A stretch of 37,738 nt of DNA from a virus, in IMG/VR virus record IMGVR_UViG_3300047319_000436, positions 1 through 37,738 of that record; one strand, written 5' to 3'. The notes beneath the pieces were generated by a model. That model was not told the DNA's origin. It worked only from the letters and a program-made list of their open reading frames with translations, and did no database searches. Shown piece after piece: positions 1 through 37,738 of this stretch. Position numbers and translations under genes: made by a program. How positions within the stretch are numbered: the first letter of the stretch is position 1; each line of letters starts with the position of its first letter.

Positions 1-249
1 CGCAACGCGATCCAAAAACTGTATGGCTTTACCCGCGAGCAAAAGAAAGCCGAGTTGGTGCGGTTAATCGATCTTGGTGCAGCGAACATAACAGATCTCA
101 TTCAGGAGAGTGGATTTTCCAAAAACGATGTTTACGAATTAACACGAGAGCTAGCGACGGAGAAGAGGATACGTGAGGCGGTTATGATGTCAATAGGCGG
201 CAATGGCGTTGGTCGGCCAACAGTTTGCTACTTTTCAATCGAAAAGTAA
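1..249 (+). CDS. C-terminal part of an early protein with winged-helix-like end (5' truncated)
   Basis: The reading frame is open from the first base to the TAA at 247-249, so the gene enters from outside the window. The 82 visible residues are mainly helical and end in a pattern typical of a winged helix: an ITDLIQESGFSKNDVYELTR helix-turn-helix, then a short basic stretch and a VGRPTVCYFS beta-wing. Such modules occur at the C-termini of phage primases, helicases and regulators, but the rest of the protein is missing and I cannot choose among these. A TTG at 55 or GTG at 58 could start a 63-64 residue protein, but the codons upstream also look coding, so truncation is more likely. Confidence 0.6.
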   Translation, partial: RNAIQKLYGFTREQKKAELVRLIDLGAANITDLIQESGFSKNDVYELTRELATEKRIREAVMMSIGGNGVGRPTVCYFSIEK

Positions 250-257
250 GCAAAATC

Positions 258-274
258 ACCTTTTTACCCCCCTA
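258..274 (+). repeat. 17-bp repeat, copy 1
   Basis: The sequence ACCTTTTTACCCCCCTA lies 8 bases after the stop codon of the first gene and 41 bases before the endolysin start. An exact second copy is at 9494-9510, again just after a stop codon and before a gene with a longer than usual leader. Here, but not in copy 2, it is followed by AAAGG, which could pair with CCTTT in a weak hairpin. Its placement suggests a regulatory site shared by two transcription units; the function is unknown. Confidence 0.6.
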
Positions 275-314
275 AAAGGCAATCAATTCATGAAAAAAGT
301 ATGATTTCGGCGGT

Positions 315-1202
315 ATGAAAACGAGCCCATACGGTGTCAAACAGATAGCTAAACGTGAAGGCTCGGTGCTTCATGTTTACAAGGATTCCAAAGGACTGCC
401 CACAGCCGGCGTCGGCCATTTACTTTCGGCTGGCGAAAATCAGCTTTATCCCGTCGGCTCCAAGATCACGCAGGCCCAAAGCGATGATTGGCTGATTACC
501 GATCTCAGGGAAGCCGAAGACGCCGTTAACTCGATCGGCGTGGATCTTACGCAGAATGAGTTCGATGCCCTGGTATCACTGACGTTCAATATCGGCGTTG
601 GTGGATTTGAGCACTCTAGTGTAGCCCGTGAACTCAAGAAAGGGGACAGTAAAATGGTCGTGGCAAGTGCCATTCTTTTGTGGGACAAGCCTCCGGAGAT
701 ACGGGGCCGGCGGCGCACCGAGTACAACCAATTCTTAACACCCTATAAACAAGTTTCGGCGGCGGTAGCATCCGATAATCCTACAAACGATAGCGTCATA
801 TCTGACGCAACTAGCGATCCGCTACAAAGTGATACGTCAGGAACGCCGCCGCCGATCACTACATCAGTCGAAAAGGTAGAGTCACAGGCCACGCAAACAG
901 ATTCCACGACCTCGGTCACGCAAACGACCGTTACAGCAGAACAGCCGAAAGGCGATGGCCCCGAGGTCATGCCAACGCAAATATCGCAAAACGGACCACT
1001 TGCCAAGTGGCTTGTCGGTAGCGGCATTGGTACGACTATTGGGGGCTCGGTTCTTGGTTGGCTTACGGGACATCTGGATTCTACAGCTATCATCGTGCTC
1101 GCCGTTGTTTTCCTGATATGCGTTTTAATATTTCGGGGAACGATCACGGACGCCATACGGATGCAGACAGCGGCGAATCCAGATATGAAAAATGTGAGTT
1201 AG
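315..1202 (+). CDS. Endolysin, T4-type lysozyme (GH24) with C-terminal membrane anchor
   Basis: Residues 1-145 form a phage lysozyme of the GH24 family, which cleaves the glycan strands of peptidoglycan at the end of infection. The catalytic triad spacing is visible: Glu15 (REG), Asp24 (YKDSKG) and Thr30 (TAGVGH), followed by the FDALVSLTFNIGVG helix and the RGRRRTEYNQF motif typical of the family. Residues about 145-225 are a Pro/Thr/Ser-rich linker. Residues about 235-275 contain two hydrophobic segments, the second (STAIIVLAVVFLICVLIF) a clear transmembrane helix. The protein is therefore about twice the size of a soluble phage lysozyme and membrane-tethered at its C-terminus rather than by an N-terminal SAR signal. 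It heads the lysis region. Confidence 0.9.
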   Translation: MKTSPYGVKQIAKREGSVLHVYKDSKGLPTAGVGHLLSAGENQLYPVGSKITQAQSDDWLITDLREAEDAVNSIGVDLTQNEFDALVSLTFNIGVGGFEHSSVARELKKGDSKMVVASAILLWDKPPEIRGRRRTEYNQFLTPYKQVSAAVASDNPTNDSVISDATSDPLQSDTSGTPPPITTSVEKVESQATQTDSTTSVTQTTVTAEQPKGDGPEVMPTQISQNGPLAKWLVGSGIGTTIGGSVLGWLTGHLDSTAIIVLAVVFLICVLIFRGTITDAIRMQTAANPDMKNVS

Positions 1203-1206
1203 CAAT

Positions 1207-1569
1207 ATGAACGGACATCAGCAGCATCAGCATATTGAAATCGGTTTTTCGAGCGAGGTGATGGCTCTACTCGGAGGAGTTCTCAACATCCATCAGCAAT
1301 TAAACTCAATTGAAAGGAAGGTAGATAAAATTATGGCAACACAGGCAGAATTTGACGCTCAGATACAGGCAGCCAACGACAAATTGGACGCCCTCGGAGT
1401 CGCTATCCAGGCAGAGGCCGATCAGGTAGCGGCAGCAATCGCAGCACTTCCCGCAGGCGTAGATACGTCCGCACTTGATGGCGTGGTTACACGGCTCGGA
1501 GCGGCAGCGGATTCAGTAGGCAACATCTTTACACCGCCAGATACGACACCGGCAGAACCCGCACCGTAA
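1207..1569 (+). CDS. Small coiled-coil protein of the lysis region
   Basis: This 120-residue protein begins with a His/Gln-rich stretch (MNGHQQHQHIEIGF), continues as a long amphipathic coiled coil (residues about 20-85) and ends in a Pro/Thr-rich tail (TPPDTTPAEPAP). There is no clear transmembrane segment. It starts 4 bases after the endolysin stop and overlaps the next gene by one base, so it belongs to the same transcript. I do not recognise the family. The alternative Ala/Gln content and the coiled coil fit a small structural or accessory protein; no enzymatic motif is visible. Confidence 0.6.
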   Translation: MNGHQQHQHIEIGFSSEVMALLGGVLNIHQQLNSIERKVDKIMATQAEFDAQIQAANDKLDALGVAIQAEADQVAAAIAALPAGVDTSALDGVVTRLGAAADSVGNIFTPPDTTPAEPAP

Positions 1570-1979
1570 TGATCAAACTCGACTGGGGCAACATCTGGGC
1601 GAGCATCACCAGCAAGACGGGGCTGATCATTATCGGCCTCGTCGGGCTGCTTTTGCTTGGTTGGTGGCTGATCACAGCGGGCGAATCGTGGTACAGCACG
1701 CGGCAGATCGATAAGTTGAAAGCAAACGTCAACACCGCATTGAAAGCCGTCAACGCAGCCCAAGCTAATGTTCAACAGGACAAGATAGACGAGGCGGTAA
1801 AGCTCGAGGAAGTGAAAGCGGCCACGAATCAATACGTCGAGGCGGTCAACGCCACGGACACAGCGAGGGCCGAGACGAATCGGGCATTGACGAATCTATC
1901 AAACGCTGTAAACGCGAATCATCCGGTTAATATCACGGCTGATGATCTTCAAAAGCGATTAGACGAGTTGGATAAGTAA
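1569..1979 (+). CDS. Membrane-anchored coiled-coil protein, possible inner-membrane spanin-like protein
   Basis: The 136-residue product has one N-terminal transmembrane helix (residues about 18-36, TGLIIIGLVGLLLLGWWLI) followed by about 90 residues of Ala/Asn/Glu-rich coiled coil. That topology (short cytoplasmic N-terminus, one membrane span, long periplasmic coiled coil) is the one used by phage i-spanins, which help disrupt the outer membrane after lysozyme action. The position right after the endolysin supports the idea. I see no sequence-specific spanin signature, so the assignment is an inference from topology and context. Its start overlaps the stop of the gene before it. Confidence 0.55.
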   Translation: MIKLDWGNIWASITSKTGLIIIGLVGLLLLGWWLITAGESWYSTRQIDKLKANVNTALKAVNAAQANVQQDKIDEAVKLEEVKAATNQYVEAVNATDTARAETNRALTNLSNAVNANHPVNITADDLQKRLDELDK

Positions 1980-1981
1980 AC

Positions 1982-2170
1982 ATGGCAGAAACAGGGCTTG
2001 AAAACTTAATTCGAGGGGACGGCTCTAGCAGTAACGCTGGTTGCGTCGGGCCGGCTATCGCGAGCCTCGTTTTTATGCTCGTGTTGCTAGTGGGACTCGG
2101 ATTGCTTGCTTCGTATTGCAGTCCGGCTCCAGCCGATAATTCAAATCAGGAATCAACCCATCAGCGATGA
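1982..2170 (+). CDS. Small single-span membrane protein
   Basis: A 62-residue protein with a single strongly hydrophobic segment (residues about 24-45) ending in LLASYC, then a short polar tail. The Cys after the hydrophobic segment recalls a lipoprotein, but the sequence before it (LASYC) does not fit a standard lipobox and the segment is too far from the N-terminus for an ordinary signal peptide. It begins 2 bases after the previous stop and overlaps the next gene by 4 bases (ATGA-type overlap). It could be a holin-like or spanin-partner protein; the family is not recognised. Confidence 0.5.
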   Translation: MAETGLENLIRGDGSSSNAGCVGPAIASLVFMLVLLVGLGLLASYCSPAPADNSNQESTHQR

Positions 2171-2604
2171 AAATATTTTTAATCATCGTCATTCTGTTAT
2201 TCGCTGGCCTGTCGATCAATGCGCAATGCACGACTCAAGCCGGCTATGTCTGCATCACGCAAGCCGCGGCTAATGACATTGCAAAGAACCTGGACGAACT
2301 AAAGGCCGCTCGAGATGTCATCGCGAAATTCACAGCAGAACGATCAGCAACAGATGCCGAGCGACAAGCGGCAACTGTATTACTGAAAGCCGCCAACGAC
2401 GCCCTCGATACGCTCGCTAAAGGCATTGCCGATCGCGAGAAGTTAATCGATCTTCAAGCTAAGACGCTCCAGCTCTATGCGGATCTGGTCGAGAAGATGA
2501 CGGCCAAGTTAAACGCCCCAAAGTCAGCATGGGCGAAGTTTGTGGAAGCTGTGGAAAAGATAGCAATTTTAGCCCTCGGAATTTCTATTGGTCGCGGTTT
2601 ATAA
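2167..2604 (+). CDS. Exported coiled-coil protein of the lysis region
   Basis: The 145-residue product starts with a good Sec signal peptide (MKIFLIIVILLFAGLSINA, probable cleavage before Gln20-Cys21). A long Ala/Lys/Asp-rich coiled coil follows (residues about 32-115), and the protein ends in a moderately hydrophobic helix (IAILALGISIGRGL). Its location in a run of membrane proteins after the endolysin suggests a periplasmic role in lysis, possibly as the partner of the coiled-coil membrane protein at 1569. No known family is recognised. Confidence 0.55.
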   Translation: MKIFLIIVILLFAGLSINAQCTTQAGYVCITQAAANDIAKNLDELKAARDVIAKFTAERSATDAERQAATVLLKAANDALDTLAKGIADREKLIDLQAKTLQLYADLVEKMTAKLNAPKSAWAKFVEAVEKIAILALGISIGRGL

Positions 2605-2608
2605 CAGT

Positions 2609-2720
2609 TTTGCGTTCAGGTCATGGCAGATAATTCCGACCTGATTTAGTGGGAAACAACAACAAAACACGTGTTACGTATGCATCCGTGAGCCGAGTAC
2701 GTTGGAAACCTGAACGCAAA
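2609..2720. repeat. 112-bp element bounded by 13-bp perfect inverted repeats
   Basis: The arms TTTGCGTTCAGGT (2609-2621) and ACCTGAACGCAAA (2708-2720) are perfect inverted complements 86 bases apart, in the only sizeable gap of the lysis region (2605-2904). No protein longer than a few codons is encoded inside. The interior has further local symmetry (an ACACGTGT palindrome and two GGAAAC boxes). It could be a structured RNA closed by a 13-bp stem, or a very small miniature inverted-repeat element. I see no clear target-site duplication and no U-tract that would make it a terminator. Confidence 0.55.
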
Positions 2721-2728
2721 TTGAACTA

Positions 2729-2842
2729 ATGCAGCGCATGAACCATAGGAAAACAGTTGATGCGATATTTATGATTTTGGAGATTACCGCCTGGGGCGGA
2801 TTGATTTATCTGGCATGGCAATTGTTAGCGTCAATGTCGTGA
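2729..2842 (+). CDS. 37-residue single-span membrane protein
   Basis: ATG at 2729 opens a 37-codon frame ending in TGA. The protein has a basic N-terminus (MQRMNHRKTVDA) and one membrane helix with tryptophans at its ends (IFMILEITAWGGLIYLAW). It lies between the inverted-repeat element and the gene at 2905, in a region otherwise without genes, and resembles the short membrane proteins around it. No strong ribosome binding site is seen, which lowers confidence. A tiny holin-like or antiholin-like role is possible but unproven. Confidence 0.4.
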   Translation: MQRMNHRKTVDAIFMILEITAWGGLIYLAWQLLASMS

Positions 2843-2904
2843 TAAATATGCAGAGTGTGTAGAAAGTGCTGATCGCCTTATTCAGCGGAAGGTAAGGAGG
2901 CAGC

Positions 2905-3378
2905 ATGGTACAAGGGAAGAAGAGTGTTATGGCTGATGGGCAAGACGCAGCAAAGGTCGTGGTATATCCGCCGTTATGGTCTGCCTCGCTTAATAGCGAG
3001 GGCGACTCGGAAATACGTAAAGCGTCATGGTTCAAACAGAAACTCTACGATGTGGGGATATTTGATATGAGCGGATCTCCCAAAGATACCGGCATTCGGC
3101 TCAATTATTCAACGGCGATCTTTTACATCATGCTATTGACAGCGGTGGCCGGTGGATGGGTATGGACCTGGCAAACGGCGAAGCAGGTCGGTATCGATCA
3201 GCAAAAAATAGCAGATGATCAGGAAAAGCAGAATATGCTCATCGAGCAAATGAAGCAACAGATAATTAGTGCTCAAGCGGACGCCGCCGAGGCTAAGAAA
3301 TTCGGCATTTACGCAGCGGCGGGCGCCGATGAACAGAACGGCCACAAGCCTAATCAACAAAAACAGGAGAAAAAATAA
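2905..3378 (+). CDS. Membrane protein with central span and C-terminal coiled coil
   Basis: A strong ribosome binding site (AAGGAGG) lies just before the ATG. The 157-residue product has a soluble N-terminal part (residues 1-68), one transmembrane helix (about 70-88, STAIFYIMLLTAVAGGWVW) and a Gln/Glu/Lys-rich coiled coil (about 92-130) with a polar tail. It is cotranscribed with the genes that follow (2-base gap to the next start). Membrane span plus coiled coil again fits an accessory lysis or envelope function; the family is not recognised. A second possible start, eight codons downstream (2929), would remove only the first residues. Confidence 0.6.
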   Translation: MVQGKKSVMADGQDAAKVVVYPPLWSASLNSEGDSEIRKASWFKQKLYDVGIFDMSGSPKDTGIRLNYSTAIFYIMLLTAVAGGWVWTWQTAKQVGIDQQKIADDQEKQNMLIEQMKQQIISAQADAAEAKKFGIYAAAGADEQNGHKPNQQKQEKK

Positions 3379-3380
3379 CC

Positions 3381-3632
3381 ATGCCCCATATTCTCAGCGA
3401 GATGCTCGACAAGATAGACATGATGGCCGGAGATGCCTCGGCCGGAGCGTTAATAGATCTACGCGTGGCCGTTGTTGCCGGCGATGCGTCACTGTCAGGC
3501 TTCGGCAATCATACGCGTATGCACGCTAAACTGAACGAGATACAAACGTGGCTGGTCGATAACTCGACAAGCTCGCTCGGGGCGGCCGATACAGTAACAG
3601 GCTATACGGGCGAACTTGATGCTTTGATGTAG
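3381..3632 (+). CDS. Hypothetical protein, 83 aa
   Basis: The gene starts 2 bases after the previous stop, with the AGGAGA of the preceding gene's end acting as ribosome binding site. The 83-residue product has no membrane segment; it contains two similar stretches (MMAGDASAGALID and VVAGDASLSGFGN) that may be an internal duplication, then a KLNEIQTWLVDN helix. The function is unknown. It sits within the lysis region between two membrane-protein genes. Confidence 0.5.
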   Translation: MPHILSEMLDKIDMMAGDASAGALIDLRVAVVAGDASLSGFGNHTRMHAKLNEIQTWLVDNSTSSLGAADTVTGYTGELDALM

Positions 3633-3653
3633 TTTGATATTTGAATAACGGCG

Positions 3654-4133
3654 ATGCCCAACGGTCCCGATTGGACAATTGAAGCCTATATAGCTCATAT
3701 CGAGGCGTTGCGTGACGCTGCACGGCAGTTTCAACTCGAACGTGATCTGCGGTATCAGGAGCGATTCGAAGCTCAGGAGAAGGCTCTACGGGTCGCCCTC
3801 GCTAATATCAATGACCAAGTTGCGAAAAGTGACCAGTCATATAATCTTCGGTTCGATCAGGTCAACGAATGGCGGCGAACTTACTCAGATCTTGTGACCG
3901 GCACAATGTTACGAAGCGAGATCGAACAGCGGTTCATATCGATAGAATCGAAATTTGAGCAGAGATGGGCGAGCAACGATTCTAAGATCGACGAGATCGC
4001 CGGCAGATTGGACCGCACGGATGGCAGGTCGGCGAGCTTGAGTGCGACAAAGGTCAATGTACTCGCCGCATTAGCAATTCTCGGGACGGTCGCCGGCATC
4101 ATTGGAACGATCGCAGCGATTCTTGGTAAATAA
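3654..4133 (+). CDS. Coiled-coil protein with C-terminal transmembrane anchor
   Basis: The 159-residue product is a long charged coiled coil (residues about 10-125; many Glu, Arg and Gln in heptads) ending in a hydrophobic, Gly/Ala-rich helix (about 136-157, VLAALAILGTVAGIIGTIAAIL). This tail-anchored architecture is common among phage proteins encoded next to holins. The following gene starts 9 bases later, after a good ribosome binding site. I infer a membrane or lysis role from topology and position only. Confidence 0.6.
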   Translation: MPNGPDWTIEAYIAHIEALRDAARQFQLERDLRYQERFEAQEKALRVALANINDQVAKSDQSYNLRFDQVNEWRRTYSDLVTGTMLRSEIEQRFISIESKFEQRWASNDSKIDEIAGRLDRTDGRSASLSATKVNVLAALAILGTVAGIIGTIAAILGK

Positions 4134-4142
4134 GGAGATTTT

Positions 4143-4295
4143 ATGAAAGAAGTTGTTCTGTATCTATCGCTGATTATTTGTGTGGTCGGCGGGCTTTTGT
4201 TTTTAGTCTTAAAGAGTCCGGGTCAGGCTGATTACAAAGCTTTAGCGAAGGATATGTTTTGGGTGGGACTGCTCGCCTTTCTGTTATCGAAATAA
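4143..4295 (+). CDS. 50-residue protein with two membrane segments, holin candidate
   Basis: ATG at 4143 follows AAGGAGAT at a good spacing and opens a 50-codon frame ending in TAA at 4293-4295, directly abutting the next ATG. The protein has two hydrophobic stretches (YLSLIICVVGGLLFLVL and MFWVGLLAFLLS) separated by a short polar loop containing KSPGQADYKALAKD. Two short spans with a charged loop is the topology of class II holins, and an endolysin is encoded in the same cluster. Several other small membrane proteins here compete for the holin role. Confidence 0.6.
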   Translation: MKEVVLYLSLIICVVGGLLFLVLKSPGQADYKALAKDMFWVGLLAFLLSK

Positions 4296-4901
4296 ATGCC
4301 GATACCGCTTACTTTCAAGATCCTGCAAAAGCCGCCAAGTGCCGCCGAATTTGACAAACAAACGCGGTTCGGCACTGCAGTCGGGCTTACGGCCACGGCC
4401 AAACAAGGGCAAGAGGCCGTGTTCGGTGCCCTTCGGGGCCTTTTCACTTTACGCGGCTCGTGGTTTCAGCAACAGAACAAGTTCGGCATCAAGGTCAAAC
4501 CGGCGACAAAGACGGACCTAGCTGCCGAAGTGCGAACGCAGGCCGACTGGCTGCTCAAACAGATCCACGGCGGCGACGTTTTCCCCTATAAAAATTTTCT
4601 CGCAATCCCGACGGAAAATGTTCGCCGCAGGAAATCGACGCAGATTATCCCGAGGGCACAGCGGCCGAAGAATTTGCTCAATGCGTTCGTGGTCAAGAGC
4701 CGCAAATCGGGCGTCAGTGTCCTTATGCAGCGAAGAGGCCGCGGCAAGAACAAAGGTCTCGTAGCGATGTATATTCTGGTGAAAAAGGTTCGAATAAAGC
4801 CGACGGATGCGTTCTATAACCCGATCTCGAAGGTAGTACAACGTCGCGGAGCACAAAACATCCTTGATGGCATCGAAAGGGCATTCGCAACTGCAAAATG
4901 A
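4296..4901 (+). CDS. Possible tail-completion / minor tail protein (gpZ-like)
   Basis: The 201-residue, strongly basic protein contains a region rich in Lys/Arg and a C-terminal half with the pattern LVAMYILVKKVRIKPTDAF followed by an amphipathic helix. This resembles phage neck or tail-completion proteins of the gpZ or gp10 type in size and style (lambda gpZ is about 190 residues). If correct, it is displaced: in lambda Z lies between FII and U, whereas here it precedes the terminase genes. The start abuts the stop of the 50-residue protein, and its end overlaps the small terminase gene by 4 bases. The assignment is tentative. Confidence 0.35.
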   Translation: MPIPLTFKILQKPPSAAEFDKQTRFGTAVGLTATAKQGQEAVFGALRGLFTLRGSWFQQQNKFGIKVKPATKTDLAAEVRTQADWLLKQIHGGDVFPYKNFLAIPTENVRRRKSTQIIPRAQRPKNLLNAFVVKSRKSGVSVLMQRRGRGKNKGLVAMYILVKKVRIKPTDAFYNPISKVVQRRGAQNILDGIERAFATAK

Positions 4902-5389
4902 ACGGAGTGGCAACAAAAGCACGACCGCAAACTACCGAGCTGCTTTCGATCAGCGAGATCGCCAGGCGGTGCGGGATCCATCGTCAGACCTGTGAATCGC
5001 GGCTCGACGATCTCGGCTATGAGCCAGACGAATCATCGACGGCGAAGCTAAAGCTTTTCCCGTTCGATAACGAGATGCTTTTCGCCATTAAGGCGGCGAA
5101 AGACAGCCTTTCGGCGGCAAAGATCCGCGAAGTCCGGGCATCGTCTCAGCTCAAAGAATTAAAACTTGCTGAGGCCCGCGGGGAACTGGTGCCTATACAT
5201 GAAGCGATCGAGATCGTTCAAAAGATCGTCGGCTCGATCTATCAGGAATTCACTATCCGGCAGCCGAAGCGAATTGCTCCGCGGCTCGCAAAGGCAAAAA
5301 ACGTGACGGCGGTCAAAAAGGTCCTGAAAGCAGACACTGACCGGATAATGAAAGGCCTGAGAGAGAATTTTGAACGGTTTATCACATAG
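4898..5389 (+). CDS. Terminase small subunit, Nu1-like
   Basis: The 163-residue product begins with a helix-turn-helix (LLSISEIARRCGIHRQTCES), followed by a DNA-packaging-type middle region with a long charged helix (residues about 70-110) and a C-terminal segment likely to contact the large subunit. This arrangement matches lambda Nu1 (181 residues), which binds cos sites and recruits GpA. It overlaps the preceding gene by 4 bases and is followed 3 bases later by a GpA-type large subunit, the expected partner. A cos-type packaging mechanism is implied, though I did not locate a cos site. Confidence 0.75.
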   Translation: MNGVATKARPQTTELLSISEIARRCGIHRQTCESRLDDLGYEPDESSTAKLKLFPFDNEMLFAIKAAKDSLSAAKIREVRASSQLKELKLAEARGELVPIHEAIEIVQKIVGSIYQEFTIRQPKRIAPRLAKAKNVTAVKKVLKADTDRIMKGLRENFERFIT

Positions 5390-5392
5390 GAA

Positions 5393-7345
5393 ATGGGCTA
5401 TTCCTCAACAGCACGCAAAGCGGTCAGAACTGGCATCGAGCTCGCGATACCGCATGAGATGTCGACTCCGGAATGGGCTGAGACATATCGCGTCGTTGAT
5501 CGCGGTGCTCGCAAGGGCCGCTGGTCTAACGACACCGTGCCGTTTCTGACCGAGATCATGGCGGCGGCGGACGACCCGGCCGTGCGTGAGATCGTCTTTC
5601 AAAAATCTTCGCAGGTGGGCGGCTCCGAGGTGATCAATAACATCATCGGCAAACGCATCCATCTCGCACCGACGCAGATCGGTTATGTCGCTGAAAAAGA
5701 AGACAAGGCAACCGCCTGGACGCAAGAGTCCTTCGACTCGATGGTGCGTGCAACGCCCGAGCTTTACAGGCTGGTCCGCAAAGAGCCCGAGTTCAATAAC
5801 CAGAAGTTCAAAGGCTTCGCTGGCGGCGGTCTTTATATTCTCTGGGCGACGTCGCCCGCCGAGCTCTCATCGCGGCCGCTGCAGGTCATCGCCTTTGATG
5901 AAAAGGCAGCTTACAAACCGACGAAAGAGGGCGACTCGGTAAAGCTCGGCCAGGCACGCCAGAAAACATACGACGGCGAAGAGCTTGTTATTTTTAACTC
6001 AACGCCGCGTCGGTGCGACTGCAATGGCAGCGAGACCTGCGGTGATATCACGCACGACTATGCACGCGGCGATCAGCGAGAGTTCTATGTCGCGTGTCCG
6101 CATTGTGACGAGTTTCAGACGCTGAAATTCGGCGGCAAAGACTGTGCTTTTGGGCTGAAATGGGACCCGGAAACACCCGAGACGCCCTGGTATCTCTGCG
6201 AATACTGTCATGCGGTAATCGAGGAATTCGACCGCGAGGACATGCTGGCAAAAGGTTACTGGCGAGCGTCGCAACCGTTCAACGGTGTCGCGAGTTTTCG
6301 GATAAATCAGCTTTACTCGCCGTTCGTCTCCTGGGGCCGCATGGTCGTCGATTTTCTCGAGGCGGTCAAGTCCGTGCCAAAGCTCGAGGTATTTACAAAC
6401 ACCGTCCTCGGCGACGTCTGGAAACCGATCGAGCAGATCGAGTACGAGCAGCTCGCCTTTAACGTCGAAAGCTATCCGGCCGACGTGCCGCCCGGCGTGC
6501 TCGTGCTGACCGCCGGCGTCGACGTCCAAAAAGACCGCATCGAGTGCGAAGTCGTTGGCTGGGGAAAGAATGACGAGTCCTGGTCAATCGATTATCGCGT
6601 TTTTCAAGGTGAGACAGGCCTCGACGTCGGGACGTCCGACGACGATATCGAGGACGACGGTGAACCGCTCTCGAGCGTTTGGGACGACCTTGCCGATTAT
6701 CTCGCCGGCAGCTTCGCCGGCGACACGTTCCGCGTGCAGTGCGTTTGCATCGACTCGGGCTATCTGACGACGCGTGTTTATAAATTTTGCAAGCAATATT
6801 CACGGCGCCGCTATTTCGCGATCAAGGGTATGTCGGACCCGTTCAAGCCGCTGGTTTCAAAGCCGACGATGTCCGGCCGCAACCCGAAAGTGCGTCTTTT
6901 CCCGATCGGCACCAACGCCGCCAAGGACGAGGTCTTTGCCGCACTCAAAACCGAGAGGCCCGGCCCGAGCTATTGCCACTTTCCGGACCGCCAGCCGTAC
7001 ACCGAGGACGCTCACATGAAACAGCTCTGCAGCGAACGGATGGTAACGCATGTTCGCGGCGGCCGTCCCTATCGTGTTTATGAAAAAGTCGGCCCGAACG
7101 TCCGCAACGAAGCACTCGATGTCCGCGTCTACGCAACCGCCGCCCGAGCGATCCTCAACCCGAACTATGAAGCGATCGCAAAGCGACGACTGCAACACGT
7201 CGAGGCGGCAGACGCGGACATCGCTCAAGATGTCGCCTCAAATGAGGTTGAAAATAACGCAACGCCACCGTCACCAGCGGGAAAGGTCGTTCCGTTTCGA
7301 GGGAGTCTGACAAAGAGCAATCCGTTTAGGGGATATAAACCATGA
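5393..7345 (+). CDS. Terminase large subunit, GpA family
   Basis: The 650-residue product matches lambda GpA (641 residues) in length and layout. The ATPase domain carries a Walker-A-like loop (QKSSQVGGSE, residues about 70-79) and a Walker B with Asp169-Glu170 (LQVIAFDEKAAY). Cysteine pairs near residues 204-211, 234-237 and 268-271 suggest a metal-binding insert. The nuclease domain begins near residue 375 with the family signature TAGVDVQKDRIECEVVGWG. The enzyme cuts concatemeric DNA at cos and drives it into the prohead through the portal. It overlaps the next gene by 4 bases. Confidence 0.95.
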   Translation: MGYSSTARKAVRTGIELAIPHEMSTPEWAETYRVVDRGARKGRWSNDTVPFLTEIMAAADDPAVREIVFQKSSQVGGSEVINNIIGKRIHLAPTQIGYVAEKEDKATAWTQESFDSMVRATPELYRLVRKEPEFNNQKFKGFAGGGLYILWATSPAELSSRPLQVIAFDEKAAYKPTKEGDSVKLGQARQKTYDGEELVIFNSTPRRCDCNGSETCGDITHDYARGDQREFYVACPHCDEFQTLKFGGKDCAFGLKWDPETPETPWYLCEYCHAVIEEFDREDMLAKGYWRASQPFNGVASFRINQLYSPFVSWGRMVVDFLEAVKSVPKLEVFTNTVLGDVWKPIEQIEYEQLAFNVESYPADVPPGVLVLTAGVDVQKDRIECEVVGWGKNDESWSIDYRVFQGETGLDVGTSDDDIEDDGEPLSSVWDDLADYLAGSFAGDTFRVQCVCIDSGYLTTRVYKFCKQYSRRRYFAIKGMSDPFKPLVSKPTMSGRNPKVRLFPIGTNAAKDEVFAALKTERPGPSYCHFPDRQPYTEDAHMKQLCSERMVTHVRGGRPYRVYEKVGPNVRNEALDVRVYATAARAILNPNYEAIAKRRLQHVEAADADIAQDVASNEVENNATPPSPAGKVVPFRGSLTKSNPFRGYKP

Positions 7346-7917
7346 GAACAACCGAACCAACAAGCATCACACAGGCCGAGGCCCTCGAATGGAAACGCGG
7401 CTTTTCAAACTACCCGGCGACGCTCTGGACGCTGCAGTACCGTTTTCGCGGACCCGGCACGGGCTTTAATGTCGCTGGCGTGGCTGACGGTAATGGGTTT
7501 GTTATCTCAGTGCCGACGACCTCGACCGACGAGCTCGCCACGGGCGATTATCAATGGCAGGCATGGGTGACGGAGATCGCCGACTCGACGAATGTTCTGA
7601 TGATCGACGAGGGCGTGATGAACGTTCGCCGCGGCTTTACGTCGGGCGACATCGGCACGGTCGAACTGCGATCGCCCGCGAAGCAGATGCTCGACTCGAT
7701 CAATAGTGCCCTCTCTGCCTTTGCGACGAGCGATGTAACAGCATATGAGATCAGTACCCCGGCAGGCACCCGCAGGGTCACACGCTCGGACAAAACACAA
7801 CTGCTGTCGATGCGAAAAGAATACGCGACCATTGTAGAGAACGAGCTCGCCCGCGAACGTGCCCGGCAAGGCAAGCCGCTAATGGCGAGCATTCAAATGA
7901 GGGTTTACGATGAATAA
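7342..7917 (+). CDS. Head-tail connector: N-terminal beta domain plus gpW-like C-terminus
   Basis: The 191-residue protein sits exactly where lambda W lies, between the large terminase and the portal. Residues about 110-180 follow the gpW pattern: a helix (MLDSINSALSAFAT), a beta hairpin (AYEISTPAGTRRVTRSDK) and a long charged helix (LLSMRKEYATIVENELARER). Lambda gpW is only 68 residues. Here about 100 residues of beta-rich sequence precede it, resembling the immunoglobulin-like N-terminal domains of baseplate proteins (TLQYRFRGPGTGFN, YQWQAWVTE). gpW seals the portal before tail attachment. The fusion is unusual for the family. Confidence 0.65.
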   Translation: MRTTEPTSITQAEALEWKRGFSNYPATLWTLQYRFRGPGTGFNVAGVADGNGFVISVPTTSTDELATGDYQWQAWVTEIADSTNVLMIDEGVMNVRRGFTSGDIGTVELRSPAKQMLDSINSALSAFATSDVTAYEISTPAGTRRVTRSDKTQLLSMRKEYATIVENELARERARQGKPLMASIQMRVYDE

Positions 7918-9490
7918 ACAACCGAAAAAGAAACTAGCGGCCCGGCTCTATGACGCCATATTTCAGCCGGAAAAGATGAACCGCCACTATGCGGCGGCCA
8001 AGGCCAGCCGCCTCAATGCAGGCTGGTCGACGATTCCGACGGGCGTGAATTGGGAAACCCGCGTCTCGCTCCCGGCTTTGATCGCACGCTCGAGGCAAGC
8101 GGCCCGCGACGATCTGCATATCGTAAATTATCTGCGGCTGATGCGTGCGAATGTCATCGGCTGCGAGGGCATTCAACTTCAATCAAATGCCCGCAGCCCT
8201 CGCGGAAAACTGAACGTAAAGCTTAACGCGATGGTCGAGGACGCCTGGTCGAAATGGACTTACGCTGAAACATGCACGGTGAGCGGGAAACTCGACTGGA
8301 AAGGCGTTCAGGATCTTGCGGTGACGCAGATCGAGCGAGACGGGGCGTTTCTGATCCAGATGATCGAAGCCGACAACGAATTTGGCTTTGCCTTAAAAAC
8401 ATGGGATGTGCTTTGGCTCGATCACACTTATAACCGGATATTAAACAACGGTCATCGCATCATCATGTCGATCGAGATCGACGCAAACGGGAAACCTGTT
8501 ACATATTGGCTAACAACACCATTTACCGAGATTAATTTCACAGCCGAGCGGATTCGCATTCCCGTTCCCGCCGAGCAGATGATCCACGGCGTGCTCTACC
8601 ACGATGACGAATCGCAGGTTCACGGCATTCCCGGCACGGCGTCGGCACTGCTACCCGCGAAAAATGCTCTCGGGTATTCTGAGGGCGTAGTCACTCAGGC
8701 ACGCGTAGGGGCGAATACCTTTGGCGTGCTCGAGAACACAGTACCAGACGGCGAGTTTTCGTATAACGGGGCAGAGAATGCGGAGGGCGTCGAGCAGCAC
8801 CCGTATATCGAGTCGTCACCGCTGTCGATCACGCCTCTGCTGCCCGGCTGGAAACTGAACCAATTCGACCCGAAACAGCCGACGCAAAACCATTCAGAAT
8901 TCAAGAAAACACTCGACATGGATATCGCGGTCGCGCTCGGACTGCCATATTTTCTGCTGATGGGCAATTGGGAAGCCGTTAACTTCAGCTCGTCACGCGG
9001 CGGGCTCGGCGAGTTTCGCGAGCGGTGCAAAGGGTATCAGTCGTTCATCGCTACAACGCTTTGCCGCCGGGTGTTCAATACATGGCTCCGGCAGGCATGG
9101 CTAAAGGGCCAGCTAGCGATCACCCCTGCTGAATTCGACGAAGTTCAAAACCCGGACTGGACGCCACGCGGGTTTGATTACATCGACCCGCTCAAGGACA
9201 TCGAAACCGACGTGATCGCCCTTGAGAATAAGCTTTCCACCTATGATGAGATCCTTGCCCGGCGAGGCGTCGATCTCGAGGACCATCTTGATGCGCTGGT
9301 CGCCGAGCAGAAACTGGCCAAATCAAAAGGCGTCGATCTCCAGCCGGTTACAACCATCAAGGTCACCGAAAACGCACCGGCTCCAGCCGGGGATACGCCG
9401 CCCAAGGACAATTCAGGCGGCAATACCGGCACCAAGCAACCACAAGATAATGCGGCCAAAGGCTACTCGAACGGCAAATATGTGAATTAG
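7910..9490 (+). CDS. Portal protein, lambda gpB family
   Basis: At 526 residues this is close to lambda gpB (533). Family features include the RARDL-like N-terminal region (SRQAARDDLHIVNYLRLMRANVIGCEGIQLQ), the conserved VLWLDH and RIPVPAEQMIHGVLYHDDESQVHGIP segments, and the C-terminal NFSSSRGGLGEFRERCKGYQ block. It forms the dodecameric ring through which DNA enters and leaves the capsid. The start overlaps the previous gene by 8 bases. The C-terminal 60 residues are Pro/Gly/Asn-rich and probably disordered. Confidence 0.95.
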   Translation: MNKQPKKKLAARLYDAIFQPEKMNRHYAAAKASRLNAGWSTIPTGVNWETRVSLPALIARSRQAARDDLHIVNYLRLMRANVIGCEGIQLQSNARSPRGKLNVKLNAMVEDAWSKWTYAETCTVSGKLDWKGVQDLAVTQIERDGAFLIQMIEADNEFGFALKTWDVLWLDHTYNRILNNGHRIIMSIEIDANGKPVTYWLTTPFTEINFTAERIRIPVPAEQMIHGVLYHDDESQVHGIPGTASALLPAKNALGYSEGVVTQARVGANTFGVLENTVPDGEFSYNGAENAEGVEQHPYIESSPLSITPLLPGWKLNQFDPKQPTQNHSEFKKTLDMDIAVALGLPYFLLMGNWEAVNFSSSRGGLGEFRERCKGYQSFIATTLCRRVFNTWLRQAWLKGQLAITPAEFDEVQNPDWTPRGFDYIDPLKDIETDVIALENKLSTYDEILARRGVDLEDHLDALVAEQKLAKSKGVDLQPVTTIKVTENAPAPAGDTPPKDNSGGNTGTKQPQDNAAKGYSNGKYVN

Positions 9491-9493
9491 GAG

Positions 9494-9510
9494 ACCTTTT
9501 TACCCCCCTA
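9494..9510 (+). repeat. 17-bp repeat, copy 2
   Basis: This is an exact second copy of ACCTTTTTACCCCCCTA found at 258-274. It lies 4 bases after the portal stop, within the 92-base leader of the protease-capsid gene. The leader is otherwise AT-rich with no obvious terminator. As the capsid is the most abundant late product, a shared promoter or processing site at this location would make sense, but the sequence does not look like a standard sigma-70 promoter. Confidence 0.6.
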
Positions 9511-9582
9511 CGATTTTATTTAATCTCTTCTCTGATAAATTCACGGGCTATACAGAACTTTCGTTTTGTATGGCCTTTCTTT

Positions 9583-11454
9583 ATGCCCGAAAACCTAACG
9601 CGAGATCAGATAATCCGCAAGGCTACGACCGAGACGCACAAACGCTCTTTTACGATCGAGCGCGCAGACCCGACAGCGACAGACAACCGCACAGTGGAGC
9701 TTGCCTTTGCGTCCGACCTTCCGTGCGAGCATTTCTCTTACAAGCTTTTTGATTATATCGACGTCTCACTCTCGATGGCCACGGGTGCGATGCGAACCGA
9801 CCGACTCGCGAGCGGTGCCGCATTGCTTGCCGATCACAACCCGACGGACCAGATCGGCGTCGTGGAAAGTTTTTCGGTGGACCCGAAGGACGGCATGGCG
9901 AGGGCAGTCGTCCGCTTTTCAAAATCTGCCAGAGGCCAGGAAATTTATCAGGACGTGATCGACGGCATTCGTCGCAATGTGAGCGTCGGGTTTTCGATAT
10001 ACAAGCTCGTACTCGAAGAGGAGAACGATGCTGACAACGATCTTTACAGGGCGGACGACTGGGAACCGTTCGAGCTCTCGATAGTATCCATCCCCGCTGA
10101 CATCAGCGTTGGCGTCGGCCGATCGGCCGAATTCAATAAATCAGAACCAACACTGGAGATTCAAACAATGGCTAAAGAAGAAATGGAAAAACCGGAGTCT
10201 CCGGTTGTGGAAACGGAAGTTCAGACCCGCGATGCTGAAGACGCTCGCAGGGTCGCGGACGTTCAAAATCAGATCAAGTTCGGAGCCACGTTCGGCTTTG
10301 AAAAAGAAGTTCGGGAAGCCTCCCTGGCCAATTCCGATTTCACGATGGCCGATGCCCGCATGCTTGTGCAGCAACTAAAAGCCAAAGCTGACGATATTGC
10401 TACGCGGGTTTCGCCACCAAGGCGGATCACCACTGATGCACGAACGCTCGGCGGTGCGTTCGTCTCGTCAGGCGAATATCAAAGCATCGTACCGAAGTCG
10501 AGACAGAAACGCAGCATCTTTGTTGAAACAGATATTTTACCCAGCCAGATGTATCGCACAACGTACAGCGGCACGGGCGACTCTCTTACTGGCTATGACC
10601 GCGTACCGGGAATTGTTGAGCTGGGGCAACAGCCGCCGACGGTCGCTGACCTGTTCATGCAGGCAACGACCAACTCGCCGACTGTTCGCTATATGCGGGA
10701 AGCGTCATACACGAACGCAGCGGACTGGACGACTGAAGGCGACGACAAACCCGAGGCCGCATTCGATCTTGAAGAGGTCGATGCAACAGTTCGCAAGGCG
10801 GCCGTATGGTCAAAGGTCACAGACGAGACCCTCGAAGATTTCAGCGACATCCGCCCGTACATTGATCAACGCCTTTCGTTCATGCTCCGTACAAAGATCG
10901 ATTCCGATCTACTCAACGGAACCGGCACAGCTCCGCAGATAGCGGGCCTGCTCGGGACCACCGGCATCCAGACCTCAGAAATGGCCAGCAATACCGCAGC
11001 CACTTTCGCCAACGCGATCCTGCACGCGATCACGCTGGTCCGCTCAGTAGGTTTCTTTGAGCCTGATGCGATCGTGATGCACCCGAACGATTATGAAAAG
11101 CTGCGACTTGCCGTGGACGGTAATACTCAATATTACGGCGGCGGCTTTTTCCAGAACCAGTACGGGGTCGGCCCGACGCCTACAGCCCCGCCGATCTGGG
11201 GTCTCCGTGTTGTGCAAACGACCGCGATTAGTGAGATCGACCTTGCGACGCCGGCCGCTGGAAACAAAGGTCCGATCGTCGGTGCGTTCAATCTCGGCGG
11301 CGCGGTGTATTACCGAAACGGCCTTGCGATCGAGTCGACGAATACGGACGGTGATGACTTCATCATGAACTTAACGACGATCCGGGTAGAGCAAAGGCTT
11401 GCGCTGGCTGTGTATCGGCCCAAAGCTTTTTGCCGAGTCATCAACGCAGCGTAA
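9583..11454 (+). CDS. Prohead protease fused to HK97-type major capsid protein
   Basis: One frame of 623 codons covers two functions. Residues about 20-185 are an S78 prohead protease with candidate catalytic His85 (LLADHNPTDQIG) and Ser134 (NVSVGFS) and the FELSIVSIPAD end motif. Residues about 196-285 are a charged, helical scaffold (delta-like) region, and residues about 285-623 are an HK97-fold capsid protein (the E-loop/N-arm, VRYMREASYTNAADWTTEG, DLLNGTGTAPQIAGLLGT, MHPNDYEKLR, GAFNLGGAVYYRNGL). Separate HK97 protease and capsid genes total about 610 residues, so the fusion is full length. An internal start at codon 196 probably supplies extra capsid subunits. Confidence 0.93.
   Translation: MPENLTRDQIIRKATTETHKRSFTIERADPTATDNRTVELAFASDLPCEHFSYKLFDYIDVSLSMATGAMRTDRLASGAALLADHNPTDQIGVVESFSVDPKDGMARAVVRFSKSARGQEIYQDVIDGIRRNVSVGFSIYKLVLEEENDADNDLYRADDWEPFELSIVSIPADISVGVGRSAEFNKSEPTLEIQTMAKEEMEKPESPVVETEVQTRDAEDARRVADVQNQIKFGATFGFEKEVREASLANSDFTMADARMLVQQLKAKADDIATRVSPPRRITTDARTLGGAFVSSGEYQSIVPKSRQKRSIFVETDILPSQMYRTTYSGTGDSLTGYDRVPGIVELGQQPPTVADLFMQATTNSPTVRYMREASYTNAADWTTEGDDKPEAAFDLEEVDATVRKAAVWSKVTDETLEDFSDIRPYIDQRLSFMLRTKIDSDLLNGTGTAPQIAGLLGTTGIQTSEMASNTAATFANAILHAITLVRSVGFFEPDAIVMHPNDYEKLRLAVDGNTQYYGGGFFQNQYGVGPTPTAPPIWGLRVVQTTAISEIDLATPAAGNKGPIVGAFNLGGAVYYRNGLAIESTNTDGDDFIMNLTTIRVEQRLALAVYRPKAFCRVINAA
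10154..10170 (+). promoter_or_regulatory. Internal ribosome binding site and start codon for free capsid protein
   Basis: TGGAG at 10154-10158 lies 9 bases before an in-frame ATG at 10168-10170, codon 196 of the protease-capsid gene. The codon lies at the junction between the protease domain and the scaffold-capsid part. Initiation here would give a 428-residue capsid precursor without protease, which solves the stoichiometry problem of a 1:1 fusion (hundreds of capsid subunits but few protease copies are needed). Confidence 0.6.
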
Positions 11455-11476
11455 TAAACAACAAAGGGGAAGTCTT

Positions 11477-11782
11477 ATGATTCCGGACAAGGATTATTAC
11501 GTGGACGCTAGCGGCAAACTCACGGACGACCCGGCGAAGTATGCAGCACAGGTTGCGGTCGCCGGCGTCTTTCTCGATGAACGCCATGCTAAACGATACG
11601 GCATCTCGGACGTCCTTGTATCAGTTGATGAACCTGGAGCATCGCGTCGGGTAATGGGCAGAAACGAATCTTCTGTCCGAATTCAAAAAATTGAGGATAA
11701 AACCGAGTCAGCGCCAAAGGCGGAAACGCCGGAAGCAACGTCCACGGAGCCAAAAGCTAAAAAAGGAGCAAAAAGCAAATGA
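11477..11782 (+). CDS. Hypothetical small head-region protein
   Basis: ATG at 11477 follows AAAGGGGAAG and opens a 101-codon frame. The N-terminal half is mixed alpha/beta (YVDASGKLTDDPAKYAAQVAVAGVFLDERHAKRYGI); the C-terminal third is Lys/Glu/Ala/Pro-rich and probably disordered (ending in KAKKGAKSK). The position after the capsid gene is where decoration or FI-like accessory proteins are usually found. No family is recognised. It overlaps the next gene by 4 bases. Confidence 0.6.
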   Translation: MIPDKDYYVDASGKLTDDPAKYAAQVAVAGVFLDERHAKRYGISDVLVSVDEPGASRRVMGRNESSVRIQKIEDKTESAPKAETPEATSTEPKAKKGAKSK

Positions 11783-12207
11783 GCCGAATAGTTAAACAAA
11801 CCACGCCGGGCACGACATCGATCGCGACGACCAGCACCACCGACGAATATTTGATCGCCCCACAGTCGGGCAGACTTGTCTCGGCGTTATTTACTTCGCT
11901 GGCGGCTCTGGCCGCTCACGATACGAACTTTGTGACGTTCACGATCACGAACCTCGGGCAAGCAGGTGCGGGCACAGCTGTGATGCTCGCGGCAACCGCC
12001 GCGAACACGACCAAGATCACCGGCGGCGCGGCTCTCGTGGCCAACGCGAAACGAGCACTAGTGCTGACCACCGTGGCAGCGGACAAGGTTGTAGTCGAGG
12101 GTGATGTCTTACTGGTTCGCTTTACGGCGGGCGGCACGTTGGCCGGTGCCGTGACGCGGCCGATGGTTCAGATCGGGGTCAAGACGACCGGGCAAGCACG
12201 GGGATAA
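11779..12207 (+). CDS. Beta-rich head protein, possible decoration protein
   Basis: The 142-residue product is rich in Thr, Ala, Val and Gly with alternating hydrophobic patterns expected for beta strands, and lacks charged helices. In the lambda-like order, the slot between the capsid and the FII-like joining protein commonly holds decoration or stabilisation proteins. It abuts the next gene with no gap (TAA directly followed by ATG). No specific family signature is recognised; a decoration role is inferred from location and composition. Confidence 0.5.
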   Translation: MSRIVKQTTPGTTSIATTSTTDEYLIAPQSGRLVSALFTSLAALAAHDTNFVTFTITNLGQAGAGTAVMLAATAANTTKITGGAALVANAKRALVLTTVAADKVVVEGDVLLVRFTAGGTLAGAVTRPMVQIGVKTTGQARG

Positions 12208-12504
12208 ATGATCGGTGATGAGGACCTCGCGCATATCTTTGCAAGCGGTGACTTTGACGAAGAGGTTATCTTCGCAACATCACCCGATGAGACGAACGTG
12301 CGGGCATGGTTCACAGCAAAGACCGAGGGGAGCCAGATCTACGGCGTCGATATCGAGGCCCAATCGCCGACGCTGATGCTGCAGACCTCGGATGTGCCGA
12401 CGAGAGTGGTCGGCCTGACGGTCACGGTTCGCAGCGTCGATTACACGGTCCAAAAAGCCGAGAACAATGGGACAGGCGTTTCGACGCTTTATTTGAAAAC
12501 TTAA
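12208..12504 (+). CDS. Head-tail joining protein, FII-like
   Basis: At 98 residues this is a little smaller than lambda gpFII (117). It has the family's pattern: an N-terminal helix ending in FASGDFDEEVIFA, a central EAQSPTLMLQTSDVP segment and a C-terminal beta hairpin (VRSVDYTVQKAENNGTGVSTLYL). FII-type proteins close the head after packaging and form the surface to which the tail binds. The order FII then tail terminator is the same as in lambda apart from the missing Z. Confidence 0.7.
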   Translation: MIGDEDLAHIFASGDFDEEVIFATSPDETNVRAWFTAKTEGSQIYGVDIEAQSPTLMLQTSDVPTRVVGLTVTVRSVDYTVQKAENNGTGVSTLYLKT

Positions 12505-12505
12505 G

Positions 12506-12991
12506 ATGGCCGATTCGATAGAGCAGAAACTGGTTTCGGCGATCCTGACACGGCTCAAGACGATCAGGACGACGGCTCCGAATCTGGTTGGCTATCAAAC
12601 CGACATCGGCGTCAACGTCGAGGATTCTCAAACGAATTGGAATGAGGACGAGCAGTTGCCGGCCATCAGCGTCTTTACGGGTACGACCGAGACGCAGGAT
12701 CCACCGAACGAGGCCATTGACAATACAAAGATCAGAATTCACCTGATGCCGGTGATGATCAAGGTCTTTCTCAAAGCGGGAACGGATGCGGCGAATGCCA
12801 GAATGGCCATCTCTGATATCTTCCGAGCCATTCGCCAGGACGACCACTGGACAGTATCGGCAGTAGAACTTGCGATGTGGACGCAGCAAAAGAATCACGG
12901 GATCGAGTATTCGGACAGCTTTGAGATAGTCGGGGCACAGGTTGAGATCTCGATCGCGTACCACAGTCTTAAATTCAATGCGGAGAGCTAA
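12506..12991 (+). CDS. Tail terminator-like protein (gpU-like)
   Basis: The 161-residue product has the alpha/beta composition of tail terminators: an N-terminal helix (IEQKLVSAILTRLKTIR), a central beta sheet (LPAISVFTGT, IRIHLMPVMIKVFLKA), a helix with NARMAISDIFRAIR, and a final strand (AQVEISIAYHS). Tail terminators cap the tail tube and join it to the head. The position between the FII-like and tail tube genes supports the call. Length is near that of lambda gpU (131) with an added central loop. Confidence 0.65.
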   Translation: MADSIEQKLVSAILTRLKTIRTTAPNLVGYQTDIGVNVEDSQTNWNEDEQLPAISVFTGTTETQDPPNEAIDNTKIRIHLMPVMIKVFLKAGTDAANARMAISDIFRAIRQDDHWTVSAVELAMWTQQKNHGIEYSDSFEIVGAQVEISIAYHSLKFNAES

Positions 12992-13000
12992 ATAAAATTT

Positions 13001-13201
13001 ATGCCAAAAATAGTAAAGGTCAAATTACACGCCCGGTCTCACGTCCACGGCGAGGCCCGCAATAAAGGCGAGATCGTCGAGTTGCCCGAACTGGCGGATG
13101 ACGGCCTGCCTCTGGCTTCTGTCTTTGGCGAGATCGTCGGAGCGGCCGAGGCAAAACCTGCGGATGTCGCACCGGCCGCAGAAGAAGACGAAGAAAGTTA
13201 A
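13001..13201 (+). CDS. Small hypothetical protein of the neck region
   Basis: The 66-residue product begins with a beta-rich region (MPKIVKVKLHARSHVHG, GEIVELPELADDG) of the kind found in many small phage proteins encoded between connector and tail genes, and ends in an Ala/Glu-rich disordered tail. It is too short for a confident fold assignment. It is followed by the tail tube gene after a 22-base gap with a good ribosome binding site. Confidence 0.5.
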   Translation: MPKIVKVKLHARSHVHGEARNKGEIVELPELADDGLPLASVFGEIVGAAEAKPADVAPAAEEDEES

Positions 13202-13223
13202 CTAACAGCAAAGAGGAACGATC

Positions 13224-13988
13224 ATGGCATTTACCGAAACAGTAACTTACGTTTATAACCGCGGCCAGCTCTGGATGGGCGACGCGATCGCGGGCGGTAT
13301 GCCGTCCAGTTTTCCGATCGACATCGCGGCGATCGACACGTTCGAGATCACGCTAACTCCGTCATATGTCGAGCATGTCCAGAAACAGACCGCAGTCGCC
13401 ACGAAAGATATAAGGGCACTCAGCGAGATCACCGCAACGGGCAAGATCACCTGCTCGCAGCGATCTGTCACGCTGATGACAAGGTGGCTTTATGGTTCGA
13501 ACACAACCATAGCTGGCGGTGCGCTCTCATCGACGGCGTTCGTCAAAACTCCTGTCGTCGTTGGAGATATTCTACCCATACCAGGCAACCGGACAAAGAT
13601 GACAGCGGTTGTTGTAACCGATTCCACTCCGACGACCGGAGTATTAGGCACAGACTACGAGCTCGACGCCGACGCAGGCCTTGTTAAAGTTCTGAGCATT
13701 TCCACCCTAACGACGATGCCATGGAAGGTGGCAGGAACCGAAGGCGCGGCGACAGGTATCAATATTTTCCAAAGTCCACCCGTGCTGCAGGGCTTGCGTT
13801 TCAAGGGCATCAACATCACGAACAACAACGCCATCGAGATCCTCGATATTCCGAAACTTCAACTCAGCCCGGCCGGAGCATGGCAACAGTTGGGCGACGG
13901 CACCAGCGTCGCATCGTATGAGTGGGATTTCGAGATCCTTACGGATGCCACGAACCTTGTCTATCCGTTCGGTCGTCAGAAGCTCTAA
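13224..13988 (+). CDS. Major tail tube protein
   Basis: AGAGGA precedes the start. The 254-residue protein has the size of lambda gpV (246) and its layout: an N-terminal strand pair (YVYNRGQLWMGDAIAG), the ITLTPSYVEHVQKQTAVATKD loop region, a central sheet and a C-terminal part where tube proteins carry extra domains. Rings of this protein stack to form the tail tube around the tape measure. Its location directly before the frameshifted chaperone gene and tape measure is the canonical one. Confidence 0.8.
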   Translation: MAFTETVTYVYNRGQLWMGDAIAGGMPSSFPIDIAAIDTFEITLTPSYVEHVQKQTAVATKDIRALSEITATGKITCSQRSVTLMTRWLYGSNTTIAGGALSSTAFVKTPVVVGDILPIPGNRTKMTAVVVTDSTPTTGVLGTDYELDADAGLVKVLSISTLTTMPWKVAGTEGAATGINIFQSPPVLQGLRFKGINITNNNAIEILDIPKLQLSPAGAWQQLGDGTSVASYEWDFEILTDATNLVYPFGRQKL

Positions 13989-14006
13989 AGAGAGGAATGA
14001 ACAACT

Positions 14007-14028
14007 AGGGCGGTAGCGATGCCGCCCT
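14007..14028 (+). promoter_or_regulatory. Hairpin between tail tube and tail chaperone genes
   Basis: AGGGCGG (14007-14013) pairs perfectly with CCGCCCT (14022-14028) around an 8-base loop, 7 bases before the chaperone ATG. No T-run follows, so it is unlikely to be an efficient intrinsic terminator. It may attenuate expression, stabilise the upstream message, or limit ribosome access to the chaperone start, which would lower chaperone relative to tail tube. Confidence 0.45.
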
Positions 14029-14035
14029 CCAATTT

Positions 14036-14446
14036 ATGATCAAAGTCACAGGGAAACGGCCTATCAGGTCGACAACCGCACCATATATTTTGGATGACGG
14101 TGAGACCGTCGAGATCACCGTCGAATATTTCTCATCGACACCCGGTTATTTGAAACAGCGAATGCTCGAGGCCATGAAAGCCGATGAAGAGTATCAAAAG
14201 AAACTCGAAGAGGCCGAGAAAAAAGGCAAGACGCTGCCGCCGAGATTCGTATACGCGACTGACGAGATGGTTCGGGACATCTTCGCTTTGCGCGATCCGG
14301 ATGGGGAACTCTTCGCCGACGAGAAAGGCAAGCCGATGAAGATCACGGTAGAGAATCTTGACAAGCTCGACCAGCGAAACCTGAACGCGATCCGAACGGC
14401 GATCACCGAGGACATCTCGGGAAAAAAATCTCAGCCAGCCGGGTAG
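14036..14446 (+). CDS. Tail assembly chaperone, short form (G-like)
   Basis: The unshifted product is 136 residues, close to lambda gpG (140). It is highly charged, with a Lys/Glu-rich helix in the middle (YQKKLEEAEKKGKTLPP) and a C-terminal helix ending at the frameshift site. It lies between tail tube and tape measure genes, the fixed position of tail chaperones in long-tailed phages. The protein binds the tape measure during tail assembly and is not part of the finished virion. Confidence 0.8.
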   Translation: MIKVTGKRPIRSTTAPYILDDGETVEITVEYFSSTPGYLKQRMLEAMKADEEYQKKLEEAEKKGKTLPPRFVYATDEMVRDIFALRDPDGELFADEKGKPMKITVENLDKLDQRNLNAIRTAITEDISGKKSQPAG

Positions 14447-14649
14447 CCGATTGGCTCGAGGGGAAACGGCCGCAAGGCAAGTTCACCAAAGACCCGATGC
14501 CCGAACGCCTGCTATACGTGCTGGCTAAAGAGTATTGTCAATCGCCGGGCGACGTCGAGAATTGGGAACCGTTCCATTTGAATCGGGCGATCATATTACT
14601 CGAAGCTGAGGCCGAGCTGAGACGTCGCGAAGAGAAAAAACGCAAGTAG
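14036..14649 (+). CDS. Tail assembly chaperone, frameshifted long form (GT-like)
   Basis: A -1 shift at the seven-A site 14422-14428 takes ribosomes past the G stop (14444-14446) into a second frame that stays open to TAG at 14647-14649. The product is about 204 residues: 131 from G, then a T-like part starting ISASRVADWLEGK and ending in the helix LLEAEAELRRREEKK. The second frame has no good independent start, which supports expression only by frameshift. The T-like domain recruits tail tube subunits in lambda. Confidence 0.8.
14422..14428 (+). promoter_or_regulatory. Programmed -1 frameshift slippery site (A AAA AAA)
   Basis: Codons 130 and 131 are both AAA and codon 129 ends in A, giving a perfect A_AAA_AAA heptamer in the zero frame, preceded by GG and followed by TCT. 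Tandem slippage by one base leads into the open -1 frame. A short G/C-rich stretch after the site may give a weak stimulatory structure. Confidence 0.8.
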
Positions 14650-14654
14650 TAAAG

Positions 14655-14686
14655 GCCCGCCCGATTAAATTTGGCGGGCATTTTTA
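14655..14686 (+). terminator. Intrinsic terminator before the tape measure gene
   Basis: GCCCGCC (14655-14661) pairs with GGCGGGC (14673-14679) around an 11-base loop and is followed by ATTTTTA. It ends 10 bases before the tape measure start. It may be partial, reducing transcription of the tail genes relative to head and tube genes, or be read through by an antitermination mechanism. Confidence 0.75.
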
Positions 14687-14695
14687 TTAGATAAA

Positions 14696-17653
14696 ATGGC
14701 AAGCTCCGCGGACTATAAACTCAAGTATTCCATCGAGGCAGACGGATCGAAGGCGACGGCCGAGATCAAGAAGGTCGAGACAGCCTATGGACGTCTAGCC
14801 AAGTCGACGGCGGGCGTGCAGGCCGGTGCTAAATCGGCCGCGAGCGAGGTCAGCAATGTCGTTGCCGCATTAACAGGCGACAGACTCTCCGGAGCCGCAT
14901 CTCAAATCACATCCCTCGCTAACGCATTCGGAGCCATTCCTGGCCCTGCAGGCCTCGCTGTCGGAGCCGTCGCATCATTTGGCGTCGCCGTTGTCGGCGT
15001 CGGCGGCGCGTTGTTCGAACTGACAAAGCATGCCGCCGAGTATGGCTCGACGATCTACGATGCATCGAAAAAGACCGGCCTGCATGCCGAGACTCTTTCG
15101 GCTATGGACCTCGCCGCAAAGCAGAGCGGCACATCGCTAGAAGCGGTTACGACCGGCATCGCAAAACTGACCAAAAATATCGGAGCAGGCACAGACGAGC
15201 TAAAGGCTTTCGGTATCACACCAAAGCAGGCCATCGCGGATCTCGACGGATCGCTCGCCAAGGTCTTCAAACGCATCAACGATGCAAAGCCGGGTTACGA
15301 GCAGATCACGCTCGCTCAGAAAGCTTTTGGCCGATCGGGTGCGGACCTTATCCCATTCATAAAAGAATTTAACGGCAACCTGCCGGCATTGATCGCGAAA
15401 TGCAAAGAGTTAGGCCTCACGCTCGGCGACGAGGACGCCAAACAAAGCCACGAGTTTACCGCACAGCTCGCCGAGCTCGAGCAACAGGCACAGACGCTCG
15501 GTGTCGCGTTCGCTCACGATCTGATGCCGGTCTTCAAGGACGCGATGCGTGACCTGGAAACTTGGCTTGGTCGCAATAAGGACACTTTCCATGAATGGGG
15601 CCAGATCGTCAGCGATATTATCCGCGGCGTCGTGAAGGACTTTGAAGACCTCGGTAAGTCCTATAGCAAAAATAATGATATGGGACTGCTCATGGCCGCC
15701 TTGCAGGGGACCGGTGTGGGCCAACTTGTCAGCGGACTTGCATATAAGGGCCAGCAGGAACGCATCGCCAACGCGCCGCCTGCATGGACGGGCCGCGGCT
15801 TCCAATTAAACCCTTACACGAACACGCTCGAGGCCCAGCCCGAAAAGCCGCAAGCCCCGTCAGGCATCCCGGATTTTGGGAAAGGCGGCGGTGCCGACAA
15901 GTTCAAGCTCAGCCCGGCGGGTAAGGCCCTAGTCGACACGGCAAACAAGATCGGTATATCTCCGCTGGACTTAGCGACGATCATCGGTTTTGAAACGGCG
16001 GGAACGTACTCGACCTCGAAGACAAATTCCATCGGCCGCTTTGGCCTGATCCAGTTCGGTAAATCAGAGGCGGCGGCCTATGGTGCGTCAAAGGGCCAAT
16101 CGTTCGAGACCCAACTCGACGCCGTTGCTAAATATCTCGTTGATCGCTTTACAAAGTCCGGAAAGGAACTCTCTGGGGCCAAATTGCTCGATCTCTATAC
16201 GGCTGTCATCGCCGGCAGCCCGACCGCATCTGCGACACGCACAGATCAGTACGGTACATCGGCACTCTCGGGCGTTCGCCGCATGCTGCTCGGCGGTACT
16301 CAACAAGCTGCTCTCGCCCGATTCTTTGGCGGTAAGGAAAGCAATGTCCCGGGCGACAAGGCCGGCACCGAATATCGCAACTTCGAAAAGGCAGCGAACG
16401 AGAAGGCCGAAAAAGACTGGAAAGAATACTGGCAATTTAAAAAGGACATTCAAAAAGAGGGCGTCGACTATCTACTGACGCAGGCCGAGCGCGAGTTGCA
16501 GATCATTCAGGATACGGGTGCCGGATATGTCGAGGCCACGCAAAAATCAAAGGCTGTAGCCGATCTTAAACTCCAAAGCTATGCCGACGAGATCACCGCT
16601 CTCGAGGAACTCTTCGATCATACGACCGATCTCGACAAGCAAACCGAGATTCGCCGTCAGATCGAGGTTAAGACGATCGAGATGCAGCGGGAGAAGATCA
16701 AGATCACTAATGACGAAAGTGATTCGATCGTAAAACTCACCTCGAAATACTACGACTTTACCGAGGGACTTAAAGCCGCACAGCAAGCGACCGAGGATTA
16801 CATGCAGTCGATGCCGAACGGACTGCCGCCAGGCTTTAAGGGCGGCGTTGGTACAGGAAGCGGTGCATACGAAACTGAGGAAGAACGACAGGCCCGGCTC
16901 GGACGCACGATCGGTAGTGGACAGACCCGTGACGCCTTTAGCGATCTGCGTCAGCATTTCGTTGACAAAAACAGCACCGGAATGATCGCTGGCGTCGATG
17001 CGATGACACAGGCGTTCTCGCAGCTTGGCCAGGCAGTAGGCTCGGCTGTTGAAGCTTTCGTTTTATATGGCAATGCCGGTGCATCTGTTCGCCAGGTTAC
17101 AGCACAGATCCTCGCCTCGATCGCGCAACAGGCGGCGGTCCAGGCTATCTATGAATTAGCTCAAGGGCTCGCCGTTCTCGCTCTTGCATTCTTTGGCGTG
17201 CCTAACGCTGGCCCGTCGGCCACGGCTCACTTTGCAGCAGCAGCAATGTACGGCCTGGTCGCTGGAGTCACTGCTGTTGCCGGCCGGGGCGTCGCTGGGA
17301 ATTCGATGAAAGGCGGAGCAGGCGGTGCGAAAGGGGCTGGAGCTCCCGGCTCGACCGGAGCGTATTCGTATGGCGGGACGGACAGCATTAACCAGCACCC
17401 GACGCCATACTCGCGGGCATCTGCTGACGCATACATCAGTGGCCATCGCGATCCTTTGGTCGCCGCTATCGATCGCAATACGCAGGCGACGCTGGCTCTG
17501 CATAAGAAGATCGACATCGCGAGACCTGGCGACGTTTTGACCCGCGGCATGGATCAAAAGCCGGGAGCAGTTGGTCACCAGGTCATTAAAGACATCGGGC
17601 GAAATGCCGCGATCGGGACCGGAATGTTAAAGGCAGCGGGGCAGAGACGATAA
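14696..17653 (+). CDS. Tape measure protein with embedded lysozyme-like domain
   Basis: The 985-residue protein is by far the longest in the tail region and follows the chaperone, as tape measures do. The N-terminal part is Ala/Gly/Ser-rich (residues 1-110, hydrophobic), then coiled coil. Residues about 405-550 form a transglycosylase-like domain: Glu433 in IGFETAG, then TNSIGRFGLIQFGKSEAAAYG. Residues about 560-700 are charged coiled coil. Hydrophobic segments near 820-860 could insert into the inner membrane during DNA entry. The C-terminus carries PGDVLTRGM (residues 944-952) and ends GMLKAAGQRR, a motif repeated in the small protein at 32736. At about 0.15 nm per residue the tail would be near 150 nm. 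Confidence 0.9.
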   Translation: MASSADYKLKYSIEADGSKATAEIKKVETAYGRLAKSTAGVQAGAKSAASEVSNVVAALTGDRLSGAASQITSLANAFGAIPGPAGLAVGAVASFGVAVVGVGGALFELTKHAAEYGSTIYDASKKTGLHAETLSAMDLAAKQSGTSLEAVTTGIAKLTKNIGAGTDELKAFGITPKQAIADLDGSLAKVFKRINDAKPGYEQITLAQKAFGRSGADLIPFIKEFNGNLPALIAKCKELGLTLGDEDAKQSHEFTAQLAELEQQAQTLGVAFAHDLMPVFKDAMRDLETWLGRNKDTFHEWGQIVSDIIRGVVKDFEDLGKSYSKNNDMGLLMAALQGTGVGQLVSGLAYKGQQERIANAPPAWTGRGFQLNPYTNTLEAQPEKPQAPSGIPDFGKGGGADKFKLSPAGKALVDTANKIGISPLDLATIIGFETAGTYSTSKTNSIGRFGLIQFGKSEAAAYGASKGQSFETQLDAVAKYLVDRFTKSGKELSGAKLLDLYTAVIAGSPTASATRTDQYGTSALSGVRRMLLGGTQQAALARFFGGKESNVPGDKAGTEYRNFEKAANEKAEKDWKEYWQFKKDIQKEGVDYLLTQAERELQIIQDTGAGYVEATQKSKAVADLKLQSYADEITALEELFDHTTDLDKQTEIRRQIEVKTIEMQREKIKITNDESDSIVKLTSKYYDFTEGLKAAQQATEDYMQSMPNGLPPGFKGGVGTGSGAYETEEERQARLGRTIGSGQTRDAFSDLRQHFVDKNSTGMIAGVDAMTQAFSQLGQAVGSAVEAFVLYGNAGASVRQVTAQILASIAQQAAVQAIYELAQGLAVLALAFFGVPNAGPSATAHFAAAAMYGLVAGVTAVAGRGVAGNSMKGGAGGAKGAGAPGSTGAYSYGGTDSINQHPTPYSRASADAYISGHRDPLVAAIDRNTQATLALHKKIDIARPGDVLTRGMDQKPGAVGHQVIKDIGRNAAIGTGMLKAAGQRR

Positions 17654-17656
17654 CAG

Positions 17657-18238
17657 ATGCCATACGACACAATAAATCTGACCGGAATGGACATCAACAC
17701 TGTTGACTGGACAGGCTCGCGTCTGCGTGTCTCGTTCGGCCACGGTTACGGTGCGTTTGCTCTGACCGGCAATCCGGCGGGTTTGCACAAGTGGAAGATC
17801 TCTGACAGTGGTGTCCTGCCCGATCGTGACAGTGCTGACTACGGCCCGATCGACGGCGTGTCTCGTTTCGACTATTACTACAACTTTTTCAAGGACCACA
17901 CGACCGGGGCCGAAGAGATCTTTATCATCACCTGGCGTGGCAAGAGCTATCACGCATGTTTCTCAGACCCGACGCAAACGTATCAACGTTTTACCGAGGA
18001 CCTTTTCTCGGGTGGCGTCGACATCCAGCAGCGACGCGTCGCAGGGTTTCCTTATGAGGGCGACGGATCGGTTGATACGACGCCGCCCAGCGTTCCGACA
18101 GGATTGGCGGGTGTCGGGTTGACATCGACATCTATTCGGGTGACGTGGGAGCCGGCAACAGATCCTGATTTCGACGTTGACGGCGGTGACTCAGGTTCGT
18201 TAACAAGCACACTTGATGGCGGCGACGCAGAGGGTTAA
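17657..18238 (+). CDS. Distal tail / minor tail protein ending in the first half of an FN3 domain
   Basis: Residues 1-140 form a beta-rich domain (VDWTGSRLRVSFGHGYG, FFKDHTTGAEEIFIITWRGKSYHACF, DLFSGGVDIQQRRVAGFPYEG) in the slot of lambda gpM/gpL, immediately after the tape measure. From about residue 145 the sequence becomes the first half of a fibronectin type III domain (TPPSVPTGLAGVGLTSTSI, then VTWEPATDPD). It stops being FN3 after Asp171 and continues as a short Asp/Gly/Ser tail to the stop. The missing second half of the same domain begins the gene at 20624. The gene thus appears interrupted by the fibre gene that follows. Confidence 0.75.
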   Translation: MPYDTINLTGMDINTVDWTGSRLRVSFGHGYGAFALTGNPAGLHKWKISDSGVLPDRDSADYGPIDGVSRFDYYYNFFKDHTTGAEEIFIITWRGKSYHACFSDPTQTYQRFTEDLFSGGVDIQQRRVAGFPYEGDGSVDTTPPSVPTGLAGVGLTSTSIRVTWEPATDPDFDVDGGDSGSLTSTLDGGDAEG

Positions 18239-18240
18239 TT

Positions 18241-20616
18241 ATGCCAGGAGTAAGAATACAACTTAGACGCGATACGGCGAGCCAGTGGGCCTCGGTGAAT
18301 CCTATTTTGCGGGCCGGTGAAATGGGCCTCGAAACCGATACCGACAAGATCAAGGTCGGCGACGGCTCAAGCCATTGGAACGATCTTACTTACAAGTTCG
18401 GGGCGATCACTAATAACAACACGATCACCGTAACCGGCGGCAACATGGCCGCAGCGTCGGGATTCGCAAATGCGGACGCGATCATTACGCATTTTGGGCT
18501 GTCGGATATTCCTGTGTTCATGGATTCGAATATTGCGATACCGTCGCTGAAAACTTTCCCCTCCAACTCGGCATTTGTCCCGGGCGGCGGCAAGTTCGTC
18601 AAAAGCAGTTCGGGTGCTATACATTTCGCGGGTCCCGGCCTTGTCGATACAGAATCACAATTACCAGTATTTTCCGGGTTTGCGGCGGGTGACGTCACGT
18701 GGACGAGTGCTAATGCCTATGAACGGCCATCAGTCATATCTACGGAACTTTGGGACACGGGAAATACGTCATTAACCGACCGTTTGGATCGGGCAGATAA
18801 AGCCGTCGCCTCGGGTGTTCAAATAAAAATCGCTTGTTATCCGCGTGTCATCACGGGCACAGTCACGTTTCGCCAGAACAGAGAGATATTTTTCACAGAT
18901 GGAGATTACACGAACACAAGCAGTACTCAGCCATTTCTGTTGGATAGCTATATGCATATGCATGGCTCTTGGCTGGCAAAGCTCCACGAAGGCATTACCG
19001 CACCATCGAATCAGCTTGTCGGGGTTGTATCGCTTCACGATGCCCTGGAAAGCATTATTGTCGAAAACCTCTGGTTCGAGGGCAATCTGTTTACTACCAC
19101 TTCCAATGCCGGCGCAACTGTCATTTTGGGCAACGCCCACAACTCGGCTATTAGGAACAATGTATTTTACCGTGTCCATGAGTATGCTACAACTCTTGGC
19201 GGGTACAGTGATACCGGGAACTACGCCCTAAACTCCGAGATCAGCGACAACCTTTTTATTAGCTGCGGCCTTCAGGTTACGCCACTGATAAATGGCAAGA
19301 ACATCCGAATCGTTCGCAACCGATATTATCAGGCGCAAAGTACTGAGTCGCCTAGTTATGCAGTCATTGATATTGAGCCGAATCTGGCCGGTGACATTAT
19401 TGACGGCCTGATAATCGAGGACAATTATATTGACGCCAGAGATCCCACGCCAGCACCACAGAACTTTGCCACAACCGCTGTGAACACGGGCGCTGACACC
19501 GTCACCCTGCCCAATCACGGCATTGGTAGTAATCGGATCGGGCAATTTACCACTACCGGCACCCTTCCTGCAGGTCTCTCGTTAGCAACTGACTACATGG
19601 TTATTCCGTTGGATAACAATACGATACAAGTAAAAATTCCCGGCACTTCCACTCCAATAAACATCACAAGTCAGGGAACAGGAACGCACACGTTTACGAC
19701 TACTCCAAAGTTTGTCAATGGGATTATCGTACAAGCCGGTGGCGCAAACGCGGGGTGCGTAAATGTTAGCGTTCATAAGAACACGATATTTGGCAGTTAT
19801 CTATCAAATGGAATACAAGTTACAGGTGGTCAATATTTCAACGTCGCTAATAATTATGTTAATTTCGCAGGCCAATCTGCGGTCAATGCAAACCAGATAG
19901 CCAACGGAGATTTCAGCAACAACCATGCGTATAAATCAGGCACCGGCGGTGTAAAAACTTATACTTTTCTTGGGTGCAGTGACTGTTTTATTGACGGTCA
20001 GCGGATGGATGGTGACAATCCTGGCGATTACGCACATCAAGAAACTGAATCGACCGGAACAGTCAATACTTCCAGCACGGGCAACACAGTTACCAGAACC
20101 GCTGGCATATTGTTCTATCCGTGGATGGTCGGGAAAACGATCACGGTCAATTCTGTTGACCGTGTCATTGCCACCGTTACAGATATTACTCACTGCACGC
20201 TGACCACGGACCCCGGCAATCATACGGGCGTAGCCCTAACTTCAAAATTTGCGAACAACCAATATTCCAATAACAACGGCGATTATGCGTTAGTAGGAAC
20301 GTCGCAGATAGTGAGCGCATTCGAAGACGGCAAGTTAACGACTGTTGCAGATACCGCTTACACGGCGTTGTTCTCTGACGGCATCATTGTGTACACCACA
20401 TTGACGGCTGGCCGCACGGTCACACTACTGTCTGCCGTCGGTCGTAAAGGTAAAGAACTCATTATCAAGGACGGTGCGGGCTCGGCGTCCACGCACAACA
20501 TCACAGTTGACGGTGCGGGCTCGGAGACTATCGACGGTTCGCTGACCTATGTGATCAGTGCGAACTACGGCAAGGTGCGGATCAAGAGTGACGGAGCTAA
20601 TTGGATAACTCTGTAA
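18241..20616 (+). CDS. Tail fibre / receptor-binding protein with Mtd-type N-terminus and beta-helix
   Basis: Residues 1-50 match the N-terminal attachment domain of Mtd-like tropism proteins (VRIQLRRDTASQWASVNPIL, GEMGLETDTDKIKVGDG). Residues about 190-600 have the short repeating strands and Asn/Gly-rich turns of a right-handed parallel beta-helix (for example IRIVRNRYYQ, IIDGLIIEDNYIDARD, GCVNVSVHKNTI). The C-terminal 50 residues (NITVDGAGSETIDGSL, YGKVRIKSDGANWITL) form a short trimeric-fibre end domain. It is probably the main receptor-binding fibre. Unlike classic Mtd, no reverse transcriptase or variable repeat is nearby. Confidence 0.75.
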   Translation: MPGVRIQLRRDTASQWASVNPILRAGEMGLETDTDKIKVGDGSSHWNDLTYKFGAITNNNTITVTGGNMAAASGFANADAIITHFGLSDIPVFMDSNIAIPSLKTFPSNSAFVPGGGKFVKSSSGAIHFAGPGLVDTESQLPVFSGFAAGDVTWTSANAYERPSVISTELWDTGNTSLTDRLDRADKAVASGVQIKIACYPRVITGTVTFRQNREIFFTDGDYTNTSSTQPFLLDSYMHMHGSWLAKLHEGITAPSNQLVGVVSLHDALESIIVENLWFEGNLFTTTSNAGATVILGNAHNSAIRNNVFYRVHEYATTLGGYSDTGNYALNSEISDNLFISCGLQVTPLINGKNIRIVRNRYYQAQSTESPSYAVIDIEPNLAGDIIDGLIIEDNYIDARDPTPAPQNFATTAVNTGADTVTLPNHGIGSNRIGQFTTTGTLPAGLSLATDYMVIPLDNNTIQVKIPGTSTPINITSQGTGTHTFTTTPKFVNGIIVQAGGANAGCVNVSVHKNTIFGSYLSNGIQVTGGQYFNVANNYVNFAGQSAVNANQIANGDFSNNHAYKSGTGGVKTYTFLGCSDCFIDGQRMDGDNPGDYAHQETESTGTVNTSSTGNTVTRTAGILFYPWMVGKTITVNSVDRVIATVTDITHCTLTTDPGNHTGVALTSKFANNQYSNNNGDYALVGTSQIVSAFEDGKLTTVADTAYTALFSDGIIVYTTLTAGRTVTLLSAVGRKGKELIIKDGAGSASTHNITVDGAGSETIDGSLTYVISANYGKVRIKSDGANWITL

Positions 20617-20623
20617 TGGGAAT

Positions 20624-21472
20624 ATGTCAGTAGCAGGCTACAAATTAAGGATCGACGGCGTAACGGTGATCGACGTTGGTAACGTCCTGACGCATGACGT
20701 GACCGGCCTCGCGGCGGGTTCGAGTCACGGCTTTGAGGTACTGGCATACGATCAAGCCGGTAACGAATCGGAGTATTGCGATTCTGTTGTCGGATCTACT
20801 CTCAGCCCGCCCAGCACGAGTATTTACATCGATTACGATCCGGCCGGCTTGGCACTCGCCAACAACGATCCGATCTCGACGTTGGTTGATTCCGTTGCAG
20901 CACGGAATGCGACACAGAGCGGATCGAACCGGCCGACTTATGTCACCAATGCGATCAATACGAGTTTGCCGGCGATCGATTTCCTGAAATCGTCAGCCGA
21001 ATATTTCAATTTACCGAACCTTTCGGCATTGACTGCGGCGACGAGCCACCTGGTCGTGAAATGCAACGCGGATCCGCCGTCGGATTCAACGAAAAGTGGC
21101 CTGTGGAAGATTGGCACAACGACTGACGACACCTATTTTTCTCATGATACGGACGGCATTGTTTATGACGGTTTCGGAACGACAGTTCGTAAAACCGTTG
21201 GTGATCCGACGCCATCGCTCGCGTCGTGGCGTATCTACTCGATCCGCTGTGCGGCCGGTGTCTGGACGGCATATCTTGACGGAACACAGATATTCACAAC
21301 CGCGACAAATACCGTCGGCTTCACGGCCTCACCGACACTTGGACGAGGTGACACGGGCACCAGGTATTTCGACGGCAGAATCGCTCGCTGGATCATTTAC
21401 TCCGTAAATCAAACGAACACAGATTTTAATAACGCGATCGCATATTTGAAAGCGGTTTACGGAATTGCATAA
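20624..21472 (+). CDS. Second half of an FN3 domain plus a LamG/concanavalin-like lectin domain
   Basis: Residues 3-60 read as the second half of an FN3 domain (VAGYKLRIDGVTVIDVGN, LTHDVTGLAAGSSHGFEVLA, YDQAGNESEY) without its first strands. Residues about 70-282 form a beta-sandwich of the LamG/concanavalin type (YFNLPNLSAL, SLASWRIYSIRCAAG, WTAYLDGTQIFT, GRIARWIIYSVNQTNTDF), a fold often used for glycan binding at phage tail tips. The frame matches that of the gene ending at 18238, so the two were probably one protein of about 450 residues. The start follows the fibre stop by 7 bases with a weak GGGA binding site; it overlaps the hub gene by one base. Confidence 0.7.
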   Translation: MSVAGYKLRIDGVTVIDVGNVLTHDVTGLAAGSSHGFEVLAYDQAGNESEYCDSVVGSTLSPPSTSIYIDYDPAGLALANNDPISTLVDSVAARNATQSGSNRPTYVTNAINTSLPAIDFLKSSAEYFNLPNLSALTAATSHLVVKCNADPPSDSTKSGLWKIGTTTDDTYFSHDTDGIVYDGFGTTVRKTVGDPTPSLASWRIYSIRCAAGVWTAYLDGTQIFTTATNTVGFTASPTLGRGDTGTRYFDGRIARWIIYSVNQTNTDFNNAIAYLKAVYGIA

Positions 21473-23745
21473 TGCCCGAATTTGACTCGACAACCAGGAC
21501 AAAGCTCGCGACGCTGAGGGCAGCTCATCCCGACGGTGCCGGCATCGAGGTCCAGGAGCTTGTGCAAATAGACTGGCCATCGCCTGACGGTACGATCTAT
21601 TACGGGACAACGCAGGTCGATGAGATATCGAGTGTCGCTCCGTCGGTGTCGCCGATCGAGACCAGGCTCGTGCCCGGCGGCGATCCGAATTCCTTTTTGC
21701 CTGTTGGCTTGAATGCAACGGTCGGTGATGAGTCTGTAGATCTCGCTTTCAACGATCTTGACGGCGTAATGTCGGATCTCATCGAAACGCACGGCGAGGG
21801 CATCAAGGTCTCGCTTTACTATTGGTTTCCCGAGATCGAACTGCTTCTGCCATTATGGTTCGGCCACCTGCAGCACGGTGACGGCGGCGAGGTCGATGTC
21901 ATCAAATTGAAGGCGGTCCAGGGCTTTCGTGCACAGGACGTTGATGTTCCCGGGCGTCGTCATTATCAGCAGTGTCAGGCCGTCTTTGGCGGACTGCTCG
22001 AGACTCAGGTACAGATCGACGAGGGCGATTGCCCGTACAACCTGCAACTCGGCGGCGGCATAGGAAATAACAATCCCGCAACGTCTCTGCCGTGGACGTT
22101 TTGCGATCGTAGAGATCTGTCGAGCTGCACCGCACGAGCCGTTGATCCGTTATTCCATCTCTCGCATCTCGACGTCACGACGGTCGTATTAAATCAACAG
22201 ACTCATGGCGGTAATCTCTATTCATCTTCGCAGGGGAATGAGAACAACCTTGAAGACCCGGTCCGAGTCGTTATGGGCTGGCGGCGGATCTATGACATGA
22301 AGGTCATGGAGCTTCGCCTTGACCTTGATAATAATCACCCGAGCGATGGTTTCTTTGCCGCGTATTACGAAGCCGGCGAAGGCCCGATGCCGCTCGATGT
22401 GTTTACGAATACAGTCATAACCATCGGCGGAAACGCGCAGCAGGGCACTGGCATTCGTTACGGGTATCGCCGCGGACTCAGAGGCGACAACCAAACACCG
22501 GCACCGCTCTCGACGCACGGTTACAGCGGCACCGCTTACATCATTTATTGGTGGGGCCCGATCGATCCGTCGACAGTCGATCCGGCGTCGGCAACGGCGT
22601 CGACCTTTGTTAATGGCGGCCTCTCGAACGTCCGCATCTTCGACGATCCGACGGACATCACGTCATATACCGAGGCCTGCACAAATAACCGCGTCTGGCA
22701 GATCGCACGGATGATGTGCGACAAACGCTGGGGCTATGGATTTGATTACTCGCGGCTGTCGCTCGACTCATGGATAGACGCCGCGGCCTGGTGCGATGAG
22801 TTCGTTAGGTTCACTGACTCGTTTGGCACGAATTGGGACCATTATCGCGCACTCTCGAATGTAGATCTCAACGGCCGCAAGATACAACAGCAGATCGATG
22901 ACATCTGTATTGCCGGACGTCTGTCGCGGCCTTTCATTTTTAACGGCAAGATCCACATAATGCCGCTTCGTAAATTGACCGATGACGAGCTCGCCGCGTG
23001 TCCCGTCTTTACCGACGAGGGCGACTCGCCGAACGTAATTTTCGATGAGCCGGAAGAAGGCGTTTTCAAATCGACGCTCAAGATCGGCCCGCGAAAGTCG
23101 GCTCAGGACCTGCCGAACCGTATCGAATGCACCTACGACGCCTCGATAAACGATTTTTTAGAGACTCCGCTCGCTCCCGTCGAGGACATCGACGCCCAGC
23201 TCGCAGCCGGCCGCGTCATCGGCGATCACTCGAAAAAGCAGAACATTAAGAAATACAGCCTACTCGGCGTCACCGAAGAGCCGGCAGCGATAAAGGTCGC
23301 GTGGTCCATCCTCGATCTCGGAGAGCTCGACCAGGGCGGCCTCAGAAATAATCTGCCGATCACTTTCAAATGCTGGTTCGCCGACGCTCTGCAGCTACAC
23401 CCGCACAAGGTCATTAAATTCGTAAATGCCGCAAGGCTCAATACGCGGTACGGCTTCACATATTTTCGCATCGCCGCCGATGGCATCAAGCGCGACAACG
23501 ATCTCACGTACGAGATCACGGCGTGGGCCTATAACGAAGACTACATGGCGACGTTTGAAACAGATCCGGGTTCAGATCCGGGCGGTGGCCCCGGCGATGG
23601 CGGTGGCATTGATCCGGGCACAGGCGGCGGCGGGCCCGGAGGCGGTGGTAGCGGCGGCGGCGACGATCACCCGCCTTGTGTATTGCAATTCGGCGACATC
23701 ACGCTCGTCGACGGTCTGATGCGAATAGATATAGGGAACTGTTAA
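21472..23745 (+). CDS. Baseplate hub / host specificity protein, gpL- and gpJ-like parts in one chain
   Basis: Of 757 residues, about 1-220 resemble gpL-type tail-tip proteins: a beta-barrel region (LLPLWFGHLQHG, VDVIKLKAVQGFRAQDV) followed by four Cys in the arrangement QQC, GDC, TFC, SSC, which in lambda gpL hold an iron-sulfur cluster. Residues about 360-690 match gpJ-type hub proteins (TNNRVWQIARMMCDKRWGYG, WIDAAAWCDEFVRFT, LNGRKIQQQIDDICIAGRLS, FKSTLKIGPRKS). A Gly/Pro-rich linker near 697-730 leads to a short C-terminal domain. The protein closes the tail tip and links fibres to the tube. Confidence 0.8.
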   Translation: MPEFDSTTRTKLATLRAAHPDGAGIEVQELVQIDWPSPDGTIYYGTTQVDEISSVAPSVSPIETRLVPGGDPNSFLPVGLNATVGDESVDLAFNDLDGVMSDLIETHGEGIKVSLYYWFPEIELLLPLWFGHLQHGDGGEVDVIKLKAVQGFRAQDVDVPGRRHYQQCQAVFGGLLETQVQIDEGDCPYNLQLGGGIGNNNPATSLPWTFCDRRDLSSCTARAVDPLFHLSHLDVTTVVLNQQTHGGNLYSSSQGNENNLEDPVRVVMGWRRIYDMKVMELRLDLDNNHPSDGFFAAYYEAGEGPMPLDVFTNTVITIGGNAQQGTGIRYGYRRGLRGDNQTPAPLSTHGYSGTAYIIYWWGPIDPSTVDPASATASTFVNGGLSNVRIFDDPTDITSYTEACTNNRVWQIARMMCDKRWGYGFDYSRLSLDSWIDAAAWCDEFVRFTDSFGTNWDHYRALSNVDLNGRKIQQQIDDICIAGRLSRPFIFNGKIHIMPLRKLTDDELAACPVFTDEGDSPNVIFDEPEEGVFKSTLKIGPRKSAQDLPNRIECTYDASINDFLETPLAPVEDIDAQLAAGRVIGDHSKKQNIKKYSLLGVTEEPAAIKVAWSILDLGELDQGGLRNNLPITFKCWFADALQLHPHKVIKFVNAARLNTRYGFTYFRIAADGIKRDNDLTYEITAWAYNEDYMATFETDPGSDPGGGPGDGGGIDPGTGGGGPGGGGSGGGDDHPPCVLQFGDITLVDGLMRIDIGNC

Positions 23746-23747
23746 TT

Positions 23748-24005
23748 ATGGCGAGCAATTACGCGGCTTTTAACGTGAATTACGAAACGGTACCGGGGCA
23801 GATTTTGTCAGTCGGTGCCGGCGTGTCAGTCAAGATACGCTCCGAAGGCGTAGGCTCGGATGCCGCCGAATCGCCTTTGACGACGGATGCGGACGGTCAT
23901 ATTGCGGCGGGAACGCTGGCGGCAATTGCAGTCGGCCACGTCGTGCATTTTCGCGTCGAGAATTTTAACGGTATGGCATTCAGCGTCTCGCAAACTACTA
24001 CATAA
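23748..24005 (+). CDS. Small beta-rich tail-tip protein
   Basis: The most likely start is ATG at 23748, just after the hub stop, giving 85 residues. The sequence has the style of a carboxypeptidase regulatory-like or fibre-cap domain (VSVKIRSEGVGSDAAESPLT, TDADGHIAAGTLAAIAVG, VVHFRVENFNG). It overlaps the next gene by one base. Likely a minor tail-tip component; no exact family is recognised. Confidence 0.55.
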   Translation: MASNYAAFNVNYETVPGQILSVGAGVSVKIRSEGVGSDAAESPLTTDADGHIAAGTLAAIAVGHVVHFRVENFNGMAFSVSQTTT

Positions 24006-24862
24006 TGGCAGATGACATTGAATTAAGGCGCAGGCTCTCGCCCTCGACATCGACGTACAATATCGCGTTGAGGGGCTTGTCGTCTGCAAATCGCACAACG
24101 TCGGTCAGTGCTGAAGTTTACTGGCGTGATCCCAACGACTCGTCATCTACTGGTTGGAAACTATTGGGCGAAGGTGTGGCGGGCGGTTTCGTTCTCGTGC
24201 CTTTCGATCCTAAAGGTCGCACTATTGAACTCTCGCTTATCGCCAAAACCGAGAAAGGCTATCGCTCGAGTAGTTTTGTTGACGAAGGCGTTCGGACGCT
24301 GTTCACCGTCGGAGCTCCAGCTTTGACCGATCTGACCTTTTCGGCCCCAGATGTCACAGGGACTATTGCAAACAACGGCGGCCACGGTAATATCAATGTC
24401 CTTCGTAAACTGTCAACGGATACCGAGTTTTCGGCCATTCAAAGTGTGGCGGATACTGCAACCACATTCACCGATACGCCCGCGATCAATGGCGATTACG
24501 AATATAAATTAACGCAGGACGGTCTCGACGGCGAGAGCAATACATTGAACGTCACCGTCACAGGCGGCGGCGGCGGAGCCGGAACACCGCCCGACGGATT
24601 GTCAGCAACATTTGATGGCGTCGAGACCGTCAGCCTTTCGTGGACCAATCACGGCGGAACGGGCGCCAACATCATCGAGGCAAAGATCGGCTCGAGCGGC
24701 AGCTGGTCGTTCGTCGGTAGCGTTACATCGGGCACCAATACATTCGACGACACCGAGACACGCGGCTCAACAAATTACGTTGTTTATTACCGTGTCTCAA
24801 ACGAAGATGTCAGCGGCTATTCAAACGAGGACTTCGTAACGATACCGAGGGAGTTTTTATAG
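24005..24862 (+). CDS. Tail protein with tandem Ig/FN3-like domains
   Basis: The 285-residue protein has three beta-sandwich-like segments: residues 1-105 (WRDPNDSSSTGWKLLGEGVA, IELSLIAKTEKGYRSSS), 105-190 (a short Ig-like repeat with FTDTPAINGDYEYKLTQDG) and 200-280 (LSATFDGVETVSLSWTNHGG, YVVYYRVSNEDVSGYSN), joined by a GGGGGAG linker. Such domains decorate tail tips and assist weak binding to cell-surface glycans. Position after the hub fits. Confidence 0.65.
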   Translation: MADDIELRRRLSPSTSTYNIALRGLSSANRTTSVSAEVYWRDPNDSSSTGWKLLGEGVAGGFVLVPFDPKGRTIELSLIAKTEKGYRSSSFVDEGVRTLFTVGAPALTDLTFSAPDVTGTIANNGGHGNINVLRKLSTDTEFSAIQSVADTATTFTDTPAINGDYEYKLTQDGLDGESNTLNVTVTGGGGGAGTPPDGLSATFDGVETVSLSWTNHGGTGANIIEAKIGSSGSWSFVGSVTSGTNTFDDTETRGSTNYVVYYRVSNEDVSGYSNEDFVTIPREFL

Positions 24863-24873
24863 GAGGCAAAATT

Positions 24874-25440
24874 ATGGCAGCAACATTTGAATTTGAAGAA
24901 GATACCGGCACAGCGACCGGCTCACCAACTAAAGGTACGACACGCACGGCGGCTGTTACTGATATGAACTGGAAAAACTCGGGCGTAAAAACCGATGTTT
25001 ATTCATCGTTCCCGATCACCGCAGGCAATAACAGCTTTGAGAAATGGCAATTCGGGCATTTCTCGGGAACATTCAACACGATCTTGTCGGGACTGTATCA
25101 GCATACATCTGTCGCGCTTACCGATTTTGCGGGCGGCTCGACGCTGACGCTGAAAGGTCAAAAGGCAATGACAGCGGACGGCGACAATCTGACTTACACG
25201 ACGCCATCAGCGACGACCAATGCCAATTTGACGAAAGATCAAACAGCGACGGCCGCGATCGGTTCGGGTGTAGCAGTGTGGTTCGGGGCAACCGGACCGG
25301 AAGCAACAGGCAAGGCCGCAACAATGGCGACTAATCCCTGTTACACGAATTGGCTGACTACGCAGTTGCAGGTTGCCGGCGGCGCGGCGGCGGGCGACAC
25401 GTCCATTCCCGTTACGACGCTGCAATATCAGGAGAATTAA
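24874..25440 (+). CDS. Tail-associated protein, 188 aa
   Basis: A good ribosome binding site (AGGAGG) precedes the start. The product is Thr/Ala/Gly/Ser-rich and beta-like throughout, without charged helices. It contains WQFGHFSGTFNTILSGLYQH and a repetitive Ala-rich C-terminal region ending VTTLQYQEN. Composition and location within the tail-fibre cluster indicate a virion or fibre component. I do not recognise the family. Confidence 0.55.
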   Translation: MAATFEFEEDTGTATGSPTKGTTRTAAVTDMNWKNSGVKTDVYSSFPITAGNNSFEKWQFGHFSGTFNTILSGLYQHTSVALTDFAGGSTLTLKGQKAMTADGDNLTYTTPSATTNANLTKDQTATAAIGSGVAVWFGATGPEATGKAATMATNPCYTNWLTTQLQVAGGAAAGDTSIPVTTLQYQEN

Positions 25441-25441
25441 A

Positions 25442-25678
25442 ATGCCAAAAACTATTGAATTGATGTTCGAGGGCGAGCTGAAAGAATGCCTCGTCACCGT
25501 AGATTCGGCGGGCGAGTATGTCTGCTATGCCAAGAACGGCCGCTTTATCAAGTTTCCCGCTGGTTCGGATCTGGACGCATTAGCGGCGGAACATAACGCC
25601 GAGAACGGCGAAGTGCCGCTTCCAGCCGAGGAAACGGACGGGCAGGCTGACGAGTTATCGGCCTGGCTTAGTGAATAA
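25442..25678 (+). CDS. Hypothetical small protein, 78 aa
   Basis: ATG at 25442 is one base after the preceding stop, with GGAG in the end of that gene as binding site. The product has an N-terminal beta region (IELMFEGELKECLVTVDSAG, YVCYAKNGRFIKF) and an acidic C-terminus. It overlaps the next gene by one base (TAATG). Possibly a fibre-assembly helper; function unknown. Confidence 0.5.
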   Translation: MPKTIELMFEGELKECLVTVDSAGEYVCYAKNGRFIKFPAGSDLDALAAEHNAENGEVPLPAEETDGQADELSAWLSE

Positions 25679-26079
25679 TGAAAAGTCCAGATTATCTATT
25701 ATTCGTCGCGACATTCGCGGACGGCTCGCAAATATTTCAGAACGCCGAGGATGTTGGGCAATGTGAAGGCAAAAACTGCTATTTCGATGTCTTGCAGAAA
25801 GAGCTTGACGTGCCTCTCATTTGCTTCGTACGTGGCGGCGAAGGTTATCCGACTATTGGCGTTGACCTACGCGACGGCCATTTTGAAATAAACGGCATCC
25901 CGTTCTTTCTACACGAAGAACCACTGAAAGACTTCCGATTATTCCAGACAAGACATGTTACGGCCCGTCGTGCGATGCCGTTCAATGCTCCACCCGAAGA
26001 TAGTCTCGAACACGGTTATATTCTTGGGTGGGAAACCGAATATCAAGGCGAGATAGTGAAACGAGTGATCAAGATCTAA
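25678..26079 (+). CDS. Hypothetical protein, 133 aa
   Basis: The product begins with a compact alpha/beta segment (YLLFVATFADGSQIFQNAED, NCYFDVLQKELDVPLICFVR), followed by an IGVDLRDGHFEINGIPFFLH strand pair and a C-terminal part ending YILGWETEYQGEIVKRVIKI. Unlike its neighbours it is not Thr/Gly-rich, so it is more probably a non-structural helper, such as a fibre chaperone, than a fibre. This is inferred from composition and position only. Confidence 0.5.
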   Translation: MKSPDYLLFVATFADGSQIFQNAEDVGQCEGKNCYFDVLQKELDVPLICFVRGGEGYPTIGVDLRDGHFEINGIPFFLHEEPLKDFRLFQTRHVTARRAMPFNAPPEDSLEHGYILGWETEYQGEIVKRVIKI

Positions 26080-26082
26080 CAG

Positions 26083-27801
26083 ATGGCAGCACCGAGTTTT
26101 ATAGCGGCAGGCGCAATCACCGTCGATACATCCGGCGGCGCTTCGACGACTCCGACACCTCCGACGCATCTAGCAAATGATATTTTGATCGCTCTCGCGT
26201 GGAATGAAGGCGGCGCAACGCTCGTTACGGCCACGGGTGGATGGACAAAGATAGACGAGCAAGCGGCCGGGGGTGTAAATGCTTTTGCGCTGTTCTGGAA
26301 GCGGGCAACTGCCGGAGGAACGGCAGGTCCTACCATCACAGCAGCCGCTACCGACCAATGGGCAATTTGTTTCGTAGTTCGGGGATGTGTAACGACCGGG
26401 ACGCCGTTCGAGGCTGGCGCATTCCAAACGAGGGGAAATACAACCCAGCCCACGATCATAGCGATTACCACTTTAGGAGCAGATAGACTAGCGATGGGAG
26501 TCGTTGCCAGATCGGGCAGTGATTCTTATTCAAGTGGCAACCCTCCGTCTGGATGGAATGCATCATTTAGCGTCTCAAGCGCGTCGGGAACGGCTGCATC
26601 TTTCGACGCGATAGACAAAACTTACGCAACCGCGACGACCACGGCCAGTGTGGTGACGGGTACACTTCCCTCGACGCAGGTCTGGACCGAGTACACGCTG
26701 GCATTTATTGGGACTACCTCGAACACCACGCAGAACCAGACGATCACCGGCCTCGCTCGTGTCACTGCCACAGCGAATCAAACCCAAACAGGCAAGGCGA
26801 ATATCCGGGCAACTACAACGCAGACCGTCACCGGCAAATCCCGCGTCCAGACAATTCTCACAAAGACACAAACCGGCCTCGCACGGATAACTGCTTCGGT
26901 TCTGAAAACGCTCACAGGCGTTGGCAACATCAGGGCAACAACGATAAAGACACAGACAGGCGTTGCTCGTGTTCAAAGAACCGTAACTCAAACGATCACC
27001 GGCAAGGCATCCGTCGCTCAGTCAGCTTCACAGACGATTACCGGAAAGGCGCGTATAACGGCTACGACGCTTCAAACACAGACCGGACGAGCAAACATCC
27101 GCACTACTACCACGCAGACGACCACCGGTCACGCACGTGTTCAGACGATACTATTAAAAACGATCACAGGATTGTCGCGTATCCAAAAGGCAGTCAATGC
27201 CACGATCAATGGCGTATCGCGAATACAGAAGATCGTATCCCAAACGATCACGGGTAAATCCCGAGTCCAGACTGTCGTTAGCAAAACTCAAACCGGAGTT
27301 TCTCGCGTTCAGAAAGCGGTATCGCAGACCATCACTGGCGTCGCTAATATCGTCCTTTCAATAGTTGCCACGAACCGCACGATCACGGGTAAATCTCGGA
27401 TACAGGCCACAACTACTCAAACAATCACTGGAAAGTCTAATATCCGAGCAACCACGACCCGAACTGTCGCCGGCCTCGCTCGTGTCCTGAATGTTCTCAA
27501 TAAGACGCAGGCAGGGAAATCTCGCGTGCAACGAGCGATCACGCAGGACCTGCTCGGGCGGTCGCGACTGCAGGCACCTGCTATTCAGATCGTGCAGGGT
27601 AAAGCAAATATCTTAGGTACGACTCAAAGGACTATAACGGGCGTTGCCCGTATCGTCATACCATATGTCGTCACGGCGCCGCTGGCATTTGATGTCAATA
27701 GTGGTAAAACACGGATCGATCTCGGCACCGGCCAGACCTTCGTAGATGTGAATTCGGGCAAGACATTTATCGACGTAAATTCAGGAGATCCTCCGGAGTA
27801 A
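26083..27801 (+). CDS. Repeat fibre protein: lectin-like head plus 22 x 14-residue repeats
   Basis: Residues 1-215 form a beta-sandwich common at the start of phage fibre and surface proteins (NDILIALAWNEGGATLVTAT, GGWTKIDEQAAGGVNAFALF, QWAICFVVRGCVTTGTPFEAG). Residues 220-530 are 22 near-contiguous repeats of 14 residues with consensus TxTGKSRIQxxxxQ, only one unit being longer (17). The C-terminus has a second, shorter repeat (DVNSGKTRID, DVNSGKTFID). The 14-residue repeats are rich in Lys and Arg and almost free of Asp and Glu. A beta-solenoid or beta-fibre is likely. Role: probably an extended, basic tail fibre. Confidence 0.7.
   Translation: MAAPSFIAAGAITVDTSGGASTTPTPPTHLANDILIALAWNEGGATLVTATGGWTKIDEQAAGGVNAFALFWKRATAGGTAGPTITAAATDQWAICFVVRGCVTTGTPFEAGAFQTRGNTTQPTIIAITTLGADRLAMGVVARSGSDSYSSGNPPSGWNASFSVSSASGTAASFDAIDKTYATATTTASVVTGTLPSTQVWTEYTLAFIGTTSNTTQNQTITGLARVTATANQTQTGKANIRATTTQTVTGKSRVQTILTKTQTGLARITASVLKTLTGVGNIRATTIKTQTGVARVQRTVTQTITGKASVAQSASQTITGKARITATTLQTQTGRANIRTTTTQTTTGHARVQTILLKTITGLSRIQKAVNATINGVSRIQKIVSQTITGKSRVQTVVSKTQTGVSRVQKAVSQTITGVANIVLSIVATNRTITGKSRIQATTTQTITGKSNIRATTTRTVAGLARVLNVLNKTQAGKSRVQRAITQDLLGRSRLQAPAIQIVQGKANILGTTQRTITGVARIVIPYVVTAPLAFDVNSGKTRIDLGTGQTFVDVNSGKTFIDVNSGDPPE
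26740..27672 (+). repeat. 22 tandem 42-bp coding repeats
   Basis: The repeats are in phase with the codons (42 bp = 14 residues, one unit 51 bp). At DNA level the copies are diverged, mostly at synonymous positions, while the Thr-x-Thr-Gly core is held. Divergence argues against very recent expansion, although short near-identical blocks (for example ACGATCAC) remain. Confidence 0.8.
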
Positions 27802-27805
27802 GATC

Positions 27806-28153
27806 ATGGCAAACTATATACATTATCGAAAGATCGGCGTCACCAGCGGAACGATCACCGGCACGCTGTCGGACGCTAATGGTCCGGTCGCTCTCACCGG
27901 CTGGACGAATCTCAAGATCGTCGCCTTACACCCAGACACCGAGACCGAGAAATTCAACCACGCCATTACGCCCGACGGGAATCAAGTCACAAACCCCGGC
28001 GTGTTTTCTTATCAACCTATTTCGACCGACGTCGACACCCGCGGCGAGTTCAAACTCTTTTTCCGTGGCACCGATCCCGCCGCTCGCGTCCGCGAATTCC
28101 CGATCGACGACCCGGACGGCACCAAGGCTTTCGGCAGCTGGATCGTCTACTAA
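27806..28153 (+). CDS. BppU-like small baseplate/fibre protein
   Basis: The 115-residue product resembles the N-terminal Ig-like domain of baseplate upper proteins (ITGTLSDANGPVALTGWTNL, KIVALHPDTETEK, GEFKLFFRGTDPA, then FPIDDPDGTKAFGSWIVY). In other phages this domain docks fibres to the baseplate. It is the last gene on the rightward late transcript: a strong terminator follows 42 bases later. Confidence 0.6.
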   Translation: MANYIHYRKIGVTSGTITGTLSDANGPVALTGWTNLKIVALHPDTETEKFNHAITPDGNQVTNPGVFSYQPISTDVDTRGEFKLFFRGTDPAARVREFPIDDPDGTKAFGSWIVY

Positions 28154-28195
28154 TTTTGCCCTTGTGTGCACTAACTGTGCATCGCCCAAAAAGAA

Positions 28196-28227
28196 AAGGC
28201 TTAGCCGAAACGCTAAGTCTTTTGTTT
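28196..28227. terminator. Bidirectional intrinsic terminator
   Basis: A 10-bp stem (AAGGCTTAGC with GCTAAGTCTT, one G-U pair) closes a 6-base loop (CGAAAC). TTTTGTTTT follows on the plus strand, and AAAGAAAA precedes it, giving a T-run on the minus strand. It ends the late operon from the left and the lysogeny block from the right, immediately downstream of the tRNA fragment. Confidence 0.85.
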
Positions 28228-28229
28228 TC

Positions 28230-28274
28230 TGGTGGCCAGGGACGGAATTGAACCGCCGACACGCGGATTTTCAG
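28230..28274 (-). tRNA. 3' fragment of tRNA-Phe(GAA), probable attachment-site core
   Basis: On the minus strand these 45 bases read as the tRNA-Phe 3' part: anticodon loop CTGAAAA with anticodon GAA, 3' anticodon stem TCCGC, variable loop GTGTC, T-arm GGCGG-TTCAATT-CCGTC, acceptor 3' strand CCTGGCC, A and CCA. The upstream sequence does not form the matching 5' half (GGCGT cannot pair with TCCGC), so the gene is not complete. Phages that integrate into tRNA genes carry exactly this kind of 3' segment as attP core, to restore the host gene after integration. Both flanks are phage, so this looks like attP rather than attL or attR. Confidence 0.85.
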
Positions 28275-28396
28275 ACGCCGCGAGCGTCTTTCAGCGTGCC
28301 GCGAAATGTAACGTTGATATAAGTCCGGCCCTTACCGGTTCCCTTGGAAACGCGGATCAGATACTTGCGGTCGCCGAGCTTTTTAATTTGAGCCAC
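28271..28396 (-). pseudogene. N-terminal stub of a tyrosine integrase, cut at the att core
   Basis: On the minus strand, GTG at 28396 (directly after the previous stop TAA) starts 41 codons: VAQIKKLGDRKYLIRVSKGT, then GKGRTYINVTFRGTLKDAR, then GV and TGA. This is the standard arm-type DNA-binding N-terminus of phage tyrosine integrases, which usually reads MAxIKKRG-x-YxIRVSxG and FxGTxKEA. The frame runs into the tRNA-Phe core and stops on the TGA inside it. The core-binding and catalytic domains, some 300 residues with the R-H-R-Y residues, are absent from the window. The phage as sequenced has no complete integrase. Confidence 0.7.
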
Positions 28397-28738
28397 TTAA
28401 AGATTTACCGGATAGGATTCGAGGACGATGAGGTCTGTCCACGTATCGCCCAACTCGTAGCCTTCAAACTCACCGCTCTGTAAATCGGCTTCGGTAACAA
28501 TTCCTTGCTGTTCTATCACCTCTGCAATCTTCATCGATTCTAGGTGGACCGGCTGTTTCGAAAGTTTTTCCATTGACCTAATGCTCTCGGATTTGAACAC
28601 AGGTAGTGCCTCTAACGAAGCGGTTTCTCCATCAATGGTAACCATCTCTGACGACACCCACATCATACAGGCGATTTTCTTTTTATCGGCTGTCCGGCCC
28701 GTTGCTCTTAACTGATATTTCTCTACATTATCGTTCAT
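28397..28738 (-). CDS. Hypothetical protein of the lysogeny block, 113 aa
   Basis: Its start codon lies inside the second integrase-start remnant (MAQIKK copy at 28728-28772), and its stop is immediately followed by the GTG of the integrase stub, in the same reading frame. The product is mixed alpha/beta (YQLRATGRTADKKKIACMMW, then LEALPVFKSESIRSMEKL, then VIEQQGIVTEADLQSGEFEG). The family is not recognised. It looks like a gene inserted at the start of an integrase gene. Confidence 0.6.
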   Translation of the reverse strand: MNDNVEKYQLRATGRTADKKKIACMMWVSSEMVTIDGETASLEALPVFKSESIRSMEKLSKQPVHLESMKIAEVIEQQGIVTEADLQSGEFEGYELGDTWTDLIVLESYPVNL

Positions 28739-28772
28739 ATTTACGTTCGGCTAGTTTTTTGATCTGAGCCAT
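28728..28772 (-). pseudogene. Second, shorter copy of the integrase N-terminus
   Basis: ATG at 28772 on the minus strand encodes MAQIKKLAERKYER and stops at TAA (28730-28728). The first 12 residues align with VAQIKKLGDRKY of the stub at 28396. At DNA level 10 of 36 bases differ, mostly at third codon positions, so this is conservation of protein rather than a fresh duplication. It is probably the remnant of another integrase, or a leader peptide translationally coupled to the following gene. Confidence 0.6.
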
Positions 28773-28792
28773 TGAGAACTGATGCCAGGTGC

Positions 28793-28990
28793 CTACTCTG
28801 CGACCAATGGGACAGCTTCACCATCCAAAGCAGCAACCGCCGCTTTGATTAATATCTCTATATCAGCATCGCGGTCGGCCGTAAATTCGACCACATCGTC
28901 TGCATTACGTCGGGCGCGCCAAACCCAAGTATCTCCCTGTTTTCGCCACGTGGTAATCGTTATACCTGTATCAGTAAAAGCATACGTCAT
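28793..28990 (-). CDS. Hypothetical small protein, 65 aa
   Basis: The likely start is ATG at 28990, overlapping the TGA of the excisionase-like gene by ATGA, which indicates translational coupling; a start at 29017 would overlap that gene by 31 bases. The product (MTYAFTDTGITITTWRKQGD, then RRNADDVVEFTADRDADIEI, then an Ala-rich helix) is a compact alpha/beta fold with Trp residues. Family not recognised. The position between xis-like and integrase-like genes suggests a regulatory or accessory role. Confidence 0.55.
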   Translation of the reverse strand: MTYAFTDTGITITTWRKQGDTWVWRARRNADDVVEFTADRDADIEILIKAAVAALDGEAVPLVAE

Positions 28991-29244
28991 TCCGCCAGCC
29001 CCCCATTCTGAAACCATCTCTGCAAACGCCGTTTGTCGATCCGAATCGTGCGTTTCCCGAGGACGATCGCTGGAAAGCCGTTCGTCTCGCGGTCGTGCAC
29101 GAGGGCAGTGATCACAGATTTGTCACAATCGCACAACTCGGCTGCCTGATCGATGGTGATCAGCTCAGGCTCAATGGACACGCCAACAAGACGATCCTCG
29201 ACTATCTGCTCGACTAATTCTTTTATTGCTGTTTCGATTTGCAT
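28987..29244 (-). CDS. Excisionase-like helix-turn-helix protein
   Basis: The 85-residue product has an N-terminal helix, then the MerR/excisionase-type motif ITIDQAAELCDCDKSVITAL, the wing-like segment GFPAIVLGKRTIRIDKRRLQ, and the conserved final RWFQ. This is the HTH_17 fold used by excisionases and by small regulators. The order excisionase-like gene, two small genes, integrase stub and att core, all transcribed toward att, agrees with an xis role. A hairpin overlapping the ribosome binding site sits directly before the start. Confidence 0.7.
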   Translation of the reverse strand: MQIETAIKELVEQIVEDRLVGVSIEPELITIDQAAELCDCDKSVITALVHDRETNGFPAIVLGKRTIRIDKRRLQRWFQNGGLAE

Positions 29245-29266
29245 GCTCGCCCTCTATGGGGCGAGC
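29242..29266 (-). promoter_or_regulatory. Hairpin that masks the ribosome binding site of the excisionase-like gene
   Basis: GCTCGCCC (29245-29252) and GGGCGAGC (29259-29266) form a perfect 8-bp stem with a 6-base loop, ending at the base before the ATG. On the minus strand the GAGGG binding site is inside the stem. Translation would need melting of the hairpin or a bound factor. The same dyad could also be a DNA operator. Confidence 0.55.
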
Positions 29267-29293
29267 GATGGCGGATTGTTGGCTTGCAGCTAC

Positions 29294-29323
29294 AAATTAC
29301 CGCAGATCGAGATAGTGTGTCAA
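29294..29323 (-). promoter_or_regulatory. Probable promoter of the excisionase-integrase transcript
   Basis: On the minus strand TTGACA (29323-29318) is followed after 18 bases by TAATTT (29299-29294). The consensus -35 box and reasonable -10 box lie about 50 bases before the excisionase-like start, right after the stop of the secreted-protein gene. Confidence 0.5.
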
Positions 29324-29731
29324 TTACTTGCCGAGAAAATCTTTGAGAAACTTTTTAGTCAGCGATAAAGACGGCCACTGCAATGCTGATTCTTTACTGT
29401 CCGACCATGCGACAACCTTTCGTTTGTCGCGATAGAAATACACGTCGAGCTGGCCGCTGATCATCGACAATTGAGCCGACGTCACTAGTTTTCGTTCGTG
29501 AGGCTCCGCATACTCAATAAAAAAGTCTGCATCGTCGGCCCGGTTAACCTGGACGAGCTCGGAATGATCTTTCAATGCTTTCAGGATCTGTTTTGTATTC
29601 TGTGCGTCGGCGACAATATAGAACTTCGTTTTGCCTTTAATATCACTGAGGGAACCGCGATCGGGCAGCTCGCTCTGGGCAAACGCGGCTGCGGCGAGTG
29701 CAATGATGAATAACGGAATTAGTTTTTTCAT
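29324..29731 (-). CDS. Secreted cargo protein, 135 aa
   Basis: The start at 29731 has a GAGG binding site nine bases upstream and opens with a strong signal peptide (MKKLIPLFIIALAAAAFAQS). The mature part (about 115 residues) contains KGKTKFYIVADAQNTKQILK, VQVNRADDADFFIEYAEPHE, and DVYFYRDKRKVVAWSDSKES. It is independent of phage structural or replication functions and looks like lysogenic conversion cargo. The style is reminiscent of small exported proteins of Blastocatellia, from memory only. The frame continues upstream in-frame into a ribbon-helix-helix-like segment (29732-29833). Confidence 0.6.
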   Translation of the reverse strand: MKKLIPLFIIALAAAAFAQSELPDRGSLSDIKGKTKFYIVADAQNTKQILKALKDHSELVQVNRADDADFFIEYAEPHERKLVTSAQLSMISGQLDVYFYRDKRKVVAWSDSKESALQWPSLSLTKKFLKDFLGK

Positions 29732-29833
29732 GGGGCGATCCTCGCTTACGGCTATATCGATAAGCATTCTGTGGCTTGACGGTTCCAAATTAATAAGCAC
29801 CTGCTCGCTCTTTTTCCCAGTAGCCCGCGACAT
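29732..29833 (-). other. Half ribbon-helix-helix domain in frame with the secreted protein
   Basis: ATG at 29833, after AGAGAGAT, encodes 34 residues (MSRATGKKSEQVLINLEPSS, then HRMLIDIAVSEDRP) that follow the Arc/CopG ribbon-helix-helix pattern: a strand with alternating residues, helix 1, and a turn. The frame runs straight into MKKLI of the signal peptide, where helix 2 of the DNA-binding domain should be. Either a truncated repressor was fused to a signal sequence, or a 169-residue membrane-anchored form exists beside the secreted one. Confidence 0.45.
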
Positions 29834-29890
29834 ATCTCTCTTATATCCGAGTATTTCGCGTATTTCTACGATATCATACATATTCTCCCA

Positions 29891-29932
29891 TTGACAACAT
29901 ATGTTGAATATGCCAATATATCCAGCGTCATG
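29891..29932 (+). promoter_or_regulatory. Promoter with palindromic operator for the RHH repressor gene
   Basis: TTGACA (29891-29896), a 17-base spacer and CAATAT (29914-29919) make a good sigma-70-type promoter. The perfect 12-bp palindrome CAACATATGTTG (29895-29906) overlaps the -35 and spacer and is a likely binding site for a ribbon-helix-helix dimer. Transcription would begin only a few bases before the ATG at 29930, so the message may be nearly leaderless. Confidence 0.6.
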
Positions 29933-30121
29933 GCAGAGAACGAACCAAACACAAACAAAATACAGGCCGGCGTCAAGATGGATCCGGATCTTTTCGCAAT
30001 TGTCGAGCAATTTCGCACTGAAGAGGACCGAAGTATGTCCAACATGATCGAACGGCTTCTAAAGACGCACCCTCGCATTCAGGAAGTGCTCGAAGCCGAG
30101 ACGGTTGCGACCGCAAACTAA
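29930..30121 (+). CDS. Ribbon-helix-helix transcriptional regulator (Arc/CopG-like)
   Basis: The 63-residue product fits the ribbon-helix-helix fold: beta strand KIQAGVKM, helix DPDLFAIVEQFRTEE, turn DRSMS, and helix NMIERLLKTH, with a short C-terminal extension. Such proteins bind palindromic operators as dimers or tetramers. The gene is at the junction between the leftward lysogeny block and rightward early genes, with a palindrome in its own promoter, so it is the best candidate for the phage's switch repressor; no CI-type repressor is visible. Confidence 0.75.
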   Translation: MAENEPNTNKIQAGVKMDPDLFAIVEQFRTEEDRSMSNMIERLLKTHPRIQEVLEAETVATAN

Positions 30122-30388
30122 AAGTTCGGAGAGCTTGCAACTCCACGCTGACCGCGAATAACAAGCGAGATCAAGGGGCAGAGTTGTCGATATTTTCAAG
30201 GGGAGAGCGATCGGCGGAGTGGCTTGCACCTTTTCTGAACGATTCGCTTTGACATTCGGCGCAATAGTGCTCGCCGGGTAAACGGGACGGGCCCGAGTTC
30301 CGACTTGACTTCATAGCTTGGGCCCTTTCGTTTGAATTTTTCGAGCAGGGGCGGAGTATCTCATAGTTCTGTGTTTTTCCTTCAATTA
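30122..30388. other. Gene-poor gap between repressor and early genes
   Basis: I see no convincing gene here. A minus-strand frame from ATG at 30314 to 30171 could encode 47 residues with a Cys-x-x-Cys (HYCAECQSE), but it has no ribosome binding site and would be the only leftward gene to the right of the repressor. A promoter for the early genes is expected here, but I cannot point to one with confidence. Confidence 0.4.
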
Positions 30389-30418
30389 GGGCGGTGAACG
30401 AGTAACCGCCCACTTTTT
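30389..30418 (+). terminator. Intrinsic terminator before the early genes
   Basis: GGGCGGT (30389-30395) pairs with ACCGCCC (30405-30411) around a 9-base loop, followed by ACTTTTTG. It ends 9 bases before the first early gene. Unless it is an antitermination target, rightward early transcription would be blocked here, as at lambda tR1. Confidence 0.7.
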
Positions 30419-30426
30419 GAGAAATT

Positions 30427-30606
30427 ATGTACCACAGCAAATTTAACGGATTACCGATCGAGGAACAGCGAAGATTGCGGGCACGCGGAGCGGCAAAGCT
30501 CAAGCGGGTCCAGCAATACAACGATCTGAGAGTGACATGCGGATGCCGATTCTGCTGCGAGTGGAAATCGTCGACCGTCGGCAAGGAATGGATGAAATAT
30601 TTATGA
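30427..30606 (+). CDS. 59-residue basic Cys-rich protein
   Basis: ATG at 30427 opens a frame ending in TGA at 30604-30606. The product is very basic at its N-terminal half (EEQRRLRARGAAKLKRVQQY) and has four cysteines in a tight cluster (TCGCRFCCEW; Cys38, 40, 43 and 44), probably a small metal-binding knuckle. It overlaps the next start by ATGA. Possibly a nucleic-acid-binding early protein; family not recognised. Confidence 0.5.
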   Translation: MYHSKFNGLPIEEQRRLRARGAAKLKRVQQYNDLRVTCGCRFCCEWKSSTVGKEWMKYL

Positions 30607-30728
30607 GACGGGAAACGAAATTAAAGATGGCGATCCTTTGGTTCGCGGCTTCGGCGGTGATCTTTATGGCCGGCTACGCTCAGGGTACTCACGACATGAT
30701 GGCGACGGTTCAGGAATTTCTTAAATGA
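30603..30728 (+). CDS. 41-residue single-span membrane protein
   Basis: The most likely start is the ATG overlapping the previous stop (ATGA at 30603). The product is MRRETKLKMAILWFAASAVI, then FMAGYAQGTHDMMATVQEFL and K: a basic N-terminus, one membrane helix and a short polar end. It overlaps the next gene by 4 bases. Small membrane proteins of early phage operons often act on host envelope functions, but the function here is unknown. Confidence 0.5.
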   Translation: MRRETKLKMAILWFAASAVIFMAGYAQGTHDMMATVQEFLK

Positions 30729-30940
30729 GCGTCGAGGATCTACAGATAAAGCGGGCACAGGTCCGGAGCGAGTTTGACGGCCTTTCGTGGCGTTATCGCC
30801 GACTCGGTGAACGTCTCGACCGCCTGGCTAAAGAGATACAAGACCTCGGTATCGAGATCACGGTCACCAAACTACTGCGAGAAGATCCGGAAATTACAGC
30901 CAAGATCAGGCCGCTAAAAATGGAGATCGTAGATGCCTAG
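30725..30940 (+). CDS. Small coiled-coil protein, 71 aa
   Basis: The product is a continuous amphipathic helix pair (EDLQIKRAQVRSEFDGLSWR, YRRLGERLDRLAKEIQDLGI) with a C-terminal KLLREDPEITAKIRPLKMEI segment. It overlaps both neighbours by a few bases, marking a tightly coupled early operon. Family not recognised. Confidence 0.5.
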   Translation: MSVEDLQIKRAQVRSEFDGLSWRYRRLGERLDRLAKEIQDLGIEITVTKLLREDPEITAKIRPLKMEIVDA

Positions 30941-31043
30941 TTTGCCCGCCAATATTCAGAGAGCCGCTTCTTTCTTGTGGCCCGTGACTGTGCTGATCAT
31001 GGTGCCGCTCATCGTCTGGAATATCTGGAGAAAGAATCGATGA
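30933..31043 (+). CDS. 36-residue single-span membrane protein
   Basis: ATG at 30933 lies within the end of the preceding gene and opens 36 codons to TGA at 31041-31043. The product, MPSLPANIQRAASFLWPVTV then LIMVPLIVWNIWRKNR, is a single membrane helix with a basic C-terminal end. The next gene starts at the ATGA overlap. It is the second tiny membrane protein of this operon. Confidence 0.5.
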   Translation: MPSLPANIQRAASFLWPVTVLIMVPLIVWNIWRKNR

Positions 31044-31366
31044 CCGGGCAAGCGACCATCTTCGACGCGATCGCGGCACGCGAGGCAGCCGAAGCGGGAA
31101 TAGAACTCGCGGCGACGAACAATCGCCCACTACTTGAGATCGCCCGGCGTCTGGCAGCGGAGCTCGGACGCCGGCAACGGTTCGTGACGGCCGACGATGT
31201 TCAGCGGATATTGATCGATCGCGGCTATCAGGAATCGCAGCTCGGCAACGCAGCCGGCTCAGTCTTTCGCGGACGCCAGTGGAAATGGCATGGCCAGACT
31301 GTGAAATCAGAACGCGTTGCGAGCCACGGTAGATTACTGCGAGTTTGGGAGTATACAGGGGATTAA
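31040..31366 (+). CDS. Small winged-helix-like phage protein
   Basis: Taken from the ATG overlapping the previous stop, the product is 108 residues. An N-terminal helix (TIFDAIAAREAAEAGIELAA) leads to a winged-helix-like fold: VTADDVQRILIDRGYQESQ, LGNAAGSVFRGRQWKWHGQT, and SERVASHGRLLRVWEYTGD. The LGNAAGSVF and SHGRLLRVW motifs recur in small phage early-region proteins I have seen without assigned function. It probably binds nucleic acid. The first pentanucleotide array begins 4 bases after its stop. Confidence 0.6.
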   Translation: MTGQATIFDAIAAREAAEAGIELAATNNRPLLEIARRLAAELGRRQRFVTADDVQRILIDRGYQESQLGNAAGSVFRGRQWKWHGQTVKSERVASHGRLLRVWEYTGD

Positions 31367-31370
31367 TCCA

Positions 31371-31440
31371 GGCGGGTTCGGGTATGGCATGTCAGGGTGT
31401 GTTTGGGCGAGGTTTGTTGTGTCGGGGCAGGCAAGGGGGA
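31371..31440 (+). repeat. Pentanucleotide array 1, 14 units of G(G/T)(C/T)NN
   Basis: From 31371 to 31440 every fifth base is G without a single break (14 of 14 units): GGCGG, GTTCG, GGTAT, GGCAT, GTCAG, GGTGT, GTTTG, GGCGA, GGTTT, GTTGT, GTCGG, GGCAG, GCAAG, GGGGA. The second base is G or T in 13 units, the third C or T in 12. The units are not copies of one another, so this is a patterned, non-identical array, G-rich on the coding strand. It fills the gap before the gene at 31490, in an operon where genes otherwise overlap. Confidence 0.75.
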
Positions 31441-31489
31441 TCGACGTCGCGGTCGTTAAAACGCAAATCAAAACTAGGAGGCCAAAATA

Positions 31490-32092
31490 ATGGCTACAGC
31501 TACAAAACAAGTCGTGGAGCAAATCGTGATTCCACGAATCGATATTGAGGTTATGACAATTCCGATCGCGAGCGATTCACCGTTGATCATGCACCGTTGG
31601 TCCGAAAAGGCCAAGAAAGAAATGCTAGATAAACAAATGAAAGTCGCTAAGAAAGGAAAGGATGCGAAAGATCCTGAAAAGGATTTTGAAAGTTCGATCT
31701 ATTACGACTCTGACGGCGACTTTGCGTTTCCGAGCGTGGCATTCAAGAACTGTGCAGTGAGTGCCTGTCGATTTACCGATGGGACCAAAATGACGGTCGC
31801 TCGCGGAGCATTTCATGTAACGGGCGAGTTCGTCAAGATTCTCGGCGACAAGCCGACGCCTCGCGAAGATATGGTTCGTGTGGGTATGGGAACCGCTGAT
31901 CTTCGTTACCGTGCCGAGTTCAAGAACTGGGCAGCCCAGATACAGATTTCTTTCAATAGACACGCTCTTTCGAAAGAGCAGATCGTCAATCTCTTTAACC
32001 TCGGTGGCTTTGGTGTCGGTATCGGTGAATGGCGACCGGAAAAGAACGGCCAGTTCGGCCGCTTTCACGTCGCAATGGAGGGCGAAGCATGA
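31490..32092 (+). CDS. Uncharacterised phage protein with RAMP-like glycine-rich end
   Basis: A strong AGGAGG site precedes the start. The 200-residue product has blocks familiar from uncharacterised proteins in many phage recombination regions: SPLIMHRWSEKAKKEMLDKQ, KDPEKDFESSIYY, FPSVAFKNCAVSACRF, TVARGAFHVTGE, REDMVRVGMGTADLRYRAEF, and GGFGVGIGEWRPEKNGQFGR. The last block resembles the Gly-rich loop of RAMP (Cas5/6/7-type) RNA-binding proteins in style. That is only a weak resemblance. It is bracketed, with the next gene, by two pentanucleotide arrays, and is a few genes upstream of the annealing protein. Confidence 0.65.
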   Translation: MATATKQVVEQIVIPRIDIEVMTIPIASDSPLIMHRWSEKAKKEMLDKQMKVAKKGKDAKDPEKDFESSIYYDSDGDFAFPSVAFKNCAVSACRFTDGTKMTVARGAFHVTGEFVKILGDKPTPREDMVRVGMGTADLRYRAEFKNWAAQIQISFNRHALSKEQIVNLFNLGGFGVGIGEWRPEKNGQFGRFHVAMEGEA

Positions 32093-32607
32093 TCTACACA
32101 TTCAAAAACAATAAATACAACGCCGACCCGCAAAAAGTTGCCGAAGAACTTGAGCGAATCCGAATTGAGAACGGCCAGCAGCTCCGAACAAAGGATGTTG
32201 TTGTTCAGGCATCGGCGGAAGATTCTCCACTTCATCCATGCTTTACATGGGACGACACGGCGGCGGCTCATAAATACCGAATGCATGAGGCCCGCGAGCT
32301 TATTCGTTCGATCGTCGTCCTTAAAAACGAAACTGACAAACCAACTCCGGTTTATTGGAACGTGATCATAAAGAAAACTGAAAACGCAACCGCTGAACAG
32401 TTTTATCAAAACACCACTGTGCTGATGAAGCGTCCTGAGGAGTACGCGTCCGCTTTACGTGGAATTCTTGGAGATTTGACGGCGGCCCAAGCCGGGCTTG
32501 AACAACTTCGGGCACTGGCTCCGAAGAAAGACAGGTCAAAGGTTAGCTCGGCATCTGATCATATTTCATCGGCCCGCCAAAGGCTCGATGAAATTGCACC
32601 CGGCTAG
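32089..32607 (+). CDS. Uncharacterised phage protein (DSPLHP-type), 172 aa
   Basis: The ATG overlaps the previous stop (ATGA). The product starts IYTFKNNKYNADPQKVAEEL and contains TKDVVVQASAEDSPLHPCFT, WDDTAAAHKYRMHEARELIR, and a C-terminal alpha-helical part. The DSPLH-x-x-F-x-WDD and YR-x-x-x-AR-x-LIRSI blocks recur in phage early regions without a known function. It appears as the obligate partner of the preceding gene here. The stop codon TAG is already part of the second pentanucleotide array. Confidence 0.65.
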   Translation: MIYTFKNNKYNADPQKVAEELERIRIENGQQLRTKDVVVQASAEDSPLHPCFTWDDTAAAHKYRMHEARELIRSIVVLKNETDKPTPVYWNVIIKKTENATAEQFYQNTTVLMKRPEEYASALRGILGDLTAAQAGLEQLRALAPKKDRSKVSSASDHISSARQRLDEIAPG

Positions 32608-32730
32608 GTTTGGCTGGGCAGGTATGGATGGGCGCGGCAGGGCACGGTGCGGTGCGGTGTGGCGCGGCTTGGCTGGCGGGCTATGGCGGGGAGGGCTAGC
32701 CAGGGCGAGGCTTGGCGGGGCGAGGCGAGG
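32602..32730 (+). repeat. Pentanucleotide array 2, about 26 units of GGYNN
   Basis: This array begins inside the stop codon of the preceding gene and runs to 6 bases before the next start. Units include GGCTA, GGTTT, GGCTG, GGTAT, GGATG, GGCGC, GGCAG, GGCAC, GGTGC (twice), GGTGT, GGCGC, GGCTT, GGCTG, and later GGCGA, GGCTT, GGCGG, GGCGA, GGCGA. A few one-base slips (4-base units near 32617, 32676 and 32700) shift the phase. Like array 1 it is strongly G-biased on the coding strand. Its last GAGG serves as ribosome binding site for the gene at 32736. Confidence 0.8.
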
Positions 32731-32735
32731 TTTTT

Positions 32736-33002
32736 ATGAATAATAAACAACAAACAACACGACGAGATTTTCTAAAGGCGGCATTATACGGAACCGTAGC
32801 GGGTGCGGTGATTGTGAATGGTCCGGTCATTGTGAGATCCACACCTTTAAGCAGGAGCATTGACCACATGCGTCAAGCCACAATCGCATTGCAGCAAAAG
32901 ATCAACGCAGCGAAGCCGGGCGATGTTCTGACTAGAGGGATGCAGCAATCACCCGAATCAATCGGCACCGCTATTTTGAAACAAGCGGGACGTAGAAGAT
33001 GA
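32736..33002 (+). CDS. Tat-signal protein whose C-terminus copies the tape-measure C-terminus
   Basis: The 88-residue product begins with a consensus twin-arginine signal (TTRRDFLKAALYG; Arg9-Arg10), followed by a hydrophobic stretch to about residue 33. Residues 47-88 align with the end of the tape measure protein: QATIALQQKINAAKPGDVLT against QATLALHKKIDIARPGDVLT, both continuing RGM, and ending IGTAILKQAGRRR against IGTGMLKAAGQRR. The DNA is diverged at synonymous positions. The protein would present a tape-measure-like tail at the periplasmic side of the inner membrane. It follows array 2 directly and overlaps the next gene by ATGA. Confidence 0.7.
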   Translation: MNNKQQTTRRDFLKAALYGTVAGAVIVNGPVIVRSTPLSRSIDHMRQATIALQQKINAAKPGDVLTRGMQQSPESIGTAILKQAGRRR

Positions 33003-33208
33003 CTGAGGACCTGCTCGCATTGGTGACGCTTATCGCGGTTTGGAAGATCGTCCAGGTCTGGACATTGAAATACAGACTCGGCGTTAAGACCAAAGAACTA
33101 ATCATTGTCGAGGCCCAGCGGGATTGGGCGAATTGCATTGTTATTGACCGCATAAACTACGACGCGCCCGCGGCCTCAAAAACAGAATGGCCCGACGAGA
33201 TCAATTGA
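32999..33208 (+). CDS. Small membrane-associated protein, 69 aa
   Basis: The start overlaps the previous stop (ATGA). The product begins with a hydrophobic helix (LLALVTLIAVWKIVQVWTL) then KYRLGVKTKELIIVEAQRDW and a polar C-terminus. Coupling to the Tat-signal gene suggests that the two act together, perhaps at the inner membrane. Family not recognised. Confidence 0.55.
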   Translation: MTEDLLALVTLIAVWKIVQVWTLKYRLGVKTKELIIVEAQRDWANCIVIDRINYDAPAASKTEWPDEIN

Positions 33209-33477
33209 TGACCATCGACGAAGCAATATTCATCGCGGTCAACATCGCTTATAAGCATTACGGCGGCAAGGGCGAAACAGAAGTCCGAATACTAAGAGAA
33301 AGGGAGCACAAAATAAAAAATGACGACGGCACTAGCAAAACAACAAGACGCAGCACAGACGCTCGAGCAGGTATTATTAACGGGCGATCTAAAAAATCTC
33401 AAACCGCAAGAGCGGGTACTTTATTACAAGCAAACCTGCGAAAGCCTCGGCCTCAATCCTCTAACAAAACCATTTGA
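33208..33477 (+). CDS. Small basic protein overlapping the annealing-protein gene
   Basis: ATG at 33208 (TGATG overlap) opens 89 codons: MTIDEAIFIAVNIAYKHYGG, then KGETEVRILREREHKIKNDD, and a basic, low-complexity end. The first 37 codons fill the gap before the annealing-protein gene and look coding; the last 53 lie inside that gene in another frame and look like run-on. The overlap of 158 bases is unusual here, so the gene may be real but with a fortuitous end. Confidence 0.4.
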   Translation: MTIDEAIFIAVNIAYKHYGGKGETEVRILREREHKIKNDDGTSKTTRRSTDARAGIINGRSKKSQTARAGTLLQANLRKPRPQSSNKTI

Positions 33478-34093
33478 ATACATTACGCTCAACGGCAAGT
33501 TGACGCTGTACGCTCGCAAGGACGCTACGGATCAGCTTCGCAAGGTCAACGCCGTATCAATCGAGAAGCCGGACATTCAGCAAATCGATGATCTGATCAT
33601 CGTCACCGTGTCTGCCCGAGGATCCGACGGCCGTATTGATTCGGACATTGGCGTCGTCAAGAAAAACGATATGCAGGGCAACATTGCCAACGCATTGATG
33701 AAGGCGGTCACGAAAGCTAAACGCCGCGTCACCCTGTCAATTTGCGGTCTCGGGATGCTCGATGAGACTGAGGTTGAAACGATAGCGAATGCCTACCCGC
33801 ATCCGGCGACAAAAGGGCAGTTGATCGAAGAAGCAAAAACTGCAGCCGAATCACAGACCGAATTAGAACACGTTGACACCGACGAACGCCTTTCCGATCT
33901 ATCCGAGATAAAGACCATCTGTAAAGAACTCATGGCAGCCGGTGACGATGTGCCGTGGATGACCAAGAAAGTCCTTTGCGATTACGCCGGCCAGTTGTTT
34001 GATATGGATGTTAAATCCAACGACGACCTGACGAAGGAACAGGTACGGGTATTAAAAGAGGATCTTCACGAGCGACTGGACGGGCTTCGCTAA
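33320..34093 (+). CDS. Probable single-strand DNA annealing protein (phage recombinase)
   Basis: The 257-residue product contains blocks common to phage recombination proteins that resemble the RecT/Rad52-like annealing group: ERVLYYKQTCESLGLNPLTK, PFEYITLNGKLTLYARKDAT, DQLRKV, IGVVKKNDMQGNIANALMKA, VTKAKRRVTLSICGLGMLDE. The C-terminal 80 residues are acidic and helical, with a final segment like a partner-binding tail. Such proteins bind and anneal complementary ssDNA in phage recombination and repair. The RusA resolvase follows. The exact family name is not certain. Confidence 0.65.
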   Translation: MTTALAKQQDAAQTLEQVLLTGDLKNLKPQERVLYYKQTCESLGLNPLTKPFEYITLNGKLTLYARKDATDQLRKVNAVSIEKPDIQQIDDLIIVTVSARGSDGRIDSDIGVVKKNDMQGNIANALMKAVTKAKRRVTLSICGLGMLDETEVETIANAYPHPATKGQLIEEAKTAAESQTELEHVDTDERLSDLSEIKTICKELMAAGDDVPWMTKKVLCDYAGQLFDMDVKSNDDLTKEQVRVLKEDLHERLDGLR

Positions 34094-34101
34094 TAAGACG
34101 C

Positions 34102-34539
34102 ATGACCGAGCCTCGCACGATCAATCTCACGCTGCCATATCCGCCGAGTTCAAACAGATATTGGCGTTCGCGAGTGGTGAGGCTGAAAACGACCGGGAAA
34201 TATGCGGCGATCACATACCTATCGGAAGAGGCAAAGGACTTCAAGGCTAAAGTCGCAGAGCGTTACCAGGGCATGCAAAAGCCATTGCTCGGTGACGTCG
34301 CAGTGACTGTAAAGGTTTTTCGCAAGATCAAGGCCGGTGACTATCACAACCGGCTTAAAGTGCTTTTTGATGCTCTCGAAGGCATTGCCTATATCAACGA
34401 CAGCCAGATCGTCGAAGAGCACTCATTTAGATTCGACAGCCCGACAAATCCGCGGGTCGAGATCGAGATCAGAGAATTAAACACAGTCGCGGAATTATTC
34501 CCGGCAGAGATCTTAGAAAAGTCAGACATTCCATTTTAG
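34102..34539 (+). CDS. rusA: Holliday junction resolvase, RusA family
   Basis: The 145-residue product has the RusA N-terminal signature LPYPPSSNRYWR and the metal-site region AGDYHNRLKVLFDALEGIAY followed by INDSQIVEE. The aligned acidic residues are Asp80, Asp90 and Asp100, with Lys86 nearby; the usual second Asp of the DxDN motif is His82, a variant also seen in other phage members as far as I recall. RusA dimers cut four-way junctions made by recombination. It follows the annealing protein by 8 bases. Confidence 0.85.
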   Translation: MTEPRTINLTLPYPPSSNRYWRSRVVRLKTTGKYAAITYLSEEAKDFKAKVAERYQGMQKPLLGDVAVTVKVFRKIKAGDYHNRLKVLFDALEGIAYINDSQIVEEHSFRFDSPTNPRVEIEIRELNTVAELFPAEILEKSDIPF

Positions 34540-34554
34540 GAGACAAAAATAACT

Positions 34555-34878
34555 ATGCCAAGAAACGGTGCAAACGCAGCAACGGAGCAGACCGAGGTTT
34601 TATTCGAGGAAATGAAGCCGGTTGCCCAGAAGTCGATCCCCGAGCTCGCGACGGAGATATTGAATTACGAATCGTACAAACGCGAGCGCATGGACGCTCT
34701 CGAAAAAGAGGTCGAGGCGAAAGAAAAGGTGACGGGCTTGATGCGTGCGAACCGCGACGAGCTCGCTTTCGATCCGCGGACCGGTATTCACAGCTATCGC
34801 GTCAACGATTATGTCGAGGAACTTATCCCAGGCGAGGAAAAGCTCAAATCCCGCAGAGTGTCGGACGACGATGAATAA
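34555..34878 (+). CDS. Hypothetical early protein, 107 aa
   Basis: AGGAGA lies upstream. The product is charged, with a long helix (ATEILNYESYKRERMDALEK, EVEAKEKVTGLMRANRDELA) followed by FDPRTGIHSYRVNDYVEELI and PGEEKLKSRRVSDDDE. The HSYRVNDYVEELIPG-like block looks like a short DNA- or protein-binding module, but I do not know the family. It overlaps the next gene by 8 bases. Confidence 0.55.
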   Translation: MPRNGANAATEQTEVLFEEMKPVAQKSIPELATEILNYESYKRERMDALEKEVEAKEKVTGLMRANRDELAFDPRTGIHSYRVNDYVEELIPGEEKLKSRRVSDDDE

Positions 34879-35098
34879 CACGATCACCTCAATGCTTTCA
34901 AAGACGTCGATGAATCCATATAGGAAACGTACGCGGCTCTATTTCGAACGTCTCACACAGGAGCAGCAAGCCTATCTCGAGCGAGGCTTTGAGCGGCATC
35001 GCCGGGCTTGCGAACACCTCGGCGTCGCCATCGAAAACAGCTGGGTCGACGAAGCGATCGCAGACATGATGATAGATATCAAACTCTCACATGGCTAA
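34871..35098 (+). CDS. Hypothetical small protein, 75 aa
   Basis: ATG at 34871 lies within the last codons of the preceding gene. The product is basic and helical (MNPYRKRTRLYFERLTQEQQ, AYLERGFERHRRACEHLGVA) with an acidic end. It overlaps the initiator gene by 8 bases. Possibly an accessory to recombination or replication; not recognised. Confidence 0.5.
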   Translation: MNNTITSMLSKTSMNPYRKRTRLYFERLTQEQQAYLERGFERHRRACEHLGVAIENSWVDEAIADMMIDIKLSHG

Positions 35099-35897
35099 AC
35101 CTTACGAAGACGAATTCGACTGGGACGCTCTTATTGCTGACACCTTGGAGCTTTCGGTAGATGCTTTAGGGGCATGGATCAGATGTCTTTATAAGATGCG
35201 AATCTCGCCGATTTATGGCGAGCTTTCAATGCCGCTTGCTAACTACAAAACTCTCTTCGGAACGACTGTCACGCAAACGTCACGCATTATAAGCGAGCTA
35301 ATTGCGCGCAAAGTTGCGGACACTGTCACGGAGCGTCCGATTTTGTCACAAAAAAGTCACGCAAACGTCACGCTCAGAAATCGCCGAATGTATCGCGTGT
35401 ATAAACGACAAAACGCCGATAAACAAAGGCAAAAACGGCGTCGCGAGAAAATAGAGGCCGATTTGTCACGCAAACGTCACGGTGCTGTCACAAATAGCGA
35501 TTCTCAGTCCCCTCTTAAGAGTATTAAGAGTTTAAATAAGAACACTACTAAGAAAAGAAAAGAAGAGGATCCGCGCTCAAAACATCCGGCCATCATCACG
35601 GTTCACGAGATCATGACGATCTATCCGAAGAAGGCTCTTTGGGACCGAATCATTCGCGAGATAGGCGAAGAACCGGACAAGGAATTTCTCAGGGAGTCGT
35701 TCGAGCTGTGGGTGTCGGTCAACGGCAATCCGATGAACCTGCAGAAATGGTTGCTTGGGCCAAACGCGACAGGGAAGCTTCCAGAAGTTTATGGGGAGAA
35801 ATCAAATGGAACAGGTAAGCAATTTACTAAACGAACAGATGCAGACGTTAAGCGAGAGTCCGAGGCCTTTATCCAAAAGAAGTTCGGTCTCGCCTGA
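35091..35897 (+). CDS. Replication initiator (lambda-O-like position and architecture)
   Basis: The 268-residue product has an N-terminal winged-helix-like region (residues about 1-105: ELSVDALGAWIRCLYKMRIS, YGELSMPLANYKTLFGTT, SRIISELIARKVADT, TLRNRRMYRVYKRQ), a very basic linker (about 105-160, many Lys/Arg) and a C-terminal helical domain (about 165-235, ITVHEIMTIYPKKALWDRII). The DNA encoding the linker contains phased GTCAC iterons followed by an AT-rich stretch, as the lambda origin lies within O. The initiator presumably binds these iterons and loads the helicase with the help of the next gene product. Confidence 0.7.
   Translation: MAKPYEDEFDWDALIADTLELSVDALGAWIRCLYKMRISPIYGELSMPLANYKTLFGTTVTQTSRIISELIARKVADTVTERPILSQKSHANVTLRNRRMYRVYKRQNADKQRQKRRREKIEADLSRKRHGAVTNSDSQSPLKSIKSLNKNTTKKRKEEDPRSKHPAIITVHEIMTIYPKKALWDRIIREIGEEPDKEFLRESFELWVSVNGNPMNLQKWLLGPNATGKLPEVYGEKSNGTGKQFTKRTDADVKRESEAFIQKKFGLA
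35268..35491 (+). other. Probable replication origin: GTCAC iterons inside the initiator gene
   Basis: GTCACGCAAACGTCACG occurs exactly three times (35268-35284, 35356-35372, 35465-35481). Individual GTCAC boxes start at 35268, 35279, 35325, 35345, 35356, 35367, 35465, 35476 and 35487. Within clusters the spacing is 11 bp (one helical turn), so bound proteins would line up on one face. An AT-rich segment follows at about 35513-35568, a candidate unwinding element. This matches the lambda origin arrangement. Confidence 0.8.
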
Positions 35898-36273
35898 ACA
35901 AAACGTAGCTCTTTGGAAACTCATAAACCGTTCGCGGATGCTCAATGGCTGGACGACCAAGACCGCCGAAGAACTGGACGACACGATCGAGACCTGGGGT
36001 GAGATGTTCAATCACTATCAAATACCGACTTCGGTATATCCCGACCTTTACCTTCGCGGCTTCGATGCCCGACAGCGAAGGATGAACGCCGGCCAGGATG
36101 TCCCGACTATGGACTGCACGTTACTTGTCAGCCAGTGGACCGGCGAAAACGGACTCCAAAAAGAGTTGCGCGAGAAAGCTAAGATCGCTGCCGACCGGCA
36201 AATAGCGCAAGGAGGCGAACCCTGTCCCGACGAATTACGGGAGCAGTTCGAGAAAATGGGAGTGAAAATATGA
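35806..36273 (+). CDS. Possible helicase loader / replication accessory protein
   Basis: The likely start is ATG at 35806 after GGGGAGAA, overlapping the initiator gene by 92 bases in another frame. The 155-residue product is helical: a Ser/Gln-rich N-terminal part, then NVALWKLINRSRMLNGWTTK, EELDDTIETWGEMFNHYQIP, and VYPDLYLRGFDARQRRMNAG. It lies where lambda P (helicase loader) follows O, and its helical nature fits, but no ATPase motif or known loader signature is visible. The functional call rests on context. Confidence 0.5.
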   Translation: MEQVSNLLNEQMQTLSESPRPLSKRSSVSPEQNVALWKLINRSRMLNGWTTKTAEELDDTIETWGEMFNHYQIPTSVYPDLYLRGFDARQRRMNAGQDVPTMDCTLLVSQWTGENGLQKELREKAKIAADRQIAQGGEPCPDELREQFEKMGVKI

Positions 36274-36791
36274 GTTGGAGCTATCGAATTATCAAATATG
36301 CAGACGACGATGGTTATGGGCTTCACGAAGTTTACTACGACGCTAACGGGGAAGTTACAGGATGGACCGAGGACCCGTCAGTAGTTGGCGATACCGTGAA
36401 GGAACTTATCGAATCCTTAAAGATGATGCGAATCTGCGCAAGGCATCGACCTGTTTTCGAAGAGGCAGAATTAGAAGCGAAAGCGAAATATTGGGAAGGC
36501 GTTATAAGACTCGCACCGCAGAATATCAAGGACGTGTGTGCGGTAGCGTGGGGAATCGGCTTCGACGCTGGTCATCAAGCTGCTCAGTCTAGTTGGGTAC
36601 GGATCGAGTCAGAAGCGGACTTGCCGAAAGAGGATGGGCATTACAACTGGATTCGCCAAGACGGTTCTATCGAGGAATTTAAGTTTTGGACGACCGCTCC
36701 CGGTTACGATTGGATCGTAAGAAACTATAAGGCTTACATTCGCGTTCCCGCCTACGACCAGACGGACGGTACGTTAGCAGCAGGAGATTGA
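36270..36791 (+). CDS. Two-part early protein with DUF551-like C-terminus
   Basis: Residues 1-65 (SWSYRIIKYADDDGYGLHEV, YYDANGEVTGWTEDPSVVGD, TVKELIESLKMM) resemble a small phage protein found alone in other genomes. Residues about 106-150 contain WVRIESEADLPKEDGHYNWI and IEEFKFWTTA, similar to DUF551-type domains of phage early proteins. It overlaps the previous gene by 4 bases. The function of both halves is unknown. Confidence 0.6.
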   Translation: MSWSYRIIKYADDDGYGLHEVYYDANGEVTGWTEDPSVVGDTVKELIESLKMMRICARHRPVFEEAELEAKAKYWEGVIRLAPQNIKDVCAVAWGIGFDAGHQAAQSSWVRIESEADLPKEDGHYNWIRQDGSIEEFKFWTTAPGYDWIVRNYKAYIRVPAYDQTDGTLAAGD

Positions 36792-36793
36792 AA

Positions 36794-37081
36794 ATGAACG
36801 AACTAGAAAAAGCGGCTAAAGGATTTTGCGTTAGCTATTTTATGATGCACCGATTTACTGACATGGCGATCACTCATGCAATGATGTCAGACTTCGCTCG
36901 CGAACAGATAGCACCTTACCAGTCTCGTATCGAGAAGCTGGAAAAGGCGCTGGAGCATTATGCCGACGAGTCACAATGGAAAGCACTTCCGCTTTCGGTA
37001 AACGCTCAGTCGTACCGCCCTACCGGACGCAGACCTCACGCACACGGCTACGAAGTCGCACGCGAGGCTCTAAAGGACTAG
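36794..37081 (+). CDS. Small early protein, 95 aa, sharing a C-terminal motif with the gene at 37204
   Basis: AGGAGA precedes the ATG at 36794; a TTG two codons upstream is less likely. The C-terminal part has a coiled coil leading to LEKALEHYADESQWKAL, then a basic loop and HGYEVAREALKD. The same scheme (YEKALKVYSQQANWKHV, then CGYSIAQKALKA) ends the protein at 37204, so the two share a small domain. Function unknown. Confidence 0.55.
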   Translation: MNELEKAAKGFCVSYFMMHRFTDMAITHAMMSDFAREQIAPYQSRIEKLEKALEHYADESQWKALPLSVNAQSYRPTGRRPHAHGYEVAREALKD

Positions 37082-37104
37082 CCGAACGCGAGGGAGATTG
37101 AGTT

Positions 37105-37200
37105 ATGGGCGACGCGCAAATGCATGGGTTTGAGGATGGGGACTATTACGACGACGAATCGAATTGGGCGAAACTCGCGAACCCAAAGGAGGAGAACTAG
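37105..37200 (+). CDS. 31-residue acidic peptide
   Basis: ATG at 37105 follows GAGGGAGATTG and opens 31 codons to TAG: MGDAQMHGFEDGDYYDDESN, then WAKLANPKEEN. The product is acidic and Asp/Tyr-rich, and lies between two genes with the same binding-site style. Very short acidic early phage proteins sometimes act as inhibitors or DNA mimics, but nothing specific can be claimed. Confidence 0.4.
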   Translation: MGDAQMHGFEDGDYYDDESNWAKLANPKEEN

Positions 37201-37203
37201 AGT

Positions 37204-37530
37204 ATGACGACAGGCAAAATTGAATTTCAGCAGAAATGTATGCGATGCGGATTTAGTTACCCAAACACGTTGTCACATGACTGTAAGCCAAAATATCGAG
37301 CCGTTGGTGCGTCCATAGGAACGGAAGTCACAGTTTGCGTGAACTGCGTCCGCCTACAGGCCGAAAACCAAGCTCTGCGATCACAAGTAGAGGCGTATGA
37401 GAAAGCGTTGAAGGTTTATTCACAGCAGGCGAACTGGAAGCACGTCGATGGATGGCCGCAATTATTCCATCGCGAAATTTGCGGATATAGCATCGCTCAG
37501 AAGGCATTAAAGGCGACCGAGGGAGTTTGA
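37204..37530 (+). CDS. Zinc-ribbon early protein with coiled coil
   Basis: The 108-residue product has an N-terminal zinc-ribbon-like motif (Cys12-x-x-Cys15, Cys27, and Cys45-x-x-Cys48), then a coiled coil (RLQAENQALRSQVEAYEKAL) and the C-terminal motif shared with the protein at 36794. The first pair (KCMRCGFSY) and VCVNC pair would form the metal site. Function unknown; nucleic-acid or protein binding is likely. Confidence 0.55.
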   Translation: MTTGKIEFQQKCMRCGFSYPNTLSHDCKPKYRAVGASIGTEVTVCVNCVRLQAENQALRSQVEAYEKALKVYSQQANWKHVDGWPQLFHREICGYSIAQKALKATEGV

Positions 37531-37533
37531 TTT

Positions 37534-37686
37534 ATGCGCCTCTTTACCGTTGCCAGACGGGTTCCAGATGGTACGTCCCTGCCGAATAGATCATCGCTTC
37601 GAACAGAGAATAAGGCAGTACGAGAGGCGCTCCAATTTAGTGTGACGGGAACACCCGTTGAGTGCCGAGCAACGCGCTCGGGTTAA
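37534..37686 (+). CDS. 50-residue basic protein at the right edge
   Basis: ATG at 37534 follows GAGGGAG at a good distance and opens 50 codons to TAA at 37684-37686. The product (MRLFTVARRVPDGTSLPNRS, then REALQFSVTGTPVECRATRS) is basic and without recognised motifs. It continues the rightward early operon. The last 52 bases of the window (37687-37738) carry no gene that I can see. Confidence 0.45.
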   Translation: MRLFTVARRVPDGTSLPNRSSLRTENKAVREALQFSVTGTPVECRATRSG

Positions 37687-37738
37687 GGCGCAGGTTGGGT
37701 CCTTCCTGGTGTTTTGAATTTCGAGGGTATCGCACGAC

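What the first reader, a model, noticed from the sequence alone, without database searches (positions are those of the whole stretch)
31371..32730. Candidate undescribed system: two uncharacterised genes bracketed by pentanucleotide arrays beside a recombinase
The pair at 31490-32607 is translationally coupled and belongs to families that, from memory, recur in phage early regions without assigned function. The first has a glycine-rich GIGEWRPEKNGQFGRF block that loosely resembles the nucleic-acid-binding loop of RAMP proteins. Together with two arrays and an annealing protein and RusA downstream, this looks like a module that makes or uses patterned G-rich nucleic acid, perhaps in recombination or in defence or counter-defence. 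The function is inference; the arrangement is seen directly.
Basis: partly seen in the sequence, partly recalled or inferred. Interest (0 to 1): 0.85.

Follow-up and report, generated by a model that had tools for sequence, protein, structure and literature searches.

The report
Phage RNA-guided VIPR system
This is a phage-carried VIPR system, a recently described relative of CRISPR in which repeats of the form GGYNN make guide RNAs whose NN letters pick DNA targets, so the finding is real but belongs to a kind reported in 2026.

Summary
The gene pair 31490-32607 and its flanking GGYNN arrays have the anatomy of VIPR (bioRxiv preprint held as PMC13142463): an ancestral RAMP protein (Vipr), an accessory protein (Vap), and guide RNAs whose NN dinucleotides read DNA with one skipped base. 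P0001's only PDB sequence match is the solved SUSP1 Vipr (profile E=6e-15). Its AlphaFold model (pLDDT 93) matches CRISPR Csm3/Cas7-type backbone proteins. The arrays are the three best GGYNN segments of the window, far above shuffles. Same-strand arrays occur in 62/66 and 53/55 distinct relatives. Most relatives keep the same Vap, which is unlike the Vap beside SUSP1-like Vipr. The window belongs to a branch with staggered guides (10-12 pentamers closed by a 4-nt GGCA). New here: guides of three relatives decode, only under the one-base-skip rule, to conserved codon motifs of other phages' vipr genes. One matches 23/24; another is perfect on 55 of 126 vipr genes, including this window's. No target was found for the window's own guides. 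New member of a known kind. The link to recombination is not supported.

The parts
31371..31430 (+). Array 1, upstream guide RNA: 11 G(G/T)(C/T)NN pentamers (NN = GG CG AT AT AG GT TG GA TT GT GG) closed by GGCA(G)
   Evidence: score 39.6 against shuffle maximum 19.8; parsed; the closing GGCA unit is the rule in relatives
31431..31489 (+). Leader after array 1 with ribosome-binding site AGGAGG (31476-31481); no unusual fold
   Evidence: Sequence; folding z-score 0.22 for 31426-31489
31490..32092 (+). vipr: single-RRM RAMP-type guide-RNA-binding protein, with glycine loop GIGEWRPEKNGQFGRF near the C terminus
   Evidence: SUSP1 Vipr 36pp_D: phmmer 4.2e-7, profile 6.4e-15 over residues 19-196; AF2 pLDDT 93.1; Foldseek top 50 all CRISPR RAMP chains; PHROG 4652
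31865..31888 (+). Predicted target inside the window's vipr gene (codons EDMVRVGM) of a guide carried by relative L009/L082 (Sphingomonas soli prophage): 16/16 under the one-base-skip rule
32089..32607 (+). vap: accessory protein, mixed alpha/beta with two long C-terminal helices, conserved SPLHxxFEWDDxxAAxxxR motif
   Evidence: Homologue in 81 of 88 relatives' loci; AF2 pLDDT 94.5; only weak winged-helix fold matches, E of about 0.04; PHROG 15946
32602..32620 (+). Array 2, first partial run: 3 pentamers + GGCA, overlapping the 3' end of vap
32621..32674 (+). Array 2, main guide: 10 pentamers (NN = AT TG GC AG AC GC GC GT GC TT) closed by GGCT
32675..32693 (+). Array 2, short run: 3 pentamers + GGAG, probably degenerate
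32694..32733 (+). Array 2, last run: 8 pentamers (NN = TA AG GA TT GG GA GA TT), running up to the next gene
   Evidence: (score 29.9)

Best explanation
The locus is a VIPR system of the staggered-array kind carried by a tailed phage. Shown here: the protein is a Vipr homologue with a RAMP fold, it is coupled to a conserved accessory gene, and both sides carry GKYNN arrays in the sense direction. Inferred from the published SUSP1 system and from relatives: the arrays are transcribed and cut into guide RNAs; Vipr subunits coat the guide, one subunit per pentamer, holding GGY and exposing NN; the NN pairs match double-stranded DNA two bases at a time with one base skipped, usually the codon wobble base; binding silences rival phages, prophages or their VIPR genes, and Vap helps. 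The window's own targets are unknown.
For: Only real PDB sequence match is SUSP1 Vipr. High-confidence RAMP fold. Arrays far above shuffles, correct strand. Association in 62/66 and 53/55 distinct relatives, with opposite-strand arrays in 3 and 0. Vap homologue in 81/88 loci. Arrays built of 10-12 units, in the published range of 9-16. Under a one-base skip, and not 0, 2 or 3, three relatives' guides hit vipr genes of other phages in frame; L011 against L136 matches 23/24, E of about 6e-7 for all 2.4 Mb held. Published anatomy and mechanism: PMC13142463.
Against: No target was found for the window's two main guides: full guides gave no exact match in IMG/VR nor guide 1 in GTDB genomes, guide 1 gave no match with up to 3 mismatches in 33 related records, and the 16-base core hits were not convincing. 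No structured 3' tail of the SUSP1 kind was seen. No sigma-70 promoter was recognised. Expression is untested. Array 2 is partly degenerate.
Confidence: 0.96

Rival explanations
1. The arrays are binding sites (RNA or DNA) that regulate the operon, as TRAP-like proteins bind spaced triplets, and the protein is an autoregulator with no guide function.
For: Arrays lie directly before and after the two genes in the sense direction. A ring or filament protein could read a 5-nt period.
Against: The NN positions are free and differ between arrays, and in relatives they decode to coding sequence of other phages' vipr genes at one skip spacing only. Many relatives carry several to dozens of different arrays, which regulation does not need. 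The fold is RAMP.
Confidence: 0.03
2. The module serves phage recombination, with arrays as annealing or Holliday-junction substrates for the neighbouring RusA and putative annealing protein.
For: RusA lies about 1.4 kb downstream.
Against: The annealing-protein label has no family support. In relatives the constant partners of vipr are vap and the arrays, and in Saal, UmaThurman, Cy-LDV1 and LESphi2 the annotated neighbours are repressors, excisionases and regulators.
Confidence: 0.01
3. The window's VIPR is a decaying remnant: vipr and vap still read through, but array 2 has lost phase and the guides have no current target. (This concerns the state of the system, not its kind, and can be true together with the best explanation.)
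For: Short 3-unit runs and non-GGCA closers in array 2. No target found.
Against: Both genes are intact with conserved motifs, array 1 and the main run of array 2 have normal lengths, and short runs also occur in relatives with rich arrays. Unsampled hosts and rivals explain missing targets equally well.
Confidence: 0.15

Closest known systems
VIPR of Escherichia phage SUSP1 (type II; PMC13142463, PDB 36pp)
   Same: Homologous Vipr over nearly its whole length (profile E=6.4e-15), vipr + vap pair, guide arrays on both sides, GGY/NN code
   Different: Vap of this branch shows no sequence relation to the Vap of wV8 (a SUSP1-like phage used as stand-in) or LESphi2. Arrays are staggered runs closed by GGCA rather than a repeat tract plus structured tail. 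GTY is common at the GGY position.
VIPR types with staggered arrays of overlapping vrRNAs (PMC13142463, fig. S18, mentioned in the text)
   Same: Consecutive guides with a phase slip between them
   Different: The figure and type number could not be read here, so assignment to a numbered type is untested
Class 1 CRISPR backbone proteins (Csm3, Cas7, Cmr subunits)
   Same: RAMP fold and glycine loop
   Different: No cas genes, no CRISPR array, low sequence identity (7-14%), smaller single-domain protein
VIPR-like loci of Gordonia phages ODay and UmaThurman, Mycobacterium phage Saal and Cyanophage Cy-LDV1
   Same: Same Vipr branch, homologous Vap and GGCA-closed arrays
   Different: About 26-44% identity to the window Vipr, different guides; all annotated as hypothetical proteins

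Membership tests
VIPR | Vipr protein of the ancestral RAMP lineage | tested here: met
   SUSP1 Vipr is the only real match; RAMP fold
VIPR | Minimal two-gene locus, vipr plus vap | tested here: met
   ATGA-coupled pair; Vap homologue in 81/88 loci
VIPR | Flanking arrays of 9-16 GGY/NN pentamers | tested here: met
   Runs of 11 and 10 pentamers
VIPR | Carried mainly by phages or proviruses | tested here: met
   The window is a virus record with terminase, portal, head, tail and lysis genes
VIPR | Target recognition with one skipped base | tested here: inconclusive
   Met for guides of three relatives; no target found for the window's own guides
VIPR | Guide RNAs expressed and bound to Vipr | not testable with these tools
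   Needs RNA sequencing and pull-down
VIPR type II (SUSP1 / P. fulva) | Structured 3' tail on each guide RNA | tested here: inconclusive
   Sequence after array 1 folds no better than shuffles (z = 0.22); in relatives a run is usually followed directly by the next run
VIPR type II (SUSP1 / P. fulva) | Vap of the SUSP1 kind | tested here: not met
   Profile of this Vap does not find the wV8 or LESphi2 Vap, so I do not file it as type II
CRISPR-Cas class 1 | Cas operon and CRISPR repeat-spacer array | tested here: not met
   No cas gene found in the families searched; repeats are 5-bp units; the single Rfam CRISPR match lies inside vipr below its gathering score
RecT/Red-type annealing module | Annealing protein of a known recombinase family | tested here: not met
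   33320-34093 has no recombinase match in Pfam, PHROGs, NCBIfam or PDB sequences; a distant relation is not excluded

The most novel reading that the evidence does not exclude
In this staggered branch, some guide RNAs are anti-VIPR weapons aimed at codons for the most conserved Vipr motifs (EDMVRVGM, the G-loop, MLDKQMKKA). Because the skipped base falls on the wobble position, one guide reads through synonymous variation and hits rival vipr genes broadly, while the carrier's own vipr escapes by amino-acid changes in the motif. The L009 guide matches 55 of 126 distinct vipr genes perfectly, with 44 different wobble strings, but its own gene only with 3 mismatches. [quoted passage not shown] the motif-level breadth and the self-escape are what would be new.
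Probability: 0.5. Interest if true: 0.68.

Novelty: new member of a known kind. Interest (0 to 1): 0.5.

Why it matters
VIPR is proposed to be the forerunner of CRISPR and a small programmable DNA-binding system. This locus was flagged from raw sequence by its arrays and glycine loop alone. It extends the staggered branch to a phage with no close relative in the phage collection searched. The relatives give an independent check, from a branch with a different Vap, that the one-base-skip code holds, and suggest that VIPR genes are themselves targets in phage-phage conflict.

Tried and rejected
Targets of the window's guides: exact full-length decoded patterns in IMG/VR and, for guide 1, GTDB genomes; guide 1 with up to 3 mismatches in 33 related records; nine-unit cores gave none; eight-unit cores gave 18 stretches each, roughly chance level by my estimate of the collection size, with 2-6 mismatches over the full guide. 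Rfam including hammerhead families: nothing reliable. Promoters and terminators: not above shuffles. Vap against PDB: no significant fold. Vap genes as guide targets: none above shuffles. Recombination role: rejected for lack of support. I could not obtain a taxon for the window; megablast of 14000-37738 against named phages found nothing.

Full report
What is there. The pair 31490-32092 and 32089-32607 overlaps by ATGA. A two-strand scan for G-(G/T)-Y-N-N repeats puts three segments at the top of the whole window, all on the + strand and all in the reported interval: 32616-32675 (43.8), 31371-31430 (39.6), 32689-32733 (29.9). The next is 12.2, and the best of 60 dinucleotide shuffles is 19.8. 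Allowing 4-nt units, array 1 is 11 pentamers plus GGCA and array 2 spans 32602-32733 in four runs.

What it is. [quoted passage not shown] The tests here agree. P0001 has one PDB sequence match, SUSP1 Vipr 36pp (4.2e-7). A profile of 52 relatives gives 6.4e-15 over residues 19-196, with the next, unrelated, chain at 0.085. The AlphaFold model is confident (pLDDT 93.1), and the 50 best Foldseek matches are CRISPR backbone RAMPs, mostly from type III and VII complexes. Invariant columns fall in the glycine loop (G177, G179, R182, G187, G190) and in D137, R139, R141, W147.

Association. Of 66 distinct relatives from the first search, 62 carry a same-strand array and 3 an opposite-strand one. In a second set of 55 new distinct loci, 53 have one within 1.2 kb and none has an opposite-strand array. 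A Vap homologue lies in 81 of 88 loci.

Array architecture. In this branch successive guides run head to tail. A run of typically 10-12 pentamers ends with a 4-nt unit, GGCA in 363 of the slips tallied and 746 of 1022 in the larger set, so each guide is one base out of phase with the last. The preprint mentions staggered arrays with overlapping vrRNAs; I take this to be that kind, but could not read its figure. The Vap here is not detectably related to the Vap of wV8 (a SUSP1-like phage) or LESphi2, so I do not call it type II. Gordonia phages ODay and UmaThurman, Mycobacterium phage Saal and Cyanophage Cy-LDV1 carry the same branch with homologous Vaps.

Testing the code. I parsed guides from all loci and asked whether their NN letters match vipr genes at 0, 1, 2 or 3 skipped bases. 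With 363 guides there were 3 strong hits at one skip and none at the others; unit-shuffled guides gave 0 to 0.13 on average. With 665 guides the result was again 3 at one skip and none elsewhere, with shuffles at 0.3 to 0.5. All three hits are in frame on the coding strand, with the skipped base at the wobble position. The L011 guide reads MLDKQMKKARQM of L136 at 23/24, a gene fetched only after that guide had been flagged. The L058 guide reads a G-loop. The L009 guide (Sphingomonas soli prophage) reads EDMVRVGM, perfectly in 55 of 126 distinct vipr genes with 44 different wobble strings, among them this window at 31865-31888. The carriers' own genes match worse (3/16, 11/28 and 7/24 mismatches for L009, L058 and L011), although for L011 and L058 many other vipr genes also match poorly, so self-escape is only suggested. 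Caveat: three guides is a small number, and the eight-unit L009 match alone would be borderline after correction for 665 guides. The L011-L136 match is strong on its own (E of about 6e-7 against 2.4 Mb).

What is not known. No target was found for the window's own guides. No SUSP1-type tail was seen. Vap has a confident model (pLDDT 94.5) but only weak winged-helix resemblance, so a DNA-binding role is inferred from the preprint's description of other Vaps. Expression, RNA binding and silencing are all inferred from SUSP1.

Verdict. The functional guess (patterned G-rich nucleic acid, RAMP loop, defence or counter-defence) was close, but the system has been described, so the locus is a new member of a known kind. 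The most interesting residue is the hint of wobble-blind, motif-directed anti-VIPR guides.

Noticed in passing
L095:3119-3442 (Gordonia phage UmaThurman gp40): The annotated 'hypothetical protein' gp40 lies inside a GGYNN guide array and its protein is just the translated repeat; other deposited phages may have the same false gene.
   Followed up: partly
L094:2259-2316 and 3652-3709 (Escherichia phage wV8): The depositors marked a direct repeat (DR_4) on both sides of the vipr homologue; it sits at or beside GGTNN arrays.
   Followed up: partly
window 32736-33002: 88-aa protein with a twin-arginine (TAT) signal, between array 2 and the early genes; NCBIfam TAT domain above its cut-off. Unusual place for an exported protein.
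   Followed up: no
   Followed up: no
L069:4157-5730: One relative carries an array parsed into 39 runs over 1.6 kb, the largest guide set seen; its targets would be a good test of the code.
   Followed up: no
L184:4265 against L177: A non-vipr guide match: 16/16 under the one-base-skip rule on the minus strand, E of about 6e-4 for all DNA held, so possibly chance.
   Followed up: no

What the first reader, a model, noticed from the sequence alone, without database searches (positions are those of the whole stretch)
32736..33002. Tat-exported mimic of the tape-measure C-terminus
A consensus twin-arginine signal peptide is joined to about 42 residues that match the end of the tape measure protein (PGDVLTRGM identical, plus flanking QAT-x-AL and IGT-x-x-LK-x-AG-x-RR). 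Synonymous divergence shows selection on the protein. Tape-measure C-termini of some siphophages interact with inner-membrane or periplasmic host factors during DNA entry, so an exported mimic could occupy that factor and exclude superinfecting phages. Alternatively it might help the phage's own entry or assembly.
Basis: partly seen in the sequence, partly recalled or inferred. Interest (0 to 1): 0.8.

Follow-up and report, generated by a model that had tools for sequence, protein, structure and literature searches.

The report
Exported copy of tape-measure tail end
A phage carries a tiny gene that joins a protein-export tag to a copy of the last piece of its own tail tape-measure protein, a pairing not found in nine comparison phage sequences, which may work as a decoy that blocks DNA entry by related phages.

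Summary
ORF 32736-33002 (88 aa) has a twin-arginine signal above NCBI's curated cut-off (TIGR01409, 23.3 vs 16.7 bits). Residues 37-86 match the end of this phage's tape measure protein (TMP, 14696-17653) at 54% over 50 aa, E about 1e-15. The shared tail is a TMP signature, PGDVx3Gx2QxP: nine TMPs, including this one, carry it 41-43 aa before their stop, even where little else aligns. The small protein keeps all seven signature residues. A profile of the nine TMP ends hits each TMP once and the small protein at 3e-15, nothing else in ten records. None of the other nine records has a Tat signal or second tail copy, so the gene is a rare accessory; co-variation could not be tested. The synonymous-divergence argument is weaker than claimed: two TMPs show the same ratio, so the divergence may pre-date the fusion. 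Best reading: an early-expressed, membrane-anchored or periplasmic decoy of the TMP end that interferes with genome entry of related phages, at the step where HK97 gp15 and TP-J34 Ltp act, but by resembling the TMP, which they do not. Function is untested.

The parts
32736..33002 (+). 88-aa Tat-signal / TMP-tail fusion protein (the finding)
32736..32834 (+). residues 1-33: twin-arginine signal TTRRDFLK plus uncharged stretch A15-V33; no clear AxA cleavage site after the stretch, so it may be an uncleaved anchor
   Evidence: TIGR01409 23.3 bits, cut-off 16.7; PF10399 and PF10518 below cut-off; hydropathy about 1.7 at best
32835..32999 (+). residues 34-88: copy of the TMP end, net charge +7, no cysteine
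   Evidence: 54% identity over 50 aa to the TMP; profile of nine TMP ends E 3.4e-15
32916..32954 (+). signature PGDVLTRGMQQSP in the fusion protein (all seven invariant residues kept)
14696..17653 (+). tail tape measure protein, 985 aa
   Evidence: PHROG tape-measure families, e.g. phrog_8125 E 3.1e-21; relatives
17447..17653 (+). TMP end that the fusion protein copies
17525..17563 (+). signature PGDVLTRGMDQKP in the TMP
32999..33208 (+). 69-aa protein with one N-terminal hydrophobic helix, start overlaps the fusion gene's stop (ATGA); layout like HK97 gp15 but no homology shown
   Evidence: sequence; no family hit; gp15 layout
32607..32735 (+). non-coding G-rich degenerate repeat directly before the fusion gene, possible recombination spot
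   Evidence: sequence; TRF rows; G-rich scan

Best explanation
The gene is an accessory (moron-like) early gene. It makes a small protein that the host Tat system inserts into or carries across the inner membrane, so that a copy of the end of the phage's own tape measure protein sits on the periplasmic side. When a related phage tries to inject, its TMP end leaves the tail first. The pre-placed copy then either occupies the host membrane or periplasmic factor that the TMP end needs, or joins and spoils the incoming TMP assembly, so DNA entry fails. Shown: the fusion, the Tat signal, the match to the TMP end, conservation of the TMP signature, and the position in the early region. Inferred: export, topology, binding partner and exclusion.
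For: Tat signal above curated cut-off, the only one in ten phage records, in the same frame as the TMP tail. Tail matches the phage's own TMP better than any of eight other TMPs (22/39 identical against 10-18/39). All seven invariant residues of the TMP-end signature are kept, and 14 of 17 columns invariant in three near TMPs. The gene sits in the early region near a RusA gene rather than in the tail operon, and is joined by ATGA to a small one-helix membrane protein. Precedent: TMPs of siphophages are the target or partner of entry-blocking membrane proteins. Ltp is reported to interact with the positively charged TMP end (PMC3952083). [quoted passage not shown] The lambda TMP is found near ManYZ during injection, and the membrane defence SNIPE acts through TMPs (PMC13190303).
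Against: One genome only; no orthologue to test selection or co-variation. The closest relative found, G007 (terminase 77% identical), lacks it. In JBD30, T5 and 80alpha the TMP C-terminus is docked in the baseplate core (PMC11445458), so the copied piece may normally bind tail proteins rather than a host factor. pN/pS cannot separate selection before and after the fusion. No structural support: AlphaFold models are low confidence.
Confidence: 0.42

Rival explanations
1. Gene fossil: a piece of a TMP gene, from this phage or a cousin, was joined by chance to a Tat-signal gene at the G-rich repeat and has no function yet.
For: Found in a single genome; G-rich repeat directly upstream; pN/pS same as between two TMPs, as expected if the divergence happened inside TMPs; C-terminal part shortened.
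Against: Open frame, ribosome-binding site, ATGA coupling, complete Tat signal and all seven signature residues kept; similarity to the other TMP ends about as high as that of the window's own TMP, so no sign of decay.
Confidence: 0.25
2. Cytoplasmic or membrane-tethered assembly regulator: the Tat-like N-terminus is only a tether or is inactive, and the tail competes with the TMP for its baseplate hub or chaperone, tuning tail assembly or blocking assembly of co-infecting phages.
For: [quoted passage not shown] other defences act on tail assembly (PMC11364771, title and abstract only).
Against: The Tat model is over its curated cut-off; the gene lies in the early region, not the tail operon.
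Confidence: 0.2
3. Aid to the phage's own cycle: the displayed TMP end helps the phage itself, for example by holding a periplasmic chaperone or priming an inner-membrane site.
Against: A protein made after infection cannot help the entry that brought it in, and progeny mostly infect other cells; eight relatives with the same TMP signature show no such gene.
Confidence: 0.08

Closest known systems
HK97 gp15 superinfection-exclusion moron
   Same: Small phage-encoded membrane protein; entry block linked to the tail tube/TMP genes (PMC10883804). The neighbouring 69-aa ORF has a layout like gp15.
   Different: gp15 (62 aa) has no significant similarity to the HK97 TMP (best E 0.07, not at its end), no Tat-type motif in its sequence, and is encoded beside the TMP gene. 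The protein here copies the TMP end and lies about 15 kb from the TMP gene.
TP-J34 Ltp superinfection-exclusion lipoprotein
   Same: Exported phage protein tied to the TMP C-terminus (PMC3952083).
   Different: Ltp is a lipoprotein said to bind the positive TMP end with negative residues; the protein here has no cysteine, is itself positive (+7) and resembles the TMP end. Ltp shows no significant match to its TMP.
SNIPE membrane nuclease
   Same: Acts at the membrane during injection and engages siphophage TMPs (PMC13190303).
   Different: SNIPE has DUF4041 and a GIY-YIG nuclease; the 88-aa protein has neither and no defence-model hit.
Siphophage tape measure protein C-terminal segment
   Same: Same signature and predicted helical segment.
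   Different: Detached from the TMP, shortened by 13-15 residues and given a Tat signal.

Membership tests
Tat-exported protein | Twin-arginine motif plus weakly hydrophobic stretch at the N-terminus | tested here: met
   TIGR01409 23.3 bits, cut-off 16.7
Tat-exported protein | Actual Tat-dependent export | not testable with these tools
   needs a reporter experiment
TMP C-terminal segment | PGDVx3Gx2QxP signature | tested here: met
TMP C-terminal segment | Signature lies 41-43 residues before the stop | tested here: not met
   28 residues before the stop in the fusion protein (sequence, TMPs); a shortened copy, not a TMP
Ltp-type exclusion lipoprotein | Lipobox cysteine | tested here: not met
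   no cysteine in the protein
HK97 gp15-type exclusion protein | Sequence similarity to gp15 | tested here: not met
   no BLAST hit at E <= 10
Superinfection-exclusion proteins in general | Blocks DNA entry of related phages when expressed | not testable with these tools
   needs plating and injection assays
Known anti-phage defence families | Match to a PADLOC model | tested here: not met
   no hit up to E 0.1

The most novel reading that the evidence does not exclude
A phage has copied the end of its own tape measure protein onto an export signal to make a periplasmic decoy that excludes phages using the same entry route: molecular mimicry of the injection machine.
Probability: 0.35. Interest if true: 0.8.

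Novelty: new variant of a known kind. Interest (0 to 1): 0.58.

Why it matters
How siphophage tape measure proteins meet the inner membrane is poorly understood. A small, detached, exportable copy of the TMP end would be a ready-made probe for its partner. If it blocks entry, it would be an exclusion strategy based on copying the injection protein rather than binding it.

Tried and rejected
Generic motif: rejected; scans of IMG/VR for PGDV(x)xxGM and PGDVx3Gx2QxP gave TMP ends plus chance hits, no second small protein of this kind. Chance match: rejected. Brevundimonas jumbo-phage hits (E 0.2 and 2): taken as chance, the match lies inside a longer hypothetical protein. Relatives by protein scan of viral contigs and genome contigs: only the TMP relatives already found, none in genomes. 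TMP C-terminus in INPHARED phages and plasmids: no TMP match. Solved structures: no match to the TMP-end profile. AlphaFold models of the protein (pLDDT 61) and TMP end (pLDDT 39) were too poor to use for fold searches. Early-region synteny with relatives: too little shared to find an equivalent position. The host could not be named.

Full report
What is there. The window is a 37,738-base viral record, GC 53%, with a siphophage layout: terminase and major head protein, a 985-aa tape measure protein at 14696-17653 (tape-measure PHROGs), further tail genes to about 28 kb, and an early region with a RusA resolvase. ORF 32736-33002 encodes MNNKQQTTRRDFLKAALYGTVAGAVIVNGPVIVRSTPLSRSIDHMRQATIALQQKINAAKPGDVLTRGMQQSPESIGTAILKQAGRRR.

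Tat signal. NCBIfam TIGR01409 scores 23.3 bits against a cut-off of 16.7. Two Pfam Tat models give weak hits below their cut-offs, one of them the Rieske-type signal anchor PF10399. The motif is T-T-R-R-D-F-L-K followed by 19 uncharged residues. No clear cleavage site follows, so an uncleaved anchor with the tail outside is as likely as release (inference). In ten phage records this is the only Tat signal over cut-off.

TMP tail. Residues 37-86 align without gaps to TMP residues 920-969, 27 of 50 identical, E 7e-16 (2.9e-14). The ungapped local score is 141; the best of 200 shuffles is 41. A self-comparison of all window ORFs gives this as the only paralogous pair; G001, G002 and G004 have none and G003 only a pair of very short ORFs. 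By my own reckoning with BLOSUM62 the two score about equally; the TMP end holds two similar short segments.

The tail is a TMP signature. A scan of IMG/VR with PGDVx3Gx2QxP gave 115 stretches. Apart from chance frames, the real cases are TMP ends: L008, L107, L109 and the new L126, L141, L191, L186 and L232. With the window that makes nine TMPs, with the signature 41-43 residues before the stop. The seven residues P, G, D, V, G, Q, P are invariant, although L186 and L232 are only about 20% identical to the window's TMP in this stretch. L110 (G004) has the same TMP body but a different end, so the end can be swapped as a unit. The small protein keeps all seven residues. A profile of the nine TMP ends finds one place in each TMP record, none in G004, and two in the window: the TMP and the small protein, the latter at E 3.4e-15.

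Selection. pS is about 0.8 and pN/pS 0.33 (bootstrap 0.21-0.50) with the gapped alignment, 0.43 ungapped. The ratio between the window's TMP and that of G001 over the same end is 0.39. So the comparison shows that the sequence has evolved under protein-level constraint, but not where: the piece may have come from another phage's TMP. What does argue for present constraint is the intact frame, the signature, 14 of 17 columns invariant in three near TMPs kept against 13 of 27 variable ones (Fisher p 0.03), and identity to the other TMP ends that is mostly no lower than the window TMP's own, the near TMPs G001 and G002 excepted. None of this is decisive without an orthologue.

Distribution. Nine other records, among them the relative G007 (terminase 77%, portal 76% identical; its head gene runs across the record's ends, which suggests a complete circular genome), lack both the Tat signal and a second tail copy. 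Several records are fragments, so absence is firm mainly for G007. The gene is accessory. It lies after a 129-base G-rich repeat and is coupled by ATGA to a 69-aa protein with one N-terminal hydrophobic helix.

How it may work. In JBD30, T5 and 80alpha the TMP C-terminus is a coiled coil docked in the baseplate core, and in JBD30 it is proposed to be extruded when the tip opens (PMC11445458). Ltp of TP-J34 excludes phages by interaction with the TMP, its negative residues thought to meet the positive TMP end (PMC3952083). [quoted passage not shown] The lambda TMP associates with ManYZ at the inner membrane, and SNIPE acts there (PMC13190303). A membrane-held copy of the TMP end facing the periplasm fits this step. 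I consider a decoy or dominant-negative exclusion protein most likely (0.42), then a fossil (0.25), then an assembly regulator (0.20). As a yardstick, neither gp15 nor Ltp resembles its own phage's TMP end, so copying the TMP would be a different principle.

Novelty. No paper in the held library holds superinfection exclusion, twin-arginine and phage together, and the two that hold tape measure, twin-arginine and phage are unrelated by title. The library lacks many subscription papers. I file it as a new variant of a known kind (small phage proteins acting at DNA entry), conditional on function.

Noticed in passing
28230-28396 (- strand): A 45-base stretch that reads like the 3' end of a tRNA gene with CCA directly abuts the first 41 codons of an integrase (70% identical over 40 aa to a 374-aa frame of G001). 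The rest of the integrase gene is missing, as if deleted up to a putative attP. G001 carries 42 of the 45 bases; G007 has another tRNA-like end near its integrase. ARAGORN and Rfam report nothing there.
   Followed up: partly
28987-29244 (- strand): Excisionase-like helix-turn-helix protein (TIGR01764, below cut-off) next to the truncated integrase; the lineage looks temperate, this phage perhaps no longer.
   Followed up: partly
32607-32735: 129-base G-rich degenerate repeat (GGCGAGGC / GGCTTGGC type) between genes, with a weaker G-rich stretch around 31370-31440.
   Followed up: partly
L110 (G004) 13054-13716: TMP with the same body as the window's TMP but a wholly different C-terminal end, which suggests that TMP ends are swapped as modules.
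   Followed up: partly
15924-16260 within the TMP: TMP residues about 410-520 match lysozyme-like or peptidase domains of unrelated phages (phrog_21656): a possible muralytic domain inside the tape measure protein.
   Followed up: no
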